Below are positions 1 through 57,629 of a stretch of 57,629 nucleotides of DNA, in pieces. This DNA is from Chitinophagaceae bacterium (GTDB lineage: Bacteria; Bacteroidota; Bacteroidia; Chitinophagales; Chitinophagaceae). Position 1 is the stretch's first letter. Each line of letters opens with the position of its first letter. A program made the translations under genes and the position numbers. Under the pieces are notes generated by a model, which saw only the letters and a program-made list of their open reading frames with translations, made no database searches and was not told the DNA's origin. The stretch covers positions 1 through 57,629 of the forward strand of contig JABFRU010000070.1 in assembly GCA_013140985.1 (NCBI GenBank), given 5' to 3'.

Positions 1-283
1 TACCGCCGGCAGTAATAGAAATAGAAAAATTATTGCCCTGTGTAAAGCCGGATGCCCACTCACCGCCTGTATCGCTGCCCATCAGCATTGTTTCTTTACT
101 TATTGGTAAAGAAACATGCATCACCCTGTTCTCTTCTTCCGGCGAAACTTTTCCATGTTCACCGGGAGGCATATCCTTAAAACGACCAATGTATGGGAAC
201 TCGCCACCGAATACCGATTTATAAAAAGTGAAAGCTTCTTCGCAATTACCATTGAAGGTGAGATAAACATTAACGGTTGCCAT
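1..283 (-). CDS. VOC-family (PhnB/glyoxalase-like) protein, 3' end cut by window
   Basis: The reverse strand from an ATG at 283 reads open to base 1, giving about 94 residues that start MATVNVYLTFNGNCEEAF. This opening beta strand, the NCEEAFTFY helix, the later MPPGEHGKVSP loop and the MLMGSDTG strand are typical of the PhnB subgroup of the vicinal-oxygen-chelate superfamily. Those are small cytoplasmic proteins of about 130-150 residues, so roughly a third is missing. The substrate cannot be told from sequence. The family includes glyoxalase-like enzymes, dioxygenases and antibiotic-binding proteins, and PhnB itself has no settled function. A spacer of about 110 bases and a hairpin separate it from the subtilase terminator. 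Confidence 0.8.
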   Translation of the reverse strand, partial: MATVNVYLTFNGNCEEAFTFYKSVFGGEFPYIGRFKDMPPGEHGKVSPEEENRVMHVSLPISKETMLMGSDTGGEWASGFTQGNNFSISITAGG

Positions 284-395
284 GACTATTTGTTGAAGTG
301 ATAAAATAATTGAAGGATTAAATTAAGGGAATTATTTCATGGGTTGAATTAATTTATGATGAATGAACGCCATTTTCGAAATGAGGCAAAAAAAT

Positions 396-424
396 AAACC
401 GTCCCACCTGGGGCGGGACGGTTT
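396..424 (-). terminator. Rho-independent terminator of the subtilase gene
   Basis: A 10-bp perfect stem (396-405 with 415-424) and a 9-base loop are followed, on the minus strand, by a T-rich run. It lies 20 bases beyond the stop codon of the minus-strand subtilase. Confidence 0.85.
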
Positions 425-444
425 AAAAATAAGTGGTCGTTCTT

Positions 445-3400
445 TTATTGCTTAACAAACTTCATGCTGCTCTCTTTATTGTCATGGTTTACCCGGATCA
501 TATAAATACCAGCGGGTATTTTGCTGATATCTAACCAGGTGCTGGCTGTGCTTGTCAGCGTTTGCATCACTTCTTTTCCGGTAGCATCATATATTTTTAT
601 TTCTGCTTTTGCCTGCAGATCATCAATAGAAATATTCAGCCTGTTATTGGCAGGATTGGGATAAAGAGTCAGTTTATTATCATTGCTGACAACAATATCT
701 TCTTCTATCATTCTTGTTGCTGTACCGGTCTGTACTCTTACTGTATAACAGTTCGTCGCATTCCAGTTGGAACTGTTGGATGGATACACTCTTGCATAAT
801 ACGTACCAGCCGACACTGTCCTGTTGATCGTTTCATTGTTCGTGCCGCTGTTAGTGGATGATTGCAATGTACTGCCACTGCTGTTTTGCAATGCCAAATG
901 ATAATTAGCAGGCAGTGTTTTAAGAGTAAGAGTAATCGTTCCTCCTGTTGTGATAACGAACCTGTAATAATCATTATCATTGGAAGGATTGACAAGGCCT
1001 TTTACATCTGTATTCAGCGGAATGGTTGCAGCGCCGCTTCTGTTACCATTTGTACTTACATCATAAGGACCGGGACAAACCACAACAGCCGTGGTTGCAA
1101 ACTGTGCTGTTTTATAATTACTGCTTCCGCTGCTGCAATTTGATTGCACTCTCCAGTCATATTGAGTAGAGGGAGTTAATCCACTTAGATTAACAGAAAG
1201 CGATGTTGTGCTTGTCGCTGCATTGATCCAGTCAGGTGAAGACGCTTGTTTATAATCGACATTATAACTTGTTGCAGTTGGAGAAGCATTCCAATTCAGT
1301 GTTGCACTCGCCGAACCAATTGATGTTGTACTTAACCCTGCAGGATCAGGACAATTATTAGTACATGTCGCTGTTGATACTGTACGATTGATCGCCACAG
1401 CTCTTTCACTTATGGCTCCTGTTGTACTGTTCTTTGCTCTTATGGTAAACCAAATACTTGCTCCCGGTGTCAATCCTGAAACAATATAAGAAGTACCGGT
1501 TACATCAGCAGCTGCCAGAACATAATCACCGGCTGTTGCATCAAGACGATAAATATCATACTGCGTAGCATTGGCAACAGCGGTCCAGCTGAGATTTACC
1601 TGGCCGGAACAAACACCGGTACTTCCATTTAATCCTGTTACAGTTCCCAGTATTTTAAAATTCGCATCACTCACATCGGTTAATGCTCCGCTGGAAACCC
1701 TGATCAATGCAGTGGATGTATTTGCCCCGGAAGGAACTGTCCATGCAAGTCTTGTTGTTGCTGCAGGAACAGTTGAAGAAATTGCAACCCATGAAGCGCC
1801 GTTATCCAATGAATATTCCACCGTTTGATTACCTGTCACACCTGCATTATCCCATGTAATTGTTTCACTGCTGCCGGGGCTTACATTTTCAGGGCCATTC
1901 GGGTATATCACTTCTATAGAAGGCATTTCTGCAAACCAGGTAAGATAATATTCCTGTGCAGGCCCTGTTGTAATAGCAATACCATCTATTCTTACTATAT
2001 AATCACCGGCCTGTGGATCATCTATCGTTACCTGTTCGATATTGCTGATATTGTCAATTCCTCTTGTTGCATTACTGCCGGGGTTATTCTTATCGAGTTT
2101 CCAGGGCAATGTAGTTGTCGTTCCGTTTATTACTGAGAGATCAAGATTGTTTACAAGAGCTATCGCCGAATTGGCAGCTGCGGCAGGATCATTCCATGAC
2201 AGCATCACTCTTAACCGTGAAGTACCTTCCGGAACAGAAATAATGCGTTCAGTGACTGCGCCGGTTGTAATACTATTTATTTCATACCTGTTCTCTTCCA
2301 ATATTCTTACTGCGGCCAATGCATTGATTCGTCCAAAGCCAAATTTATAATCGGGACCGGGGTTACCAAGATCCCTTGCCGTATTACAAATAGTATTTTT
2401 TATCAGCGAAGATGCAGGCAATGTGTCTCCGTGTAATTGTTTGTATCGCTGCACCAATAAAGCCACTGAACCAGTTATACCCGGCGTTGCCATCGAAGTA
2501 CCGGATATGGTACCATAAGAATTCAACGGAGTATAAGTAGAAAAAACATTTGTTCCCATTGAACTTATTTCCGGTTTCACCCTTCCATCATGCATGGGGC
2601 CAAAGCTGCTGCTGGATGAAATAGTTTCCGTAGTGGTTATATTGGCTACAACGATATTATTTTTTGCTGCCTTACCTGTCCCGGTAATAGTTGTCCATCC
2701 GTTTGCACAGGCTGTTTGCTGGTTACCTGCTGAGTGACAATGCAGGTGATAAGGAAAATTATTCAGGTTGATATCCGTATTTCTTGCCCGGAGTGAGTAC
2801 GCCGAATTAGTTCCGTTCACCCCGCATTGAATAGCTTGCCCATCGTAATAAGAGTGATTACTTGAAATAAGAGTATAGGCCGGGATTGCAACTGACATCT
2901 CGACTTGTACGTCGCCATTATAGTCATACGAATAAATTGTTGCATTCGGTGCCATTCCTTTTGCCAACGGATTGATCAATCCCCTGCCTGCCATCGTTCC
3001 GGATACATGGGTACCATGACTACCGGCTGTTCCGGTTTGAATATTCAGTAAACGCCCGGGAGAAAAATCAAGGTGCTGACTGGCCACCTCATCCCATATA
3101 CTGATATTGATACCATCACCTTTTAAATTCCTGATACCGTCATTCAAAATATTTGACCGGTGAAGACTTCTTCCCAACAAATTCTCCGGCTGGTTGGGCG
3201 GATCAATAAACTCGACCCATTGCACAAACGGTAAAGCAACCAGTTCATCAAGATTTTCCTGCGGTACCATGATGCTGAATGTTCTGAACACAGGTGTTTC
3301 CGCAAGGATCATCGCTCCAAGCTGATCGAGAGAAGCAATGATTTTGCCAGCCGCCATTTTTTCATAGGTAAGCACAGTTACATCAGCATATCCACCCGAC

Positions 3401-3822
3401 CTTTTTGCATGGGCAGGAACATCCTTGTTCACTACTGCAGGCATTGCTTTCTGCAATTCAGTGAAGCGAAATATGCTCCGGACATTGAGAGTTTCTAATA
3501 CAGAAAGATCAGGATCGCTTTTAACAGCAGCAGTATAAGCCAGGTTGGGTATATAATCCAATAGTTCAATACCCGCATTCTTCAAACGAACTTTTGTCGC
3601 TTCATCAGGTAATGAAGAGAATTGGATAGTGACATAATATTTATCCTGGTAAAAGCTCTTGCTGAAGATACCGGCATTAGTAAGCCGGTCAGTATTTTCT
3701 TCCGGAATAAATTTTCCTGAATTGAGATAGATGCCAAAATCTTTTTGTTCCTGCGCCTGCAGCAATGCAGGAAAACAAAGCAAGGCCAATAACCGGGCAA
3801 TACGAGTGTACAGGTGTTTCAT
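445..3822 (-). CDS. Subtilisin-like S8 serine peptidase with Fn3, PPC and T9SS sorting domains
   Basis: Secreted endopeptidase of 1125 residues. A signal peptide ends near ALLQAQ (about residue 24). A prodomain-like region follows to about 215. The S8 catalytic domain spans about 230-500, with triad Asp244 (SIWDE), His272 (SHGTHVSG) and Ser443 (GTSMATPG), and oxyanion Asn367 (SAGNQ). After a jelly-roll-like region come two fibronectin-type-III domains (about 770-960), a pre-peptidase C-terminal domain with the DNDYYRFV signature (about 980-1035), and a T9SS type A sorting domain from LYPNPA to the end. T9SS sorting domains direct export across the outer membrane and surface attachment or release. 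All key catalytic residues are present. The gene appears monocistronic, with its own terminator and the upstream gene's terminator before it. Natural substrate unknown. Confidence 0.95.
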   Translation of the reverse strand: MKHLYTRIARLLALLCFPALLQAQEQKDFGIYLNSGKFIPEENTDRLTNAGIFSKSFYQDKYYVTIQFSSLPDEATKVRLKNAGIELLDYIPNLAYTAAVKSDPDLSVLETLNVRSIFRFTELQKAMPAVVNKDVPAHAKRSGGYADVTVLTYEKMAAGKIIASLDQLGAMILAETPVFRTFSIMVPQENLDELVALPFVQWVEFIDPPNQPENLLGRSLHRSNILNDGIRNLKGDGINISIWDEVASQHLDFSPGRLLNIQTGTAGSHGTHVSGTMAGRGLINPLAKGMAPNATIYSYDYNGDVQVEMSVAIPAYTLISSNHSYYDGQAIQCGVNGTNSAYSLRARNTDINLNNFPYHLHCHSAGNQQTACANGWTTITGTGKAAKNNIVVANITTTETISSSSSFGPMHDGRVKPEISSMGTNVFSTYTPLNSYGTISGTSMATPGITGSVALLVQRYKQLHGDTLPASSLIKNTICNTARDLGNPGPDYKFGFGRINALAAVRILEENRYEINSITTGAVTERIISVPEGTSRLRVMLSWNDPAAAANSAIALVNNLDLSVINGTTTTLPWKLDKNNPGSNATRGIDNISNIEQVTIDDPQAGDYIVRIDGIAITTGPAQEYYLTWFAEMPSIEVIYPNGPENVSPGSSETITWDNAGVTGNQTVEYSLDNGASWVAISSTVPAATTRLAWTVPSGANTSTALIRVSSGALTDVSDANFKILGTVTGLNGSTGVCSGQVNLSWTAVANATQYDIYRLDATAGDYVLAAADVTGTSYIVSGLTPGASIWFTIRAKNSTTGAISERAVAINRTVSTATCTNNCPDPAGLSTTSIGSASATLNWNASPTATSYNVDYKQASSPDWINAATSTTSLSVNLSGLTPSTQYDWRVQSNCSSGSSNYKTAQFATTAVVVCPGPYDVSTNGNRSGAATIPLNTDVKGLVNPSNDNDYYRFVITTGGTITLTLKTLPANYHLALQNSSGSTLQSSTNSGTNNETINRTVSAGTYYARVYPSNSSNWNATNCYTVRVQTGTATRMIEEDIVVSNDNKLTLYPNPANNRLNISIDDLQAKAEIKIYDATGKEVMQTLTSTASTWLDISKIPAGIYMIRVNHDNKESSMKFVKQ

Positions 3823-3877
3823 TGGTATGGATTTAATTGTGAGTAAAACAGGTTGATAGGGATAAGTACAACAAAGA

Positions 3878-3905
3878 ACAGGCCGCTAACTTTTTAGCGG
3901 CCTGT
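3878..3905 (-). terminator. Terminator of the S41-like peptidase gene
   Basis: A 12-bp perfect stem (3878-3889 with 3894-3905) and a CTTT loop lie about 90 bases past the stop of the upstream minus-strand gene. A T-rich segment follows on the minus strand, and a second T run sits on the plus side. Confidence 0.75.
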
Positions 3906-3996
3906 ATTTGTATTTTTTCAGAAACGATTATCGTATTCTACCTATGGGCACCTTACGAAAATTGAAATGCCTTCGGGTTTTTACATGTGATAAAAC

Positions 3997-5688
3997 TTAG
4001 AACCCTTTCTGTGTTTTTATCTGCTTCAGCATATTCCTTGCGTTATCGCCGGTAACACCATTCGGGTCGAGTTCGATTGCTTTATTATAATACTCAATTG
4101 CTTTATCTGTCTTCCCTGCTTTCCAGTTAGCTTCGGCATAACTGTCCCATGCATTGGCTGATTTCGGAAACAGTTTTGTGTTCAGCTCAAATACTGATAA
4201 CGCAGCATCATTCTGTTTTCCATTCAGCAAATTATATCCTGCATCATTGATCTTCGTTTCAAAATTCATGTAGCGGTACTTTGGATCAGCCACCATTTTT
4301 TTAGCCTCGGCTTCCACCTGGTCCAGTTTACCATCTGTAAATAAATTCCGTAAATGGGTCATTGGATCCAGCACATAATCTTTATCATTAAAATTCAAAC
4401 AGGTTTCCAATGCAGGATCTCTATTCGCTTTATACTCTGCAAAACTCATTTCGACGGATAAATGCGGCGCCAGCCAATCCGCATTTTCCCATTGCGGTTT
4501 ATCCTGCCACCAGGCAAATGAAAGAAAAACAGGAATGCCTGTCTTCGGCAGATCGACACGCCGGGTATCACCATAGAAATTTATATTCTCCGATGTCGGT
4601 TCACCCACAAACACGGCATTGGTATAATTGCTGAATTCATTCACCAGGTTTTGACAGGCAGAAAAAGTACGGCGACCTGTTATCACAAATAGTTTTCCTG
4701 TCTTGTTGATCTTTTTACTTTCAACGATGCCGGTAACGACGGGTTTGTTCTTATAATTATTACCGCCCCCATTCAGCCGGACATCGATCACCAACTTCTC
4801 TACTTCATTCTTATCAATAAACTCAAATACCTTTTTATAAAATGCCGCTATTGACTCCTGTGCATCATCCAGCACCTGGCTTTGCCGCACATACACTGTT
4901 TTACTTTCCGGCAGATACTCGTAATAATAATTTTTATCAATGTTCTTTAAATAGTACGGTGTGCTGCTCTGGTCTCTGACACTGACCCAATCCTCTCCCG
5001 GTTTTGCAAAACCATATCTTCTTGGCAATTGAAAACCCTCGATAGCAGTAATGGACTGGTCAAATGTCTTTCCATCTTTTTCAAATGTATAAGTGATAGC
5101 AGGTTTTAATTCTTTGGTGATGCCCTGTGCATGCAATGCCTCCGGTATCGCCATAAAATCCAAACCATAAGCTTTGAAATACTGGTCATTCTCCGCCGGC
5201 ACCAATGGTTTGATAGCTTCCAATACATCTTTCAACGGCTTGCCTTCTACTTTGACCAGTTTAGCGCCGACAATATTCTCATATTTTTTATCTGCCCCTT
5301 CTGCATACATACCATCGCTGAACCAATAAAAGTTTACAGGCGCCACATGAAATTTGAAAGGCATTTGCCTCCAGCCCATGCTGGTATGTCCGTACTTGAA
5401 TAATGAAATGATGCGGGCTATACCGGCGATGCGTTGATTGTCGCTCATGGCAGGCATGGCTTTATACAATTTTTCCACTTCTGCATTGAAGTCATCAACC
5501 GTTACTTTTTTAAATAAAAAAGAATAATCCTTGTGAACGGTTTGCTGAAGAAAACGAAGATCGGATTGCCAGTCAGCGGCAGTTAGTGTACCCGGTGATT
5601 TTGTACTGGCCGGCAAAACAGGATGATCCTGTGACCAGGATGACGCAACAATAATGCTGCATAGCAGTGATAGCAAAATTTTTCTCAT
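3997..5688 (-). CDS. Exported S41-family (tail-specific protease-like) protein with C-terminal TPRs
   Basis: 563 residues with a signal peptide (MRKILLSLL...SSWSQ, cleaved near 19-20). The centre carries S41 features: a beta strand ending LVIDVRLNGGGN (299-310), then GRRTFSACQ with candidate nucleophile Ser343. This follows the C-terminal-processing/tricorn-core layout. The last 80 residues (SANAWDSYAEANWKAG, then KAIEYYNKAIELDPNG) form tetratricopeptide repeats. A canonical PDZ domain is not obvious. The expected role is a periplasmic or surface peptidase, with the TPRs possibly mediating protein contacts. I could not identify the catalytic Lys of the Tsp type, so the active-site class may be the Ser-His type or reduced activity. 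The gene stands alone, bounded by a strong terminator. Confidence 0.85.
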   Translation of the reverse strand: MRKILLSLLCSIIVASSWSQDHPVLPASTKSPGTLTAADWQSDLRFLQQTVHKDYSFLFKKVTVDDFNAEVEKLYKAMPAMSDNQRIAGIARIISLFKYGHTSMGWRQMPFKFHVAPVNFYWFSDGMYAEGADKKYENIVGAKLVKVEGKPLKDVLEAIKPLVPAENDQYFKAYGLDFMAIPEALHAQGITKELKPAITYTFEKDGKTFDQSITAIEGFQLPRRYGFAKPGEDWVSVRDQSSTPYYLKNIDKNYYYEYLPESKTVYVRQSQVLDDAQESIAAFYKKVFEFIDKNEVEKLVIDVRLNGGGNNYKNKPVVTGIVESKKINKTGKLFVITGRRTFSACQNLVNEFSNYTNAVFVGEPTSENINFYGDTRRVDLPKTGIPVFLSFAWWQDKPQWENADWLAPHLSVEMSFAEYKANRDPALETCLNFNDKDYVLDPMTHLRNLFTDGKLDQVEAEAKKMVADPKYRYMNFETKINDAGYNLLNGKQNDAALSVFELNTKLFPKSANAWDSYAEANWKAGKTDKAIEYYNKAIELDPNGVTGDNARNMLKQIKTQKGF

Positions 5689-5877
5689 GGCTTTGAGGTT
5701 TTAAGAAAGTTATGAAAAACAAAAGCTGACCGTTTGTGGTATTTGACAAGCGGTTAAATACTCCTTTGGCGTACCCGACGTTTGACTGGTTAAAAAGTTA
5801 CAGGGTTGCTGCATATTTTTTACTTTCTTAAATTTATAGCCTCATATCAATTTTCAGTTATCCAACCACCAGCTAAT

Positions 5878-7305
5878 ATGAAAAAGATAAACCTTATCCT
5901 TGTTATGGCTATCGCCTGTTTCGCAATGTCCATAACTGCAATGGCCCAATCAAATCCAAAGAACATTCTTTTTATTTTCGATGCTTCCGGCTCGATGTGG
6001 GGCAAATTGGGAAACAGCACCAAAATAGAAGTAGCCAAACAAACAATGGGTACGCTGGTACAAAAACTAAACAGCAATACCAAAGCCGGGTTGATAGCTT
6101 ATGGTCACCGCAATTCCGAATGCAGCGATATTGAAACATTGCAACCGGTAGCCGCATTGGATAAAACAAAATTCACCGCTACTGTAAGGGCATTGAACCC
6201 AAAAGGCAAAACACCCATTGCTAAATCCATACTTCATGCGATCACTTTGATAAAAGCAATGAATGAAGCGGTAACAGTTATACTCGTTACCGACGGTCTC
6301 GAAACCTGCGAAGGCATTGCCTGTGATATCATCCGCAAGGCAAAAGCCGAAGGAATAAAGATCACCCTGCATGTAGTAGGTTTTGGTATTGCAGAGAAAG
6401 ATCTTTCTTCTCTCGAATGTGCCGCACAGGCAGGCGGCGGGCAATATTTTCCTGCTAATAGTGCAGAAGAGTTAGCCACAGCATTGGAACAATCCGTAAA
6501 AGAAGTACCTAAAGGCGATGCGTTTCTTTCTATAAAGACAACGTTAGACAGCAAACTGAAAGATGCTTATATAAAGGTGTACAAGAAAGGGAATCCAAAA
6601 GATGGTTTTGCAGGAAGAACCTATGAGTCCGCAGCAACTAATCCCCGCATTCTGCAATTACCTGCCGGCACGTATGATGTTGAGATACGTCCTGTAGATA
6701 TTGATGGATATGCAACAATAAAATTCTCCGACCTGGTGATACCTGCAGGCGATACAACGAAAAGGGATATTGAATTTAAACAGGGCATTATTGAAACAAA
6801 AATTACCCGCAACGATGCTTTATCCGATGCAACCGTACAGGTATTCTTAACCGGCACTAAAACATCGGTTGCCAATTACCGCACCTATGCAAAAGCAGAA
6901 ACAAATCCTGCTGTATTAAAAGTACCCCCCGGTATATATGATATAGTAATTACTTCGGCGGAGATGAATGGATCGGTTGAAAAAAAATTCATCAGGCAAA
7001 CTGTTGTAGCCGGTGAGAAGATCGCATTGCCACATAATTTTGAATCCGGTGAATTGCTCATCGGCGCTAAGAATGCGCAGGGCTATGTGGATGCAACAGT
7101 TGTCATTCATGATCTGAAGACAAAAAAAGATATTGCCAGCGGCCGCACTTACCAGGCAGCCGGTAGCAATCCAAAGAAATTCATTTTAGTTCCGGGTAAT
7201 TACCGCGTTGATCTTATGCCGGTAAAGCCTTCCGGTCTTGCGAAGAAATCTATAACTGCAGAAGTAACGGTGAATAGTAAAGTGGAGAAGATAGCGGAGT
7301 GGTGA
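5878..7305 (+). CDS. Exported von Willebrand A domain protein with three C-terminal repeats
   Basis: 475 residues from the ATG at 5878. An in-frame start at 5806 would add 24 residues ahead of a good signal peptide (MKKINLILVMAIACFAMS...AMAQ), so the internal ATG is preferred. The VWA domain covers about 27-205 and has an intact metal-ion-dependent adhesion site: Asp35/Ser37/Ser39 in DASGSMW, Thr112 in KTP, and Asp139 in VTDGLE. Residues about 214-475 are three repeats of about 87 residues, each with an RTYxxAxxNP strand followed by a PxGxYxVxI strand, suggesting three beta-sandwich modules. VWA domains bind protein ligands through the metal ion, so this is probably a periplasmic or surface adhesion or assembly protein. 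Partner unknown. Confidence 0.88.
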   Translation: MKKINLILVMAIACFAMSITAMAQSNPKNILFIFDASGSMWGKLGNSTKIEVAKQTMGTLVQKLNSNTKAGLIAYGHRNSECSDIETLQPVAALDKTKFTATVRALNPKGKTPIAKSILHAITLIKAMNEAVTVILVTDGLETCEGIACDIIRKAKAEGIKITLHVVGFGIAEKDLSSLECAAQAGGGQYFPANSAEELATALEQSVKEVPKGDAFLSIKTTLDSKLKDAYIKVYKKGNPKDGFAGRTYESAATNPRILQLPAGTYDVEIRPVDIDGYATIKFSDLVIPAGDTTKRDIEFKQGIIETKITRNDALSDATVQVFLTGTKTSVANYRTYAKAETNPAVLKVPPGIYDIVITSAEMNGSVEKKFIRQTVVAGEKIALPHNFESGELLIGAKNAQGYVDATVVIHDLKTKKDIASGRTYQAAGSNPKKFILVPGNYRVDLMPVKPSGLAKKSITAEVTVNSKVEKIAEW

Positions 7306-7333
7306 TCCATTTATTAAATATGGTACCCCGGTA

Positions 7334-7353
7334 AGCCGGCCAAAAGGCTGGCT
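7334..7353. terminator. Possible hairpin between convergent genes
   Basis: AGCCGGCC and GGCTGGCT pair over 8 bp (one G-U) around an AAAA loop, between the VWA stop (7305) and the convergent FAS1 stop (7389). There is no clear T run on either strand, so termination is only inferred from position. Confidence 0.4.
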
Positions 7354-7388
7354 CAGTATCATCCACGTTATAAAATAGTATTATGCTG

Positions 7389-7793
7389 TTATTGTATCAC
7401 CGTATCAGCGAGGTACATCACACCATTTGATATTTTTGCTTCACGGGGAAGAATGTTAATGCTGCCGATAGTGATCGCACCGTTTTTCTCCTGCACCAGG
7501 AGTTCTTTACCGTTTAATGTGGTTAGTTTATCTCCGTCTTTCAATTCTTTAAAAGAGATCTTTCCGTCCAGTATATGATTGTTGAGAAGATCGGCCAATT
7601 GTGCCCTGTTTTGTGGCTCCAGTAATTTTTCTACTAATCCTTTTTCCAGTTTTTCAAAAGCAAGATCACTGGGTGCAATAAAAGTAAAAGGTCCTGTGCT
7701 GCTGAGCAACTGATCCATATCGGATGCATGTACAGTTTTCTTTAGTGTTCTCAGCGATTTATCTACATTAACTACTTGTGTAAGATTTGACAT
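7389..7793 (-). CDS. Single-domain fasciclin (FAS1) protein without signal peptide
   Basis: 134 residues from the ATG at 7793. A start 12 codons upstream adds a non-conserved leader. The whole protein is one FAS1 domain: TLKKTVHASDMDQLLSSTG, then the H1 box GPFTFIAPSDLAFEKL, the NNHIL helix/strand (H2-like) and the C-terminal GVMYLADTVIQ. FAS1 domains usually mediate extracellular adhesion. No hydrophobic leader or lipobox is present in this protein or its divergent neighbour, so export by the Sec pathway is not supported. It faces another FAS1 gene (8107-8526) across a 313-base shared promoter region. The two are clearly related but distinct in sequence. Confidence 0.9.
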   Translation of the reverse strand: MSNLTQVVNVDKSLRTLKKTVHASDMDQLLSSTGPFTFIAPSDLAFEKLEKGLVEKLLEPQNRAQLADLLNNHILDGKISFKELKDGDKLTTLNGKELLVQEKNGAITIGSINILPREAKISNGVMYLADTVIQ

Positions 7794-7910
7794 GTTGATT
7801 GATTTAGCTGCCGGCAATATTGCCCGCAAGGGTCGAAAGGTAGTCTTAATGGATCAGCTTTGCTGTTAATGTTTCGTGCAAGTAGTGTCTCATTTTGAAA
7901 AATAAAGGCA

Positions 7911-7975
7911 TCCCACAAAGACACAAAAACCACAAAGTGGTTAAGATCAATTGTGTTCTTAGTGTCTTTGTGGGA
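7911..7975. repeat. Intergenic inverted repeat in the divergent FAS1 promoter region
   Basis: Perfect 14-base arms (7911-7924 and 7962-7975) built on CCCACAAAGACAC enclose a 37-base loop that itself repeats CACAAAG and GTGTTCTT-like words. The remaining 7794-8106 spacer shows no gene. Motifs of the CACAAAGACAC type recur in intergenic DNA of many bacteria. The position suggests an interspersed element rather than a specific operator. Confidence 0.7.
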
Positions 7976-8106
7976 AACTAAATTGAAACTGGTACACTGC
8001 CTTCATGCATGTTGTTTCATTGAAGAATGAAATCAGCCAATGCGGATAATAAAGGTTACATTACATGTCCTGCAGATCATTCTGTCTGCAAAAACTCCCC
8101 AATAAG

Positions 8107-8526
8107 ATGGCAACTGTTTTAGAAATTGCGACAGCAGACAAGAATCTTACTGCTATGATGAAAGGGTTAAAAGCCGCAAAGATGGAAGAATCTTTAAGCG
8201 GTATCGGTCCTTTTACCATCCTCGCTCCTGTTAACCTCGCATTCGGAAACCTTACAATACCGGACACTTTTGATAATATGGTAAAACAAAGTAACAGCAA
8301 CAGCAAACTTTCAGACCTGCTGAGCTTCCATGTTATTGCCGGAAGAAAAATGGTAAAGGATTTCCGGGACGGGCAAAAATTACCGACGATCAATGGAAAA
8401 GAACTGACGGTAACGATAGCAGATGGTGTCGTTCGCATCAATGGCGCCCAGATATTGGCCAAAGACAGGCAGGGTTTCAATGGAGTTGTCCATACCATCA
8501 ACATGGTCAACCTGCCGGCAGAATAA
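8107..8526 (+). CDS. Single-domain fasciclin (FAS1) protein without signal peptide
   Basis: 139 residues from the ATG at 8107. An in-frame start at 8065 would add 14 residues that do not resemble a signal peptide. FAS1 hallmarks are KGLKAAKMEESLSGIGPFT, ILAPVNLAFGNL (H1 box; Val-Asn replaces the usual Ser/Thr-Asp), LLSFHVIAGR (H2 region) and GVVHTINMVNLP at the C-terminus. It is divergent from the FAS1 gene at 7389-7793 and followed 19 bases later by an unknown gene, so the plus-strand genes up to 9712 may be one transcript. Lack of an export signal makes an intracellular role or a non-classical route more likely than adhesion. Confident as to fold, not role. Confidence 0.9.
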   Translation: MATVLEIATADKNLTAMMKGLKAAKMEESLSGIGPFTILAPVNLAFGNLTIPDTFDNMVKQSNSNSKLSDLLSFHVIAGRKMVKDFRDGQKLPTINGKELTVTIADGVVRINGAQILAKDRQGFNGVVHTINMVNLPAE

Positions 8527-8545
8527 GTTTGCTAAAAAAAACTCA

Positions 8546-9094
8546 ATGATAAAAGATACCGTTATCCAGTTTGTTTGCTTTGCAACAAAACTTGAACCCG
8601 ATCAATTCATAAGCGAATGGGATTCTTTTGCAAAAAAAATCAGGTATAAAAAACAAGAACCGGTGTTGCTGGAACTGGCTGCTGATATAAAAAATAAATA
8701 CAGGTATATATCGCAACATGAATGCCCCGGCGGGGATTTTCATTTTTCTTTTATGATCAAAAGCAGGTCGGAAAGCCTTCCTGAACATCATGTGCGGGTG
8801 GTGCAGGTGGGTGGTTATAAACTACTGCCTGCGAAAAAAAAGCATAGAGAAGAAGATGACGATGTCAAACTGCTCGCCTTTCTAAGCCACAGCGAAAATG
8901 ATATTGACTTTTATCGCCAGTTGTCATTATTCAATCACCTCGATATTTACGAGGCCTATTACGAAAGTTGCACCTATGGTCATATACTCGAATTCTATAT
9001 AGCCGAAGCCAATGCCGGCGAACTGCTGCTTCAACTGCAGCAAAGACATGGTGTGGACGCAGCTATTTATAAGGAATGTGCGGTGACAGCGTAA
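8546..9094 (+). CDS. Unrecognised 182-residue soluble protein
   Basis: Start chosen at the ATG at 8546 (MIKDTVIQFVCFATK), just past the FAS1 stop. An upstream in-frame start would overlap the FAS1 gene in another frame. The protein is mixed alpha/beta, has no signal peptide or membrane segment, and has a charged centre with KKKHREEDDD. Visible segments include YRYISQHECPGGDFHF (about 53-68) and a Tyr-rich IYEAYYESCTYGHILEFYIAE (about 134-154). I do not recognise a family. It sits between a FAS1 gene (19 bases before) and a 2OG-Fe(II) oxygenase (24 bases after), which suggests co-expression. Coding is supported by codon structure and tight packing. Confidence 0.75.
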   Translation: MIKDTVIQFVCFATKLEPDQFISEWDSFAKKIRYKKQEPVLLELAADIKNKYRYISQHECPGGDFHFSFMIKSRSESLPEHHVRVVQVGGYKLLPAKKKHREEDDDVKLLAFLSHSENDIDFYRQLSLFNHLDIYEAYYESCTYGHILEFYIAEANAGELLLQLQQRHGVDAAIYKECAVTA

Positions 9095-9118
9095 CCCTGC
9101 TGTCTTATCAACAAGATC

Positions 9119-9712
9119 ATGAATGATCAATTTGATATGCTGATCGATAGTTATCTCGATAAGAAAATAGGGATCGACAGTAATTTTCTGACCAAAAGAC
9201 TGTCCGATGGATTGCAACAAAATATTTTACAACTGCAAAAAGATGAGTTATTGACCGCTGCCGGAATCGGGAATGAAAATGTAAAAGATCCTGCACAAAA
9301 GATCAGAAGCGATAAGATCTATTGGATGGATAAATCACACGGCAATATCTATGAACAGGAATTCTTACAACTCGCCCAAAATTTTATTGACCATCTCAAC
9401 AGCACTTGTTACACTGGCATCAACTGCTGTGAATTTCACTATGCTGTTTATGAAGAAGGCAGTTCTTATGGACGGCATAAGGACCAGTTCAAAAATAACA
9501 GCCACAGGAAATATTCTCTTATCAGTTATTTGAATGAGAACTGGCTGGAAGAAGAGGGCGGTCAATTACTGGTCTATCAAAATGAAGGGGTCCAAAAAAT
9601 ATTACCCCGCTCCCAAACAGCTGTATTCTTTAAAAGCGATGAGATGGAACATGAGGTAACTAAAGCCACGCGGCAACGGATGAGTATCAGCGGCTGGCTG
9701 AAAGTGATGTGA
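9119..9712 (+). CDS. 2-oxoglutarate/Fe(II)-dependent dioxygenase (prolyl-4-hydroxylase-like)
   Basis: 197-residue cytoplasmic enzyme of the 2OG-Fe(II) oxygenase superfamily. These enzymes hydroxylate a substrate while converting 2-oxoglutarate and O2 to succinate and CO2. The iron facial triad is visible as His120 and Asp122 (GRHKDQF) and His178 (MEHEV). Arg187 in the RQRMSISGW strand is placed to bind the 2OG carboxylate. The double-stranded beta-helix core runs from about 100 to 196. The N-terminal 70 residues are helical and may form the substrate-binding cap. It resembles EGLN/SM-20-type P4H domains acting on proteins, but the target is unknown. It is the third gene of a closely spaced plus-strand run. 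Confidence 0.85.
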   Translation: MNDQFDMLIDSYLDKKIGIDSNFLTKRLSDGLQQNILQLQKDELLTAAGIGNENVKDPAQKIRSDKIYWMDKSHGNIYEQEFLQLAQNFIDHLNSTCYTGINCCEFHYAVYEEGSSYGRHKDQFKNNSHRKYSLISYLNENWLEEEGGQLLVYQNEGVQKILPRSQTAVFFKSDEMEHEVTKATRQRMSISGWLKVM

Positions 9713-9846
9713 TACGCTGCAATCTTTTTCTTCCCATATAAATAATAGATGAAACAGGTATCATTTTTGTCAGAAGTATGAATCCTGCAATTCTTTCCGA
9801 CAATTGTGTAACAATTGCCCGGATTACCAGGTGTATATTTTGGATC

Positions 9847-11535
9847 ATGCAAACGACAGAAACTAAGTTGAAAAAAGTGAAGGGCGGGCACAGGGGGCGG
9901 ACAATTGTATTCAGTATTGTTATTTTCTTTCTCGTTGCCATAGTATCAGGTCTCTGGTACTGGAATACTCACAAAAAAAGGATCATCAAAAACAAACTGG
10001 AAACAGTCATACAGGAAAAGAGCGGTGGTCTTTACAAAATAAAATATGATAGTCTCAGCATTGATGAGATGGATGGCTATTTATCCATTTCCAATATGAA
10101 TTTATCTTATGACAGTGCCCGCTATACCGAACTTACAAAGCAGGGACATGAGCCTTCTATCCTGTTGAACATTCATATCCCTGAGATCAGCGTATCAGGA
10201 GTAAAAACTCCAAAGGCATTAATTGGCGACGAGATCATAGGCCGGAAACTGGAAATAAAAAACCCGGTGATCAATATTATGTATACCAATCCCGGTAAAG
10301 ATTCATCACAGGCTGTACCTCCCAAAGCCATATATGAACAGATATTAGGCGACCTGGACCTGATAAAGGCAGACAGCATCCTGATCAGCGGCGCACAGAT
10401 CACTACCAGTAATTTCAAAACAAAAAAAACAGGTATGCAGTTGCAGGATGTCAATATCACATTGGTGGATGTAAAAGTTGACAGCAGCAGTAGTACAGAC
10501 AGTACCCGGATGTTCTTTTCCAAAGAAACCAGTTTTACCTGCGGTAAACTAAGCTGGTCATCTCCCGATAATTTATATAGCTATAATGTTGAAAATATTT
10601 CAGCAGGTTCAGTATCCCGTTTGCTGCGGATCAAAAGCTTCAGTATGGTTCCTGCTTTGGATGAAGAAGCTTTTGTAAAAGCCCTGCCTGCACAGGGCGA
10701 CCGCTTTGATTTTTCGGTCAGTAATATTGAAATGAAAAATATTGACATGCAGCAATTGCTCGAAGAAAATATTGTGGCAGATAATATTCTTCTCCCCTCG
10801 CCCAGTTTGAAAATATACCGTGACCTGGCGATACCACGGGACACTAAGAACCGGGTAGGCGCTTATCCTCATCAACTGATGCAAACCATCCCTATAACTT
10901 TTACGCTGGGAAAAATAGTTGTGACGAACGGATTCATTGAATATAAAGAAAGACATCATACAAGCCGCCAGGCGGGCAAGATCCAATACCATACTATAAA
11001 TGCCGTCATCAGCAATTTTACCAATGATAAAAAAGCGATCGCTGCCAATAATGTAATGACAGTTGATATGAGTGCACAATTCCTCAATAAAGCTCCGTTG
11101 AAAGTTAGCGGGCAGTTTTATTTGCTGGATGCCAATGGTCGTTTCAACCTGAGCGGAACCCTGGGTGCGATGGATGCCACGGTCCTGAATCCAGTGATAG
11201 AAAATACCGGGCTTACACATATAAGATCAGGAAAGATCAAAAAAGCCGAATTCAATGTACAGGGCAGTGATCATGTTGCGGATGGTAAAATAACACTGCT
11301 CTACGACGATCTTAAAGTCAACGTACTTGAAAAAGACAAGGGATCAGCAGAATTGGATAAAAAAGGTCTTGCCAGTTTTATGGCCAATATGGCTATCAAG
11401 AATGCCAACCCACTAAGAAAAGACCCTGTGCGGGTAGCACAGGTACATCTCGAACGCAACAACAATGCATCCTTTTTCAATTTTGCATGGAAGACATTAC
11501 TCAAAGGGATCATGGAGACGGTGGGGCTTAAGTAA
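9847..11535 (+). CDS. Inner-membrane anchored AsmA-like protein
   Basis: 562 residues from the ATG at 9847. A start at 9778 would add 23 residues before an already basic N-terminus, so the shorter form is preferred. One membrane helix (about 20-38) is followed by KKRIIKNKLE and a long beta-rich periplasmic domain. Its strands follow the pattern seen in AsmA/DUF748-type bridge proteins: a YKIKYDSLSID element near the membrane, repeated ISNMNLSYDS and LKIKNPVINI-type strands, and a final DDLKVNVLEKD segment. Those families span the periplasm and are linked to phospholipid or outer-membrane protein trafficking. Assignment here rests on architecture, not a signature motif. It converges on the small membrane gene at 11669. 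Confidence 0.65.
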   Translation: MQTTETKLKKVKGGHRGRTIVFSIVIFFLVAIVSGLWYWNTHKKRIIKNKLETVIQEKSGGLYKIKYDSLSIDEMDGYLSISNMNLSYDSARYTELTKQGHEPSILLNIHIPEISVSGVKTPKALIGDEIIGRKLEIKNPVINIMYTNPGKDSSQAVPPKAIYEQILGDLDLIKADSILISGAQITTSNFKTKKTGMQLQDVNITLVDVKVDSSSSTDSTRMFFSKETSFTCGKLSWSSPDNLYSYNVENISAGSVSRLLRIKSFSMVPALDEEAFVKALPAQGDRFDFSVSNIEMKNIDMQQLLEENIVADNILLPSPSLKIYRDLAIPRDTKNRVGAYPHQLMQTIPITFTLGKIVVTNGFIEYKERHHTSRQAGKIQYHTINAVISNFTNDKKAIAANNVMTVDMSAQFLNKAPLKVSGQFYLLDANGRFNLSGTLGAMDATVLNPVIENTGLTHIRSGKIKKAEFNVQGSDHVADGKITLLYDDLKVNVLEKDKGSAELDKKGLASFMANMAIKNANPLRKDPVRVAQVHLERNNNASFFNFAWKTLLKGIMETVGLK

Positions 11536-11561
11536 CGATCAAAGGGCTGGTTAAAAGTTTT

Positions 11562-11646
11562 GTGAAGTGAATTGTGAATCGTCAATGGTGAATGGGTTCA
11601 TGACAATCAAACTCTCCTATTGACTATTCACCATTCACTATTCACC
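11562..11646. repeat. Inverted heptamer arrays, word GAATnGT
   Basis: Five consecutive heptamers fill 11562-11596 (GTGAAGT, GAATTGT, GAATCGT, CAATGGT, GAATGGG). Four heptamers of the opposite sense fill 11619-11646 (ATTGACT, ATTCACC, ATTCACT, ATTCACC). Together they can form a long imperfect hairpin between two convergent genes (stops at 11535 and 11669), so a bidirectional terminator role is plausible. Confidence 0.85.
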
Positions 11647-11668
11647 CATTATCTTTACGCTAATGAAA

Positions 11669-12049
11669 TTATATTCCTTTCTTCAACCGTTCTAATTCTT
11701 CTTTGAGTTTTAAATTCTCGGCTTCGAGCTTCTTTACATCCGTTAATGCATCTTTATTATACTCAACGATCTTATCCTCGGTGATATACACCCCGCTGAA
11801 CATACTCGTTTTACAATAAGCTTCATGTATATGCCCGTCTTTGTCTTTATACCTTACCACATAAATACGGTCGCTGCTATCGCCAAACCAGCCTTTACCC
11901 AGCGGCGCCCATTCTTTGCTGATGAATTCTTTTCCTTCTTCACTGAAATGGTCTTCGATGCGGCCGCCATCAAAAACTCCGGCGACAAGCCTGATAATGA
12001 TGATAACAACGATCGCTATGACGATTATGGCCACGGGGTTGACATCCAT
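11669..12049 (-). CDS. Small membrane-anchored protein with C-terminal coiled coil
   Basis: 126 residues. One strongly hydrophobic helix (about 6-24, VAIIVIAIVVIIII) sits at the N-terminus. A soluble domain follows with conserved-looking KEWAPLGKGWFGDSSDRIY and VRYKDKDGHIHEAYCKTSMFSGVYI strands. The C-terminal heptad segment is DVKKLEAENLKLKEELERLKK (about 104-124). No catalytic signature is visible, and I know no named family. The topology suggests the beta domain and coiled coil are on one side of the inner membrane and oligomerise. It is convergent with the AsmA-like gene. Confidence 0.8.
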   Translation of the reverse strand: MDVNPVAIIVIAIVVIIIIRLVAGVFDGGRIEDHFSEEGKEFISKEWAPLGKGWFGDSSDRIYVVRYKDKDGHIHEAYCKTSMFSGVYITEDKIVEYNKDALTDVKKLEAENLKLKEELERLKKGI

Positions 12050-12603
12050 GAAGTAAATTTAATTAAATCCCACTCTACGCCGTGGCGGGTGTTTTCTTCC
12101 ACCCGCCACAGGTAAATAGTAGGTTTCATAAGCGTAATGAAAATTCTTATTTTATTCGTATGGTTGGTGGAGAACAAACACCAACCACCGGTTTAAACAT
12201 TTTACTTACCGGTATTTACCGCACCAAACGTTCCGCTGGAACGTAACTTCATTTTTCATTCATCATTCTACCTATGAAATATCCCTACGGGACAATTAAA
12301 TGCATACAAAAAGATTTAGGCAACCCCGTAGGGGTTACAGGTGGGTAGAACTATTAAATATATGCGAACCGAACCCCGTAGGGGTTCAACATTCCTGAAT
12401 AGAGAACAGAACCCTTCGCTTTGCTCAGGGCGGGCTACTGCAACAAATTGTTGAATAGAATTGCTGCAGCACAAGAGTGCGACGCAAGGAACGATGATAG
12501 TAGCAATGTAGCCGGACCAATAATCCTTATTGTCAGACCGGGACGGTCAGACAAAAGCCACTCATTCCGCCTCCCCTATCTTTGCAGCACAACGACTTGC
12601 ACA
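12050..12603. repeat. Gene-free spacer with a cluster of short palindromes
   Basis: No credible gene was found in this 554-base spacer. It contains at least six small palindromes: GTGGCGGGT/ACCCGCCAC (12082-12109), GGTTGGTG/CACCAACC (12162-12186), ACGTTCC-GCT-GGAACGT (12228-12244), TCCC-TAC-GGGA (near 12285), AACCCC-GTA-GGGGTT (12322-12336) and GAACCCC-GTA-GGGGTTC (12371-12387). The last two share the core CCCCGTAGGGG and its flanks, so they are copies of one element. The cluster resembles REP-like intergenic palindromes. The carboxylase promoter lies at its right edge. Confidence 0.75.
12577..12584 (+). promoter_or_regulatory. Bacteroidota -7 promoter box of the carboxylase gene
   Basis: TATCTTTG matches the TAnnTTTG consensus of the Bacteroidota housekeeping sigma factor exactly. 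It ends 19 bases before the ATG at 12604. No convincing TTTG box is seen about 20 bases upstream, so the -33 contact may be weak. Confidence 0.6.
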
Positions 12604-14229
12604 ATGAACCTCGAATTCAATAAGAACGACGACGTAATGAAACAATCGCTGAGTGAGATGCGGCAGCGGCTGGATAAGATCGCTGAAGGCGGTGGTAAAA
12701 AAGCGATGGAGAAACAAAAAGAGAAGAATAAACTCACTCCGAGAGAAAGAATTGATTATTTAATTGATAAAGACAAACCCTTTATCGAGATCGGCGCTTT
12801 TGCCGGTTATGAAATGTATGAAGAACAAGGTGGTTGTCCCGCCGGTGGTACGGTGGCCGGTGTGGGATATGTAAGCGGCAGGCAGTGTGTGATACTGGCA
12901 AACGATCAAACGGTGAAAGCCGGTGCCTGGTTCCCTATTACCGGTAAAAAGAATTTGCGTTTGCAGGAGATAGCGATGGAAAATCATTTACCTGTTATTT
13001 ATTTGGTTGACAGCGCCGGCGTTTTTCTCCCGATGCAGGATGAGATATTTCCCGACAAAGAACATTTTGGCCGCATCTTCCGCAACAATGCGGTGATGAG
13101 TGGCATGGGCATCACACAGATCGCTGCGGTGATGGGCCCCTGTGTGGCCGGCGGCGCTTACTTACCGATCATGAGTGATGAAACACTGATGGTGGAAGGC
13201 AATGGTTCTATTTACCTGGCCGGTCCTTACCTGGTGAAAGCGGCGATAGGCGAAGACATAGATAATGAAACATTGGGCGGTGCGGTAACGCATACAGAGA
13301 TCAGCGGTATTGCCGATTATAAATTCAGGACCGAACAGGAATGCATGGATCATGTAAAAAAGATGATGGGCATGCTGGGTGATAAACCCAAAGCCGGTTT
13401 TGACAGGATCCAACCAAAAGCGCCAACAAAAAAAGCAGCAGAGCTGCATGGTATTTTTCCCGGTGATGGCAAACCGTATAATGTGATCGACATCATTGAA
13501 AGGATCGTTGACGATTCTGAATTTGAACAATTCAAAGAAGATTATGGTAAAACGATCGTCTGCGGTTATGGAAGAATAGATGGCTGGGCCGTAGGTATTG
13601 TTGCCAACCAGCGGCTGATCGTTAAAACAAAAAAGGGCGAGATGCAGCTGGGCGGTGTTATTTATAATGACAGCGCTGATAAAGGAGCAAGGTTCATTCT
13701 CAATTGCAACCAGAAGAAAATTCCATTGGTGTTCTTACAGGATGTTACCGGTTTTATGGTGGGCAGCCGCAGCGAACATTCGGGCATCATCAAAGACGGT
13801 GCGAAGATGGTGAATGCAGTAGCAAATTCTGTGGTGCCGAAGATCACTATCATTACCGGTAACAGTTATGGCGCCGGCAACTATGCCATGTGCGGCAAAG
13901 CCTATGATCCGAGATTCATTTATGCATGGCCTTCGGCGAGGATCGCTGTCATGAGTGGTGATTCGGCAGCCAAGACCTTATTACAAATAGAAGTGGCTTC
14001 GCAAAAAGCAAAAGGCAAAACGGTAAGCAAGGAAGAAGAAGATAAATTGCTGAACAAGATCAAGAGCCGTTATGATAAACAAACTTCTCCTTATTATGCA
14101 GCGGCCAGGTTGTGGGTAGATGCCATCATTGACCCGGTGGATACAAGAAAAGTAATTGCAGAAGGTATTGCAGCGGCGAATAATAACCCGGAGATTCATT
14201 CATTAAAGACGGGAGTGTTTCAGGTATGA
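12604..14229 (+). CDS. Acyl-CoA carboxylase beta (carboxyltransferase) subunit, methylcrotonyl-CoA type
   Basis: 541-residue cytoplasmic carboxyltransferase that moves CO2 from carboxybiotin to an acyl-CoA. The ATG at 12604 starts MNLEFNKNDD. An open frame extends 61 codons upstream into the palindrome region and promoter but does not look coding. Two crotonase-fold halves are visible. The N half has VDSAGVFLPMQDEIFPDKEH, HFGRIF and AAVMGPCVAGGAYLPIMSDE. The C half has FLQDVTGFMVGSRSE, GIIKDGAKMV and ITGNSYGAGNYAMCG. The QDEIFPDKEHFGRIF and YAMCG signatures fit methylcrotonyl-CoA or geranyl-CoA carboxylase beta chains better than propionyl-CoA ones. No biotin carboxylase or carrier gene lies in the window, so the alpha subunit must be encoded elsewhere. 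Confidence 0.92.
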   Translation: MNLEFNKNDDVMKQSLSEMRQRLDKIAEGGGKKAMEKQKEKNKLTPRERIDYLIDKDKPFIEIGAFAGYEMYEEQGGCPAGGTVAGVGYVSGRQCVILANDQTVKAGAWFPITGKKNLRLQEIAMENHLPVIYLVDSAGVFLPMQDEIFPDKEHFGRIFRNNAVMSGMGITQIAAVMGPCVAGGAYLPIMSDETLMVEGNGSIYLAGPYLVKAAIGEDIDNETLGGAVTHTEISGIADYKFRTEQECMDHVKKMMGMLGDKPKAGFDRIQPKAPTKKAAELHGIFPGDGKPYNVIDIIERIVDDSEFEQFKEDYGKTIVCGYGRIDGWAVGIVANQRLIVKTKKGEMQLGGVIYNDSADKGARFILNCNQKKIPLVFLQDVTGFMVGSRSEHSGIIKDGAKMVNAVANSVVPKITIITGNSYGAGNYAMCGKAYDPRFIYAWPSARIAVMSGDSAAKTLLQIEVASQKAKGKTVSKEEEDKLLNKIKSRYDKQTSPYYAAARLWVDAIIDPVDTRKVIAEGIAAANNNPEIHSLKTGVFQV

Positions 14230-14236
14230 TGTTGAT

Positions 14237-14263
14237 GTCATGCTGAGGCTCTCGAAGCATGAC
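14237..14263. repeat. Short inverted repeat after the carboxylase gene
   Basis: GTCATGCT (14237-14244) and AGCATGAC (14256-14263) pair around GAGGCTCTCGA, starting seven bases past the stop. The GTCATGCTGAG...GAAGCATGAC form is a recurrent intergenic motif in Bacteroidota genomes. It lacks a T run, so terminator function is doubtful. Confidence 0.6.
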
Positions 14264-14305
14264 TTACGAATAATCTATAAGTAATTTAAAATTCGTGATT
14301 CTAGA

Positions 14306-14944
14306 ATGGGGAAAGAAAAAAATAAATTTTATGTTGTATGGCAAGGAATAAAGCCGGGAGTCTATTCGAGCTGGGCAGAATGTCAGAAACTAATCAATGG
14401 ATATCCTCAAGCAAAATATAAAGGATTTAAAACTCAGCAAGCAGCCTTAAAAGCATTCGAAGAAGGGCCAGGTAATTATTGGGGCAAAAGTTTTTCTGAA
14501 AGCTCTTTAAGTCCGGAACAACTCAGGATCATTGGGATTCCTATTATGAACAGTATTTCCGTGGATGCAGCTTGGAATACTTTTACGTTAGAAATGGAAT
14601 ATCAGGGAGTGTGGACAGATACAAAAGAAGTTTTGTTTAAAAAAGGTCCATTTAAAGATGCAACAAATAATGTGGGAGAATTTTTAGCCATAGTTCATGC
14701 CTTAGCTCATCTAAAAAAAAGCAGTTCTTCACTCCCAATATATTCTGATAGCAGGAATGCTATTAAGTGGGTTAAAAACAAAGAGCATAAAAGCAAATTA
14801 GAAAAGACAAATAACAACATTGAAGTTTTCGAGCTTCTGGACAGAGCCATTTATTGGTTAAAAAATAATTCTTATTCCAATAAAATATTGAAGTGGGAAA
14901 CAAAAGCATGGGGCGAAAACCCTGCGGACTTCGGAAGAAAATAG
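14306..14944 (+). CDS. rnhA: Ribonuclease H1 with N-terminal viroplasmin (hybrid-binding) domain
   Basis: 212-residue endonuclease that cuts the RNA strand of RNA/DNA hybrids. Residues about 7-53 form the viroplasmin-like hybrid-binding domain (FYVVWQGIKPGVYSSWAEC, then YKGFKTQQAALKAF). The RNase H domain follows with the acidic catalytic set Asp87 (SVDAAW), Glu125 (NNVGEFLAI), Asp148 (YSDSRNA) and Asp208 (NPADFGRK). The C-terminal ENPADFGRK ending is typical of this Bacteroidota/Firmicutes group. All four acidic residues are in place, so activity is expected. It is probably monocistronic and convergent with the membrane gene at 15005. Confidence 0.93.
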   Translation: MGKEKNKFYVVWQGIKPGVYSSWAECQKLINGYPQAKYKGFKTQQAALKAFEEGPGNYWGKSFSESSLSPEQLRIIGIPIMNSISVDAAWNTFTLEMEYQGVWTDTKEVLFKKGPFKDATNNVGEFLAIVHALAHLKKSSSSLPIYSDSRNAIKWVKNKEHKSKLEKTNNNIEVFELLDRAIYWLKNNSYSNKILKWETKAWGENPADFGRK

Positions 14945-15004
14945 ACCTCCTCTTTACATATTTATCTGTGTACATTTGTGTAATCTGTGAGCAAAAAAAA
15001 TCTC

Positions 15005-15574
15005 TTATGCCAGCGTAAGCTCTGTTTTCCTTTTTGCCAGATAATTATACAGGAACAATATCACCGGCAGGAAAACAAATGTTGCGATGATAGAATTACG
15101 ATAGAAAGGCAATCCTGCATCATAGCAAATCATCAATCCATTGAAGTCTCTTGAATACCATTGCTCACTTGCAGCCTGCCATACCATAAAGTTGGATACC
15201 AAAAAATAAACAGTGGGTGCAGCTACGGCACCTATGCCAAGCGTTGTGTAGTTTCTTCCTTTCAATAACCAGCCGATCAGCGTTAATAATAATAATAACA
15301 GGTAGTTCTTCCATTGACCGGTGTAGAAACCGGCAAAAGCAAACTCGCCATTCACATACAAAGCCTGGATGATGACGTCACTAACAAACAGGGCGAGCAG
15401 TGGCAGTAAGAAAGATATATTTCTCTCTTTGATGATAAAACCTGAGAACAGGGCTATTGCAATGAATGGTGAAAAACCTGACCATTCTGGTTTGGAAGCG
15501 AATAAAAGCTTACAGGCTGTTTGCAGAACTACCAGTATTAAAGCAAAGAATAGTAAACGTCCGTTGATCTTCAT
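15005..15574 (-). CDS. Multi-pass membrane protein, DUF6580-like
   Basis: 189 residues from the ATG at 15574. An in-frame start 15 codons upstream is less likely. About five to six hydrophobic helices are visible, including LLFFALILVVLQTA, FIAIALFSGFII, FLLPLLALFVSDVIIQALY and a C-terminal IIATFVFLPVILFLYNYLA. The internal segment TVYFLVSNFMVWQ followed by LMICYDAGLPFYRNS matches my memory of the DUF6580 group of Bacteroidota membrane proteins, which has no assigned function. It lies 71 bases downstream of manA on the same strand and may be its distal partner. No residue pattern suggests a transporter class. Confidence 0.7.
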   Translation of the reverse strand: MKINGRLLFFALILVVLQTACKLLFASKPEWSGFSPFIAIALFSGFIIKERNISFLLPLLALFVSDVIIQALYVNGEFAFAGFYTGQWKNYLLLLLLTLIGWLLKGRNYTTLGIGAVAAPTVYFLVSNFMVWQAASEQWYSRDFNGLMICYDAGLPFYRNSIIATFVFLPVILFLYNYLAKRKTELTLA

Positions 15575-15645
15575 AATAAATAATTGAAATGTGAGGCAAA
15601 AATAAATGAATTGACGCAAATGCTCCAGCTATTTATCAACGGCTG

Positions 15646-16854
15646 TCAACGGGGAACCGATGCCCTGAAAACAGTAGTTCCCTGGGCACAGCTTAGTTTA
15701 ATTTCTTTTCCCGAAAACACAATGGCGGAGGGATTACCTGGTTGCAGTTTTAATTTTACTGAACCGTTGTCCAGTTCAGCATTCCCTTCCGTCAATAAAA
15801 GTATTTCAGCTGTAGCGGGAGAAAAACTGATGCTCTCTCCTTTTTTCAGATCAAATACACTTAACTGAAAGTCGGGCGCAGTCGTAGTATAAACTTTTTC
15901 TGCATTACTTATTTGTTCTCCCGGGATGATGCGGACATGAGTCGGTTCGCATTTCACATGCTTCAGCAATTCTTTTACATCAATATGCTTATTGGTCAGC
16001 CCCCCTCTTAATACATTATCAGAACTTGCCATGATCTCTACATTCTGTCCTTCTAAATAGGCATGCGGCACACCGGCATCCTGGAAGATCCCCTCTCCTT
16101 TTTTTAAATGCACCAAATTGAAAAGATAAATGGAAAAAATGCCCCGGTCTATTTTTCCATTGTGCGGAAAACTATAAGCTGCTTTTGCCACCCAATAGTC
16201 CTCATCATATTTATCAGGATCCTTGTCCCGGTAAATGGTAGCCAAATTATCGATCAATGGTTGCAATATCCTGTTCACATCATCCTGCGGCATTTCCATT
16301 ACATGTTTATACAATCCTTCATAGCCGGATTGATTGAATATGCCCAGCAGCTCTCTCAATTCAGCCACATTCAATAAAGTATATACCAGTTCTTCGGGTG
16401 GTTTAAATCCATGCAATAACCAGAAATCACTCAGCGCCACCATCAGTTCCGGTTTATGATTATCATCTTTATAATTACGGCGGGGCGAATCAACCGCAAT
16501 GCCTTCGGTATTCTCTCTTGCAAATTCCTTTTCGGCCGCTGCTTTTGTTGGGTGCACCTGTATGGACAACATTTTGTGAACATCCAGCACTTTAAATAAA
16601 TAAGGTAAATGCCCAAAGCGTTGCTGCACATCATTTCCTAAAAACCCGGGATGTTCTTTCAAAAATTCTTTTAATAATACCCGGCGATGGTCCGGCAATT
16701 CGATCGTACAATTGTCCTGTGCATGCACACCCATCCAGTATTCGGCAAAAGGAAGCCTGTCATCATTTCCTGTTTGTAATAATGAAGGGATAAATGAAGT
16801 GCCACCCCAGTCATAATGTTTTACGGTTCCTTTTAAGCGATAGATCCCCGGCAT
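15646..16854 (-). CDS. manA: Mannose-6-phosphate isomerase, class I
   Basis: 402-residue cytoplasmic zinc enzyme interconverting mannose 6-phosphate and fructose 6-phosphate, feeding GDP-mannose synthesis or mannose catabolism. The zinc ligands of type I enzymes are visible: Gln99 and His101 (SIQVHP), Glu136 (HKPELMVAL) and His264 (AGVPHAYL). The substrate-site segment NVLRGGLTNKHID contains the expected Arg283. Length and the cupin-like C-terminal domain match the family. The first in-frame ATG opens with MPGIYRLKGTVKHYDWGG, the standard N-terminus. It is divergent from yraN with only 37 bases between start codons. The minus strand there carries TATCTTTA (16887-16880), close to the TAnnTTTG box. 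Confidence 0.95.
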   Translation of the reverse strand: MPGIYRLKGTVKHYDWGGTSFIPSLLQTGNDDRLPFAEYWMGVHAQDNCTIELPDHRRVLLKEFLKEHPGFLGNDVQQRFGHLPYLFKVLDVHKMLSIQVHPTKAAAEKEFARENTEGIAVDSPRRNYKDDNHKPELMVALSDFWLLHGFKPPEELVYTLLNVAELRELLGIFNQSGYEGLYKHVMEMPQDDVNRILQPLIDNLATIYRDKDPDKYDEDYWVAKAAYSFPHNGKIDRGIFSIYLFNLVHLKKGEGIFQDAGVPHAYLEGQNVEIMASSDNVLRGGLTNKHIDVKELLKHVKCEPTHVRIIPGEQISNAEKVYTTTAPDFQLSVFDLKKGESISFSPATAEILLLTEGNAELDNGSVKLKLQPGNPSAIVFSGKEIKLSCAQGTTVFRASVPR

Positions 16855-16891
16855 ACAATTTTTCTTCTTTAACTTGGAGTAAAGATACTAC

Positions 16892-17248
16892 ATGGCCCTG
16901 CATAATGAATTGGGAAAAGAAGGCGAACAAATGGCCATCCGGTGGCTGAAAGAAAAGGGTTATGAGATAATGCACCTCAACTGGCGGCACTCTTACTATG
17001 AAATAGATATTATAGCAAAAAAAGCTGACAAGCTTCATATTGTAGAAGTAAAAGCAAGGAAAGGAAATTTTTTTGGCAATCCTGAAGACAGTGTAACAAA
17101 AAGCAAATTCAAAAAATTGCAAAAGGCGGTGGATGAATTTCTTTTTTTGAATCCCGGCTACAAATGGCTGCAATACGATGTGCTGGCCATTACATTGCAT
17201 AACGATAAAGAAACAGAATATTTTTTACTGGAAGATGTTTTTCTCTGA
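16892..17248 (+). CDS. yraN: YraN/UPF0102 family endonuclease-like protein
   Basis: 118 residues, the usual length for this family. The opening NELGKEGEQMAIRWLKEKGY is followed by the PD-(D/E)XK-like core: SYYEIDIIAKKAD, with the acidic pair in EIDII, then LHIVEVKAR, giving Glu and Lys in EVK. The family is widespread next to rnhB or rsmI genes and is thought to be a Holliday-junction-resolvase-type nuclease fold, but its physiological role is not established. Divergent from manA. Its 3' side runs into a heptamer-repeat hairpin shared with the convergent YkgJ-like gene. Confidence 0.9.
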   Translation: MALHNELGKEGEQMAIRWLKEKGYEIMHLNWRHSYYEIDIIAKKADKLHIVEVKARKGNFFGNPEDSVTKSKFKKLQKAVDEFLFLNPGYKWLQYDVLAITLHNDKETEYFLLEDVFL

Positions 17249-17250
17249 GT

Positions 17251-17336
17251 TAGTAGGAAGTAGCGAGTAGCAAGTAGGGCTGGCGTGATATTATAAGCTT
17301 TCTTCCTACTAGCTACTCCCTACTAGCCACTTCCTT
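17251..17336. repeat. Inverted heptamer arrays, word nAGTAGn, overlapping a gene end
   Basis: Four plus-sense heptamers (TAGTAGG, AAGTAGC, GAGTAGC, AAGTAGG; 17251-17278) face five opposite-sense heptamers (CTTCCTA, CTAGCTA, CTCCCTA, CTAGCCA, CTTCCTT; 17302-17336). The right array includes the stop codon and last seven codons of the YkgJ-like gene. The arrays begin two bases after the yraN stop. The same word family occurs at 54400-54492. Confidence 0.9.
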
Positions 17337-17843
17337 CTTCAACCGCATCATCATTTTTTCTACCATTTTATAAGTAGCGGGGCAGCATTCAATATTCTGC
17401 TTGTGCACATGCCCATAGTCCTTCATATTTTTTCTCAGGTGAGGATAGCCGGCACAGTCGGCAGGGCGAACCTCATAAATACCACACAGGTTGGTTTTCA
17501 GATCGAGGAACTGGCAAGGTTCTGTTTTATTCAGCCAGTCCCGGTCACCGCCTCTTTCTCTTCGCAGCCATTTTGTTTTGAACTCCTCTTCGGTTTGACC
17601 AAGATGAGCTGATATTCTCTTGATATCTTTTGCATTGAAGGTTGGCGTCATTGTTTTGCAGCAATTAGCGCAACTGAGGCAATCCACTTCTTTCCATACT
17701 TCTTTCTCTATCTGAACAGCGAGGTTTTGAAACCCTTTGGGTTGTTTTTTTTCCAGTTTGCTGAGAAAACGCCGAAAGCGGCTCTTACTGTGACGGACCC
17801 TTTGTTTGAATGAACGGAAATTAACGGGCTGTGTTAACTGCAT
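17313..17843 (-). CDS. YkgJ-like cysteine-cluster protein (putative Fe-S or Zn binding)
   Basis: 176 residues with nine cysteines in the YkgJ/CxxCxxCC arrangement: Cys55, Cys58, Cys61 and Cys62 (DCLSCANCCKT), Cys110 (TEPCQFLD), Cys120 (NLCGIYEVRP), Cys130 (ADCAGYP), and Cys153/Cys154 (IECCPATY). This cluster is annotated as a probable Fe-S or zinc site in a family of unknown function. A basic N-terminal stretch (KQRVRHSKSRFRRFLSKLEKK) precedes it. The last seven residues, KEVASRE, are encoded entirely by the heptamer array at 17316-17336, so the natural C-terminus may have been replaced or extended. No partner gene is evident. Confidence 0.85.
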   Translation of the reverse strand: MQLTQPVNFRSFKQRVRHSKSRFRRFLSKLEKKQPKGFQNLAVQIEKEVWKEVDCLSCANCCKTMTPTFNAKDIKRISAHLGQTEEEFKTKWLRRERGGDRDWLNKTEPCQFLDLKTNLCGIYEVRPADCAGYPHLRKNMKDYGHVHKQNIECCPATYKMVEKMMMRLKKEVASRE

Positions 17844-17902
17844 GCTGCGAAGATAATCATTCAGTGATTTAAAAGAATTTTCTATTGCTGTGAGGCAATG
17901 GT

Positions 17903-17910
17903 TATTTTTG
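17903..17910 (+). promoter_or_regulatory. -7 promoter box of the lipoprotein gene at 17927
   Basis: TATTTTTG fits TAnnTTTG and ends 16 bases before the ATG. A TTG at 17885-17887 lies 15 bases upstream, shorter than the usual 17-23 base spacer. Confidence 0.5.
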
Positions 17911-17926
17911 TTCTTAAATCAATACT

Positions 17927-18580
17927 ATGCGATCATTATTTATTTTTCTGCTGGCAATTGCAATAATAAGTTACAATATGGGATGCAAATCCGGTGAAAC
18001 CGCCAAAACATTTTGCGATACAACCTGCCTGAAGGACTCTATAAAATTTACCGGGGATCATAAATTGGCCCCTTATGTATATATCACTGCCAGCAGTTGT
18101 ATTGCTGACACTATTACCTGGAGTTATAAAGGAATGGGAGTAAACAGGAAGATTGATATTGCCGGTCTGCTGAAGAACTCCGTTCATATCAATAAGAATA
18201 ATATCAAATGTTTTATCAAAGACACTGCGTATGCATGGCTGGTGTTCAATGATTGTGCAAGCGGCAGAGGCTACCAGGTGAAACTCCCTTTCAATAAAAC
18301 GGCCGATATTGGAAGAAAAAGTGGCGGCATTAATAATACGGATCCAAAATTTGCAGTAGCCGATGGTCTTATTGCTTATACTGACCGGGGAAATATTTTT
18401 GTTGAAGAAATAGCTACCGGGAAAAAAGCACAGATGACCTTTGGGGAAGATCTCGGTATTGAATTCGATATCATTCATGAGTATATTGATTCTGTCAGCA
18501 TCACCCCCACAAAAATTTGGTCCAAAGTAAAGATCGGCAAAGAGTGGGTTGTAAAAGAAAAGGATATTACATTAGAATAA
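17927..18580 (+). CDS. Hypothetical lipoprotein
   Basis: 217 residues with a lipoprotein signal peptide: MRSLFIFLLAIAIISYNMGC, where Cys20 would be lipidated. The mature part has no recognised domain. It is beta-rich, with two early cysteines (TFCDTTCLKD), two more mid-protein (ASSCIADT, NIKCFIK) and a segment YTDRGNIFVEEIATGKKAQMTF. The Cys pairs suggest disulfides in the periplasm. It lies 31 bases upstream of xerD on the same strand, probably co-transcribed by position only. I do not recognise a family. Confidence 0.75.
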   Translation: MRSLFIFLLAIAIISYNMGCKSGETAKTFCDTTCLKDSIKFTGDHKLAPYVYITASSCIADTITWSYKGMGVNRKIDIAGLLKNSVHINKNNIKCFIKDTAYAWLVFNDCASGRGYQVKLPFNKTADIGRKSGGINNTDPKFAVADGLIAYTDRGNIFVEEIATGKKAQMTFGEDLGIEFDIIHEYIDSVSITPTKIWSKVKIGKEWVVKEKDITLE

Positions 18581-18611
18581 ACTGGTTAAGCAAGTACCAA
18601 ATTAACCAACA

Positions 18612-19511
18612 ATGTGGGAGCCCTATAAAAAAGGATTCAAAGCATACCTGCAATTAGAAAAATCTCTTTCAGAAAATACTGTACGGGCTTACTTGCGGGA
18701 TATTGAATTGCTGACGCAGCATTTGCAGGAAGAAGGATCATTAAAAGCACCCGCTGATATTATATTAAAAGATCTTCAACAATTTGTCAAGAATGTTGCC
18801 GAACTGGGCATGACAGCTTCTTCGCAGGCAAGGATCATTTCAGGCATTAAATCTTTTTATAAGTATTGTTTACTGGAAAATATTTCAAAAACAGATCCTA
18901 CTACTTTGCTGGAGGCGCCGAAATTAAAAAGAACATTACCGGATGTGCTTAGTTTTGAAGAGATCGAAAACATCATTGCCCAAATAGACATGAGCAAAGC
19001 AGAAGGAGGCCGGAACAAAGCTATCCTTGAAACAATGTATAGCTGCGGCCTGCGGGTAAGTGAAGTAGTGAATTTGAGAATATCACAGCTTTATCTTGAT
19101 GTTGGTTTCATCCGGGTGCTGGGCAAAGGCGACAAAGAAAGATTGATACCCATTGGCAGCAGCGCTGTAAAGTACATTGGTATATATAAAGATGATATCA
19201 GGGTTCATAGTGAAATAAAAAAAGGGAGTGAGGATATTTTATTTCTTAACAGGCTTGGCAACAAACTTTCGAGGGTAATGATATTTTATATCATTAAAGA
19301 ACTGGCGCAGAAAGCCGGTATAAAAAAAACTGTTTCACCTCATACATTCCGTCATTCATTCGCCACGCATTTGGTGGAAGGTGGTGCTGACCTGAGAGCA
19401 GTGCAGGAAATGCTGGGGCATGAAAGCATTACTACTACCGAGATCTATACTCATCTTGACCGGGAATTTTTAAGAAAAACGCTGGAGCAATTTCATCCCG
19501 GGTTCAAATAA
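18612..19511 (+). CDS. xerD: Site-specific tyrosine recombinase XerD
   Basis: 299-residue cytoplasmic recombinase that resolves chromosome dimers at dif together with XerC. The N-terminal SAM-like core-binding domain covers about 1-95 (NTVRAYLRDIELL). The catalytic domain carries Arg148 (CGLRVSEV), Lys172 (LGKGDKERLIP), His244 and Arg247 (HTFRHSFATHL), His270 (LGHESI) and the nucleophile Tyr279 (TEIYTHLD). Length and motif spacing are those of chromosomal XerC/D rather than phage integrases, and no attachment site or cargo boundary is visible, so a housekeeping role is favoured. XerC versus XerD is assigned by overall resemblance. A strong terminator starts at its stop codon. Confidence 0.93.
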   Translation: MWEPYKKGFKAYLQLEKSLSENTVRAYLRDIELLTQHLQEEGSLKAPADIILKDLQQFVKNVAELGMTASSQARIISGIKSFYKYCLLENISKTDPTTLLEAPKLKRTLPDVLSFEEIENIIAQIDMSKAEGGRNKAILETMYSCGLRVSEVVNLRISQLYLDVGFIRVLGKGDKERLIPIGSSAVKYIGIYKDDIRVHSEIKKGSEDILFLNRLGNKLSRVMIFYIIKELAQKAGIKKTVSPHTFRHSFATHLVEGGADLRAVQEMLGHESITTTEIYTHLDREFLRKTLEQFHPGFK

Positions 19512-19549
19512 AAAAAAACTCTTCCCTGGTGGCAGGAAGAGTTTTTTTT
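19511..19549. terminator. Bidirectional terminator between xerD and a convergent lipoprotein gene
   Basis: An A8 tract and ACTCTTCC-type arm (19511-19525) pair with GGAAGAG plus a T run (19535-19549) around CTGGTGGCA. The T/A tracts on both sides make it functional in both directions, for xerD (stop 19511) and the minus gene ending at 19564. Confidence 0.9.
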
Positions 19550-19563
19550 ATTTGACGATTGTG

Positions 19564-20193
19564 TTATCGTTCCAATATAAATGCCTTCGCAAGCCATGAT
19601 TCATTGGTTTTGCCATTATCGGGGGTAATGTTAATTTCCGAATGCAATGTGATAACCTTATCAGCATGATTCTCCAGGTCTCCCATTTTAATTTGAGCAA
19701 ACATATAAACCTGGCCGGTAAGTTCCTGTGGCACTCCTATTTCATATTGGGAAGCTTCTTCATAAGAAATAAGGTCTGTAGATAGCAAAGCCTCGTTTGT
19801 TTTTGAATCTACTAAAGTCAATGTACTCTTGTTTGAAGGATCTGGCATATGCTCCGGAGAAACAATTACATAAAAAACTGCATAGTCGCCGTTTCCAGAG
19901 TGCATAACAGATCTCTTTGAATAACCGAGTTTAAGTTGATGTGGTTGATAAATGACAGGATAAATATATGACTGTTGACCTTCGGTGCCATCGGGAATAG
20001 CAATTATGTGAATAAGAGGGCTTACCCTGGCAGTCGTCCTGTTTTGTGTTCCTGTGTTTTGCGTTCCGGGAGTTTGTGTCCCTGTTGTTGTAGCCGCTTC
20101 ATCATTTGGCAGCAGGTCCATTGATGACTTGGAACATGAGGCTATTGAAATAGCAATAAAGGCAATCATGCCCAGGCGGAAGAGATTTTTCAT
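19564..20193 (-). CDS. Hypothetical lipoprotein with Thr/Gly/Gln-rich linker
   Basis: 209 residues. The signal peptide MKNLFRLGMIAFIAISIASC has a clear lipobox with Cys20. A linker of TGTQTPGTQNTGTQN repeats (about 37-52) tethers a beta-rich domain with LIHIIAIPDGTEGQQ and VYMFAQIKMGDLENHADK. No known catalytic or binding motif is visible. The architecture suggests a surface or periplasmic lipoprotein held off the membrane. It follows the two T9SS paralogues on the same strand with a 175-base gap upstream, so it probably has its own promoter. Function unknown. Confidence 0.8.
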   Translation of the reverse strand: MKNLFRLGMIAFIAISIASCSKSSMDLLPNDEAATTTGTQTPGTQNTGTQNRTTARVSPLIHIIAIPDGTEGQQSYIYPVIYQPHQLKLGYSKRSVMHSGNGDYAVFYVIVSPEHMPDPSNKSTLTLVDSKTNEALLSTDLISYEEASQYEIGVPQELTGQVYMFAQIKMGDLENHADKVITLHSEINITPDNGKTNESWLAKAFILER

Positions 20194-20338
20194 AAGGTGT
20201 TGTTTTAAAAATTTTAATTAATGATACGAATGCAAAGATGTTCTCATATCATTGAAGTCACAATAGGAAATGCCTCATAGAAGAATGAAATAGCAACTGC
20301 GATGATTACGCTTCTTAAATTGAACTACCTAAAGAGGG

Positions 20339-20356
20339 TTAAGAGCAAACTCTTAA
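20339..20356 (-). terminator. Weak hairpin after the T9SS paralogue pair
   Basis: TTAAGAG (20339-20345) and CTCTTAA (20350-20356) form a 7-bp stem with a CAAA loop, 13 bases beyond the minus-strand stop at 20369. The T-rich tract precedes rather than follows the stem, so strength is doubtful. Confidence 0.4.
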
Positions 20357-20368
20357 AACAATTTTTTC

Positions 20369-21772
20369 TTACTGAACAACTATTTTCCCGGTGAATTTCT
20401 TTCCTGTTTTTTTATTGATGAGTACGACAAAATAATTTCCGGCTGCCATTTGAGGGACATGAATACTTAGTGTTCTTGCTTCTGCATCTATCCATATTTC
20501 CTGCTGGTAAACAGATTGACCCGATTCATTCAGCATTTGCAATGTGTGATAACCTTCATCTGTTTGTTTCCATTCAATATTCAGGTTGGCGCCTGCATCA
20601 ACAGGATTGGGAAATACAGTAAACCCGTTGGCTGATTTCTTTAAAGAGATATCCGGTATAAGAGGAATGGGGGCATTTTTTTTATGCTGTTTGATTACAA
20701 TAACACCAACATCATAACTTGGCGGTAGAGCCTGCATACGAATGATCACGTTCCCTTTCAGCGATCCTTTATCAACTACAACCTCCGTGGTGACCAGATC
20801 TATAGCAGAGCCTACCAGGGACAACTTATCCCAGCCTTGCTGAGGCCTGATCAAGAATTCACCATTTTGATCAGCCATAACACCGGTCTTTGTTCCTTTA
20901 ATGATTACTGATGCGAAAGGAACACCATCCCCCTTTTCATCGATCACTTTTCCTTTTACTTCCTGATCGGCTACTGACGTTACATAAGTGCCTCTAACTA
21001 CCGCACCCATCCTTATTGTTGAACATGTTACCATGACTTCTTTCAACCATCCTTTTTCTTGCAAGACCACCGTAAATGTTCCGATAAGATTGGAGAAATC
21101 TCTCACCCTTACTTCTTTTCTTTCATAACCGGCGGATGAAATAAATATGTGCCCGTTAACATCCAATATGCCTTTATCCAACTTAAATAACCCATTTTTA
21201 TCAGCGGCGCCGCCTTTGCCGATCACACCTGTTATGATACTAGCATAAGGAACAGCTTCTCCTTTTTCATCAACTACTTTTAATTGAATAGTGCCATTCA
21301 ACTTCGTTACCATCGCCGGTTCAATATCACCCATTATCATCACCTCTCCCTTTGGAGGTTTAACGCAGATAGTGGGTGCCACTAAACCCATCTTAGGTCT
21401 TAGTACCGGTGGTTTTTTTGTAGTATCTGTGTTTGTTGTTTTAACTCTTATCTCTCCCTGTGCTTTTGCAGAGGTGGCTTTTATAGAAACTAAAAATGCA
21501 GGTAATGCGATCTGGAAAAAATATTTGAACCAGGGAATTCTTTTCTTCGGTATCTCAATATCTCTCTGCAACTGGTCGGTCATAAACCTTCCGCAAACAG
21601 AACCGGTGGTTGGCTTTTTAAAAAACTCAGCCACCTGCCGGTCGCTCATCGTACTAAAATCAACCACTTGTTTTTGGCAGGAGCCACAAAACTTTCCTTG
21701 CTCTACGGGGGTCATTGCATCCCAACTCTCATGGCAGGGTTTGGGGATGCTTAGCTGAATTTTTTTGCTCAT
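20369..21772 (-). CDS. Cys-head protein with internal signal peptide, two CarboxypepD_reg-like domains and T9SS sorting domain
   Basis: 467 residues. Residues 1-75 form a Cys-containing head: Cys13 (PCHESWDAM), Cys29/Cys32 (FCGSCQ) and Cys60 (VCGRFM), with VVDFSTMSDRQVAEFF between. A classic signal-peptide tripartite pattern comes only after it: basic KKRIPWFKY (76-84), hydrophobic FFQIALPAFLVSI and an AKA cleavage site near 104. Two CarboxypepD_reg-like beta domains follow (about 134-235 and 265-350, with VKGKVIDEKGDGVPFASV and GTKTGVMADQNGEF). The end is a T9SS type A sorting domain (VFPNPVDAGANL to KIVVQ). The head may stay cytosolic and bind metal; its fate on cleavage is unknown. It is second in an apparent operon with its paralogue, 13 bases apart. 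Confidence 0.85.
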   Translation of the reverse strand: MSKKIQLSIPKPCHESWDAMTPVEQGKFCGSCQKQVVDFSTMSDRQVAEFFKKPTTGSVCGRFMTDQLQRDIEIPKKRIPWFKYFFQIALPAFLVSIKATSAKAQGEIRVKTTNTDTTKKPPVLRPKMGLVAPTICVKPPKGEVMIMGDIEPAMVTKLNGTIQLKVVDEKGEAVPYASIITGVIGKGGAADKNGLFKLDKGILDVNGHIFISSAGYERKEVRVRDFSNLIGTFTVVLQEKGWLKEVMVTCSTIRMGAVVRGTYVTSVADQEVKGKVIDEKGDGVPFASVIIKGTKTGVMADQNGEFLIRPQQGWDKLSLVGSAIDLVTTEVVVDKGSLKGNVIIRMQALPPSYDVGVIVIKQHKKNAPIPLIPDISLKKSANGFTVFPNPVDAGANLNIEWKQTDEGYHTLQMLNESGQSVYQQEIWIDAEARTLSIHVPQMAAGNYFVVLINKKTGKKFTGKIVVQ

Positions 21773-21785
21773 AAAAAAAATTTGA

Positions 21786-23372
21786 TCACTGAATGATTAT
21801 TTTTTCTGTAAACTTCTTTCCTGTTTTTTTATCTGTCATTACGATAAAATAATTTCCTGCAGCTACTTTTGGAATATCTATGTTCAGCAGCTTTGAATCG
21901 GCAGCGATCCATACTTCCTGTTGATGAACAGATTGCCCGGATGGATTCAACAGTTGCATGGTATAATAGCCTTGATCCGCTTTTTCCCATGCAATAGTCA
22001 GACTTCCCCCTGCTTCAACAGGATTGGGGAAAATTTTGAAAGCTACCTCATTGGTACATTTGATCTCCGGTATTACCGGCACATTCTTCGGTTCTTTTTT
22101 CTTCTTGCTTTTTGTGAATGAAATACCACCCAGGGTGTACGGCTGAAGATATACTGTAATTTCCTTTTGATCTTTTACCTTGACCTCCTTTCTTTCAAAT
22201 CCGACAGTAGTAAATTCCAGTACATCTTTAGCTGTTGCATTAATATTGAATTCACCATTCTCTTTTGTTACTGTTCCTGTTTTTGTTCCCTTGATAATTA
22301 CAGAAACATTGGGTAAAGGGTTTGTCCTCTCATCCATCACTTTTCCAGTTATTATTTCTCCTTTGATTGCAACAACAGTTTCTTTCTTTGGTTTTATCTT
22401 TTTAGGTCTGTTATATGAAACTGAAATACTACCTGCAGTAAGAATCACTTCAGTCCCGGAAATATACAGCTGACGCATGGTCAGTGAAACTGTATTTCTG
22501 GTTCCTACTGTTATTTCTGCACTTTCATGACCCGAAGCTGTGGCTAATAAAACATCCCCTGTCTTTGTCAGTATGCGAAAGTTTCCATTATTATCGGTAG
22601 GGGTGCCAACCCGGGTTCCTTTAATAACAACAGTTGCGCCGGGCACCGGTGCTCCTATTTCATCCGTTACAACTCCATTGATAGTTCTTTTGTTGGTATC
22701 AATAATAGCAACATTTAATCCACCTATTTTTCCAGTCAGTCCATTGGAAAGATTAACAGGTGCCGGAATACTCAGGTCTCTTGTTCTCGCCAGGTCCAAT
22801 GTTGTTTGGTACTTAACCGGAACAATAATAGGACAACAGGATACTTTTGAAAGTATATCGAAAATATTTGCTGGTGCAGGAGTTTGCTTAAAAGGGATCT
22901 GCGCTATTACCACTACTTCAGGCATTGTAATAGCATTATCTGTTACTGGTTTTTCCAGGTTCGATCTTAATGGCTGTCCCAATGAGAATCTTGTATCAGC
23001 AAACACACCCTCCTTCTTTGTTGTATCGGTTGTTACAATTTTAGGCTTTGCTTCTCCTTTGATGGTTTGAGCCGATGCTTTTATAGAAACTAAAAATGCA
23101 GGTAATGCTACCTGGAAAAAATATTTGAACCAGGGAATTCTTTTTTTAGGAATTTCAATGTCTCTTTCCAATTGATCCGACATGAAGCGACCGCAAACAG
23201 AACCTGTGGATGGTTTTTTAAAAAATTCCGCCACCTGCCGGTCACTCATTGTACTGAAATCAACTACTTGCTTTTGGCAGGAATTACAGAAACGACCTTT
23301 ATCAACCGGGGTCATTGCATCCCAATTCTCATGACAAGGTTCGGGAATACTTATCTGAAGTTTTTTAGCCAT
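21786..23372 (-). CDS. Cys-head protein with internal signal peptide, CarboxypepD_reg-like domains and T9SS sorting domain (paralogue)
   Basis: 528 residues and first of the pair. The first 99 residues match the downstream paralogue at all but about 13 positions, including Cys13, Cys29, Cys32, Cys60 and the KKRIPWFKYFFQVALPAFLVS signal segment; the likely cleavage is after ASA near 101. The mature region differs: a linker with CCPIIVP, then CarboxypepD_reg-like domains (about 210-300 with INGVVTDEIGAPVPGATVV, and about 340-410 with ITGKVMDERTNPLPNVSV). The C-terminal T9SS domain runs from IFPNPVEAGGSL to KIIIQ. CarboxypepD_reg domains occur on SusC-type receptors and surface proteins. The role here is unknown. 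The gene follows a toroid-fold secreted-protein gene whose terminator lies elsewhere, so it likely has its own promoter. Confidence 0.85.
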   Translation of the reverse strand: MAKKLQISIPEPCHENWDAMTPVDKGRFCNSCQKQVVDFSTMSDRQVAEFFKKPSTGSVCGRFMSDQLERDIEIPKKRIPWFKYFFQVALPAFLVSIKASAQTIKGEAKPKIVTTDTTKKEGVFADTRFSLGQPLRSNLEKPVTDNAITMPEVVVIAQIPFKQTPAPANIFDILSKVSCCPIIVPVKYQTTLDLARTRDLSIPAPVNLSNGLTGKIGGLNVAIIDTNKRTINGVVTDEIGAPVPGATVVIKGTRVGTPTDNNGNFRILTKTGDVLLATASGHESAEITVGTRNTVSLTMRQLYISGTEVILTAGSISVSYNRPKKIKPKKETVVAIKGEIITGKVMDERTNPLPNVSVIIKGTKTGTVTKENGEFNINATAKDVLEFTTVGFERKEVKVKDQKEITVYLQPYTLGGISFTKSKKKKEPKNVPVIPEIKCTNEVAFKIFPNPVEAGGSLTIAWEKADQGYYTMQLLNPSGQSVHQQEVWIAADSKLLNIDIPKVAAGNYFIVMTDKKTGKKFTEKIIIQ

Positions 23373-23422
23373 ACGAGCAGTTTTTAATCATTCCAATCAA
23401 AGTAATCAGCGGTAAAAAAGAA

Positions 23423-23442
23423 GGGCTGGTAGAAACCAGCCC
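23423..23442 (-). terminator. Terminator of the secreted toroid-fold gene
   Basis: GGGCTGGT (23423-23430) and ACCAGCCC (23435-23442) form an 8-bp perfect stem with a 4-base loop, 28 bases past the minus-strand stop at 23470. A TTCTTTTTT run follows on the minus strand. Confidence 0.85.
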
Positions 23443-23469
23443 CGTTATCACTAACCGGCTGTTAAATGA

Positions 23470-24813
23470 TTAGTTACTTTTCTTCTGATGCTGCTGCATT
23501 GAAAATTGCATATCGTTATGTATAGAAAGTATCAAAAGACAGGTGGCAGTGCAGAAAACCGGGCTGGTGATACAATGATGCCCCTGCCAGCTGCCGTCTG
23601 TATTCTGGATATTGACCAGTTTACCTGACATCATATTGTACCATTTTTCCCATTCATTGCCTCCCTGCATCATAATGCTCTCGCCAGTCATCAGGAAACT
23701 CATGAACTCTTCTCCACCATTATTACCAAAACCCTGCATTACATCTTCCCGCAAAGCCTGTTGCTGAGATGCTTTATTAATCGAATAAGCAGTAACCAGT
23801 TCTTTGGCTTTTATAGCATCCACTCCGGCCGCCCGGAGATTTTCTTCTGTTACTTTTTCATCCTTTATCGCCCCGCTTGCCATACCCCGCACAATAACTT
23901 CCTGTGCCGCCCTGGCATCTTTGGCGCTGGCTCTTGTAGTACTTGATAACCCATAAAGCAATACGCCGGCTGCTTCACTTGTTACGGCTGCATTTGTTTT
24001 TGTATCAAAATTTCCATTTTGATAATTGCGGCTGCGCTTCAGTACTGCAGTATCAACTTTTCTTCCAACATCCTCCGCACTTTCCAGCGCATTATTGGCC
24101 AAAGCCGATTGCAACACCGGCGCCCAGCCCCCATCTTTCCAGGATCCATCATTGCTTTGTCCTTTCTGTATCCTTGCCACACATTTATCCAATGCCTTTT
24201 CAATTCTTTTTTTCATTTGTGCATCACTTATATCATAGCGGAGAATATTAGTGAAGAACTGTGCGGTGAGGATCACATCAATATTCCTTCCTAGTTTGGT
24301 CTGTGGTTGTGTATTCTCCAATTTAGTGAGATAGGGTTGCACATCAGGACAATCTTCAACTTGTTTCAATAAAAACTCCGTTGCATTTTTCAAATTTTTT
24401 GAATATTCCCCTTTCTCCAATGTATTATCCGTTCTCAGTAGTGACATCGCAACTAATGAGGTAGTGGCAGGATCGCTTGTCACAGCATGGGGATCCGTCA
24501 CTTGTTGATTGTAATGAGTGCCGGCACCCCAGCCACCATCATTTCCCTGTGCTTTGCCGGTCCACTCTAATCCCTTTTTAATAGCCGCTTCAACTTTTTC
24601 AGGTGTTTTAAAAACACTGATCCGTTTACCCTCCTGGCTGGTGTCAAGACCTAAAATTGTTTTCATAATACAGACGTGGTTCAATGCTGTATTGTTACAG
24701 CGCACCACTTTCATTTCTTCACTCTTGCTGTGATTATTAACAGCAAGAAACCCTGCTACAGCTAATACTGATGCTGACAACAAAGCATTTCTTTTTCTTA
24801 CTAAAATTTTCAT
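23470..24813 (-). CDS. Exported alpha/alpha-toroid (prenyltransferase/squalene-cyclase-like repeat) protein
   Basis: 447 residues with an N-terminal hydrophobic segment (LLSASVLAVAGFLAV) that could be a signal peptide or anchor. Repeats typical of the terpenoid cyclase/prenyltransferase toroid are visible as GNDGGWGAGTHY (about 91-102), SNDGSWKDGGWAP (about 222-234) and NTDGSWQGHHC (about 412-422). These QxDGxW-like turns stabilise an alpha-barrel. The catalytic DxDD of squalene-hopene cyclases is absent, so cyclase activity is unlikely. Six cysteines, including SPVFCTATC near the end, suggest disulfides outside the cytoplasm. It lies 133 bases downstream of the VWA/SusC-like gene on the same strand and may be expressed with it. 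Function unknown; a binding or scaffold role is an inference. Confidence 0.75.
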   Translation of the reverse strand: MKILVRKRNALLSASVLAVAGFLAVNNHSKSEEMKVVRCNNTALNHVCIMKTILGLDTSQEGKRISVFKTPEKVEAAIKKGLEWTGKAQGNDGGWGAGTHYNQQVTDPHAVTSDPATTSLVAMSLLRTDNTLEKGEYSKNLKNATEFLLKQVEDCPDVQPYLTKLENTQPQTKLGRNIDVILTAQFFTNILRYDISDAQMKKRIEKALDKCVARIQKGQSNDGSWKDGGWAPVLQSALANNALESAEDVGRKVDTAVLKRSRNYQNGNFDTKTNAAVTSEAAGVLLYGLSSTTRASAKDARAAQEVIVRGMASGAIKDEKVTEENLRAAGVDAIKAKELVTAYSINKASQQQALREDVMQGFGNNGGEEFMSFLMTGESIMMQGGNEWEKWYNMMSGKLVNIQNTDGSWQGHHCITSPVFCTATCLLILSIHNDMQFSMQQHQKKSN

Positions 24814-24861
24814 GGCTTTTTATTTTGAGATTAAAAAAGAATTGCAGCCGGGTAATGATCG

Positions 24862-24941
24862 AAGTCCAGGAACAAGGAAGCAGGGAATTAAAACGGATGA
24901 CTATATGCATCTCGTTTATGGTACTCCCTGCACCTTGCTCA
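24862..24941. repeat. Degenerate inverted heptamer arrays, GGAACAA-type
   Basis: Left heptamers AAGTCCA, GGAACAA, GGAAGCA, GGGAATT (24862-24889) face GTACTCC, CTGCACC, TTGCTCA (24921-24941), which read TGAGCAA, GGTGCAG, GGAGTAC on the other strand. They lie just downstream of the minus-strand VWA gene stop (24947). The period is 7 nt but the words are more diverged than in the other arrays. Confidence 0.6.
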
Positions 24942-24946
24942 ATTAT

Positions 24947-26908
24947 TTATTTATTGGAACCAATTTCTTCATCTTCTTCTGCATCCACAGTTTTCTTTGG
25001 ATGAGGTTCTGTTTTAGCGATCAGCTTTGCGCTTTCTACCAGCCTGATGAATTCAGAACGATAACCTTCCTCATCAGTTCCTTTTGCTTTACGGGCAAGG
25101 CTAAGTACATCGGCATAGGTAGCATCTGATTTGAATTCTGAATTGCGGAGCAACATTCCGAATTGTGCAACGGAGGCAGCAAAACGGAAATTCTCAGATG
25201 TTTTAGCTATAGCAATTTGTTTATCCAATACAGGATGCTCCATCAATTTGCTTACATCACCATCGGGAGCTTTGTAACGAAACTTCACCGTCATCATTTC
25301 ATTGCTGTGAGATGATTTGCTCAGTGGAGTAATATTGGATTGATATTTTAATGAATCAACTCTTTTGAGGAAATCACTTTCAACTCCTGTAGGAATAATT
25401 TCATATAAAGCAGTAACAGTATGACCGCTGCCCAATTCACCCGCATCTTTTTTATCATCATTAAAATCTTCTTTGGCCAGCATCCTGTTCTCATACCCTA
25501 TCAGGCGATAGCCCTGTACTTTAGCAGGATTGAATTCTACCTGGAGCTTCACATCCTTTGCAATAGTGAAAAGCGTTCCGCCAAATTCATTCACCAATAC
25601 TTTTTTTGCTTCTGTAATTCCATCAATGTAAGCATGGTTACCATTTCCTTTGTCGGCCAGCTTTTGCATTTTTGCATCCTGATAATTACCCATACCATAA
25701 CCCAACACAGTCAGGAATACACCACTTTTTCTTTCCTGCTCAATTAATCTTTCCATGGCATCATCGCTGCTTTCACCCACATTGAAATCGCCATCCGTAC
25801 AAAGAATAACACGGTTGTTGCCGCCTTTGGCAAAATTCTCTCTTGCGGTTTTATAAGCCAGCCTGATGCCTGCACCACCAGCTGTAGAACCACCGGCTTC
25901 CAATTTATCGATAGCGTCTTTGATCTTTGTTTTTTCAAAACCACTTGTAGGAGCTAATACCAATCCTGCGGCACCTGCATATACAACTATTGATACTTTA
26001 TCCTGCTCTCTTAATTGATCCACCAGCATTTTCATAGAAGCTTTTACCAAACCAATTCTTTCGGGGCCCTGCATAGAACCGGATACATCTATCAGGAAAG
26101 TAAGATTAGAAGCAGGAAGATTTTCAGTCGGTATTTTTTTGCCCTGCAAGCCTATCAGCACTAATTTATTCTCTGCATTCCATGGGCAATCTGAAATTTC
26201 TGTATTGATAGAAAAAGGATCGTTGTTTGCTGGTTGCGGATACTCATACTTAAAATAATTCACCATCTCTTCTATTCTTACCGCACCGGCAGGAGGTAAT
26301 TGGCCTTGATTTAAAAAACGACGGATATTACTATAAGAAGCAGCATCTACATCAATAGAAAAAGTAGAGAGAGGATTGTCATCTACAGTCAAGAATCTAT
26401 TTTCCGTAATATGATCATAGCCCTCTCTTTCATGGGGGTAGTAATCGTTAACGCCATCCCCATCTTTATCAATATAACCATTAGTAGAAACATATACGCC
26501 TGGTACGCTGCCTGTAAGCTGAACTCCTTTTACTTTTGCAGTACTGAATCCTAATTCCTTTGCTTGTCTTTTTACTCCAAGAGCAGTAACAACTACTTCA
26601 GTACTTGTTATCATAACTACTTTAAGTGTTACATTGATGGTAGTACGGCTATTCACATTTTCTTCTTTTGTTTCAAGACCAGCGCCTGAAAAAACCAAGA
26701 TGCTGTTTCCACCCGGAACTACGATCTTATAAGAGCCGTTATGATCAGCAGCAACTCCTGTGCGGGTTCCTTTCACAACAACCGTAACTCCGGGAAGAGG
26801 ATATCCTTTTTCATCAGTAATAGTTCCAGAAACTGTAAAAGATTTTACAGGACGAAATGCCAGTATGATCAACATCACCGGCATAACAAATAATAATATT
26901 CTCTTCAT
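24947..26908 (-). CDS. VWA (YfbK-like) protein with CarboxypepD_reg-like domain and SusC plug-like segment
   Basis: 653 residues. Signal peptide MKRILLFVMPVMLIILAFRPVKS. A CarboxypepD_reg-like domain follows at 25-96 (VSGTITDEKGYPLPGVTVVV, GVAADHNGSYKI). Residues 104-128 read like the start of a SusC/RagA plug (VVVTALGVKRQAKELGFS). A short Ca-binding-like loop DKDGDGVND (148-156) comes next. The rest is a YfbK-type protein: an N-terminal SIDVDAASYSNIRRFLNQGQ segment, a VWA domain with MIDAS Asp274/Ser276/Ser278 (DVSGSM) and TDGDFNVG, then the characteristic C-terminal half. YfbK-like proteins are envelope proteins of unknown role. The SusC-like N-terminus normally precedes a TonB-dependent barrel, so this looks like domain shuffling. 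Divergent from the sigma factor gene across 84 bases. Confidence 0.88.
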   Translation of the reverse strand: MKRILLFVMPVMLIILAFRPVKSFTVSGTITDEKGYPLPGVTVVVKGTRTGVAADHNGSYKIVVPGGNSILVFSGAGLETKEENVNSRTTINVTLKVVMITSTEVVVTALGVKRQAKELGFSTAKVKGVQLTGSVPGVYVSTNGYIDKDGDGVNDYYPHEREGYDHITENRFLTVDDNPLSTFSIDVDAASYSNIRRFLNQGQLPPAGAVRIEEMVNYFKYEYPQPANNDPFSINTEISDCPWNAENKLVLIGLQGKKIPTENLPASNLTFLIDVSGSMQGPERIGLVKASMKMLVDQLREQDKVSIVVYAGAAGLVLAPTSGFEKTKIKDAIDKLEAGGSTAGGAGIRLAYKTARENFAKGGNNRVILCTDGDFNVGESSDDAMERLIEQERKSGVFLTVLGYGMGNYQDAKMQKLADKGNGNHAYIDGITEAKKVLVNEFGGTLFTIAKDVKLQVEFNPAKVQGYRLIGYENRMLAKEDFNDDKKDAGELGSGHTVTALYEIIPTGVESDFLKRVDSLKYQSNITPLSKSSHSNEMMTVKFRYKAPDGDVSKLMEHPVLDKQIAIAKTSENFRFAASVAQFGMLLRNSEFKSDATYADVLSLARKAKGTDEEGYRSEFIRLVESAKLIAKTEPHPKKTVDAEEDEEIGSNK

Positions 26909-26992
26909 AAAATGTATTTAGAACTCCTTTGATGCTTTCATTTTAGCATTTGCATAATAGGCCTTACCATTTTATTTGCTAATTTTATTGCG

Positions 26993-27598
26993 GTGTCTTT
27001 TATCAGGAACATATCTCACACCTCACTAACCGATAAAGAACTGGTGGCTCTTTATAAGCAATCGGATGACATGGCCGTATTGGGAGAACTCTACCAGCGG
27101 TACATGGATATTGTCTATGGCGTATGTCTCAAATACTATAAAGAACCTGAAACAGCCAAGGACAGTGTGATGCAGATCTTCGAGGAACTGGTATCAAAAT
27201 TGAAAAGACATGATGTAGATAATTTCAGGGGTTGGCTGCACCAGGTAGCTAAAAATCACTGCCTGATGCAACTACGAACCCCCAAGAACCTTAAAACAGT
27301 GGAATTCAAAACGGAACTTGTGCAATCGGAGGAAAATGTGCATCTGAATGGCGTACTGGAAAAAGAAGAGAATTTCAAGAAGTTAGAGTACTGTTTGGGC
27401 ACCCTGACCAACGAACAACGGGAAGCAATAAAGCTCTTTTACCTTGAAGGGAAATGCTATAACGAGATAGCCGAAACAACCGGCCAGGACTGGAACCAGG
27501 TAAGAAGTTTTATACAGAATGGACGCCGGAATTTGAAAATATGTATGGAAAGACAAGAGTCAGGAGTTGGGAGTCGGGAGTCAGGGGTCAGGGATTAA
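26993..27598 (+). CDS. ECF-type RNA polymerase sigma factor
   Basis: 201-residue cytoplasmic transcription factor. The start is GTG at 26993, because the next ATG lies inside sigma region 2 (27071). Region 2 spans about 28-92 (FxxLYQRYMDIVYGVC-like start, with AKDSVMQIFEELV and NFRGWLHQVAKNHCL). Region 4 spans about 130-185 (LTNEQREAIKLFYLEG and a helix-turn-helix YNEIAETTGQDWNQVRSFI). No C-terminal extension is expected, yet residues 187-201 (QESGVGSRESGVRD) are encoded by a tandem GAGTCnG heptamer array and are probably an accidental tail. The anti-sigma-like gene begins 27 bases later, forming a sigma/anti-sigma pair. Confidence 0.93.
   Translation: MSFIRNISHTSLTDKELVALYKQSDDMAVLGELYQRYMDIVYGVCLKYYKEPETAKDSVMQIFEELVSKLKRHDVDNFRGWLHQVAKNHCLMQLRTPKNLKTVEFKTELVQSEENVHLNGVLEKEENFKKLEYCLGTLTNEQREAIKLFYLEGKCYNEIAETTGQDWNQVRSFIQNGRRNLKICMERQESGVGSRESGVRD
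27557..27593 (+). repeat. Heptamer array GAGTCnG inside the sigma factor 3' end
   Basis: Five tandem heptamers (GAGTCAG, GAGTTGG, GAGTCGG, GAGTCAG, GGGTCAG; 27557-27591) encode the last residues of the sigma factor. Opposite-sense heptamers CTGAACT, CCTGACT, CTTCCCT lie at 29075-29095 beyond the anti-sigma gene. A 13-base exact inverted match joins 27556-27568 and 29078-29090, so the two arrays bracket the gene between them. Confidence 0.9.
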
Positions 27599-27625
27599 AA
27601 AAAATTATGAACTTTGGAGTGCTAA

Positions 27626-29068
27626 ATGGCAACAGGTAACAACATAAAAAATTTTACAGCCGCTGATATTGAAAAATATCACAAGGGTTTGCTTTCTAAA
27701 AAAGAAATGCATGACCTGGAAAAAGCTGCGCTGGACGATCCCTTTATTGCCGATGCATTAGAGGGATATGCTGTTGCGGGTTCTACTGCACAATCACATC
27801 TGGCAGACCTGAGAACAAGATTGTCTCAAAAAGTGGAAGGAGCCAGGGTTGTCCTTTTGAATGAAAGAAAAAGAAAAGCAATACCCTGGCTGCGGATAGC
27901 AGCATTTGTCATTGTAGTAGCCGGAGCTACCGTTCTTGCCAACCAATTTATTTTTAAGAGTAATAGGAAAGAGGATATTGCAAAAGTTGAAAAAGAGACG
28001 GGAACAGAAGTTAAATCACCTGTTACTACGGATAATACAGTTGCCACTACCCCAGAAACAATTGATGAAGTTACTTCATCAATTAAAAATGACGGCCCGG
28101 CAAAAGGAACAACACCGGCAACGCATGAAACATTAGGAGAAGTTACAGCAAATAGCCAGGTGGACAATACAATAAGCACAGAAGATGTGGCCGTTAAAAC
28201 AGCACCGGTTACTGTTACTACAAATCCCGGTGGCATTATTACTAATCCACCAGCTACAGGTGGCATAGATGATAAAGCAAAGCTAGCCGACAGGGATCTT
28301 GCAAAAGAAAAAGCAAAAAATGTTGCAGCACCAGTTAGGAAATTAGATACTGACGGGGATGTAGTAAAAGATAGATTTGATGTGGCGACAGTTCCTAATC
28401 AGCAAAAGAAAATTGAAGCGGTAACAGCTAATCGCCGGACTGCAAATGATGAGACCAACAGGGGATACACCCAAAGCAATACAAATACTTTCCGTGGACT
28501 GGTTACAGATGCCAATAATGTTGGTTTGCCATTTGCGAGGGTGACCAATGCACAGGACAATAATGCCGGCACTTATACAGACGCAAGAGGCAATTTCACC
28601 CTTACTTATCCGGATTCGGTTTTAGATGTGCAGGTAAGATCTATTGGTTTTGAAAACAGGAGTATGCAATTGCGAAACAATGTTAGCAATAACCAGGTCA
28701 TCTTGCAGGATGACAGAAGTCTTGCAGCACAAACTCTTCCAATGCCCAATACAGATTCGGCAAGAATGAGAATGATGACAAAGGTAAAACTGGAAGAACC
28801 TGAACCCGCAGATGGATGGGAGAATTATGACACTTATCTTGCCAACAACCTGAATGCACCGGAAGAAATAAGAACAAAACAAAAAAGTGGTGGACAGGTA
28901 CAGGTTTCTTTTGAAGTAAATAAAGAAGGTGAGCCTATCAATATTAAAATAGAAAAATCGCTTTGCAGCAAATGTGATGAAGAGGCCAAACGCCTGGTAA
29001 AAGAAGGCCCCAAATGGAAACGCAATGCCAAGAAAAAAGGCAGGACTACGGTTACAATTAATTTTTGA
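27626..29068 (+). CDS. Anti-sigma-like membrane protein with CarboxypepD_reg-like and TonB C-terminal-like domains
   Basis: 480 residues. An N-terminal cytoplasmic region (FTAADIEKYHKGLLSKKEM, then ALDDPFIADALEGY) is of the type that follows ECF sigma genes in Chitinophagaceae. One membrane helix follows (87-109, IPWLRIAAFVIVVAGATVLA). A low-complexity Thr/Val/Asp-rich linker spans about 115-280, a CarboxypepD_reg-like domain 288-362 (FRGLVTDANNVGLPFARV, GTYTDARGNFTL), and a TonB C-terminal-like domain 397-480 (EVNKEGEPINIKIEKSLCSKC, ending TVTINF). The layout suggests the sigma factor is held at the inner membrane while the periplasmic part senses or contacts an outer-membrane protein. Anti-sigma activity is inferred from position; no FecR domain is present. 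Confidence 0.8.
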   Translation: MATGNNIKNFTAADIEKYHKGLLSKKEMHDLEKAALDDPFIADALEGYAVAGSTAQSHLADLRTRLSQKVEGARVVLLNERKRKAIPWLRIAAFVIVVAGATVLANQFIFKSNRKEDIAKVEKETGTEVKSPVTTDNTVATTPETIDEVTSSIKNDGPAKGTTPATHETLGEVTANSQVDNTISTEDVAVKTAPVTVTTNPGGIITNPPATGGIDDKAKLADRDLAKEKAKNVAAPVRKLDTDGDVVKDRFDVATVPNQQKKIEAVTANRRTANDETNRGYTQSNTNTFRGLVTDANNVGLPFARVTNAQDNNAGTYTDARGNFTLTYPDSVLDVQVRSIGFENRSMQLRNNVSNNQVILQDDRSLAAQTLPMPNTDSARMRMMTKVKLEEPEPADGWENYDTYLANNLNAPEEIRTKQKSGGQVQVSFEVNKEGEPINIKIEKSLCSKCDEEAKRLVKEGPKWKRNAKKKGRTTVTINF

Positions 29069-29102
29069 TTGACGCTGAACTCCTGACTCTTCCCTACCTT
29101 TG
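29069..29102 (+). promoter_or_regulatory. Promoter of the DUF2911 gene
   Basis: A -7 box TACCTTTG (29095-29102) matches TAnnTTTG. A TTG at 29069-29071 lies 23 bases upstream, at the long end of the accepted 17-23 base spacing. The ATG follows 21 bases after the -7 box. The spacer between the boxes holds the heptamers CTGAACT, CCTGACT and CTTCCCT. Confidence 0.65.
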
Positions 29103-29122
29103 TCTTCCTTAAAAAAATCATC

Positions 29123-29959
29123 ATGAGAAAATTATTTTTTGCAGCCATAGCTGTATTCGGTTTCTTTTTAGCGGATGCTCAGACACTGACCACACCGCAA
29201 CCCAGTCCCACACAAACGATCAAACAAAATTTTGGACTTTCTAATATTGAATTGTCCTATTCCCGCCCCGGCATGAAAGGAAGAAAGATATTTGGCGACC
29301 TGGTTCCTTTTGGAAAAGTATGGCGCACCGGCGCTAACAATGCCACTACCATCACTTTTGCTGATGAAGTAACGATTGGCGGCACAAAAATAAAAGCCGG
29401 CAAATATGGTTTGGTTACTATTCCTGAAAAGAAAAGCTGGACAATTATCATCACCAAACAATTAGATGTAACAAGCCCTGCAGGTTACAAACAAGACCAG
29501 GATGTGGTGAGAGTAGAAGCCAATACGATGAGCATGGATGAAAGTATGGAGTCATTTACCATGCAGTTTGCGAATATAAAACCTACCAGTTGCGAATTGC
29601 ACATTATGTGGGACAGAACAGCTGTGTCACTTCCCATCACAACTGAAATAGACAAAAAAATAACGGACCAGATCGATCAGTTGATGAATAAAGACAACAA
29701 ACCTTATTTCAGCGCTGCTATGTATTATATGGAAAGTGGTAAAGACCTGAACCAGGCGCTTGCATGGTTTGATAAAGGAGTGGAATTACAGCCGAATGCT
29801 TTCTGGATCCACCACCAAAGGGCCAATTGCCTTGCCAAATTGGGTAAAAAAGATGAAGCCAAAGCAGCTGCTGAAAAATCAAAGGCTCTTGCAACAGAAC
29901 AAAAGAATGATGATTATGTGGCGCTGAATGATAAATTACTTGCAGAACTGAATAAATAA
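29123..29959 (+). CDS. Exported DUF2911 protein with C-terminal TPR
   Basis: 278 residues with a signal peptide (MRKLFFAAIAVFGFFLADAQ, cleaved near 20). The DUF2911 domain spans about 30-175: NFGLSNIELSYSRPGMKGRKIF, then GKVWRTGANNATTITF, IKAGKYGLVTIP and ELHIMWDRTAVSLPI. The family is common in Bacteroidota and has no established function. The C-terminal 80 residues contain helical TPR pairs (NQALAWFDKGVELQPNAFW, then AKLGKKDEAKAAAEKS). It is located in the periplasm by prediction. It has its own promoter, so it may not belong to the sigma operon, although it is next to it. Confidence 0.9.
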   Translation: MRKLFFAAIAVFGFFLADAQTLTTPQPSPTQTIKQNFGLSNIELSYSRPGMKGRKIFGDLVPFGKVWRTGANNATTITFADEVTIGGTKIKAGKYGLVTIPEKKSWTIIITKQLDVTSPAGYKQDQDVVRVEANTMSMDESMESFTMQFANIKPTSCELHIMWDRTAVSLPITTEIDKKITDQIDQLMNKDNKPYFSAAMYYMESGKDLNQALAWFDKGVELQPNAFWIHHQRANCLAKLGKKDEAKAAAEKSKALATEQKNDDYVALNDKLLAELNK

Positions 29960-29982
29960 CTCCCGGGTAAATATTTTCTTTG

Positions 29983-31728
29983 TTAAAGCTCCTGCACAAC
30001 CGGGAGCTTTTTCTTTTTCCAAAGCTGGTTCAATAATAAAGTAAAAAATATCACTCCAAACACCCCGATCGGGTTCAGCCATAAGAAGCCCATGCTGAAT
30101 ATACCCTTCTTTGTCAGGATGTAAACTGTAAGTACAATTAATTCGGCAATCACCGCAGCCCAGAACACCGCATTCCCGTTCTTTATTCTTTTCATGAAAA
30201 GCGCTACAACAAAAACACCAAGTATCACTCCGTAAAACAGTGACCCCAAAATATTCACTGCTTCTATCAGGCTGTTGCCAATATCGTAGGTGAACATGGC
30301 GACAATGATGCAGAATACACCCCAGCCCAATGTGTACCACTTTGATAACCTGTATTCACTTTCTGCAGTTTCATTCTTTTTAGTGAAGCGCCGGTGAAAA
30401 TCCACCATGGTACAAGAGGCCAGCGAATTGATAGCAGCTGCAATGCTTCCCCATGAAGCAAGAAAAATAATAGCGATCAGCAAACCTACAAGACCTACCG
30501 GCAAATGATCAACTACGAAGCGTAGAAAAATATAATCGGTGTCTTTACTATCGCCATTTATTTCTTTTGAACTAACCCAGGCCTTCACTTTAGTTCTCAT
30601 GCTGTCTGCCCGGTTCTGTAATGATCTTAATTCAATTGTCTTTTCGTTGACAACAGGCTTGTCCTTAGCATCCATCGCCGTTACCAGTTGTGGAATCACT
30701 GCTTGCTTTTGCAAAGTGACTGCATCATAATTTTCTTGCAGTGTATAAAACGAATCTCTCTTTGAAGAGTTCTCAATTTTTTTCACCAGCTTGGCATTGA
30801 AGAAGACCGGCGCTTTATTGAATTGATAAAAAGTAAATACTAATATTCCTATCAATAAAATGAAGAATTGCATGGGAATTTTTACAAAGCCATTCATGAT
30901 GAGACCCATGCGGCTTTGCTTCAATGATCTTGCAGTAAGATAGCGGCCCACCTGGCTCTGGTCCGTTCCAAAATATGACAGCGATAAAAAGAATCCGCCA
31001 ATGATACCTGTGAGGAGATTATATTTTCCACTCCAGTCAACTCCTTTGTCCGTAATGCCGGTAGAGATCACATCCAGTTTGCCCAGTTTACCGCTTACTT
31101 TCAGTGCATCAATAAAACCAATGCCTCCAGGAAGCATTTGTATTACCATATAAGCAGCCAGGAACATACCCGTAAAAATGATAATAAGTTGTAACTGCTG
31201 TGTGTAAGCAACTGCTTTGGCGCCACCTGTAATTGTGTAAGTAATGAGCAGCCCCCCCATAAAAATATTTGTCCAATAGATATCCCATCCCAGCAATGAA
31301 GAAAGAATGATGGAAGGAGCCAGCACACTTAAGCCAGTTGACAAACCTCTTTGCAACAGGAATAAAAATGAAGTGAGTGTTCTTGTTTTATTATCAAACC
31401 TTGTTTCAAGATATTCATAAGCAGTATATACTTTCAACCGTTTATACACCGGAACAAAAAAGATACAGATGACCACCATGGCAATTGGCAAGCCGAAATA
31501 ATATTGCACAAAGCCCATTCCCTCTGTATAAGCTTGTCCAGGCGCTGATAAAAAAGTAATGGCACTGGCCTGTGTCCCCATGATGCTTAGCAGCACAAGC
31601 CCCCAGGGCAGGCTGCGGTTGCTGAGAAAATATCCATCAAGATTATGAGAAGTGCGGCTTTTATAAATACCATAAGCAATAATGCCAGACAGGGTAACAA
31701 TAAGCACTATCCAATCGAGCTGGTTCAT
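29983..31728 (-). CDS. Sodium:solute symporter (SSS family)
   Basis: 581-residue inner-membrane protein with about 13-14 hydrophobic helices. SSS-family features include the N-terminal DWIVLIVTLSGIIAYGIY helix, LPWGLVLLSIMGTQASAITFLSAPGQAY (TM2 with the Na+-site-type ASAITF), GGAKAVAYTQQLQ and YFGTDQSQVGRYLTAR. An insert of about 90 mostly polar residues (about 320-400) separates TM helices 8 and 9 and contains RADSMRTKVKAW. Substrate is not evident; relatives carry sugars, amino acids, sialic acid or other anions with Na+. The start overlaps the stop of a 41-residue membrane ORF (ATGA), which indicates translational coupling. The last codons contain the plus-strand terminator of the DUF2911 gene. 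Confidence 0.92.
   Translation of the reverse strand: MNQLDWIVLIVTLSGIIAYGIYKSRTSHNLDGYFLSNRSLPWGLVLLSIMGTQASAITFLSAPGQAYTEGMGFVQYYFGLPIAMVVICIFFVPVYKRLKVYTAYEYLETRFDNKTRTLTSFLFLLQRGLSTGLSVLAPSIILSSLLGWDIYWTNIFMGGLLITYTITGGAKAVAYTQQLQLIIIFTGMFLAAYMVIQMLPGGIGFIDALKVSGKLGKLDVISTGITDKGVDWSGKYNLLTGIIGGFFLSLSYFGTDQSQVGRYLTARSLKQSRMGLIMNGFVKIPMQFFILLIGILVFTFYQFNKAPVFFNAKLVKKIENSSKRDSFYTLQENYDAVTLQKQAVIPQLVTAMDAKDKPVVNEKTIELRSLQNRADSMRTKVKAWVSSKEINGDSKDTDYIFLRFVVDHLPVGLVGLLIAIIFLASWGSIAAAINSLASCTMVDFHRRFTKKNETAESEYRLSKWYTLGWGVFCIIVAMFTYDIGNSLIEAVNILGSLFYGVILGVFVVALFMKRIKNGNAVFWAAVIAELIVLTVYILTKKGIFSMGFLWLNPIGVFGVIFFTLLLNQLWKKKKLPVVQEL
29985..30010 (+). terminator. Terminator of the DUF2911 gene, overlapping the symporter 3' end
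   Basis: AAAGCTCC (29985-29992) pairs with GGAGCTTT (30003-30010), followed by TTCTTTTTCC on the plus strand. It lies 26 bases past the DUF2911 stop and inside the final codons of the convergent symporter gene. Confidence 0.8.
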
Positions 31729-31850
31729 GCAAATTTTTTGGTAAAAAGACTAAAGAGGATGATCAATAAAACAAGGAAAGCGATTACCAGCACATACCAG
31801 TAACTCCATTTTTTGAACAAGGGTGCATTATCGTTATCATGTTCCTGCAT
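31725..31850 (-). CDS. Single-pass small membrane protein (41 aa) coupled to the symporter
   Basis: The reverse strand from the ATG at 31850 encodes MQEHDNDNAPLFKKWSYW then YVLVIAFLVLLIILFSLFTKKFA. That is an acidic N-terminus, an aromatic belt and one membrane helix (about 17-37). Its TGA overlaps the symporter ATG in ATGA, the standard sign of coupling. Four bases separate its start from the previous small ORF. Small single-helix subunits accompany several Na+ symporters in other bacteria, so an accessory or stabilising role is an inference from position. No named family is assigned. Confidence 0.72.
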   Translation of the reverse strand: MQEHDNDNAPLFKKWSYWYVLVIAFLVLLIILFSLFTKKFA

Positions 31851-31854
31851 TCAA

Positions 31855-32031
31855 TTATTTTCTTTTTAACCGCAACCAGCCGGTGAGAAGGATGATGACC
31901 CCAAGAACAAATCCTATCAGTATCCCGATCTTTATCTTTTTGATCATAATACCAAGCGCCAGTCCCAATACGATAGCAAAAATAAAAGCCATCTCTCCTC
32001 TTCGTACATTAGGTTTTCGTTCTTCAGTCAT
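31855..32031 (-). CDS. Two-helix small membrane protein (58 aa) upstream of the symporter
   Basis: The reverse strand from the ATG at 32031 reads MTEERKPNVRRGEMAFIF and continues through two hydrophobic helices (about 14-29 and 35-52) separated by KKIKIG, ending TGWLRLKRK. Basic residues sit at the N-terminus, loop and C-terminus. It ends four bases before the 41-aa ORF, so the three genes look like a compact operon with the symporter last. Coding is supported by tight packing and the helix pattern; I do not recognise the family. Confidence 0.65.
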   Translation of the reverse strand: MTEERKPNVRRGEMAFIFAIVLGLALGIMIKKIKIGILIGFVLGVIILLTGWLRLKRK

Positions 32032-32044
32032 AAGCTTGTTTTGG

Positions 32045-32173
32045 CCTCACCCCAACCCCTCTCCTTCAGAGAGGGGCTTTAGAACCCGAAGTCCGGAGTT
32101 TGGTTACTGTATTCTATATTCAAAATTTCAGCGTCTCCGAAAGTCCCCCCTTCGGAGGGGATTTAGGGGCGGT
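32045..32173. repeat. Two intergenic repeat elements (CCTCACCCC...GAGGGG and TCCCCCC...GGATTTAGGGG types)
   Basis: Element A (32045-32080) holds CCCCTCT/AGAGGGG around CCTTCAG. Element B (32135-32172) holds CTCCGAA/TTCGGAG around AGTCCCCCC and then GGGGATTTAGGGGCGG. Both forms recur in intergenic DNA of many Bacteroidota genomes. They sit between the small membrane ORF start and the PIG-L stop, and could fold as terminator-like hairpins for the PIG-L gene on the minus strand. Confidence 0.8.
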
Positions 32174-34714
32174 CTAAAAACCTTTCTTTTTATTCAATGC
32201 AATGATATTGGCCAATAAACGATAAGCCCCCGGCACACCGGCAGGTAATTCCCGGAAAAATACAAGCCCGGTATAAGTGAACCAGCCCTTTCCATATTTA
32301 GCCACCAGCAAACTTCCATCATCTGATTTTTCACCCGGGTCACTCATGCCGATCAGCTTTTCAAATTTACCTGTTGTATCGCTGCCATGATAAATACTTC
32401 TTTCCTGTATCCATCCTGTAAAATCCTCATCCGTTATTTTATTGGGGAAATTAAATACAGGATGTTCGGGGTTTAGCATGGTCACTTTTGCATTCTCATC
32501 CGTTACTCTTGTACGGGTGATATTGAAATTATAAGGAGCAATTTTAGCTCTTACCGGCCCGATATTAGTGCTGGTATTGTACTGAACAATCAGGTTGCCG
32601 CCGTCATTCACATATTTCATGAGTTTGTCGTAATACTTATTCATCCATTCATTGGTATTATAAGCTCTTACGCCGGTAATGATGGCATCGAATTTATCGA
32701 GGTTATTTTTTGAAAGCTCTTTTTCTGTGAGCATGTTCACTTCATAACCCATTTGTTCCAATGCTTCGGGCACTTTATCACCTGCACCGGCGATATAGGC
32801 GATCCTTTTATTGTAGGTCTTCAATGATATCTGGATCAGGTTGGTCGTGGCTTCCTTAAAATAATTAATGAATGGTATATGTTCGTAGGAAATAGTTTTC
32901 CGGTAGCCCGCATATAAAGGCTTATCTCCTTTTTTCAGATCTACTGAAAAGGATTCCTGTAAACTTTCGCCGGGTTTTTTCGGCCTAATAATAGAAGAAA
33001 CATAATTAGAGGGATTGCTCCAGGTTCCATACTGGAAATTATCTTTATCAGCGAACCATTTATCTGAATGATTCACCCGGAAAGAATAAAGAATTGAATC
33101 CTTCAGGTTCCTTTTGAAGTGTACCTGCACTTTAACCGCACTATCATTAATAGAAAAATTATTGTCCTCGACAAAATCAAACTCAACTGCCGGGATAACA
33201 ACTAATGGTTCATATAATTCACCTTTGACCGGATCAGTGAATTTATATTTTACAGGTTTTACAAAACTAAGTTGCTGTCCCTCGATCTCCACGATAATGT
33301 TTGCCCAATAGGTTGGGTCCACATCGGGCTTCCCGATCAATTGCTGATCCTTCACATTAAAATAACCTTCTTCCATTTTATTCTCCAGCCAATAAGGTTG
33401 TGTAATAGCTGAACCGGGATGAACAAATATTGTTTTTGAAAAATTAAAATTTCTGTTCTTACTTAATACCTGGTTGAAGCTGCTGTCAAAAACATTGGCA
33501 GCTCTTACAGAAACTTTAGTAAGTTTTGCATTAACGCCAAGACGGTTATTAAAAGAAAAATTGACCCTTATTGAGTCGCCATGCACAGCGATCTGCTGCG
33601 CCGAAGTTGCATCCAGAAACAAACCGCTGCATTGCTCAATAAGTTTTTTGATCTCCTCCATTTTTTGTTGCTTCCACATTTCATCTGTATATCTGTCCGT
33701 CTTTGAAGTATATAGCTGCTCCCCTGAAAGACTTGTACTGATGATACTATAGAGCCTGACTAATCCTTTTACCGATCTCTCAGGATGAAGAAAGTCAAAA
33801 GAAGCGGCTAAACTATCTATCACTTTTTCTATCGCAGGTCCATCCGGCACTTTTTTCCACGTCATCTCCACTCCATCCATCAGGTCAGTAGCAGGTGCAT
33901 TACCTCCTGTTGTTCTAAAATACTCCAATGCCTCTCCTCTCGATGCCGGCACACCAAAGCCCTGGCTCTTATGCTGGCTGCGGCTGGCGGCAGATATCTC
34001 ACCATAACTTTTTCCCAATAAAGGATTATATCCACCAACATCTAATTTATACTGATCATTACTCTGTGTATTGGTGCCGCCAAAATTGAATGTGTTCCAT
34101 AAAATTCTTTTGGCCTGCCAAACACTTACATATTTTAATTGTTCGGGAAAGCGATTGGGATCGGCAGCAGCAGCGAATGCTTCATTGGCTAAAATACCGG
34201 ACGCCGTATGATGTCCATGACCGCCTTCACCGGTGGTTGGAAATCTTGTTATGATAACATCGGGCTGAAACTTTCTTATCACCCACACCACATCACTCAA
34301 TATTTTTTCTTTATCCCATTTGGTAAATGTTTCTTCCGGGTTTTTGGAATAACCAAAATCATACGCTCTTGTAAAAAATTGTTCGCCTCCATCCACTCTT
34401 CTTGCAGCCAATAGTTCCTGTGTTCGTATCAATCCTAATTCAATGCCTTGCTCATCACCTATCAGGTTTTGACCTCCATCACCTCTTGTTAATGATAAAT
34501 AACCGGTTCGGTATAACCTGTCTTTGGATAAATAAGAGATCAACCTTGTATTCTCATCATCAGGATGTGCCGCTATATATAAAACAGAACCCAGCACATT
34601 CAATTTGCGTATAGCCTGGTACATTTCAGCAGAGTTCCAGCCGGGAGGTGCCTGTGAAAAAGAACAGGGTGCAAGGAACAAGGCACAAGTGAGGATCAAA
34701 AAAAATCTTCGCAT
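32174..34714 (-). CDS. Exported PIG-L family deacetylase with ThuA/GATase-like C-terminal domain
   Basis: 846 residues with a signal peptide (MRRFFLILTCALFLAPCSFSQ). The PIG-L/LmbE fold is at about 35-250, with metal motif AHPDDE (His50, Asp53) and the downstream histidine cluster GHGHHTASG (His166-His169). Known members deacetylate N-acetylglucosaminyl conjugates (LmbE, MshB, PIG-L). The middle (about 380-620) is beta-rich. The last 200 residues look like a ThuA/class-I-GATase-like fold: RIAYIAGAGDKVPEALEQMG, FDAIITGVRAYN, and YVNDGGNLIVQYN. The domain pairing is common in large Bacteroidota PIG-L proteins. It is predicted to act in the periplasm on amino-sugar polymers or glycans; the substrate is unknown. 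Part of its signal peptide is encoded by a heptamer repeat. Confidence 0.88.
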   Translation of the reverse strand: MRRFFLILTCALFLAPCSFSQAPPGWNSAEMYQAIRKLNVLGSVLYIAAHPDDENTRLISYLSKDRLYRTGYLSLTRGDGGQNLIGDEQGIELGLIRTQELLAARRVDGGEQFFTRAYDFGYSKNPEETFTKWDKEKILSDVVWVIRKFQPDVIITRFPTTGEGGHGHHTASGILANEAFAAAADPNRFPEQLKYVSVWQAKRILWNTFNFGGTNTQSNDQYKLDVGGYNPLLGKSYGEISAASRSQHKSQGFGVPASRGEALEYFRTTGGNAPATDLMDGVEMTWKKVPDGPAIEKVIDSLAASFDFLHPERSVKGLVRLYSIISTSLSGEQLYTSKTDRYTDEMWKQQKMEEIKKLIEQCSGLFLDATSAQQIAVHGDSIRVNFSFNNRLGVNAKLTKVSVRAANVFDSSFNQVLSKNRNFNFSKTIFVHPGSAITQPYWLENKMEEGYFNVKDQQLIGKPDVDPTYWANIIVEIEGQQLSFVKPVKYKFTDPVKGELYEPLVVIPAVEFDFVEDNNFSINDSAVKVQVHFKRNLKDSILYSFRVNHSDKWFADKDNFQYGTWSNPSNYVSSIIRPKKPGESLQESFSVDLKKGDKPLYAGYRKTISYEHIPFINYFKEATTNLIQISLKTYNKRIAYIAGAGDKVPEALEQMGYEVNMLTEKELSKNNLDKFDAIITGVRAYNTNEWMNKYYDKLMKYVNDGGNLIVQYNTSTNIGPVRAKIAPYNFNITRTRVTDENAKVTMLNPEHPVFNFPNKITDEDFTGWIQERSIYHGSDTTGKFEKLIGMSDPGEKSDDGSLLVAKYGKGWFTYTGLVFFRELPAGVPGAYRLLANIIALNKKKGF
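34665..34692 (-). repeat. Heptamer array within the PIG-L signal-peptide codons
   Basis: Four tandem heptamers on the plus strand (CAGGGTG, CAAGGAA, CAAGGCA, CAAGTGA; 34665-34692) coincide with the codons of the hydrophobic core of the PIG-L signal peptide. Similar words occur in the degenerate array at 24862-24941. Confidence 0.65.
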
Positions 34715-34776
34715 TGCATGTAATTATTCAGCGAATATAACTGCTATTTGCCAAGCCATTCCAACCACCGGTATAA

Positions 34777-34805
34777 AAAAGGTCCCGCTATTGGCGAGAC
34801 CTTTT
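34777..34805 (-). terminator. Terminator of the flotillin-like gene
   Basis: AAAAGGTC (34777-34784) pairs with GACCTTTT (34798-34805), and an inner CGC/GCG pair closes the loop. On the minus strand a run of T follows. It lies 21 bases past the stop at 34826. Confidence 0.88.
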
Positions 34806-34825
34806 CTTTTAACTTCTCTTATTAC

Positions 34826-36751
34826 TTAATTCTTCTTCCCGGTGTTATCATTGCCACTTATTTTCTTACCCAACCTTTCGAGTAATTCAAGGCCGAGCAA
34901 ACCGCTGATGCCGCCATTGGCACTGTCACCGGTTCCGCCGATCAATACGTCAGGCATGATCTTTACATTTTGTGTAGCTACTGACTCCATTATTTTCAGT
35001 TGGGTAAAATTATCCCCACCCATGGCAGCCACAGACAATTTATAAGACTCGGCATTTGATTTACCAATGGCCAATATCTTTTCAGCTTCAGCATTACCTG
35101 TCAGCGAAATTTGCTCTGCATTGGCCTTGGCCAGCAATTCAATTTTTTCTGATTCTGCTTTGGCCAGCAATCTTACTTTCTCTGCTTCTCCGGTGGCCAT
35201 TAATCTCATCCTGTCTCCTTCTGCATTCGCCTGCAGGCGCACACTGTTGGCATCACCGGTTGCTTTTTTTACTGAAGCATCGGCAATACGTTCAGCGATC
35301 AATACACCCTGGTCGGCTTTTACAATCTCTTTTTGCATATCAGCAATAGCGGTTTCCTTTTCCAGTGTTTGTCTTGTTTCCTGCGCTTTCTTCTCTGTAT
35401 CATAAGTGATCTTTTGTTCTTCCGCCAGTTTGCGGTCGGTCAATGTTTTCATCAAACTTTCAGGAGGAACGATATCACCGATCAGTGTATCCACCCCATA
35501 AACGTTGTATTGCTCCAATACTTTCCCGATATGATCTTTTGCCGATTGCTGCCTTTCCTTTCTTGTTCCTAAGAAAGCGATCACATCACTGTCCTGTGCA
35601 CTGTTACGGAAATAGTTACCGATGGTTGGTTCCAGTACCTGGCTTACCAGGTTATTCATGTTACCAAAACGGGCAATAACTTTTGGCGCTTCGGTAGTGG
35701 GTATATGAATGATCTGCGATACATCGAGATTAAAAGGAAAGCCATCCTTGCTACGAACAGTAATGGTAGAAAGATTTTTATCCAACTGGTGCGATTCACT
35801 TCTGGCGCTGGCCCAGTTCAACACAAGGTTGGTGGTCGGCACTAATTCAACTTTCATGATGTAAGGATTCACCGGGTATTTACCGGGACCTAATGGTTCA
35901 GCCCAAACTCCTTTTTGTCCCCTGGAGACAATATTCCCATGTTTGAATTCAATTCCGCTCGTATCTACACCATCTGCGCCCACATAAGAAATAACAACAC
36001 CCACATGACCGATCGGTATCTCCAGCATCTTCACCATTTCCAGTTTGGCGAACCAGGGATTTAAGAAATAAGAACCCGCCAGTATTACCTGCTCCTGCAA
36101 ACCTTTAAGACCTTCGCTGCTCAAAAATTTATCAACGTCCTGGAATTTATTATGCCCTTCAATGATCTTTCCGGCTATCTGGCCTTCATCCAATGGTCTT
36201 CCTTCCAATGTTGTCATAACGCCTACCGCATTATCCGGTATAAAAGTCATATCAGTCAATTCAATTTCGAACAACAATGTATTGATACGATAGGAGCCCG
36301 GAGCGATGATCGCTGTTTGACGACCTTTTCGTCCGCCATTATTCAAAAACGCCTGCGCATCCTGGAATGAATCGCAATCAACCTTACGGGCAAGGATGCG
36401 ACCTACTTCCAATTCTGCGCCGTCTTTGGCCAATATCAAACCGATCTTACCGGTAGGTATAACAATGAAAGGCTGGAAGGTGATAGAATATTGCCATATC
36501 CATTTCCAGAAATAAACGCCGGGTGGCAATGTCTGTGCCTGGAAACCAGCTTCCCCTTTAGTAGCAATGATGCGGCCTTCCGGCAATTCCTGGTGACCAA
36601 AGAGTACGAACTTTTTAGTGACCAGCCCGATCTTATCCTCCGGTACAATGACGAGTCCGAAGAAGACACGCAAAATGAATTTATAAAATAATAAAAGAAA
36701 AAGCGGGATACCTATGATAAGGCTCCACTTGATGATTTCTTGAGATTCCAT
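34826..36751 (-). CDS. Flotillin-like SPFH/band-7 membrane protein
   Basis: 641 residues. One N-terminal membrane helix (about 8-33, WSLIIGIPLFLLLFYKFILRVF) is followed by a long SPFH/band-7 region, including repeated segments of the ILAKDGAELEVGRILARKV type (about 40-420). From about 440 a coiled-coil domain runs with Glu/Ala-rich repeats (LAEEQKITYDTEKKAQET, KADQGVLIAERIADA, then GEAEKVRLLAKAESEKIELL). The C-terminus is a glycine-rich tail. Flotillins oligomerise into membrane microdomain scaffolds at the inner membrane. The protein is longer than typical flotillins (about 500 residues) because of extra band-7-like segments. It is monocistronic by position, with its own terminator. Confidence 0.9.
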   Translation of the reverse strand: MESQEIIKWSLIIGIPLFLLLFYKFILRVFFGLVIVPEDKIGLVTKKFVLFGHQELPEGRIIATKGEAGFQAQTLPPGVYFWKWIWQYSITFQPFIVIPTGKIGLILAKDGAELEVGRILARKVDCDSFQDAQAFLNNGGRKGRQTAIIAPGSYRINTLLFEIELTDMTFIPDNAVGVMTTLEGRPLDEGQIAGKIIEGHNKFQDVDKFLSSEGLKGLQEQVILAGSYFLNPWFAKLEMVKMLEIPIGHVGVVISYVGADGVDTSGIEFKHGNIVSRGQKGVWAEPLGPGKYPVNPYIMKVELVPTTNLVLNWASARSESHQLDKNLSTITVRSKDGFPFNLDVSQIIHIPTTEAPKVIARFGNMNNLVSQVLEPTIGNYFRNSAQDSDVIAFLGTRKERQQSAKDHIGKVLEQYNVYGVDTLIGDIVPPESLMKTLTDRKLAEEQKITYDTEKKAQETRQTLEKETAIADMQKEIVKADQGVLIAERIADASVKKATGDANSVRLQANAEGDRMRLMATGEAEKVRLLAKAESEKIELLAKANAEQISLTGNAEAEKILAIGKSNAESYKLSVAAMGGDNFTQLKIMESVATQNVKIMPDVLIGGTGDSANGGISGLLGLELLERLGKKISGNDNTGKKN

Positions 36752-37103
36752 GGTGGTATTAATTATTAGTGATTGAAATTATTTTTTTTGACAGACAAGG
36801 GCTGCCTCCTGCAGAGTATTCTCCACACAAGTTTTCAACAGCAATATGCTGTTGCTTATTTCAGCCTGGTACTAAAAGGGAGGTGATGTATTGTAGATAG
36901 TAAACCTGATCAATGCGGGAAGACACATATTATAACTGTCATAACCATCACATTCGTCTGTTTCCATGTTGGAATAAATTGAAACATAAATTTACATAAA
37001 AGCAAAATCCGCTCTCTAAAAGAGGCTGACTTTATTTATTTATCCACGTTGCAAATCAGCAACTGGTTCAACAGCAATCTATTCCCCTATTGCCTGGAAA
37101 AAA
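36752..37103. other. Gene-free spacer upstream of the flotillin gene
   Basis: No gene was found in this 352-base spacer between the flotillin start and the pseudogene stop. A perfect CAACAGC/GCTGTTG hairpin with AATAT loop is at 36836-36854. A smaller GCTCTCTAAAAGAGGC-like fold is near 37010. The flotillin promoter must lie here on the minus strand, but no clear TAnnTTTG box was seen. Confidence 0.6.
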
Positions 37104-37591
37104 CTACTTCTCAATCTTAAAGCCATTGGCATCTGCATATTCCCGGTAAGCTTTCTGCATTTCTTCCACAGCTTCATTACTTTGACCAGCCAATTTCTTA
37201 ATGATTTCCAGTTTATCTTTTCTTACTTCTTCAGTAGCTACAGTGGCCCAGTTTAGATACGCCGGGTAGTTGCTTTTCATATAATTAAAATAGCGGATTA
37301 CTGCCGACCGGAAAGCTTCAACTCATTTGGCATCAGGTAAAGGTATTTTGCTGATCTCGCCGTTTTTTTTTCCTGAACCAATGCTTCCGTTTTAACAGTA
37401 AGAGCAGCAATACTATCGTAAAAACCGGGGCTAGTATATATTTCCATTTGCAATTTGGCAGAATCTATCTGTCGCTGCAATTTTTTTTCGATGCCGATAA
37501 TGTTTTTGCTGTATTGAACCCCGGCTTTGTTTGTTTGCAGGAGGCTATTACGGTAAAGAGTATTGCTGCAAAAAAAAATCCTTTTATACAT
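37104..37591 (-). pseudogene. Frameshifted lipoprotein gene
   Basis: A protein can be read only by switching frames. (1) From the ATG at 37591, MYKRIFF passes into AAILFTVIASCKQTK, a lipoprotein signal with lipobox, only if one T is removed from the T9 tract (37570-37578). (2) The body KNIIGIEKKLQRQIDSAKLQ to KYLYLMPNE lies in another frame. (3) After NE, a further shift gives VEAFRSAVIRYFNYMKSNY and ends ANGFKIEK at the TAG at 37104-37106. Without shifts the frame stops at about 37298. The complete product would be about 160 residues, a helical lipoprotein of unknown family. It lies 27 bases downstream of the M14 peptidase gene on the same strand. True decay and homopolymer sequencing error are both possible. 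Confidence 0.75.
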
Positions 37592-37618
37592 TTCAATGAT
37601 TGAAATGGAATTCAAAAA

Positions 37619-40138
37619 TTATTGCCCGACAAGAAATACTGCATTACATAACATCAGCTTTCCATTTTCCCAAAAACTGCGGAACATTATATTATCTGCG
37701 AGGTAAGTAACGCTGCCCCTGCCCATGCTTTGCACTGCGAATAATACACCATCTTTCAATTTTGACTGCAGTGTTGATCCTACAAAACCGGCCACCTGGT
37801 TCTCTTTTTTTATCACACCCACATTCCATCCATCTTTCATGAACTCATAAATATTATCATCCTGCTTCAATGTAAAAAAATGATCGGGATATCCAAATGC
37901 CAGGGGATGGGTATTATCCAGGTTCACTTTCCAGATAGAACCCGGTGTGACGCTTGAAACAGCATCTCTCTCCCTTTCTTCATAAATTTTTAATGCCGCA
38001 TAACTATCACTGTCTTTTGAATCTTTTTCTTCCCCATCTTTTTTGACTTTGATGCCCCATTCCGCTTTTGCCAACTGTGCAACGGCATTCTCCATTGCGA
38101 CTACCCTTCCACCATTATTCACCCAGCTTTTGAATCGTTCCATATCTTCTTTACTACTTAAGAAACGGTAATTACCATCCGGCATGATGAGCACATCTAC
38201 ATTATTCCAGTTCATTCTTTCAAGATCGGTAACGAGTACCTGGCTAATTGGATACTCCAATTCCTGGTCAAAGAAATGCCAGATACTTCCTGAAGCCGTA
38301 GCGCCGATGGCATCGCCGGTTACCAATACAATCCTCGGCGCTTTCAATGGATGCACTTTATCACTTCCAAAATCAAAGCCTTTATCAACCATGCCGCCTG
38401 TAACAGGAAACAACTGAACATTGCAGGCATCAGCGACCTCTCTTACTGTTGCAAATAAATTACTCCCTGATCTTTTATTGGCTGTTTTTAAAATAATAAT
38501 AGAACCCCTGTCAAATTTGTTCCCGTTTATTTCAAATGACTCTTCTGCATAGCGAAGCAAAATTCCTTTTTGCAATAACTGGCCGGCAGCTTTTGCACTG
38601 TTTGTTCCCAGCCACGGCATCACATAACCATACTCAGTTTCTTTATTGGCTGCTTTTGTTTTTACAACAGAGCCGTTTCCGGCTATTTTATCTTTTGATG
38701 CATAGGTCGTCAATCCATATACATAAGGCAGCGACCATGCAGTAATATCATAGGTAACAGAATCAGACAGTTTTGACCTTGGCTCGAATAAAACATTTAC
38801 CAATGCAGAACGGGGCTGGTAAGCACTAACAACAATATCATTACCTGATACGGTAAATGATTCTTCTTTTCCCGTTATATAATTATATCCTTTGCTACTG
38901 CCGGAGCCACGGTTGTATTCAATGCCATTTTTATCCAACAACTCAAGCAACTGCCCGATACGCTGTGCATCCTGCGGCTGATTTTTTATTACATAACTCT
39001 TATACTCACCAAAACCAGCACTGACTGCTGTGTTGAAATATTTTCTGAATTCTTTTATCAGCCGGTTAGCATTTATTGAAGAAATTTCAATAGTGCTCAT
39101 GGAAGTAGTGAAGTGATGAGTCGCCCTGTCAACCAATGTCAATGTATCTCCTTCATCATTGATAGCGCCCAATCCACCAGCCGGACCCCCACCTTGTTCG
39201 TATGTCATACCAATGGAACCATTGTAAACCGGGTAAGTGTCGCCATAAGAAGGATAAAAAAGATCGAAGACTTCCCTGGTAAAATAAAGCCAGTTGTTCT
39301 GGTCAAAATATTTTGCATTGTTCTTGCCGATCGTCATTTGAAATTCTCTTTGCCATGGAGTGATCACTTCATGAAAAGGCTCGGCGGCCGGAGCAAAATA
39401 ATAGGGCTCATTCACTCCCTGCTCATGATAATCCACATGTACCTGCGGCATCCATTGCGAATACATTTTAATACGTTGCTGGCTTTCAATTTGAGTTTGC
39501 CATGCCCAGTCACGGTTAAGATCAAAAGTGTAATGATTGGTTCTTCCCTGCGGCCAGGGCTCCCGGTGCTCTCTTGTCATCAGTTGTGGATTCATTTTTT
39601 TTCCCACAGCAGAATTGAACCAGTTCACATAACGATCTCTTCCATCAGGATTGATGCATGGATCAATGATCACAACTGTATTCTTTAACCATTCTTTTGT
39701 TTTTGTATTGGAAGGATCGGTCAGTGCATATAATGTCAGCATTGCTGCTTCTGATGAAGAAGGCTCATTGCCATGCACATTATAACTTAGCCAGACGATA
39801 ACGGGTGCAGTTTCTTCCTGCGGAGCGGCTTTATCTTTTGCCAAATTAGCCAGGCGAAGATTATTTAACCTGATCTGTTCAAGATTCCTGATATTCTCAA
39901 CAGTAGAAATAAAACTTAGCAGCAAAGGTCTGCCTTCATAAGTTTCTCCGTACGGCTGCAACTTCATTACAGTTGTTGAATTGGCGGCTACATGATTAAA
40001 ATAGTTCACAATTTTCCAATAGGGTGTATAGCGGCTGCCGATCTTATATCCCAAAAATTCTTCCGGCGATTTTAATTGTGCATTCGTAGCAACAAAAAAA
40101 AGTAGCAATAATAACAGGGCTTGCATCTTCTTCAGCAT
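37619..40138 (-). CDS. Exported M14-family zinc carboxypeptidase with GATase-like C-terminal part
   Basis: 839 residues with a signal peptide (MLKKMQALLLLLLFFVATNAQ). M14 metallocarboxypeptidase features: HGNEP (zinc ligands His122 and Glu125), INPDGRDRY (about 162-170), LNRDW with substrate-binding Arg209, VDYHEQG with candidate ligand His238, and MTYEQGGG with the likely catalytic Glu314. The last about 250 residues contain VLVTDLERMNWNNVDVLIMPDG and WVNNGGRVVAMENAVAQL, resembling a class-I GATase/ThuA-like fold. It removes C-terminal residues from peptides or murein-like substrates outside the inner membrane. This large M14/GATase form is typical of Bacteroidota. The distal neighbour is the frameshifted lipoprotein gene. 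Confidence 0.9.
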   Translation of the reverse strand: MLKKMQALLLLLLFFVATNAQLKSPEEFLGYKIGSRYTPYWKIVNYFNHVAANSTTVMKLQPYGETYEGRPLLLSFISTVENIRNLEQIRLNNLRLANLAKDKAAPQEETAPVIVWLSYNVHGNEPSSSEAAMLTLYALTDPSNTKTKEWLKNTVVIIDPCINPDGRDRYVNWFNSAVGKKMNPQLMTREHREPWPQGRTNHYTFDLNRDWAWQTQIESQQRIKMYSQWMPQVHVDYHEQGVNEPYYFAPAAEPFHEVITPWQREFQMTIGKNNAKYFDQNNWLYFTREVFDLFYPSYGDTYPVYNGSIGMTYEQGGGPAGGLGAINDEGDTLTLVDRATHHFTTSMSTIEISSINANRLIKEFRKYFNTAVSAGFGEYKSYVIKNQPQDAQRIGQLLELLDKNGIEYNRGSGSSKGYNYITGKEESFTVSGNDIVVSAYQPRSALVNVLFEPRSKLSDSVTYDITAWSLPYVYGLTTYASKDKIAGNGSVVKTKAANKETEYGYVMPWLGTNSAKAAGQLLQKGILLRYAEESFEINGNKFDRGSIIILKTANKRSGSNLFATVREVADACNVQLFPVTGGMVDKGFDFGSDKVHPLKAPRIVLVTGDAIGATASGSIWHFFDQELEYPISQVLVTDLERMNWNNVDVLIMPDGNYRFLSSKEDMERFKSWVNNGGRVVAMENAVAQLAKAEWGIKVKKDGEEKDSKDSDSYAALKIYEERERDAVSSVTPGSIWKVNLDNTHPLAFGYPDHFFTLKQDDNIYEFMKDGWNVGVIKKENQVAGFVGSTLQSKLKDGVLFAVQSMGRGSVTYLADNIMFRSFWENGKLMLCNAVFLVGQ

Positions 40139-40174
40139 AATAAAAATTTAAGAAGGCAATTTAAGGAATAGAGA

Positions 40175-40230
40175 GAAGACAGGAAGACCGAAAGTCGGAA
40201 ACTCCGGTCTTCATGGCTTTCCGGTTCCGG
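40175..40230. repeat. Inverted heptamer arrays, GAAGACC/CGGAAAC type
   Basis: Left heptamers GAAGACA, GGAAGAC, CGAAAGT, CGGAAAC (40175-40202) run directly into TCCGGTC, TTCATGG, CTTTCCG, GTTCCGG (40203-40230). GAAGACCG (40183-40190) and CGGTCTTC (40205-40212) pair perfectly. It lies in the divergent spacer between the M14 and gamma-glutamyltransferase genes, unlike most arrays here, which lie between gene ends. Confidence 0.75.
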
Positions 40231-40242
40231 GCATATTTTTAG

Positions 40243-40250
40243 TATCTTTC
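40243..40250 (+). promoter_or_regulatory. Possible -7 box of the gamma-glutamyltransferase gene
   Basis: TATCTTTC differs from TAnnTTTG at the last base and ends 18 bases before the ATG at 40269. No clear -33 box precedes it. Confidence 0.4.
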
Positions 40251-40268
40251 AGCAAACAAATCACTTGC

Positions 40269-41984
40269 ATGAAGAGAATTATTGCAACACTTCTTCTTAT
40301 CATTAGTTTTTACTTTGGTTTCAGCCAAAAAAGTAATAGCCCGGCTACCCCGATCAATACTTACAATTACAGCAGCCCAAAAAAAATCATAGCGACACAA
40401 GGGGCAGTTGTATCGGCACATCCATTGGCCAGCAAAGTGGGTATAGAAATTTTAAAGATGGGTGGCAATGCAATAGATGCAGCTATCGCTACACAATTAG
40501 CATTGGCGGTTGTATATCCACAGGCCGGTAATCTCGGTGGCGGTGGTTTTACTGTAGCAAGACTGGCAGATGGAAAAGAAATTACAATCGATTACCGTGA
40601 AATGGCACCCGGTAATGCTAACCGGGATATGTACCTGGATGAAAAAGGCGACCCCTTGCATGAGAAAAGCCAGGAAGGACATCTTTCCAGCGGAGTGCCG
40701 GGAACAGTGGCCGGTTTATTTGCATCCTATAAATATGCAAAACTTCCATTTTCAACATTGATCCAGCCTGCGATCGACATCGCTGAAAAAGGGTTTGTGA
40801 TCACCAAGAGACAAGCCCAATCGTTTAATGCGTTACAAGAAAATTTGAAAAAATACAATACTGTATCCCCGGTATTCATAAAAGAAAATTGGGCAGCCGG
40901 TGATACATTGATACAAACCGACCTGGCCAATACATTAAAACGAATTAGAGATAAAGGCGAGGCCGGGTTTTATGAAGGTGAAACAGCAAGGTTGATCGTA
41001 GAAGAAATGAAAAGAGGCAGCGGCATTATTACATTGGATGATCTGAAAAATTACAAAGCTATCAGCCGTGAACCGCACAGCTTTCATTATAAAGGCTACA
41101 AAATAATCAGCATGCCTATGCCCAGCAGCGGCGGATTATTGCTGAACCAGATGATGAAGATGATCGAGAACAGGGAGATCGGCAAGATGGGTTTTCTTTC
41201 TGTGCAGGCAATTCAACTGATGGTGGAAGTGGAACGGAGAGCATTTGCAGACAGGGCCAAATACATGGGCGATGCCGATTTTTATAATGTGCCGGTTGAC
41301 AAATTATGCAGCCCTGCCTATTTACAGGAAAGAATGATGAACTATGATCCGGCAAAAGCAACGCCCAGTTCAACTATTCAGCCGGGAACCGTAGCAGGTT
41401 ATGAAAGTGAAGAAACCACTCATTTAAGTGTGATAGATAAAGACGGTAATGCAGTCGCAGTGACCACCACATTAAATGATTCGTACGGCAGTAAAACAGT
41501 GGTGGGTGGCGCCGGTTTCTTTTTAAATGATGAGATGGATGATTTCAGTATCAAGCCCGGTGTACCTAATATGTATGGTGCTGTAGGCGGTGAAGCCAAT
41601 GCCATCAAACCGGGAAAAAGAATGTTGAGTTCAATGACGCCGACCATTGTACTGAAAGACAATTATCCCTATTTGGTGATAGGGACACCCGGAGGAACTA
41701 CGATACCTACATCGGTATTTCAAACAATTGTTGATATTATAGAATTTGGAATGACGACAGAAGATGCGGTCTGGAAGGCAAAATTCCATCACCAATGGCT
41801 GCCGGATCATATAGAGATCGAAAGAGCCATCCCCGAAAAAACAAGAGAGGCATTAAGAATAATGGGCTACACCGTAGTGGACAGGGGACCTATCGGAAGA
41901 ACAGAGTTGATAAAAGTTATATCCCGTAAAAAAATTGAAGCAGTGGCCGATGTGCGGGGTGATGATGCAGCGGAAGGCTATTAG
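40269..41984 (+). CDS. ggt: Gamma-glutamyltransferase (exported)
   Basis: 571-residue proenzyme with a signal peptide (MKRIIATLLLIISFYFGFSQ). It self-cleaves to a large and a small subunit. The nucleophile is the first Thr of TTHLSVIDKDGNAV (Thr383), with cleavage after Glu382. Other family motifs are ASKVGIEILKMGGNAIDAA, YPQAGNLGGGGF, IDYREMAPG (substrate-carboxylate Arg), TTLNDSYG, LNDEMDDFS, and the ending TPTIVLKDNYPYLVIGTPGGTTI (oxyanion loop). It transfers or hydrolyses gamma-glutamyl groups such as that of glutathione in the periplasm. Length matches the family and no key residue is missing. It is divergent from the M14 gene. A GCS2 ligase is encoded 13 kb downstream, but no direct link is shown. 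Confidence 0.95.
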   Translation: MKRIIATLLLIISFYFGFSQKSNSPATPINTYNYSSPKKIIATQGAVVSAHPLASKVGIEILKMGGNAIDAAIATQLALAVVYPQAGNLGGGGFTVARLADGKEITIDYREMAPGNANRDMYLDEKGDPLHEKSQEGHLSSGVPGTVAGLFASYKYAKLPFSTLIQPAIDIAEKGFVITKRQAQSFNALQENLKKYNTVSPVFIKENWAAGDTLIQTDLANTLKRIRDKGEAGFYEGETARLIVEEMKRGSGIITLDDLKNYKAISREPHSFHYKGYKIISMPMPSSGGLLLNQMMKMIENREIGKMGFLSVQAIQLMVEVERRAFADRAKYMGDADFYNVPVDKLCSPAYLQERMMNYDPAKATPSSTIQPGTVAGYESEETTHLSVIDKDGNAVAVTTTLNDSYGSKTVVGGAGFFLNDEMDDFSIKPGVPNMYGAVGGEANAIKPGKRMLSSMTPTIVLKDNYPYLVIGTPGGTTIPTSVFQTIVDIIEFGMTTEDAVWKAKFHHQWLPDHIEIERAIPEKTREALRIMGYTVVDRGPIGRTELIKVISRKKIEAVADVRGDDAAEGY

Positions 41985-41990
41985 ATAAAA

Positions 41991-42076
41991 ACTAAAAGAG
42001 AATAACTAATAGTGCTTTCAGATCGAATAGTTCTCTTTCTGCTGTAAAGAACTATTATCTGTTAGTTATTAGTTTT
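41991..42076. repeat. Inverted heptamer arrays, ACTAATA type
   Basis: ACTAAAA, GAGAATA, ACTAATA (41991-42011) face GAACTAT, TATCTGT, TAGTTAT, TAGTTTT (42049-42076). An inner AATAGTTCT/AGAACTATT-type pairing (about 42026-42056) closes the fold. It starts seven bases after the ggt stop and ends 13 bases before the next ATG. Confidence 0.8.
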
Positions 42077-42089
42077 TAACTACAATTAT

Positions 42090-42638
42090 ATGAACTCGCC
42101 TGGTAAAGAATATCTGACAACAGTTATCCGCAGGTTGAAATATTACAAAGACCTTGCAGAGAAAACATTTGAACAATTGGATGAAAAAGAACTTCATTTT
42201 CGTCCGAATGAAGAGTCGAACAGTGTTGCCATCATCGTTCAGCATATGGCAGGCAATATGCTAAGCCGCTTCACTAACTTTTTAACCGAAGACGGCGAGA
42301 AAGAATGGAGACAACGGGATGATGAATTTGAAATTCATAATTATTCCAAACAACAAATTATTGATCTCTGGGATAAAGGATGGCAAGTTGTTTTCGATGC
42401 ATTGGGATCATTGACTGAAGAAGACCTGCTGAAAACAATTACGATCCGTAAAGAAGCATTGACCGTTATTGATGCGATCAACCGCCAGCTGGCACACTAT
42501 CCTCACCATATCGGGCAAATATTGTTTATCGGCAAAATGATCAAAGGCGATCAATGGAAAAACCTTTCCATTCCAAAAGGGCAATCAAATGCTTATAATC
42601 AAAGCAGCGATGTAAAAGATCCGGCGAAGAAGTATTGA
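42090..42638 (+). CDS. DinB-like DUF1572 family protein
   Basis: 182 residues, probably a four-helix bundle. Motifs are EQLDEKELHFRPNEESNS, IIVQHMAGNMLSRF (candidate metal-binding His) and a C-terminal NRQLAHYPHHIGQILFIGKM with His residues spaced like the DinB/YfiT metal triad. The DinB superfamily includes metal-dependent thiol-transferases and hydrolases, but DUF1572 members have no known reaction. No signal peptide or membrane helix. The gene is flanked on both sides by heptamer-array hairpins, so it is probably transcribed alone. Confidence 0.9.
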   Translation: MNSPGKEYLTTVIRRLKYYKDLAEKTFEQLDEKELHFRPNEESNSVAIIVQHMAGNMLSRFTNFLTEDGEKEWRQRDDEFEIHNYSKQQIIDLWDKGWQVVFDALGSLTEEDLLKTITIRKEALTVIDAINRQLAHYPHHIGQILFIGKMIKGDQWKNLSIPKGQSNAYNQSSDVKDPAKKY

Positions 42639-42642
42639 GATT

Positions 42643-42742
42643 GTTTCAGGTTTCATGTCTCAAGTTTTATGTTTCGTGAATATCATAAAGACTTTCCTGC
42701 CTTGACCGACTCGCTTAAAACCAGAAACATGAAACCTGAAAC
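42643..42742. repeat. Inverted heptamer arrays, GTTTCAn type, with a 17-bp perfect stem
   Basis: GTTTCAG, GTTTCAT, GTCTCAA, GTTTTAT, GTTTCGT (42643-42677) face TTAAAAC, CAGAAAC, ATGAAAC, CTGAAAC (42715-42742). The arms 42641-42657 and 42728-42744 are perfect inverted repeats of 17 bases across a 70-base loop. It starts four bases after the DUF1572 stop. Confidence 0.95.
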
Positions 42743-42798
42743 AACCATGTCTTGCATTCACCATTATTAAATATTACTTTTATCGCTTATACCTTTTA

Positions 42799-43476
42799 AT
42801 GAAAAAAGTTTTTTCTTTTATAGCCGCCATACTGCTATCACTCATGGCCAACAGCCAGGTTGAGGTTGGTCTTTTTGCCGGGCCGCAAGCCACTACAACA
42901 AAGTATAATGTCTTTAATCAAAAGCAAAAAAGCGATTATAAATACGGTTTCCAGGCAGGCGTCCAGTTAAAAGTACCCTTTGATAAAAATCTTTTTTTCG
43001 CACCGGCTTGTTTTTACAGCATGAAAGGATACAAAGTTGTCTTTAGTGATTTTGTCTTTCCACCGGACTCCACTGCAAAAGATAATAACACAGTGATACA
43101 TACTGTTGAACTGGCTGCGTTGTTGCAATACGATCTCGGGCAAGGTCCGGGTCATGCTTATATCAAAGCAGGGCCATCATTGGATTTTCATTTATTCGGT
43201 AAAGAAGAATTTACACTGATGGATGGAACATTGGTAAGCCGCAACATGAAATTCAGTAATGGTGATTACGGCCACTTCTCCGCTAATCTTTTATTTCAAT
43301 TTGGCTATGAGACCGCCAGCGGTTTTTTCTTCTTTGGCCAATACACACATGGTCTTGCCAGCACCAACAATGCAGATGGTGGCCCCCGCATTTATCACCG
43401 GGCCTATGGCATTTCTATTGGCAAATACCTGAACAGAAAAAAGATCGTTATTGATACGGGGGTTATGGATAAATAA
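42799..43476 (+). CDS. Outer-membrane beta-barrel protein (PorT/OmpW-like fold)
   Basis: 225 residues with a signal peptide (MKKVFSFIAAILLSLMANSQ). The mature part consists of amphipathic beta strands (VEVGLFAGPQAT, YGFQAGVQLKVPF, LFFAPACFYSMKGYKV, VELAALLQYDLG, AYIKAGPSLDFHLF, ANLLFQFGYETASGF, FFGQYTHGLAS, and AYGISIGKYLN), the pattern of small Bacteroidota porin-like barrels. The fold is clear; ligand unknown. A close-to-consensus TACTTTTA box lies at about 42773-42780. Just after the stop, a diverged copy of its 3' coding region is seen (43496-43542). Confidence 0.85.
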   Translation: MKKVFSFIAAILLSLMANSQVEVGLFAGPQATTTKYNVFNQKQKSDYKYGFQAGVQLKVPFDKNLFFAPACFYSMKGYKVVFSDFVFPPDSTAKDNNTVIHTVELAALLQYDLGQGPGHAYIKAGPSLDFHLFGKEEFTLMDGTLVSRNMKFSNGDYGHFSANLLFQFGYETASGFFFFGQYTHGLASTNNADGGPRIYHRAYGISIGKYLNRKKIVIDTGVMDK

Positions 43477-43495
43477 CCATTGAAATATTTGCCAC

Positions 43496-43542
43496 GCATT
43501 TCTCCAACAAAAAGTGAAAAAAATCGTTACTGATACGAGGAA
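43496..43542 (+). repeat. Degenerate duplicate of the barrel gene 3' end, with an 18-mer direct repeat
   Basis: GCATTTCT...AAAAAAATCGTTACTGATACGA (43496-43542) parallels GCATTTCT...AAAAAAGATCGTTATTGATACGG of the preceding gene end (about 43409-43464), with a deletion. The 18-mer at 43503-43520 (TCCAACAAAAAGTGAAAA) recurs exactly at 44959-44976. Confidence 0.6.
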
Positions 43543-43563
43543 CAGGGAGTAATCATTCCATTG

Positions 43564-44877
43564 CTATTTCCCAAAGATGGTTTCAACTTCTTCTTCTGTA
43601 AGCACAGTTTGCAAGGATAGTACAATTCTTTTGCTGAATGTAAGTCCCCTCTTCACCGCTTCCTTCAACATTCTTCCGCATTCTCTTTTATCCTTTAACC
43701 CTGAATAGGCCCGGGCCATCAAATAATAACCGTCGGGTTGTTCAGGAACGAAATAAGATAATATAGTGGCTGCTTTCAGCGACCCGTAGTAATCACTCTT
43801 ACCAAAGAACATCGAAAAATGTTCCTGGCAGACCCTTGTAGCATGATCAAAACATCGTTCAGCCGACCGCCGCCCGTATGTGCTGCCTTTTTTCATAGCA
43901 GCAATGGCCCTGGCTTTTATCACCCAATCATCAGCTATTATTTTTTCATTATTATTTATTGTATTACTGAACGCAATGGAAAACTCATTCATTCTATTCT
44001 TTTCTTCAAATAAAGCTTGCAGAAATGACAGGCTATCGGCTTTAAATTTTTTATTTGCCCTGATGTTTTCTGATAACGAATCAGCACTGTTTTTATACAC
44101 AGGAATTTTTGCCAGTTGCACTGCATCAAGACAGGCTGCGTATAGAAAGCCAGAATCGACTGATTGACGAATCTTCGTCAAAAAGAACTCACTCTTCTTT
44201 ATCGCAGTAAGCGACGGATTATTTCCAGCCCCCAATAACCATTCAATTGCAAGACCAAAAATTTTTTCCGGCGGCCAAACATGACCTCCATTAAAGGTTA
44301 ATAATATATTACCTACTTTCTTTTCATCGAGATAATGACTATTGTCAAATAGTTCTGTAAAATTCATATCTCCAATACCCACAATGCCTGCATAGCGGCT
44401 GATCTTTGTAACGTCAGCGTTATCGTCTGCAAAACCTGCTCCACACCCGATGATCCCTTTTACTTCGGGATACATCAATCCGATCGAACAAGCGGCTCTT
44501 GCCCCTCCTGAGAAACCAGTTAACCATATCTTGTCCGCATCAATTGCGTAACGATTGGTCACATCATTATATACCGCTACAAAAGATGCAACGGATGAAT
44601 TTCCATCAAAATTCCGGCTATTGAATGATCCGGCCATAACAATCCCGTACTGGTCAGCTAATGATGCGTACTCTCTCACAGGCATATCTCCTCTTGCACC
44701 CGGATCAAGGAAGATCAATAATGCGTTATGCTTTGCCGGAAGGTATAATGCATATTGCTGAGTCGTATCCACGCTGCATTTGATACGCTGGATACCTAAA
44801 CCAGCTTCATTTTGCGCCATAGTTTTTCCGCAAAGAAGTAACAGCAGAAAAAAAATATGAAGATTCCTTCTTTTCAT
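43564..44877 (-). CDS. Exported alpha/beta-hydrolase (esterase/dienelactone-hydrolase-like)
   Basis: 437 residues from the ATG at 44877. An ATG six codons upstream would precede the signal peptide MKRRNLHIFFLLLLLCGKTMAQ, so the inner start is preferred. The hydrolase domain (about 30-215) has nucleophile Ser123 in GFSGGARAAC, an N-terminal ALLIFLDPGARGD oxyanion strand, and candidate His199 in FNGGHVWPP. GIVGIGDMNF (about 164-173) is the usual strand carrying the acid residue. The C-terminal 220 residues are helical with TPR-like GYYLMARAYSGLKDKRECG. This fits PHB-depolymerase/feruloyl-esterase-like folds of unknown substrate. It is flanked by two exact 18-mers (43503 and 44959). Confidence 0.8.
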   Translation of the reverse strand: MKRRNLHIFFLLLLLCGKTMAQNEAGLGIQRIKCSVDTTQQYALYLPAKHNALLIFLDPGARGDMPVREYASLADQYGIVMAGSFNSRNFDGNSSVASFVAVYNDVTNRYAIDADKIWLTGFSGGARAACSIGLMYPEVKGIIGCGAGFADDNADVTKISRYAGIVGIGDMNFTELFDNSHYLDEKKVGNILLTFNGGHVWPPEKIFGLAIEWLLGAGNNPSLTAIKKSEFFLTKIRQSVDSGFLYAACLDAVQLAKIPVYKNSADSLSENIRANKKFKADSLSFLQALFEEKNRMNEFSIAFSNTINNNEKIIADDWVIKARAIAAMKKGSTYGRRSAERCFDHATRVCQEHFSMFFGKSDYYGSLKAATILSYFVPEQPDGYYLMARAYSGLKDKRECGRMLKEAVKRGLTFSKRIVLSLQTVLTEEEVETIFGK

Positions 44878-44958
44878 TACATGAGATGGTAACAAAATAA
44901 AATGTCTTTATTATAATCATCCTTAGTTCTACACCAGCGGCAATCTCTTTATTATTTA

Positions 44959-44976
44959 TCCAACAAAAAGTGAAAA
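44959..44976 (+). repeat. Second copy of the 18-mer direct repeat
   Basis: TCCAACAAAAAGTGAAAA matches 43503-43520 exactly and in the same orientation. The two copies bracket the alpha/beta-hydrolase gene. This copy is in the divergent spacer before the TamB gene. Confidence 0.6.
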
Positions 44977-45066
44977 CTCCCTGATCTCCTCAGCCCCGCA
45001 CAATCTTTGTAGTTACTCCCCGTCCACACCATTCATATATATTATTGGTATTGAATTTGCCTGAAG

Positions 45067-48000
45067 GTGGCGATTAAACTACTTTTACATTACAAACCAC
45101 TGAGCCTGAAGAGATTTAAAAAGATACTGCTCTGGTTCTTCCTCAGCCTGCTATTCCTTATAGTAGCGGCTTATATATTAATACAAACCCCTTTGGGGCA
45201 AAACTGGATAGCCAAACAGGTTACCAAACGTCTCAGCCGTGACCTGCAGACCAAAGTGAGCATCAAACATGTTGACTTTTCCCTGTTCAACCGGATGCAC
45301 CTGGAAGGTGTATTGATCGAAGACCAGCAAGGTGATACCCTTATGTATGCCGACGATGTGAAAGTACGGATCACTGATTGGTTCTTTTTTAAAAAGAATA
45401 TTGACCTCAAGTATATCGGGCTGGAAAATGCGATTATCAAATTCCAACGGACAGATTCCGTTTGGCGGCAACAATTCTTCTTCGACTATTTTGCTTCTTC
45501 CCCCGGCAAGTCATCCAAAAAGAAGGCGGGCATCCGGTTCAACCTGAAGCAGGTGGAGATGAAGAATGTGACCTTTCTGAAAAAAGATACATGGCTGGGG
45601 CAAGATATGACCGCACATGTTGGCGGGATGATCATGAGTGCCGATAAACTCAGCCTTTCAGGGAACGCATACGAGATCAATTCGATGATACTTACCGATC
45701 CTGTTGTTGCATTGCGTCATTATTCAAAACTGAAACCAACAGATTCTCTTAAAAAAACTGATCCTGCTGAAGAAATAATAAAAACTTTATCATGGAATAA
45801 TAAAATGACGGTAAAGGTTGCCAACCTGAAGATCATCAACGGTACTTTCAAAGATGATAAACAAACTGACCGGCCGGCTTTTGCTCACTTCGATGGCAAG
45901 CATATTTTATTTACAGAAATAAATGGTGAACTGAACAATTCCATTTTTATTGGTGATACCATCTTCTCCAAATTAAAATTGACAGCCAAAGAAAGAAGTG
46001 GTGTGGAATTGAAAAGCCTGACAGCTGACGCAAAAATGACGCCGCAGCAAATGGCTTTTAGTAATATGGAGTTGGTGACCAACCGGAGCACCATCCGCAA
46101 CTATTTCTCCATGTCGTATAATAATATTGGAGAGATGGGAGATTTTATTCATAAAGTAAAAATGGCGGCCGTGCTGGATGATTCTTATGTGGACAGTGAT
46201 GATATCGCCTTCTTTGCGCCTAAACTTGAAACATGGAAAAAGAAAATCAGCATTAAAGGAAAAGTAAGAGGCACTGTGGATGACATGGCAGGAAGTGAAA
46301 TGCTGGTGCAGGCGGGCAACAGCACCCTATTGAATGGCGATATCAGTTTAACAGGCTTGCCTGATATCAACCGTACTTTTATTGATTTCAAAGCAAATGA
46401 TTTCAGAACAACTTATGGCGATGCGGTAACGATCGTTCCGGCCATGCGGGGAGTGACCAGCCCTGATCTGAAAACAATACAGTATGTAAACTTCAGAGGA
46501 AATTTTACCGGCTTCATCCGCGACTTTGTAACGTTTGGTACTATACAAACCAATCTCGGCACTGTTACCACTGATATTAATATGAAGTTGCCTGCCGGAC
46601 AGCAACCTATTTATTCCGGCAATATTGCCACTGATAATTTCAGGTTAGGGGAATTTTTAGGTGATGAAAACATCGGCTCCGTTTCTTTAACGGCCAAAGT
46701 GCAGGGAACCGGCTTCAATTCAACAAACAGGAATACTTTAATTGACGGCACCATTCGTTTTGTTGACTACCAGGATTACCGCTATCAGAACATAGGAATA
46801 AAAGGAAGGCTTGATAAAAATCTTTTTGAAGGTATTGCTTCCATCAGGGATGATAATGCAGACATTGACCTGAATGGCAAAATAGATTTTAATAACAAGC
46901 CGCCTGTATTCAAACTGACAGCTGATGTCGCCCGGAGCAATCTGCAAAATCTGAAACTCATAAAAGACAATATTGTATTCCGTGGAAAATTAGATCTTGA
47001 CTTCAGCAGCAATTCTATTGACAATTTTTCAGGTACGGCGAGGATCACCGAAGCAGAAATAAGCAAAGACGGGAATATTTTACCCTTTGATTCGCTGATC
47101 ATTGCTTCTTCTTATGTGAACAATGAAAAAATATTGAAAGTTACATCCAATGAGTTTGAAGGAACTGTCAGCGGTGATTTCAGCATTAAAGATCTGCCGG
47201 GTGCGTTTGAACTTATACTCAATAAATATTATCCTGCTTATGTAAAAATGCCGAAGCGTTTTCCCGGCAATCAAAATATTAAGTTTGACATCCGCACTTA
47301 TTATGTGGATCAATATATATCATTGATCGACTCAAGCATCTCCGGCTTTAATAACAGTCATTTTGCCGGCAATCTGGATCTTACAAAAAACGAGATCAAT
47401 TTTATGGCTGATGTTCCACAGTTCAAATTCAAGCAATACAACTTTGATGATGTAAAACTGACAGCAAATGGTGATATTGATAAACTGGTTCTTTCCGGGC
47501 AAGCCAAGAATATTTTTATTAATGATAGCTTAAGTGTCCCGCAGGCCATATTTAAAGTCACAGCAAGGAATGATTCATCCATTGTTTCGATACTCTCCGG
47601 CGCCACTCAAACTTTGGACAAAGCGGATATGAATGCCCTGGTGCGAACTTTCAGCGACGGTGTGGAAATAGAATTCGATCCCTCCTCAATTACGATCAAT
47701 GGGAAAATATGGACAATTGATGCTAATGGCGTTTTGAGATTCAGAAAGAACAGCCCGGCCAGCGGCGACCTGGTATTAAGTGAAGGTGAACAAAGAATTC
47801 GTTTGAGAACACAACCTTCCGCAAAAGGAAACAAAAGCGATGTAGTTGTTGAACTGACAAAAGTAAACCTGGGTGATATTTCTCCTTATTTGCTTCCCAA
47901 GAACCGGCTGGAAGGATTGATATCGGGAAATATTTTTGTAGAAGATCCGACTGGAGATATAAAAATCACCTCCAACGATCTTTATACCCAGTACCTGCGG

Positions 48001-49920
48001 ATGGACAATGATTCGCTGGGAGAAGTAAAAGCAACTATTGATTATAATAAAATAACAAAAGAGCTAACGTTTAAAGGCAATACACTGAACCAAGTAAATT
48101 ATCTTGGATTTGACGGGCATATTTTTATTGGTGATCCTGACAAAGCCAAAACAAATAATATCATTACGCTTAAAGCAAAAGATTTTGAAATAAAATATAT
48201 TGAACGTTTCCTGAGGACATTGTTTTCAGATATGCGGGGCTACCTGACAGGTGATATAATACTACAAGGTGAAAATATATCCAGCATAACGGGCAAAGGA
48301 AGACTAAGGGATGCCGGATTGAAAGTAAATTTTACTCAATGTTTTTACTGGATAAAAGATACAGATATTGAACTCACTCCGCAGGAGATCAATCTCAATG
48401 GTCTTGTATTAACGGATTCTATTACTAAAAACCCCATCTATATTACCGGGGGCATCGAACACCAGTCGTTCAGGAACATGTTCTATGACCTGTATATAAG
48501 TACAAGAAAACCCGGTACGAGAGGCGATGATAATAACAGGCCGGTTCAGCTTATCAATACAGGCTATAAACACAACAAACAATTTTATGGCAGTGTAAAA
48601 GGGACCGGCTCACTTTCACTGGCAGGCCCGCAGTCCGATATGTATATGACCATAGATGCGTTTGCATCTGCAAGGGATAGCAGCTATGTTACAATTCCTG
48701 CAAGTGGCAGCCGTGAGTCTGGCATTGCCGACTTTTTGGTAGAAAGAAAATTTGGCCGGGAGATGGAGGAAAGTGGTGCCAGCCAGAACCTGACGAATAT
48801 TATATATGACGTGGATGTAACAGCCAACCCGATGGTAAATGTGAAAGTGATTCTGGATGAGTTGACAGGTGATATAATAAAAGGTCGTGGCAGAGGTACA
48901 CTCAAGATCAGGTCGGGAAGCTCAGAGCCTTTATCTATCCGCGGCAGGTACGATATTGAAGAAGGAGATTATCTTTTCACTTTCCAGTCGTTCTTTAAAA
49001 AACCATTTGTACTAAAAAAAGAAGCCAGCAATTATATTGAATGGAGTGGCGACCCGAATGATGCAAAAATTAATCTTACAGCCATTTACAATGCTACGAA
49101 TGTAAGTTTTGCTCCATTGGCAAAATCATGGACCAATCTTGACCAGGGCCTTTCAAGGGCAAGGGGTGAAGTAAGTGTTATCGCAAACTTAACTGAAAGG
49201 CTTTTTCAGCCAAAAATTGATTTTAGTCTCGAGTTTCCTCAATCCAGTGTAGTGAACAGTGATCCGGGTCTTGCTTTTAGCTTGCAACAATTACAAAAGA
49301 ACACTAACGAAATGAACAAGCAGGCCACCTACCTGGTGGTATTTGGCATATTTGCGCCGGTGGAAAGCGGATTTATTACAAAAGACAATTTCGGGGAAAT
49401 AGCCACTAACAGTTTATCCGGGGTTTTCTTTAATGTGATCAATGATAAAGTAAAGAATTTTCTCTCCAGTCTTGGCTTCTTAAACAAATACGATATAAAT
49501 TTTTCCAGTTCGGTTTATAACAGGAATGTAATCGATCCTGACAGTAAACTAAGTCTTGGAGGTAATGTGAACTTATCAGTTGGCCGGTCTTTTTTTGATG
49601 GCAAACTGATCATTTCTGTAGCGGGGACAGCAGAAGGCGTTACCTTAGGCAGTACTGTACGGCAAGATGTTCAAATTTTACCAAATCTAAATATTGAAGT
49701 GCTGTTAAACCCTTCAGGAACATTCAGAGCCAATCTTTTTTACCGGGAAAATATTGATTACCTCACAACAAGTTCAGGTGTGGGCCGCAGCAACAGGAAA
49801 GGGGCAGGTCTTTCTTACCGCAAAGAAGCGGAACGTTTTTGGGACCTTTTTTTTAAAAGGAAAAACAAAAAAACTGTACAACCTGAGGCTAAAAAAGAAG
49901 AGGTGCTATCCCAGGAATAA
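45067..49920 (+). CDS. TamB-like translocation and assembly module protein
   Basis: 1617 residues. No ATG precedes the signal anchor, so the GTG at 45067 is used (MAIKLLLHYKPLSL...). One membrane helix (about 21-42, LLWFFLSLLFLIVAAYILI) is followed by a very long beta-rich region typical of TamB/AsmA repeating beta-groove proteins. The conserved C-terminal DUF490 domain is visible from about 1350 (EGDYLFTFQSFFKKPFVLK, VFGIFAPVESGF, TNSLSGVFFNVINDKVKNFLSSL, and FRANLFYRENIDYLTTSSG). TamB spans from inner to outer membrane and supports outer-membrane protein or phospholipid delivery. In Bacteroidota the BamA-like partner TamA is often separate; none is here. A hairpin terminator follows. Confidence 0.93.
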   Translation: MAIKLLLHYKPLSLKRFKKILLWFFLSLLFLIVAAYILIQTPLGQNWIAKQVTKRLSRDLQTKVSIKHVDFSLFNRMHLEGVLIEDQQGDTLMYADDVKVRITDWFFFKKNIDLKYIGLENAIIKFQRTDSVWRQQFFFDYFASSPGKSSKKKAGIRFNLKQVEMKNVTFLKKDTWLGQDMTAHVGGMIMSADKLSLSGNAYEINSMILTDPVVALRHYSKLKPTDSLKKTDPAEEIIKTLSWNNKMTVKVANLKIINGTFKDDKQTDRPAFAHFDGKHILFTEINGELNNSIFIGDTIFSKLKLTAKERSGVELKSLTADAKMTPQQMAFSNMELVTNRSTIRNYFSMSYNNIGEMGDFIHKVKMAAVLDDSYVDSDDIAFFAPKLETWKKKISIKGKVRGTVDDMAGSEMLVQAGNSTLLNGDISLTGLPDINRTFIDFKANDFRTTYGDAVTIVPAMRGVTSPDLKTIQYVNFRGNFTGFIRDFVTFGTIQTNLGTVTTDINMKLPAGQQPIYSGNIATDNFRLGEFLGDENIGSVSLTAKVQGTGFNSTNRNTLIDGTIRFVDYQDYRYQNIGIKGRLDKNLFEGIASIRDDNADIDLNGKIDFNNKPPVFKLTADVARSNLQNLKLIKDNIVFRGKLDLDFSSNSIDNFSGTARITEAEISKDGNILPFDSLIIASSYVNNEKILKVTSNEFEGTVSGDFSIKDLPGAFELILNKYYPAYVKMPKRFPGNQNIKFDIRTYYVDQYISLIDSSISGFNNSHFAGNLDLTKNEINFMADVPQFKFKQYNFDDVKLTANGDIDKLVLSGQAKNIFINDSLSVPQAIFKVTARNDSSIVSILSGATQTLDKADMNALVRTFSDGVEIEFDPSSITINGKIWTIDANGVLRFRKNSPASGDLVLSEGEQRIRLRTQPSAKGNKSDVVVELTKVNLGDISPYLLPKNRLEGLISGNIFVEDPTGDIKITSNDLYTQYLRMDNDSLGEVKATIDYNKITKELTFKGNTLNQVNYLGFDGHIFIGDPDKAKTNNIITLKAKDFEIKYIERFLRTLFSDMRGYLTGDIILQGENISSITGKGRLRDAGLKVNFTQCFYWIKDTDIELTPQEINLNGLVLTDSITKNPIYITGGIEHQSFRNMFYDLYISTRKPGTRGDDNNRPVQLINTGYKHNKQFYGSVKGTGSLSLAGPQSDMYMTIDAFASARDSSYVTIPASGSRESGIADFLVERKFGREMEESGASQNLTNIIYDVDVTANPMVNVKVILDELTGDIIKGRGRGTLKIRSGSSEPLSIRGRYDIEEGDYLFTFQSFFKKPFVLKKEASNYIEWSGDPNDAKINLTAIYNATNVSFAPLAKSWTNLDQGLSRARGEVSVIANLTERLFQPKIDFSLEFPQSSVVNSDPGLAFSLQQLQKNTNEMNKQATYLVVFGIFAPVESGFITKDNFGEIATNSLSGVFFNVINDKVKNFLSSLGFLNKYDINFSSSVYNRNVIDPDSKLSLGGNVNLSVGRSFFDGKLIISVAGTAEGVTLGSTVRQDVQILPNLNIEVLLNPSGTFRANLFYRENIDYLTTSSGVGRSNRKGAGLSYRKEAERFWDLFFKRKNKKTVQPEAKKEEVLSQE

Positions 49921-50006
49921 CAAAAATATCAGGCAATATCTTACATAAAATGACCTGCTTCACGAAAGAAAAATTGACCGGTTTATCCCCCTTTAATCCC
50001 CCATTT

Positions 50007-50052
50007 ATAAGGCAGCAAAATGATTTAAAATTTTGTCATTATAAAGCCTTAT
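50007..50052 (+). terminator. Hairpin terminator after the TamB gene
   Basis: ATAAGGC (50007-50013) pairs with GCCTTAT (50046-50052), and CAAAAT/ATTTTG (50016-50021 with 50030-50035) pair inside. A T run follows at 50052-50056. It lies 87 bases past the TamB stop and 80 before the next ATG. Confidence 0.55.
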
Positions 50053-50132
50053 TTTTCAGGCTCAATTTGTGAATATTTGCCTATATTTAATTTGGAAATA
50101 TTCCCTTTCTTTGCAACCGAAAACCAATCTTT

Positions 50133-53100
50133 ATGCTTAAGAGAATACTCTTTTTATTCGCTATGGTCTTTTTGGCCAGTCCGTTCTTATTTGCACAGAT
50201 CACAACTTCAGCTATTAATGGTACGGTAAAAGGCCTCTCTGATGATGCCGCTTTGGTTGGAGCTACAATTGTAGCCACCCATTTGCCATCAGGTACAAAG
50301 TATGCCACCACCAGCCGCGGAGGCGGCGCCTTTAGTATCCAGAATATGAGATCTGGCGGGCCATACCTCATTGAGATCACTTTTGTAGGTCATGACCCGG
50401 AGAAATTCGAAAATGTTTACCTGCAATTGGCAGAGTCATTTGTGTTGAACAGCTTATTGAAGAAAACAGATGCGGCATTAAAAGAAGTTGTACTTACTAC
50501 TACGGGCCGCAGGTCAATCTTCAATCCTAACAGAACGGGAGCTGTTACGAATATTGGTTTAAGACAACTCACTCAACTTCCTACTATTTCAAGAAGCATA
50601 AATGATTTTACCCGTCTTACTCCCCAGGCTAATGGCTCATCTATCGGAGGTGGTAATTTCCGCCAAAATAATTTTACAATAGATGGCGCTGATTTTAATA
50701 ACAGTTTTGGCATCGGTCAAAACCTGCCTGCCAATGGCTCCCCTATATCTGTTGATGCCATTGATGAAATTTCAGTTAGCGTTAATCCTTATGATGTACG
50801 CCAGTCTGGTTTTATCGGCAGTTCTATTAATGCAGTTACCCGTTCCGGAACAAACACTTTCTCAGGATCAGTTTATAAATATTTCCGTTCTGAAAGACAC
50901 CGTGGCCGCCGGGTTGAAAAAACTTATTTCACCAGGCCCCCGGAAGAATTCAGTCAATATGGTATCCGTATCGGCGGTCCCATAATCAAAAACAAATTAT
51001 TCTTCTTTCTGAACTGGGAATCGGAAACACAACCTAAATCTATCCAGACAAGGTTCGCAGCTACACCCGGCGCTCCTTATGGTAGCAACGCCACCATAGT
51101 TCGCCCTACTGCTGACTCATTAAATTATATCAGTCAATACCTGCTAACGAATTACGGATATGTTACCGGGCCTTATGATAATTATACCCCGGATATTACC
51201 CGTAAAAAAGTAATGGCCCGTCTTGACTGGAACATCAGCCGTAATCACCGCTTTAATATACGCTACAGCCAGGTAGAAGGTGGTGAGCCTTTCACTCCCA
51301 GCACATCAGTAGGAGGAGCTGGTACAGTGGCAGGAGCAACTGGAACCCGTACTGATATTACTGCCCTTTGGTTCAAGAATTCTAATTATTTCCAGGGCGC
51401 CAATTTCTATTCATTAGCTGCTGAACTAAACTCAAAATTCAAAGGCTTTGATAATACATTGCGTGGCACCTATACTTTCCAGAATGACTCCCGTACCACT
51501 GAAAGCCAAACATTTCCTTTTGTTGATATCATGAGTTCCGGAGGGGGTGTATCTACTCAACCACTGTCTGGCGTAGGCGTTCCTTATACATCATTTGGAT
51601 ATGAGCCATTTAGTTTTGGCAACCTGCGTAAAGTAAAAATGTATTCTTTTACAGATATCATCACCTTTACAAAAAACAAACACCACTGGACATTGGGCGG
51701 ACAGGTTGATTTTAATAATACTATCAACGGTTTCCAGCGTTTTGCTACCAGCTATTATCGCTTTGCAACATGGGCTGACTTTGAAAGTGCCTTAAATCCA
51801 AACCCGGCGCTTCGCAAACTGCCTACCGATTTTACATTGACTTATTCTTTATCTAAGAATTTTGCTCCTGCATTCTCTGCTTTCAAATTTGCACAATACT
51901 CTGTTTTCGGACAGGACGAGATCTATTTGAATAAGAATTTTCGCCTTACTATTGGTTTGCGTTTAGACCTGGCCACTTACCCAAGTGTTCCGCAGATCAT
52001 CACTCACCCACTGGTATTGGCTCAAAATTTTGCATTGGGAGAAAAAGTGAATACAGGAAATCTGCCTAAGAAGACGATCATGTTCTCACCAAGGATCGGA
52101 TTTAACTGGGATGTATATGGTGACCGTTCATTGCAGATCCGTGGTGGTACAGGTTTCTTTACAGGAAAAATTCCTTTTGTATGGATCGTTAGCCAGTCAG
52201 GTGATAATGGTATGATCCAGATCACTCAGTCATGGAACACATATAATACTAATGGCACTTTAACGGGTGTACCGCCTCCGGGTCCGTTCAGTCCGAATCC
52301 ATTTACTTATCGCCCTGTGGCTGTCCCTCCTGCAGGAACGATCGTACCGGCTTCCGTTACTGCACTGGCTGATGATTTCAAGAACCCGCAATCATGGAAA
52401 TCAAGCCTCGCAATGGATACTAAATTACCATGGGGTATTGTCGCTTCGCTTGAAGCTATCTTTACAAGAGATCTTCGCACAGCCTTCTTCAGAAGCCCTA
52501 ATTATATACAGCCTACCAATCTTAATGCACCAAATTATCCTGATAACAGACCTATTTACGGCGGAACAAATCAAACAAGGTTCATCAATACGCTGAGCTC
52601 TGCCAATGTGTTTGCTGCCGGAGGTCCTAATGCCTTTGTTCCCGTTATCATAGATAATGGAACAAGGGGTTATTATGCTGCATTTACTGCAAAGTTTGAA
52701 AAGCCATTCAGCAATGGATTCTTTGCATCAGTTGCCTATACAAAATCTGCAGCGACAAACCTGCATGACGGAAGCGGAGACCAGCCTTTAGGTACTTACC
52801 AGTTCACACCACAGGTAAAAGGCCTGAATACACCTAACCTTGCAACAGCAAGCTATGTAATACCTGACCGTGTAGTTGGTATAATATCTTATCGCCGTGA
52901 GTACCTGAAACACCTGGCAACAACGATATCGCTGTTTTACCAGGGTGGCGCTGATTACAGGTTCTCTTATGTTTATTCCGGCGACTTTAACCGTGATGGT
53001 GTAAGCGGAAACGATCTTATCTACATTCCTACTGCTGCTCAAGTACAACAAATGACATTTACAAACCAGACTGTAAACGGCATTGTATATGACAATGCTG

Positions 53101-53501
53101 CCCAGCGTAATTTGTTTGAATCATATGTTCAGCAAGACAAATACCTGAGAACACACCGTGGTCAATATGCAGAACGTAATGGCGCTTTGGCCCCATGGCG
53201 CAACCAGCTTGATCTGAAATTCATGCAGGATCTTTTTGTAAAGGCAGGCAATAATCGCAATACTTTACAGTTCACAGTTGATATATTCAACTTGGGTAAT
53301 TTAATAAACCCAAGTTGGGGTAAAGTAAAATCGACGAATGCCACTTCTATCCTGATCCCTACTTTTACCAGCCTAACTACAGCGCCAACCTTTAGATTGG
53401 CAACTGCACAGAATCAAATGGTAACAAGAACATTCAGGGATAACGTAAGCACTGCCTCCACTTACTCCGTGCAGTTCGGTATCCGCTACCTGTTCAACTA
53501 A
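50133..53501 (+). CDS. Oar-like TonB-dependent receptor with N-terminal CarboxypepD_reg-like domain
   Basis: 1122-residue outer-membrane protein. The signal peptide ends near FLFAQ (about 22). A CarboxypepD_reg-like domain spans about 28-115 (INGTVKGLSDDAALVGATIV, ending with LKEVVLTTTG). The plug region includes NFRQNNFTIDGADFNNSF and VDAIDEISVSVNPYDVRQSGF, typical of the Oar/OmpA-related TonB receptor group. A long beta-barrel follows to a C-terminal aromatic end (TYSVQFGIRYLFN). No SusD gene is adjacent, so it is not a canonical SusCD pair. Oar-type proteins are tied to secretion of a surface adhesin or protease in some bacteria; the substrate here is unknown. A terminator lies 20 bases after the stop. 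Confidence 0.92.
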   Translation: MLKRILFLFAMVFLASPFLFAQITTSAINGTVKGLSDDAALVGATIVATHLPSGTKYATTSRGGGAFSIQNMRSGGPYLIEITFVGHDPEKFENVYLQLAESFVLNSLLKKTDAALKEVVLTTTGRRSIFNPNRTGAVTNIGLRQLTQLPTISRSINDFTRLTPQANGSSIGGGNFRQNNFTIDGADFNNSFGIGQNLPANGSPISVDAIDEISVSVNPYDVRQSGFIGSSINAVTRSGTNTFSGSVYKYFRSERHRGRRVEKTYFTRPPEEFSQYGIRIGGPIIKNKLFFFLNWESETQPKSIQTRFAATPGAPYGSNATIVRPTADSLNYISQYLLTNYGYVTGPYDNYTPDITRKKVMARLDWNISRNHRFNIRYSQVEGGEPFTPSTSVGGAGTVAGATGTRTDITALWFKNSNYFQGANFYSLAAELNSKFKGFDNTLRGTYTFQNDSRTTESQTFPFVDIMSSGGGVSTQPLSGVGVPYTSFGYEPFSFGNLRKVKMYSFTDIITFTKNKHHWTLGGQVDFNNTINGFQRFATSYYRFATWADFESALNPNPALRKLPTDFTLTYSLSKNFAPAFSAFKFAQYSVFGQDEIYLNKNFRLTIGLRLDLATYPSVPQIITHPLVLAQNFALGEKVNTGNLPKKTIMFSPRIGFNWDVYGDRSLQIRGGTGFFTGKIPFVWIVSQSGDNGMIQITQSWNTYNTNGTLTGVPPPGPFSPNPFTYRPVAVPPAGTIVPASVTALADDFKNPQSWKSSLAMDTKLPWGIVASLEAIFTRDLRTAFFRSPNYIQPTNLNAPNYPDNRPIYGGTNQTRFINTLSSANVFAAGGPNAFVPVIIDNGTRGYYAAFTAKFEKPFSNGFFASVAYTKSAATNLHDGSGDQPLGTYQFTPQVKGLNTPNLATASYVIPDRVVGIISYRREYLKHLATTISLFYQGGADYRFSYVYSGDFNRDGVSGNDLIYIPTAAQVQQMTFTNQTVNGIVYDNAAQRNLFESYVQQDKYLRTHRGQYAERNGALAPWRNQLDLKFMQDLFVKAGNNRNTLQFTVDIFNLGNLINPSWGKVKSTNATSILIPTFTSLTTAPTFRLATAQNQMVTRTFRDNVSTASTYSVQFGIRYLFN

Positions 53502-53522
53502 AAGAAAAGTATCACTCAATAA

Positions 53523-53550
53523 AAAACCCTCTGGTAATACAGAGGGTTTT
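53523..53550. terminator. Bidirectional terminator after the Oar-like receptor
   Basis: AAAACCCTCT (53523-53532) and AGAGGGTTTT (53541-53550) form a 10-bp stem with an 8-base loop, flanked by A and T runs. It serves the receptor (stop 53501) and the convergent esterase (stop 53571). Confidence 0.9.
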
Positions 53551-53570
53551 TCTTTTTTAGTCCTTTACAA

Positions 53571-54383
53571 TCATTTTCCAAATCCCCACTTTAGAAATTC
53601 CGGCATTGCCCTGCCCCAGGTGTGTACATCATGATGCCCGTCGGCCAATTCGAGATAATGAATGTCTTTTTCTTTTTTATATCCTTTACCTTCCAGTTCT
53701 TTAATAATATCTAAAGTGTCATCAATAGAATCGATAATGCCGTTCTTGTTGCGGTCTCTTGTCTCATCCATATTGCCGCATTGAAAAAAGAATTTCAATG
53801 AAGGATGATAATTTCCGCGGCGTACCTGCTGGTGCATGATGCGATGTTTGTGATCGTCATAATCCGGGTGCAATTGATCAATGCTCCGCCACCAGAACGA
53901 AGAGGAAAAACATCCTGCTGTTTTAAATTCATCCGGATGATTCCAAACGATATCCATAGCACTAAGTGCCCCCAATGAAAAACCTGCAAATACTTTTTCG
54001 GCAAACCGGGATACATCGTACTTTATATGCAAGACCGGTATCAGCTCCTGCATGACAAAGGAAGTATAAAGACCAGCTTTGTCTCCCCTGCCTTTATAAT
54101 CTGCTTCGGCCGCAATACCATACTCTCTTTTTCTTTCAGTACCACAATGAATGGCTGCTGTTAAAAAAGGACGAATTTCCTTTCTGTCATACAGCTCATC
54201 CAGGATAGAAGTAAACCTCATTTTCTCCATATCCTGGCCATCATTGATCAATAAAAGGGATAATTCTGAAAGAGAAGAAAGCTCTTCCGGCTGGTACAGA
54301 TCGATTTTTACAATTCGCTGGAGGAATCCGGAATGGATGGTAATATTTTCAACTCGGATGCCGGATTCATTTACCATTTGCAT
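53571..54383 (-). CDS. Cytoplasmic alpha/beta-hydrolase esterase (Fes/D-like fold)
   Basis: 270 residues without a signal peptide. Esterase features are LLLINDGQDMEKMRF, nucleophile Ser136 in FAGFSLGALSAMD, and the C-terminal LADGHHDVHTWGRAMPEFL with candidate catalytic His. The layout (trefoil esterase/enterochelin-esterase-like) fits the esterase D/Fes fold. An unusual feature is an EF-hand-like loop DRNKNGIIDSIDD at about 210-222. A TAACTTTG box (54396-54389 on the minus strand) sits only 6 bases from the ATG, so a nearly leaderless transcript or a start at the second Met (54377) is possible. It is divergent from the ATP-grasp gene and may act on its product. Confidence 0.8.
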   Translation of the reverse strand: MQMVNESGIRVENITIHSGFLQRIVKIDLYQPEELSSLSELSLLLINDGQDMEKMRFTSILDELYDRKEIRPFLTAAIHCGTERKREYGIAAEADYKGRGDKAGLYTSFVMQELIPVLHIKYDVSRFAEKVFAGFSLGALSAMDIVWNHPDEFKTAGCFSSSFWWRSIDQLHPDYDDHKHRIMHQQVRRGNYHPSLKFFFQCGNMDETRDRNKNGIIDSIDDTLDIIKELEGKGYKKEKDIHYLELADGHHDVHTWGRAMPEFLKWGFGK

Positions 54384-54399
54384 GGCGCCAAAGTTAAGG

Positions 54400-54492
54400 G
54401 AATAGCGAGTAGGGAGTAGCTAGTGGCTAGTAGGATGCTCAAAAAAAAGGGAATTTTCCTACCTACTCGCTATTCCCTACTTACTACTAGCT
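54400..54492. repeat. Inverted heptamer arrays, nAGTAGn type (second copy)
   Basis: GAATAGC, GAGTAGG, GAGTAGC, TAGTGGC, TAGTAGG (54400-54434) face CCTACCT, ACTCGCT, ATTCCCT, ACTTACT, ACTAGCT (54458-54492). The arms 54398-54413 and 54462-54477 are perfect inverted repeats of 16 bases. The word is the same as at 17251-17336. It lies in the divergent spacer between the esterase and the ATP-grasp genes. Confidence 0.95.
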
Positions 54493-54575
54493 AATTTGTT
54501 TATTTGCCGCCGAAAAAATACATTTGATAAAGACCCTTTGGATGGGTGTCAAATTAATCAACAAAAAATAAGTTT

Positions 54576-55529
54576 ATGAAGAAAATTGGTGTTCTCCACG
54601 GTAAAGAACGTTCATTTCCCGAAGCATTTGTAGCAAGGGTCAACAGTAAGAATATACCCGGTATCATGGCCGAGCCGGTGCGGATTGATAAAGCCATTCA
54701 GGGAGTGGATAGCGGTTATGCCGTGATCTTTGATCGTATATCACAGGATGTTCCTTTCTACCGCACCTGGCTGAAGAATGCAGCAGTAACAGGCTGCGCT
54801 GTCATCAACAATCCTTTTTGGTGGAGCGCCGATGATAAATACTTCAATAATTGCCTGATGACAAAAGTGGATGTGCCGGTCCCGAAAACAGCGATCATTC
54901 CCTCGAGAGATCTGCCGGATGATACCTCCAATGAATCGTTCAGCAATTTGGCTTTCCCGCTTGACTGGGATACTATATTTAAATATGTTGGCTTTCCTGC
55001 TTATATGAAACCTTTTGCCGGCGGTGGATGGAAACATGTTTACAAGTTGGACAGCGCTGAAGATTTTTTTCAAAAACATAGTGAAACAGGCCAACTCGTA
55101 ATGTTGCTGCAGGAAGAAATTGTGTTCACTGAATATTATCGTTGCTATTGCCTCGGTGGCAAATATGTTCGTATCATGTCGTATGAACCCCGCAATCCGC
55201 ATCACTTAAGATATGTGGCCGATTTCAAACCTTCTGCTGAAAGACTGCAACAGATGACAGATATTGTTCTCTGCATAAATAAATATCTTGGTTATGACTT
55301 CAATACAGTTGAATTAGCTGTAAGAGATGGTATCCCTTATGCCATTGATTTCTGTAATCCTGCTCCCGATGCAGAAAAAACAAGTGTGGGTGAAGAAAAT
55401 TTTGAATGGGTAGTGGAAACAGCTGCTAATTATGCTATCGAAAAAGCCATGGCGCACAGACCCGGAGAAGATAATCTTACATGGGGCGAATATGTGAAAA
55501 GGAGTAGTAATAAAATGTCACTGATCTGA
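54576..55529 (+). CDS. ATP-grasp ligase (RimK/glutathione-synthetase-like)
   Basis: 317-residue cytoplasmic enzyme. The ATP-grasp core is visible: INNPFWWSADDKYFNNCLM (segment before the fold), PAYMKPFAGGGWKHVYKL with a candidate ATP-binding Lys and the glycine-rich loop (about 146-163), LQEEIVFTEYYRCYCLGGKY (about 184-203) and VELAVRDGIPYAIDFCNPAPD, whose ELA and DFCNP match the Mg-binding acidic strand. ATP-grasp enzymes form acyl-phosphate intermediates and make amide or thioester bonds, usually linking an amino group. It is followed by a GCS2 ligase after 46 bases, almost certainly one operon. Product unknown. Confidence 0.87.
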   Translation: MKKIGVLHGKERSFPEAFVARVNSKNIPGIMAEPVRIDKAIQGVDSGYAVIFDRISQDVPFYRTWLKNAAVTGCAVINNPFWWSADDKYFNNCLMTKVDVPVPKTAIIPSRDLPDDTSNESFSNLAFPLDWDTIFKYVGFPAYMKPFAGGGWKHVYKLDSAEDFFQKHSETGQLVMLLQEEIVFTEYYRCYCLGGKYVRIMSYEPRNPHHLRYVADFKPSAERLQQMTDIVLCINKYLGYDFNTVELAVRDGIPYAIDFCNPAPDAEKTSVGEENFEWVVETAANYAIEKAMAHRPGEDNLTWGEYVKRSSNKMSLI

Positions 55530-55532
55530 GCA

Positions 55533-55567
55533 ATTATTAATTAATAATTATTAATTAATAATTAAAA
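55533..55567. repeat. Heptamer array ATTAATA/ATTATTA between the two ligase genes
   Basis: Five tandem heptamers (ATTATTA, ATTAATA, ATTATTA, ATTAATA, ATTAAAA) fill 55533-55567, starting four bases after the ATP-grasp stop and ending eight bases before the GCS2 ATG. It is palindromic as well as tandem, consisting almost only of A and T. Confidence 0.9.
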
Positions 55568-55575
55568 CAAAACCA

Positions 55576-56685
55576 ATGAACCTAAACTACAAAACATTCA
55601 CTCTCGGTGTTGAAGAAGAGTACATGGTGCTCGACCCAAAGACCTATGAACTGAAAAGCCACGAACAAAAGATCGTACAGGAAGGACAAAAAGCCATCAA
55701 GGATAAAGTAAAAGCAGAAATGCACCAGGCTGTGGTGGAAGTAGGCACTGATATTTGTGCTGATATTGATGAAGCATACACTGATGTATCCACACTTCGC
55801 AAAACCATTTCTGATATTGCAGGAAGTCTTGGCTTTGCCATGGGCGCTTCGGGCACTCATCCTTTCAGTCATTGGGAAAGCCAGTTGATCACCGATCATA
55901 TCCGCTACAGCGAAATAGTGAATGAATTACAGGAAGCGGCAAGAAGCAATCTCATTTTCGGTTTGCATGTGCATGTAGGAATGGAGAACAGGGAAATGGC
56001 TAACCATATTGCCAACAGCACCCGTTATTTTTTACCACACATTTTTGCATTGAGTACCAACTCTCCTTTTTGGGAAGGAAGGATGACAGGTTACAAATCT
56101 TTCCGCACAAAAGTGTTTGATAAATTTCCCCGCACAGGCATACCCGATGCATTTGAGAGCATTGAAGCATATGATAATTATGTGAAGCTGCTGATCAAAA
56201 CAAATTGTATTGATAATGCAAAAAAGATATGGTGGGACCTGCGGGTGCATCCATTCTTTAATACGGTTGAGTTCCGTATCTGTGATATACCCATGACGGT
56301 GGATGAAACAACAACCATTGCTGCCTTGTTCCAGGCCATCTGTGCAAGGATCTATATGCTGCGATCAAAGAATCTGAATTTCATTCAATATTCAAGAGCA
56401 TTACTGAATGAAAATAAATGGAGGGCCAGCCGCTACGGGGTGGATGGATACTTAATTGATTTTGGTAAAGAAGAAGAAGTGAATACAAGAGGACTTATCT
56501 ATGAACTGCTTGACTTTTTAGATCCTGTATTGGATCATTTGGGCAGCCGCCATCGTGTGGCTTATGTAAATAAGATGCTGGAAAATGGAACCGGTGCTGA
56601 CAGGCAGTTAGCGGTATTTGAGAAAACAAAGAATCTTACTGAGGTAGCGAAATTTATTAATAGTCAGTATTTGGCGGGGGTGTAA
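55576..56685 (+). CDS. GCS2-family carboxylate-amine ligase (YbdK-like)
   Basis: 369-residue cytoplasmic enzyme of the glutamate-cysteine ligase type-2 family (COG2170/YbdK). Signatures are the N-terminal LGVEEEYMVLD with the acidic metal/ATP residues (Glu13-Glu15), FGLHVHVGM (about 133-141), WWDLRVHPFFNTVEFRICD (about 216-234) and the length. Characterised relatives make gamma-glutamyl amides, but YbdK-type proteins show weak or other activity. Paired with an ATP-grasp gene just upstream and an esterase gene divergently, it fits the amidoligase gene clusters described for ATP-grasp plus GCS2 pairs. Substrates here are unknown. Confidence 0.92.
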   Translation: MNLNYKTFTLGVEEEYMVLDPKTYELKSHEQKIVQEGQKAIKDKVKAEMHQAVVEVGTDICADIDEAYTDVSTLRKTISDIAGSLGFAMGASGTHPFSHWESQLITDHIRYSEIVNELQEAARSNLIFGLHVHVGMENREMANHIANSTRYFLPHIFALSTNSPFWEGRMTGYKSFRTKVFDKFPRTGIPDAFESIEAYDNYVKLLIKTNCIDNAKKIWWDLRVHPFFNTVEFRICDIPMTVDETTTIAALFQAICARIYMLRSKNLNFIQYSRALLNENKWRASRYGVDGYLIDFGKEEEVNTRGLIYELLDFLDPVLDHLGSRHRVAYVNKMLENGTGADRQLAVFEKTKNLTEVAKFINSQYLAGV

Positions 56686-56700
56686 TTAGCTTGATATGTC

Positions 56701-57207
56701 ATGAGCTTTTTTAAGAAACTATTTGGTGGTAATGGCAAGAAACAGGATGATAATAAGCCTGACATTAATGCCCTACTATCTTCCCCTGACACAAACAACG
56801 CACTTATCGAGATTTACGATTATATAAGCAAGCTTGGTGATACATTAGATCCTTTAACAGAACCCCAGAAGAATTTTTATTATAACCAGGAACTTGAACG
56901 GGAAATCAATAACGGCGGGTTTAGTCAATTCTTTTATAATTCAAGCGGGGACTTTGCACATGAAACATTGACATCATTACGGGCTATTGGAGCAACCAAA
57001 ACAGCTAACATTCTGCAACAGGCCATTGACCAGTTTCCAGATTCAATAGTTCCAAAAGAAAGGCTCCACCGTCAAAATATATTAGAACAGATTCATGATA
57101 AAGCAGGGGAAATATGGGATCAACTTGATGAAAAATTCTATAAATATGAAGACAATTTATATGACCTCAATTGGGGGTATATAAAACAAAATCGTAGTTC
57201 ATTTTAA
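56701..57207 (+). CDS. DUF4375 (DMP19-like) protein
   Basis: 168 residues. A basic, glycine-rich start (MSFFKKLFGGNGKKQDDNK) is followed by a helical domain with ELEREINNGGFSQFFYNSSGD, which is the DUF4375/DMP19 hallmark, then TLTSLRAIGATKTANILQQ. The family is common in bacteria as a stand-alone or polymorphic-toxin immunity-type domain; the role here is unknown. It lies 15 bases past the GCS2 stop and may be read through. It ends with a heptamer array. Confidence 0.85.
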   Translation: MSFFKKLFGGNGKKQDDNKPDINALLSSPDTNNALIEIYDYISKLGDTLDPLTEPQKNFYYNQELEREINNGGFSQFFYNSSGDFAHETLTSLRAIGATKTANILQQAIDQFPDSIVPKERLHRQNILEQIHDKAGEIWDQLDEKFYKYEDNLYDLNWGYIKQNRSSF

Positions 57208-57227
57208 TTGATGATTAATGATTAATC
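57207..57227. repeat. Short heptamer array ATTAATn
   Basis: ATTGATG, ATTAATG, ATTAATC (57207-57227) begin at the last base of the DUF4375 stop codon. Only three units, so this is the weakest array. It supports the pattern that arrays abut gene ends. Confidence 0.55.
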
Positions 57228-57295
57228 AACATTATAATTTCATTGACTAGCGATTCCCAAAACTTTCAACTAAATTAGCCTCACAATCCCCTGTC

Positions 57296-57629
57296 ATGCG
57301 AAACTTCAGCCTGTTCATCTTTTTTGCTTTTGGCATTCAAGCATTATTGTTTAAGCCGCTTCCTGTCTATACCATTAATAATATGGTCTTACCTGCAGAA
57401 ATGAACAAGCAGGTTTGTATCTCCGGTATGAAATATATGGATGGCAAACTCTATTTCGCTTCGGAAAGATGCCCGCTGATCATAGAAATGGACCCCGAAA
57501 CAAGCACTATTACTAAGACCATCTCTATACAAGTACCCCGTGAGTTTGAAATGGAAGGCCTGACATCTTATAAGAATAAACTTTATCTCGTTTCGGAAAA
57601 TATGGCGGCTGTTTATGAAGTGGATCCTT
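57296..57629 (+). CDS. Exported beta-propeller-like protein, 3' end cut by window (SdiA-regulated-like)
   Basis: The reading frame from the ATG at 57296 stays open to the window end, giving about 111 residues. It starts with an uncleaved-looking or cleavable hydrophobic leader (MRNFSLFIFFAFGIQALLF). The mature part shows four-strand-like motifs: MKYMDGKLYFASERCPLIIEMD, then EMEGLTSYKNKLYLVSENMA and AAVYEVD. The EGLTSY...LYLVSEN pattern recalls SdiA-regulated or phytase-like six-bladed propellers, which are larger (about 270 residues). Assignment is tentative because two thirds of the protein are outside the window. Confidence 0.6.
   Translation, partial: MRNFSLFIFFAFGIQALLFKPLPVYTINNMVLPAEMNKQVCISGMKYMDGKLYFASERCPLIIEMDPETSTITKTISIQVPREFEMEGLTSYKNKLYLVSENMAAVYEVDP

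Follow-up and report, generated by a model that had tools for sequence, protein, structure and literature searches.

Heptamer arrays in a Chitinophagaceae genome as probable ends and gene-less leftovers of elements that carry an IVP gene

Several groups of short bacterial repeats resemble the arrays discussed here. REPINs are paired inverted short repeats, and in REPIN/RAYT systems, as in MITEs, gene-less copies are found beside full ones. Among the heptamers proper, the STRR sequences of filamentous cyanobacteria usually consist of 7-bp repeats that can form hairpins, and the part of the source available to us gives their function as not known (PMC2670836). TAACTGA direct repeats are present in Beggiatoaceae, Cyanobacteria, and five Bacteroidetes, and a post-transcriptional role has been suggested for them (PMC4679880, available in part). 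The IVS of Coxiella burnetii, finally, is described as a selfish element of 428 nt; its ends form a 28-bp stem, and it carries an S23p ORF, just upstream of which stand two or three GACAGAT heptamers, their number depending on the strain; the accessible part of the same source describes an IVP homolog as a pentameric toroid (PMC4990558). Apart from the heptamers in this one IVS, our literature word searches (a weak test of absence) found no work joining STRR sequences or heptamer arrays with IVP.

The DNA studied here, hereafter the window, is a stretch of 57,629 nucleotides that makes up one contig (C65) of a genome of 3,858,101 bases in 83 contigs; the relatives retrieved with one of its proteins are Chitinophagaceae. 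A preliminary description had listed period-7 arrays at about eleven loci and had known of no counterpart in Bacteroidota. The latter statement has to be dropped in view of the TAACTGA repeats of five Bacteroidetes (PMC4679880, in the part available), beyond which our word searches found no further Bacteroidota heptamer paper. Scored as the best lag-7 identity across 21 positions, nine of the eleven named loci do hold a period-7 array, with 19 at 55533, 18 at 11562 and 27557, 17 at 54400, 16 at 17251, and 15 at 34665, 41991, 42643, and 57207. The other two do not: 40175, listed as exact, has period 8 instead (16 at lag 8, 11 at lag 7), and 24862, listed as a diverged array, is none (lag-7 identity 11).

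The period is not confined to these loci. Of the 90-nt pieces of the window, 2.0% attain at least 15 at lag 7; for lags 5, 6, 8, and 9 the share is 0 to 0.5%. Over 456,490 bases (the window and 20 stretches of the same genome), with a locus defined as at least 16/21, we counted 63 loci at lag 7 against 0, 6, 13, and 6 at lags 5, 6, 8, and 9, whereas one Markov shuffle gave no lag-7 locus at all; this is the test proposed in the preliminary description, applied here to part of the genome. The multiples of the period, lags 14 and 21, gave 41 and 12 loci in the same bases. By a crude ORF call, 35 of 55 merged arrays are intergenic, with intergenic DNA making up 9.7% of the bases, and 20 lie inside called ORFs, a count that speaks against reading the arrays as selfish elements. 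Being multicopy, tandem, 7 nt in period, and mainly intergenic, the arrays have the makings of STRR sequences, with which they also share the potential to form hairpins. In three cases heptamer arrays were seen inside conserved coding sequence (L016:4746, L016:5371, and L010:17723, in PyrD and HisS). We considered these as insertions into the proteins and rejected the idea, as the alignments lack a clear insertion and the arrays replace variable loops.

The hairpin at 54397-54494 may serve as the reference. Its left arm (54397..54434, forward strand) is a heptamer array of the word family (G)AGTAG/AGCNAGT and its right arm (54458..54494, reverse strand) is the inverted partner, the whole lying between divergent genes. 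The 16-base perfect arms ascribed to it earlier are confirmed and slightly extended, 54397-54413 and 54462-54478 being perfectly complementary over 17 bases, and the RNA fold reaches -42.2 kcal/mol (z -5.2). Against the arms of a resident IVP cassette (L159), that is, an IVP gene of family PF05635 between inverted arrays, the left array scores 17.0, and the best of 50 foreign cassettes scores 13.0. The hairpin is best read as a gene-less derivative of such a cassette. Directly after it, at 54499-54526, stands TTTG ... TAnnTTTG, kept in relatives as judged by eye, which we take to be a Bacteroidota-type promoter.

Other arrays of the window are built along the same lines. A gene-less GTSAATN hairpin has four units in each arm (11567..11593, forward; 11619..11645, reverse) around a 25-nt loop and matches the resident cassette L161 at 22.0. 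The word AGTAGNN forms a pair at 17248..17278 (forward) and 17305..17334 (reverse), folding into 6-bp blocks interrupted every 7 nt, with a resident match of 16.5 and a foreign one of 16.0. The weak array at 41984..42012 (forward, 15/21), whose partner at 42052..42078 (reverse) was found by eye, starts where the upstream ORF stops; the RTTTCAN array at 42641..42675 (forward), paired with 42724..42744 (reverse; fold z -6.9), starts just past the upstream ORF's stop (42638). A single GGGAGTC array at 27557..27592 (forward) has no visible partner and matches none of the resident IVP cassettes (own 9.5, foreign 12.0), and a short ATTAATG array (57207..57226, forward) lies at the end of an ORF. The self-palindromic AATTATTAATTAAT array at 55532..55563, to which no strand is assigned, is flanked by two co-directional ORFs and matches the resident cassette L170 at 17.5 (foreign 11.0). 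Exact or near-exact copies of its 32-33 bases stand at non-orthologous sites, both on contig C34 of this genome and in several other genomes of the genus. A search for PF05635 gave no match on the window contig, which thus carries gene-less hairpins only.

Such hairpins might simply be kept for their RNA structure, as terminators or mRNA stabilizers, a reading to which the strong folds of five hairpins of the window (z -3.6 to -6.9) and the many arrays whose start is no more than 30 nt away from a stop codon would lend themselves. We nevertheless hold it to be highly improbable: the 54397-54494 hairpin stands between divergent genes, only 2 of 32 classed array spacers are convergent (26 are tandem and 4 divergent), none of the Rfam families matches in the window, and the words of terminators need not follow an IVP clade.

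The words themselves turned out to be shared widely. Each locus had been thought to use its own, but the genome contains 79 matches to GTGAATRGTGAATRGTGAAT (GTGAATR) at up to two mismatches, against 0 for the same pattern read backwards as a control. About ten word families recur, by eye, among 53 merged loci, and this genome-wide sharing rules out a view of one word per locus. For GTSAATN in three copies (GTSAATN x3) we found 94 exact matches in this genome; 28 of the 198 Bacteroidia genomes sampled have it, and it reaches 1,307 matches in Terrimonas ferruginea (G247), where the 180 kb searched held no close IVP. GTSAATN hairpins lean toward one architecture: in five of the nine found the loop measures 24-25 nt, and the arms often consist of four units. 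Unit statistics revealed no clear rule for the N and S positions: neighboring N are alike in 9/39 cases in the own genome (expected 0.28) and in 35/54 in T. ferruginea (expected 0.39). Several T. ferruginea loci (L150-L158) are mosaics of several word families, often with AAACAGCC linkers between them.

A gene belonging to these arrays came to light through a relative (L038) with an extra ORF between its arrays, by eye a 23S rRNA IVP (S23, four-helix-bundle) protein, and PF05635 was therefore searched. The genome has 16 matches, 15 of them above the cut-off and two with stops. When inverted arrays were scored in 300-nt flanks, with 70 other ORFs of 90-165 aa from the sampled stretches as controls, all 16 PF05635 matches reached at least 25 against 5/70 controls, and 15/16 reached at least 28 against 1/70. 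The same anatomy extends to other Bacteroidia. A non-random set of 86 IVP loci (16 own, then 30 and 40 from the top of the match list) came to 83 once three with short flanks had been dropped; 71/83 score at least 25 in inverted orientation, against 11/83 in direct orientation and a baseline of 7.7% for cross-locus flank pairs, in a set that includes two close-relative pairs with near-identical flanks (L226/L234 and L220/L241). The arm period is 7 in 54/65 and 8 in 10/65, and in 61/65 the 5-prime arm, read from the outside in, has more G than C. PF05635 is present in 157/198 sampled Bacteroidia genomes against 0/14 control genomes. Inverted arrays were also seen around genes of another family, GxxExxY (PF13366, PDDEXK_3), at L279 (G198:C113), L301, and L302, with words of 8 or 9 nt (CGCAAAGA; CACAGAGNN). 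This applies to three of five tested loci plus a weak sixth; L303 and L304 are without them.

The cassettes are close to the Coxiella IVS, which likewise has terminal inverted repeats and a hairpin whose loop holds a single PF05635-type ORF (PMC4990558, available in part). They have both an S23/IVP gene and terminal inverted repeats able to form a stem around it, and the hairpins of the window lack the gene. In what is available of the sources, 23S rRNA IVS are single copies inside rRNA helices, whereas the present elements lie in spacers, have many words, and number up to 16 cassettes in one genome, besides many hairpins without a gene. The window has no match in Rfam, and the cyanobacterial plasmid copies discussed below do not have rRNA genes as neighbors; on these grounds the elements lack an rRNA location and are therefore IVS-like rather than IVS in the strict sense. 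RNase III excision is shown for the Coxiella IVS (PMC4990558, same part).

Taken together, the arrays are probably the ends, or the gene-less leftovers, of IVS-type selfish IVP elements dispersed between genes. A full element of about 0.5 kb consists of a heptamer (sometimes octamer) array, the IVP/S23 gene, and the same array inverted. As RNA or single strand it would form a long hairpin whose loop contains the gene. The elements would settle chiefly in intergenic spacers, often right at a stop codon. Gene loss would then leave hairpins bounded by the arms, and the paired arrays of the window would be such copies, on which resident IVPs may act in trans, while slippage adds or drops 7-nt units. 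The IVP most likely recognizes the word found in the arrays of its own element, and word and protein would therefore change together. From the observed cassettes, word-protein coupling, co-occurrence, and site series we infer that the elements are mobile, that the arms, as DNA or RNA hairpins, are bound by the IVP ring, and that cutting and joining would fall to host enzymes or an unseen partner.

The first line of evidence for this derivation is the match between gene-less arrays and resident cassettes. In our sample, 61 solo arrays (those outside its two IVP loci) were compared with the 16 resident cassettes, and 34/61 match a resident arm at a score of at least 14, as opposed to 7.7 on average, and 16 at most, for 16 random foreign cassettes. 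The contrast shrinks at lower cut-offs (47 vs 28.5 at 11) and the excess is gone at 9 (58 vs 48.1, maximum 59); at cut-off 14, 27/61 solo arrays have no resident IVP match.

The second is co-occurrence across 42 genomes of the genus, nine of which encode an IVP with 56% or more identity to the L161 IVP, and nine of which have at least five GTSAATN x3 matches. This number of matches is reached in 8/9 genomes with an L161-like IVP against 1/33 others (p 6.7e-7), and match cut-offs of 1, 2, and 10 give p 5e-5, 1e-5, and 1e-5 in the same genomes; the 56% line was set after the data had been seen, and 50% would add two match-less genomes (G238 and G220). The exceptions are G198 (93% complete), with 30 matches and no close IVP, and G233, with GTGAGYC arms and a single match. 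Among ten cassettes read from the L161 clade, the arms are GTSAATN in seven, mixed in L254, and GTGAGNC-like in L255 and L256. AATSAGT arms are present in two cassettes at 50-52% identity, and this second word, used as a prediction, is present in 4/42 genomes, both predicted ones included; the others are G231, where an IVP fragment adjoins an array on C282, and G208. The reversed AATSAGT pattern also matches all four genomes because the arrays partly read alike backwards.

Third, the array word goes with the IVP protein lineage across taxonomic families. For 64 loci (flank score at least 28, protein of at least 95 aa), with a word counted as shared at a score of at least 12, different-family pairs have the word in common in 33/39 cases at a relative protein score above 0.6, in 14/89 at 0.5-0.6, and in about 40/1,708 (~2%) below 0.5, and a Mantel test of word against protein gave 0/500; these pairs are non-independent, and the statistics ignore the tree. 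Among same-genome pairs the coupling is not significant (rho 0.14, p 0.13, 127 pairs). When 13 cyanobacterial loci are added and only the nearest IVP of another family is considered, the word is common in 19/19 cases above 0.6, in 9/35 at 0.5-0.6, and in 0/23 below 0.5, overall in 28/77 against 3.0 expected. Across phyla the coupling is weaker yet present (rho 0.175; 4/1000 permutations).

Local amplification, put forward in the preliminary description on the grounds that words differ between loci and not within, accounts for part of this picture. Units are indeed gained and lost: the orthologous copies of one hairpin are exactly one 7-nt unit apart in length in two genomes that are ~93% identical there. 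Amplification alone is insufficient as an origin because the words are genome-wide, match resident cassette arms, and follow IVP clades. We give hardly any credence to plain microsatellites, which would arise by slippage anywhere and be retained in spacers as coding DNA purges 7-nt repeats: the one-heptamer change fits them, but inverted pairs around PF05635 genes, words shared through the genome, and the coupling of word and protein would all be left unexplained.

Orthologous sites show turnover of the arrays. Among 72 of the 80 loci from relatives, with an array defined as at least 15/21, the spacer after the ATP-grasp gene has a lag-7 array in 18/72 (0, 0, 5, and 0 of 72 at lags 5, 6, 8, and 9). 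The words of these arrays are diverse and mostly unlike those of the window; before the gene the count is 2/72. Array-free orthologous spacers in close relatives had been named as grounds for refutation, a test that needs rewording. Arrays at some of the loci, mostly with other words, are what element turnover predicts. Even L037 and L038, ~90% identical where aligned, have different words in this spacer, L038 being the one with the extra ORF between its arrays. Sister genomes differ also in a dispersed repeat of another kind, which contains CGACGCAA and GTAGTAATG, at alignment positions 13810 and 51035 of G244:C1.

Full cassettes, too, are present or absent at one and the same site. At the cassette site of G223 (L253), G209 aligns through and has a cassette of its own, the spacers of G200 (131 nt) and G210 (83 nt) are free of arrays, in G226 a stretch of 107 nt is enclosed by GTSAATN arms, and G230 has a decayed left arm. 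In G198, whose flanks are ~90% identical, a 608-nt insert holds a PDDEXK_3 (PF13366) ORF with an internal stop between octamer arrays. The insertion at this site, the only one examined for the purpose, replaced spacer sequence, and by eye no target-site duplication was seen. The interior in G226 retains the C-terminus of an IVP: in the right strand it reads FKLLSGLVGSSSKD-stop where the G223 IVP ends in FKLLSGLIISTSKN-stop, and pairwise protein alignment gave 0/500 shuffles against two references and 70/500 against a third; by DNA alignment the remnant is not above shuffles, and a clade HMM gave 2.3 bits, under shuffles reaching 6.7. A second remnant, in G230, is weak (2/500 against one reference, 53/500 and 178/500 against two others). 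Internally deleted relatives with common ends, as expected of MITEs, are thus seen at one site with one remnant, with the DNA and HMM tests negative.

These sites also bear on the idea that the IVP is a nucleic-acid-binding regulator, for which the arrays would be operators or sites in 5-prime UTRs, those at its own gene serving autoregulation. The coupling of word and protein and the match with resident cassettes fit such a regulon equally well, many arrays are found near the start or the stop of a gene, and the role suggested for TAACTGA repeats (PMC4679880, available in part) points in the same direction. We consider it unlikely all the same: orthologous spacers of close relatives have different words or none, full cassettes come and go at one site, and an IVP C-terminus between the arms fits the decay of a cassette, not an operator.

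As to what could move the elements, the L161 IVP is modeled as a confident four-helix bundle (pLDDT 94.1), whose nearest solved structures by Foldseek are 2gsc and 2rld, followed by Avd 4dwl (E 0.05, TM 0.77). Avd of diversity-generating retroelements (PDB 4dwl, 8ub7) therefore has the fold of IVP (TM about 0.77) at a sequence identity of about 10%. The genome has no match to the reverse transcriptase family PF00078, a companion expected of such a retroelement; reverse transcription in trans was likewise set aside for the present genome, past activity being possible. Least probable of all are REP/REPIN elements moved by Y1 (RAYT-type) transposases. The genome does have 5 Y1_Tnp matches, and REPINs likewise are paired inverted short repeats, with short inverted-repeat units and gene-less copies alongside full ones as in MITEs. 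The present cassette, in contrast to both, is without a transposase and has variable-word arrays for arms, and beside the four of five Y1 loci read (by eye) there are no lag-7 arrays; RAYT mobilization was rejected as the same repeat does not stand beside the Y1 gene at these loci. The flanks of two Y1 genes (L245 and L246) have, by eye, another palindrome around GTCCCTACGGGAC.

Similar repeats stand beside the same gene family outside Bacteroidota as well. The parallel with STRR sequences drawn earlier pointed the right way, although the host phylum is not cyanobacteria: when plasmids were searched by tblastn with one IVP, 23 records came up, the majority cyanobacterial, and like heptamer arrays adjoin the IVP genes there. 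Of 14 loci analyzed, none next to rRNA genes, 13 have an inverted flank score of at least 28 and 7 exceed the cross-locus 95% level (a level inflated by shared words), while direct beats inverted orientation in two (Nostoc HK-01 and Pseudanabaena). The plasmid words GGGAGTA, GGGAACA, and GTGACAG are of STRR type. STRR sequences were described without a gene, whereas the present family has gene-bearing cassettes. TAACTGA repeats are intergenic heptamers as well, patchy over the same phyla, and differ in having one word, nearly always direct and mostly at start codons; the part of PMC4679880 available mentions no link to IVP.

If we go one step further, tentatively and with somewhat more doubt than belief, IVP/S23 could be a large unrecognized class of mobile elements with word-programmed heptamer ends, each lineage with its own word, which would mobilize gene-less hairpins in trans without a known transposase or reverse transcriptase in cis, and of which the rRNA IVS and the cyanobacterial STRR sequences would be two faces. 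Already the main reading joins things hitherto studied separately, namely intergenic heptamers (STRR, TAACTGA, and the present arrays), the S23/IVP family, and the rRNA IVS. It gives PF05635 a testable role, with a predicted DNA or RNA word for each IVP, and, should it be right, the orphan repeats of many genomes could be read as traces of named elements. The surroundings of the plasmid copies offer one more detail: in two plasmids the IVP gene lies between cas6 and cas4 (L291 and L296, of Pseudanabaena and Anabaena), and in a third (L300) between cas10 and a cmr3-like gene.
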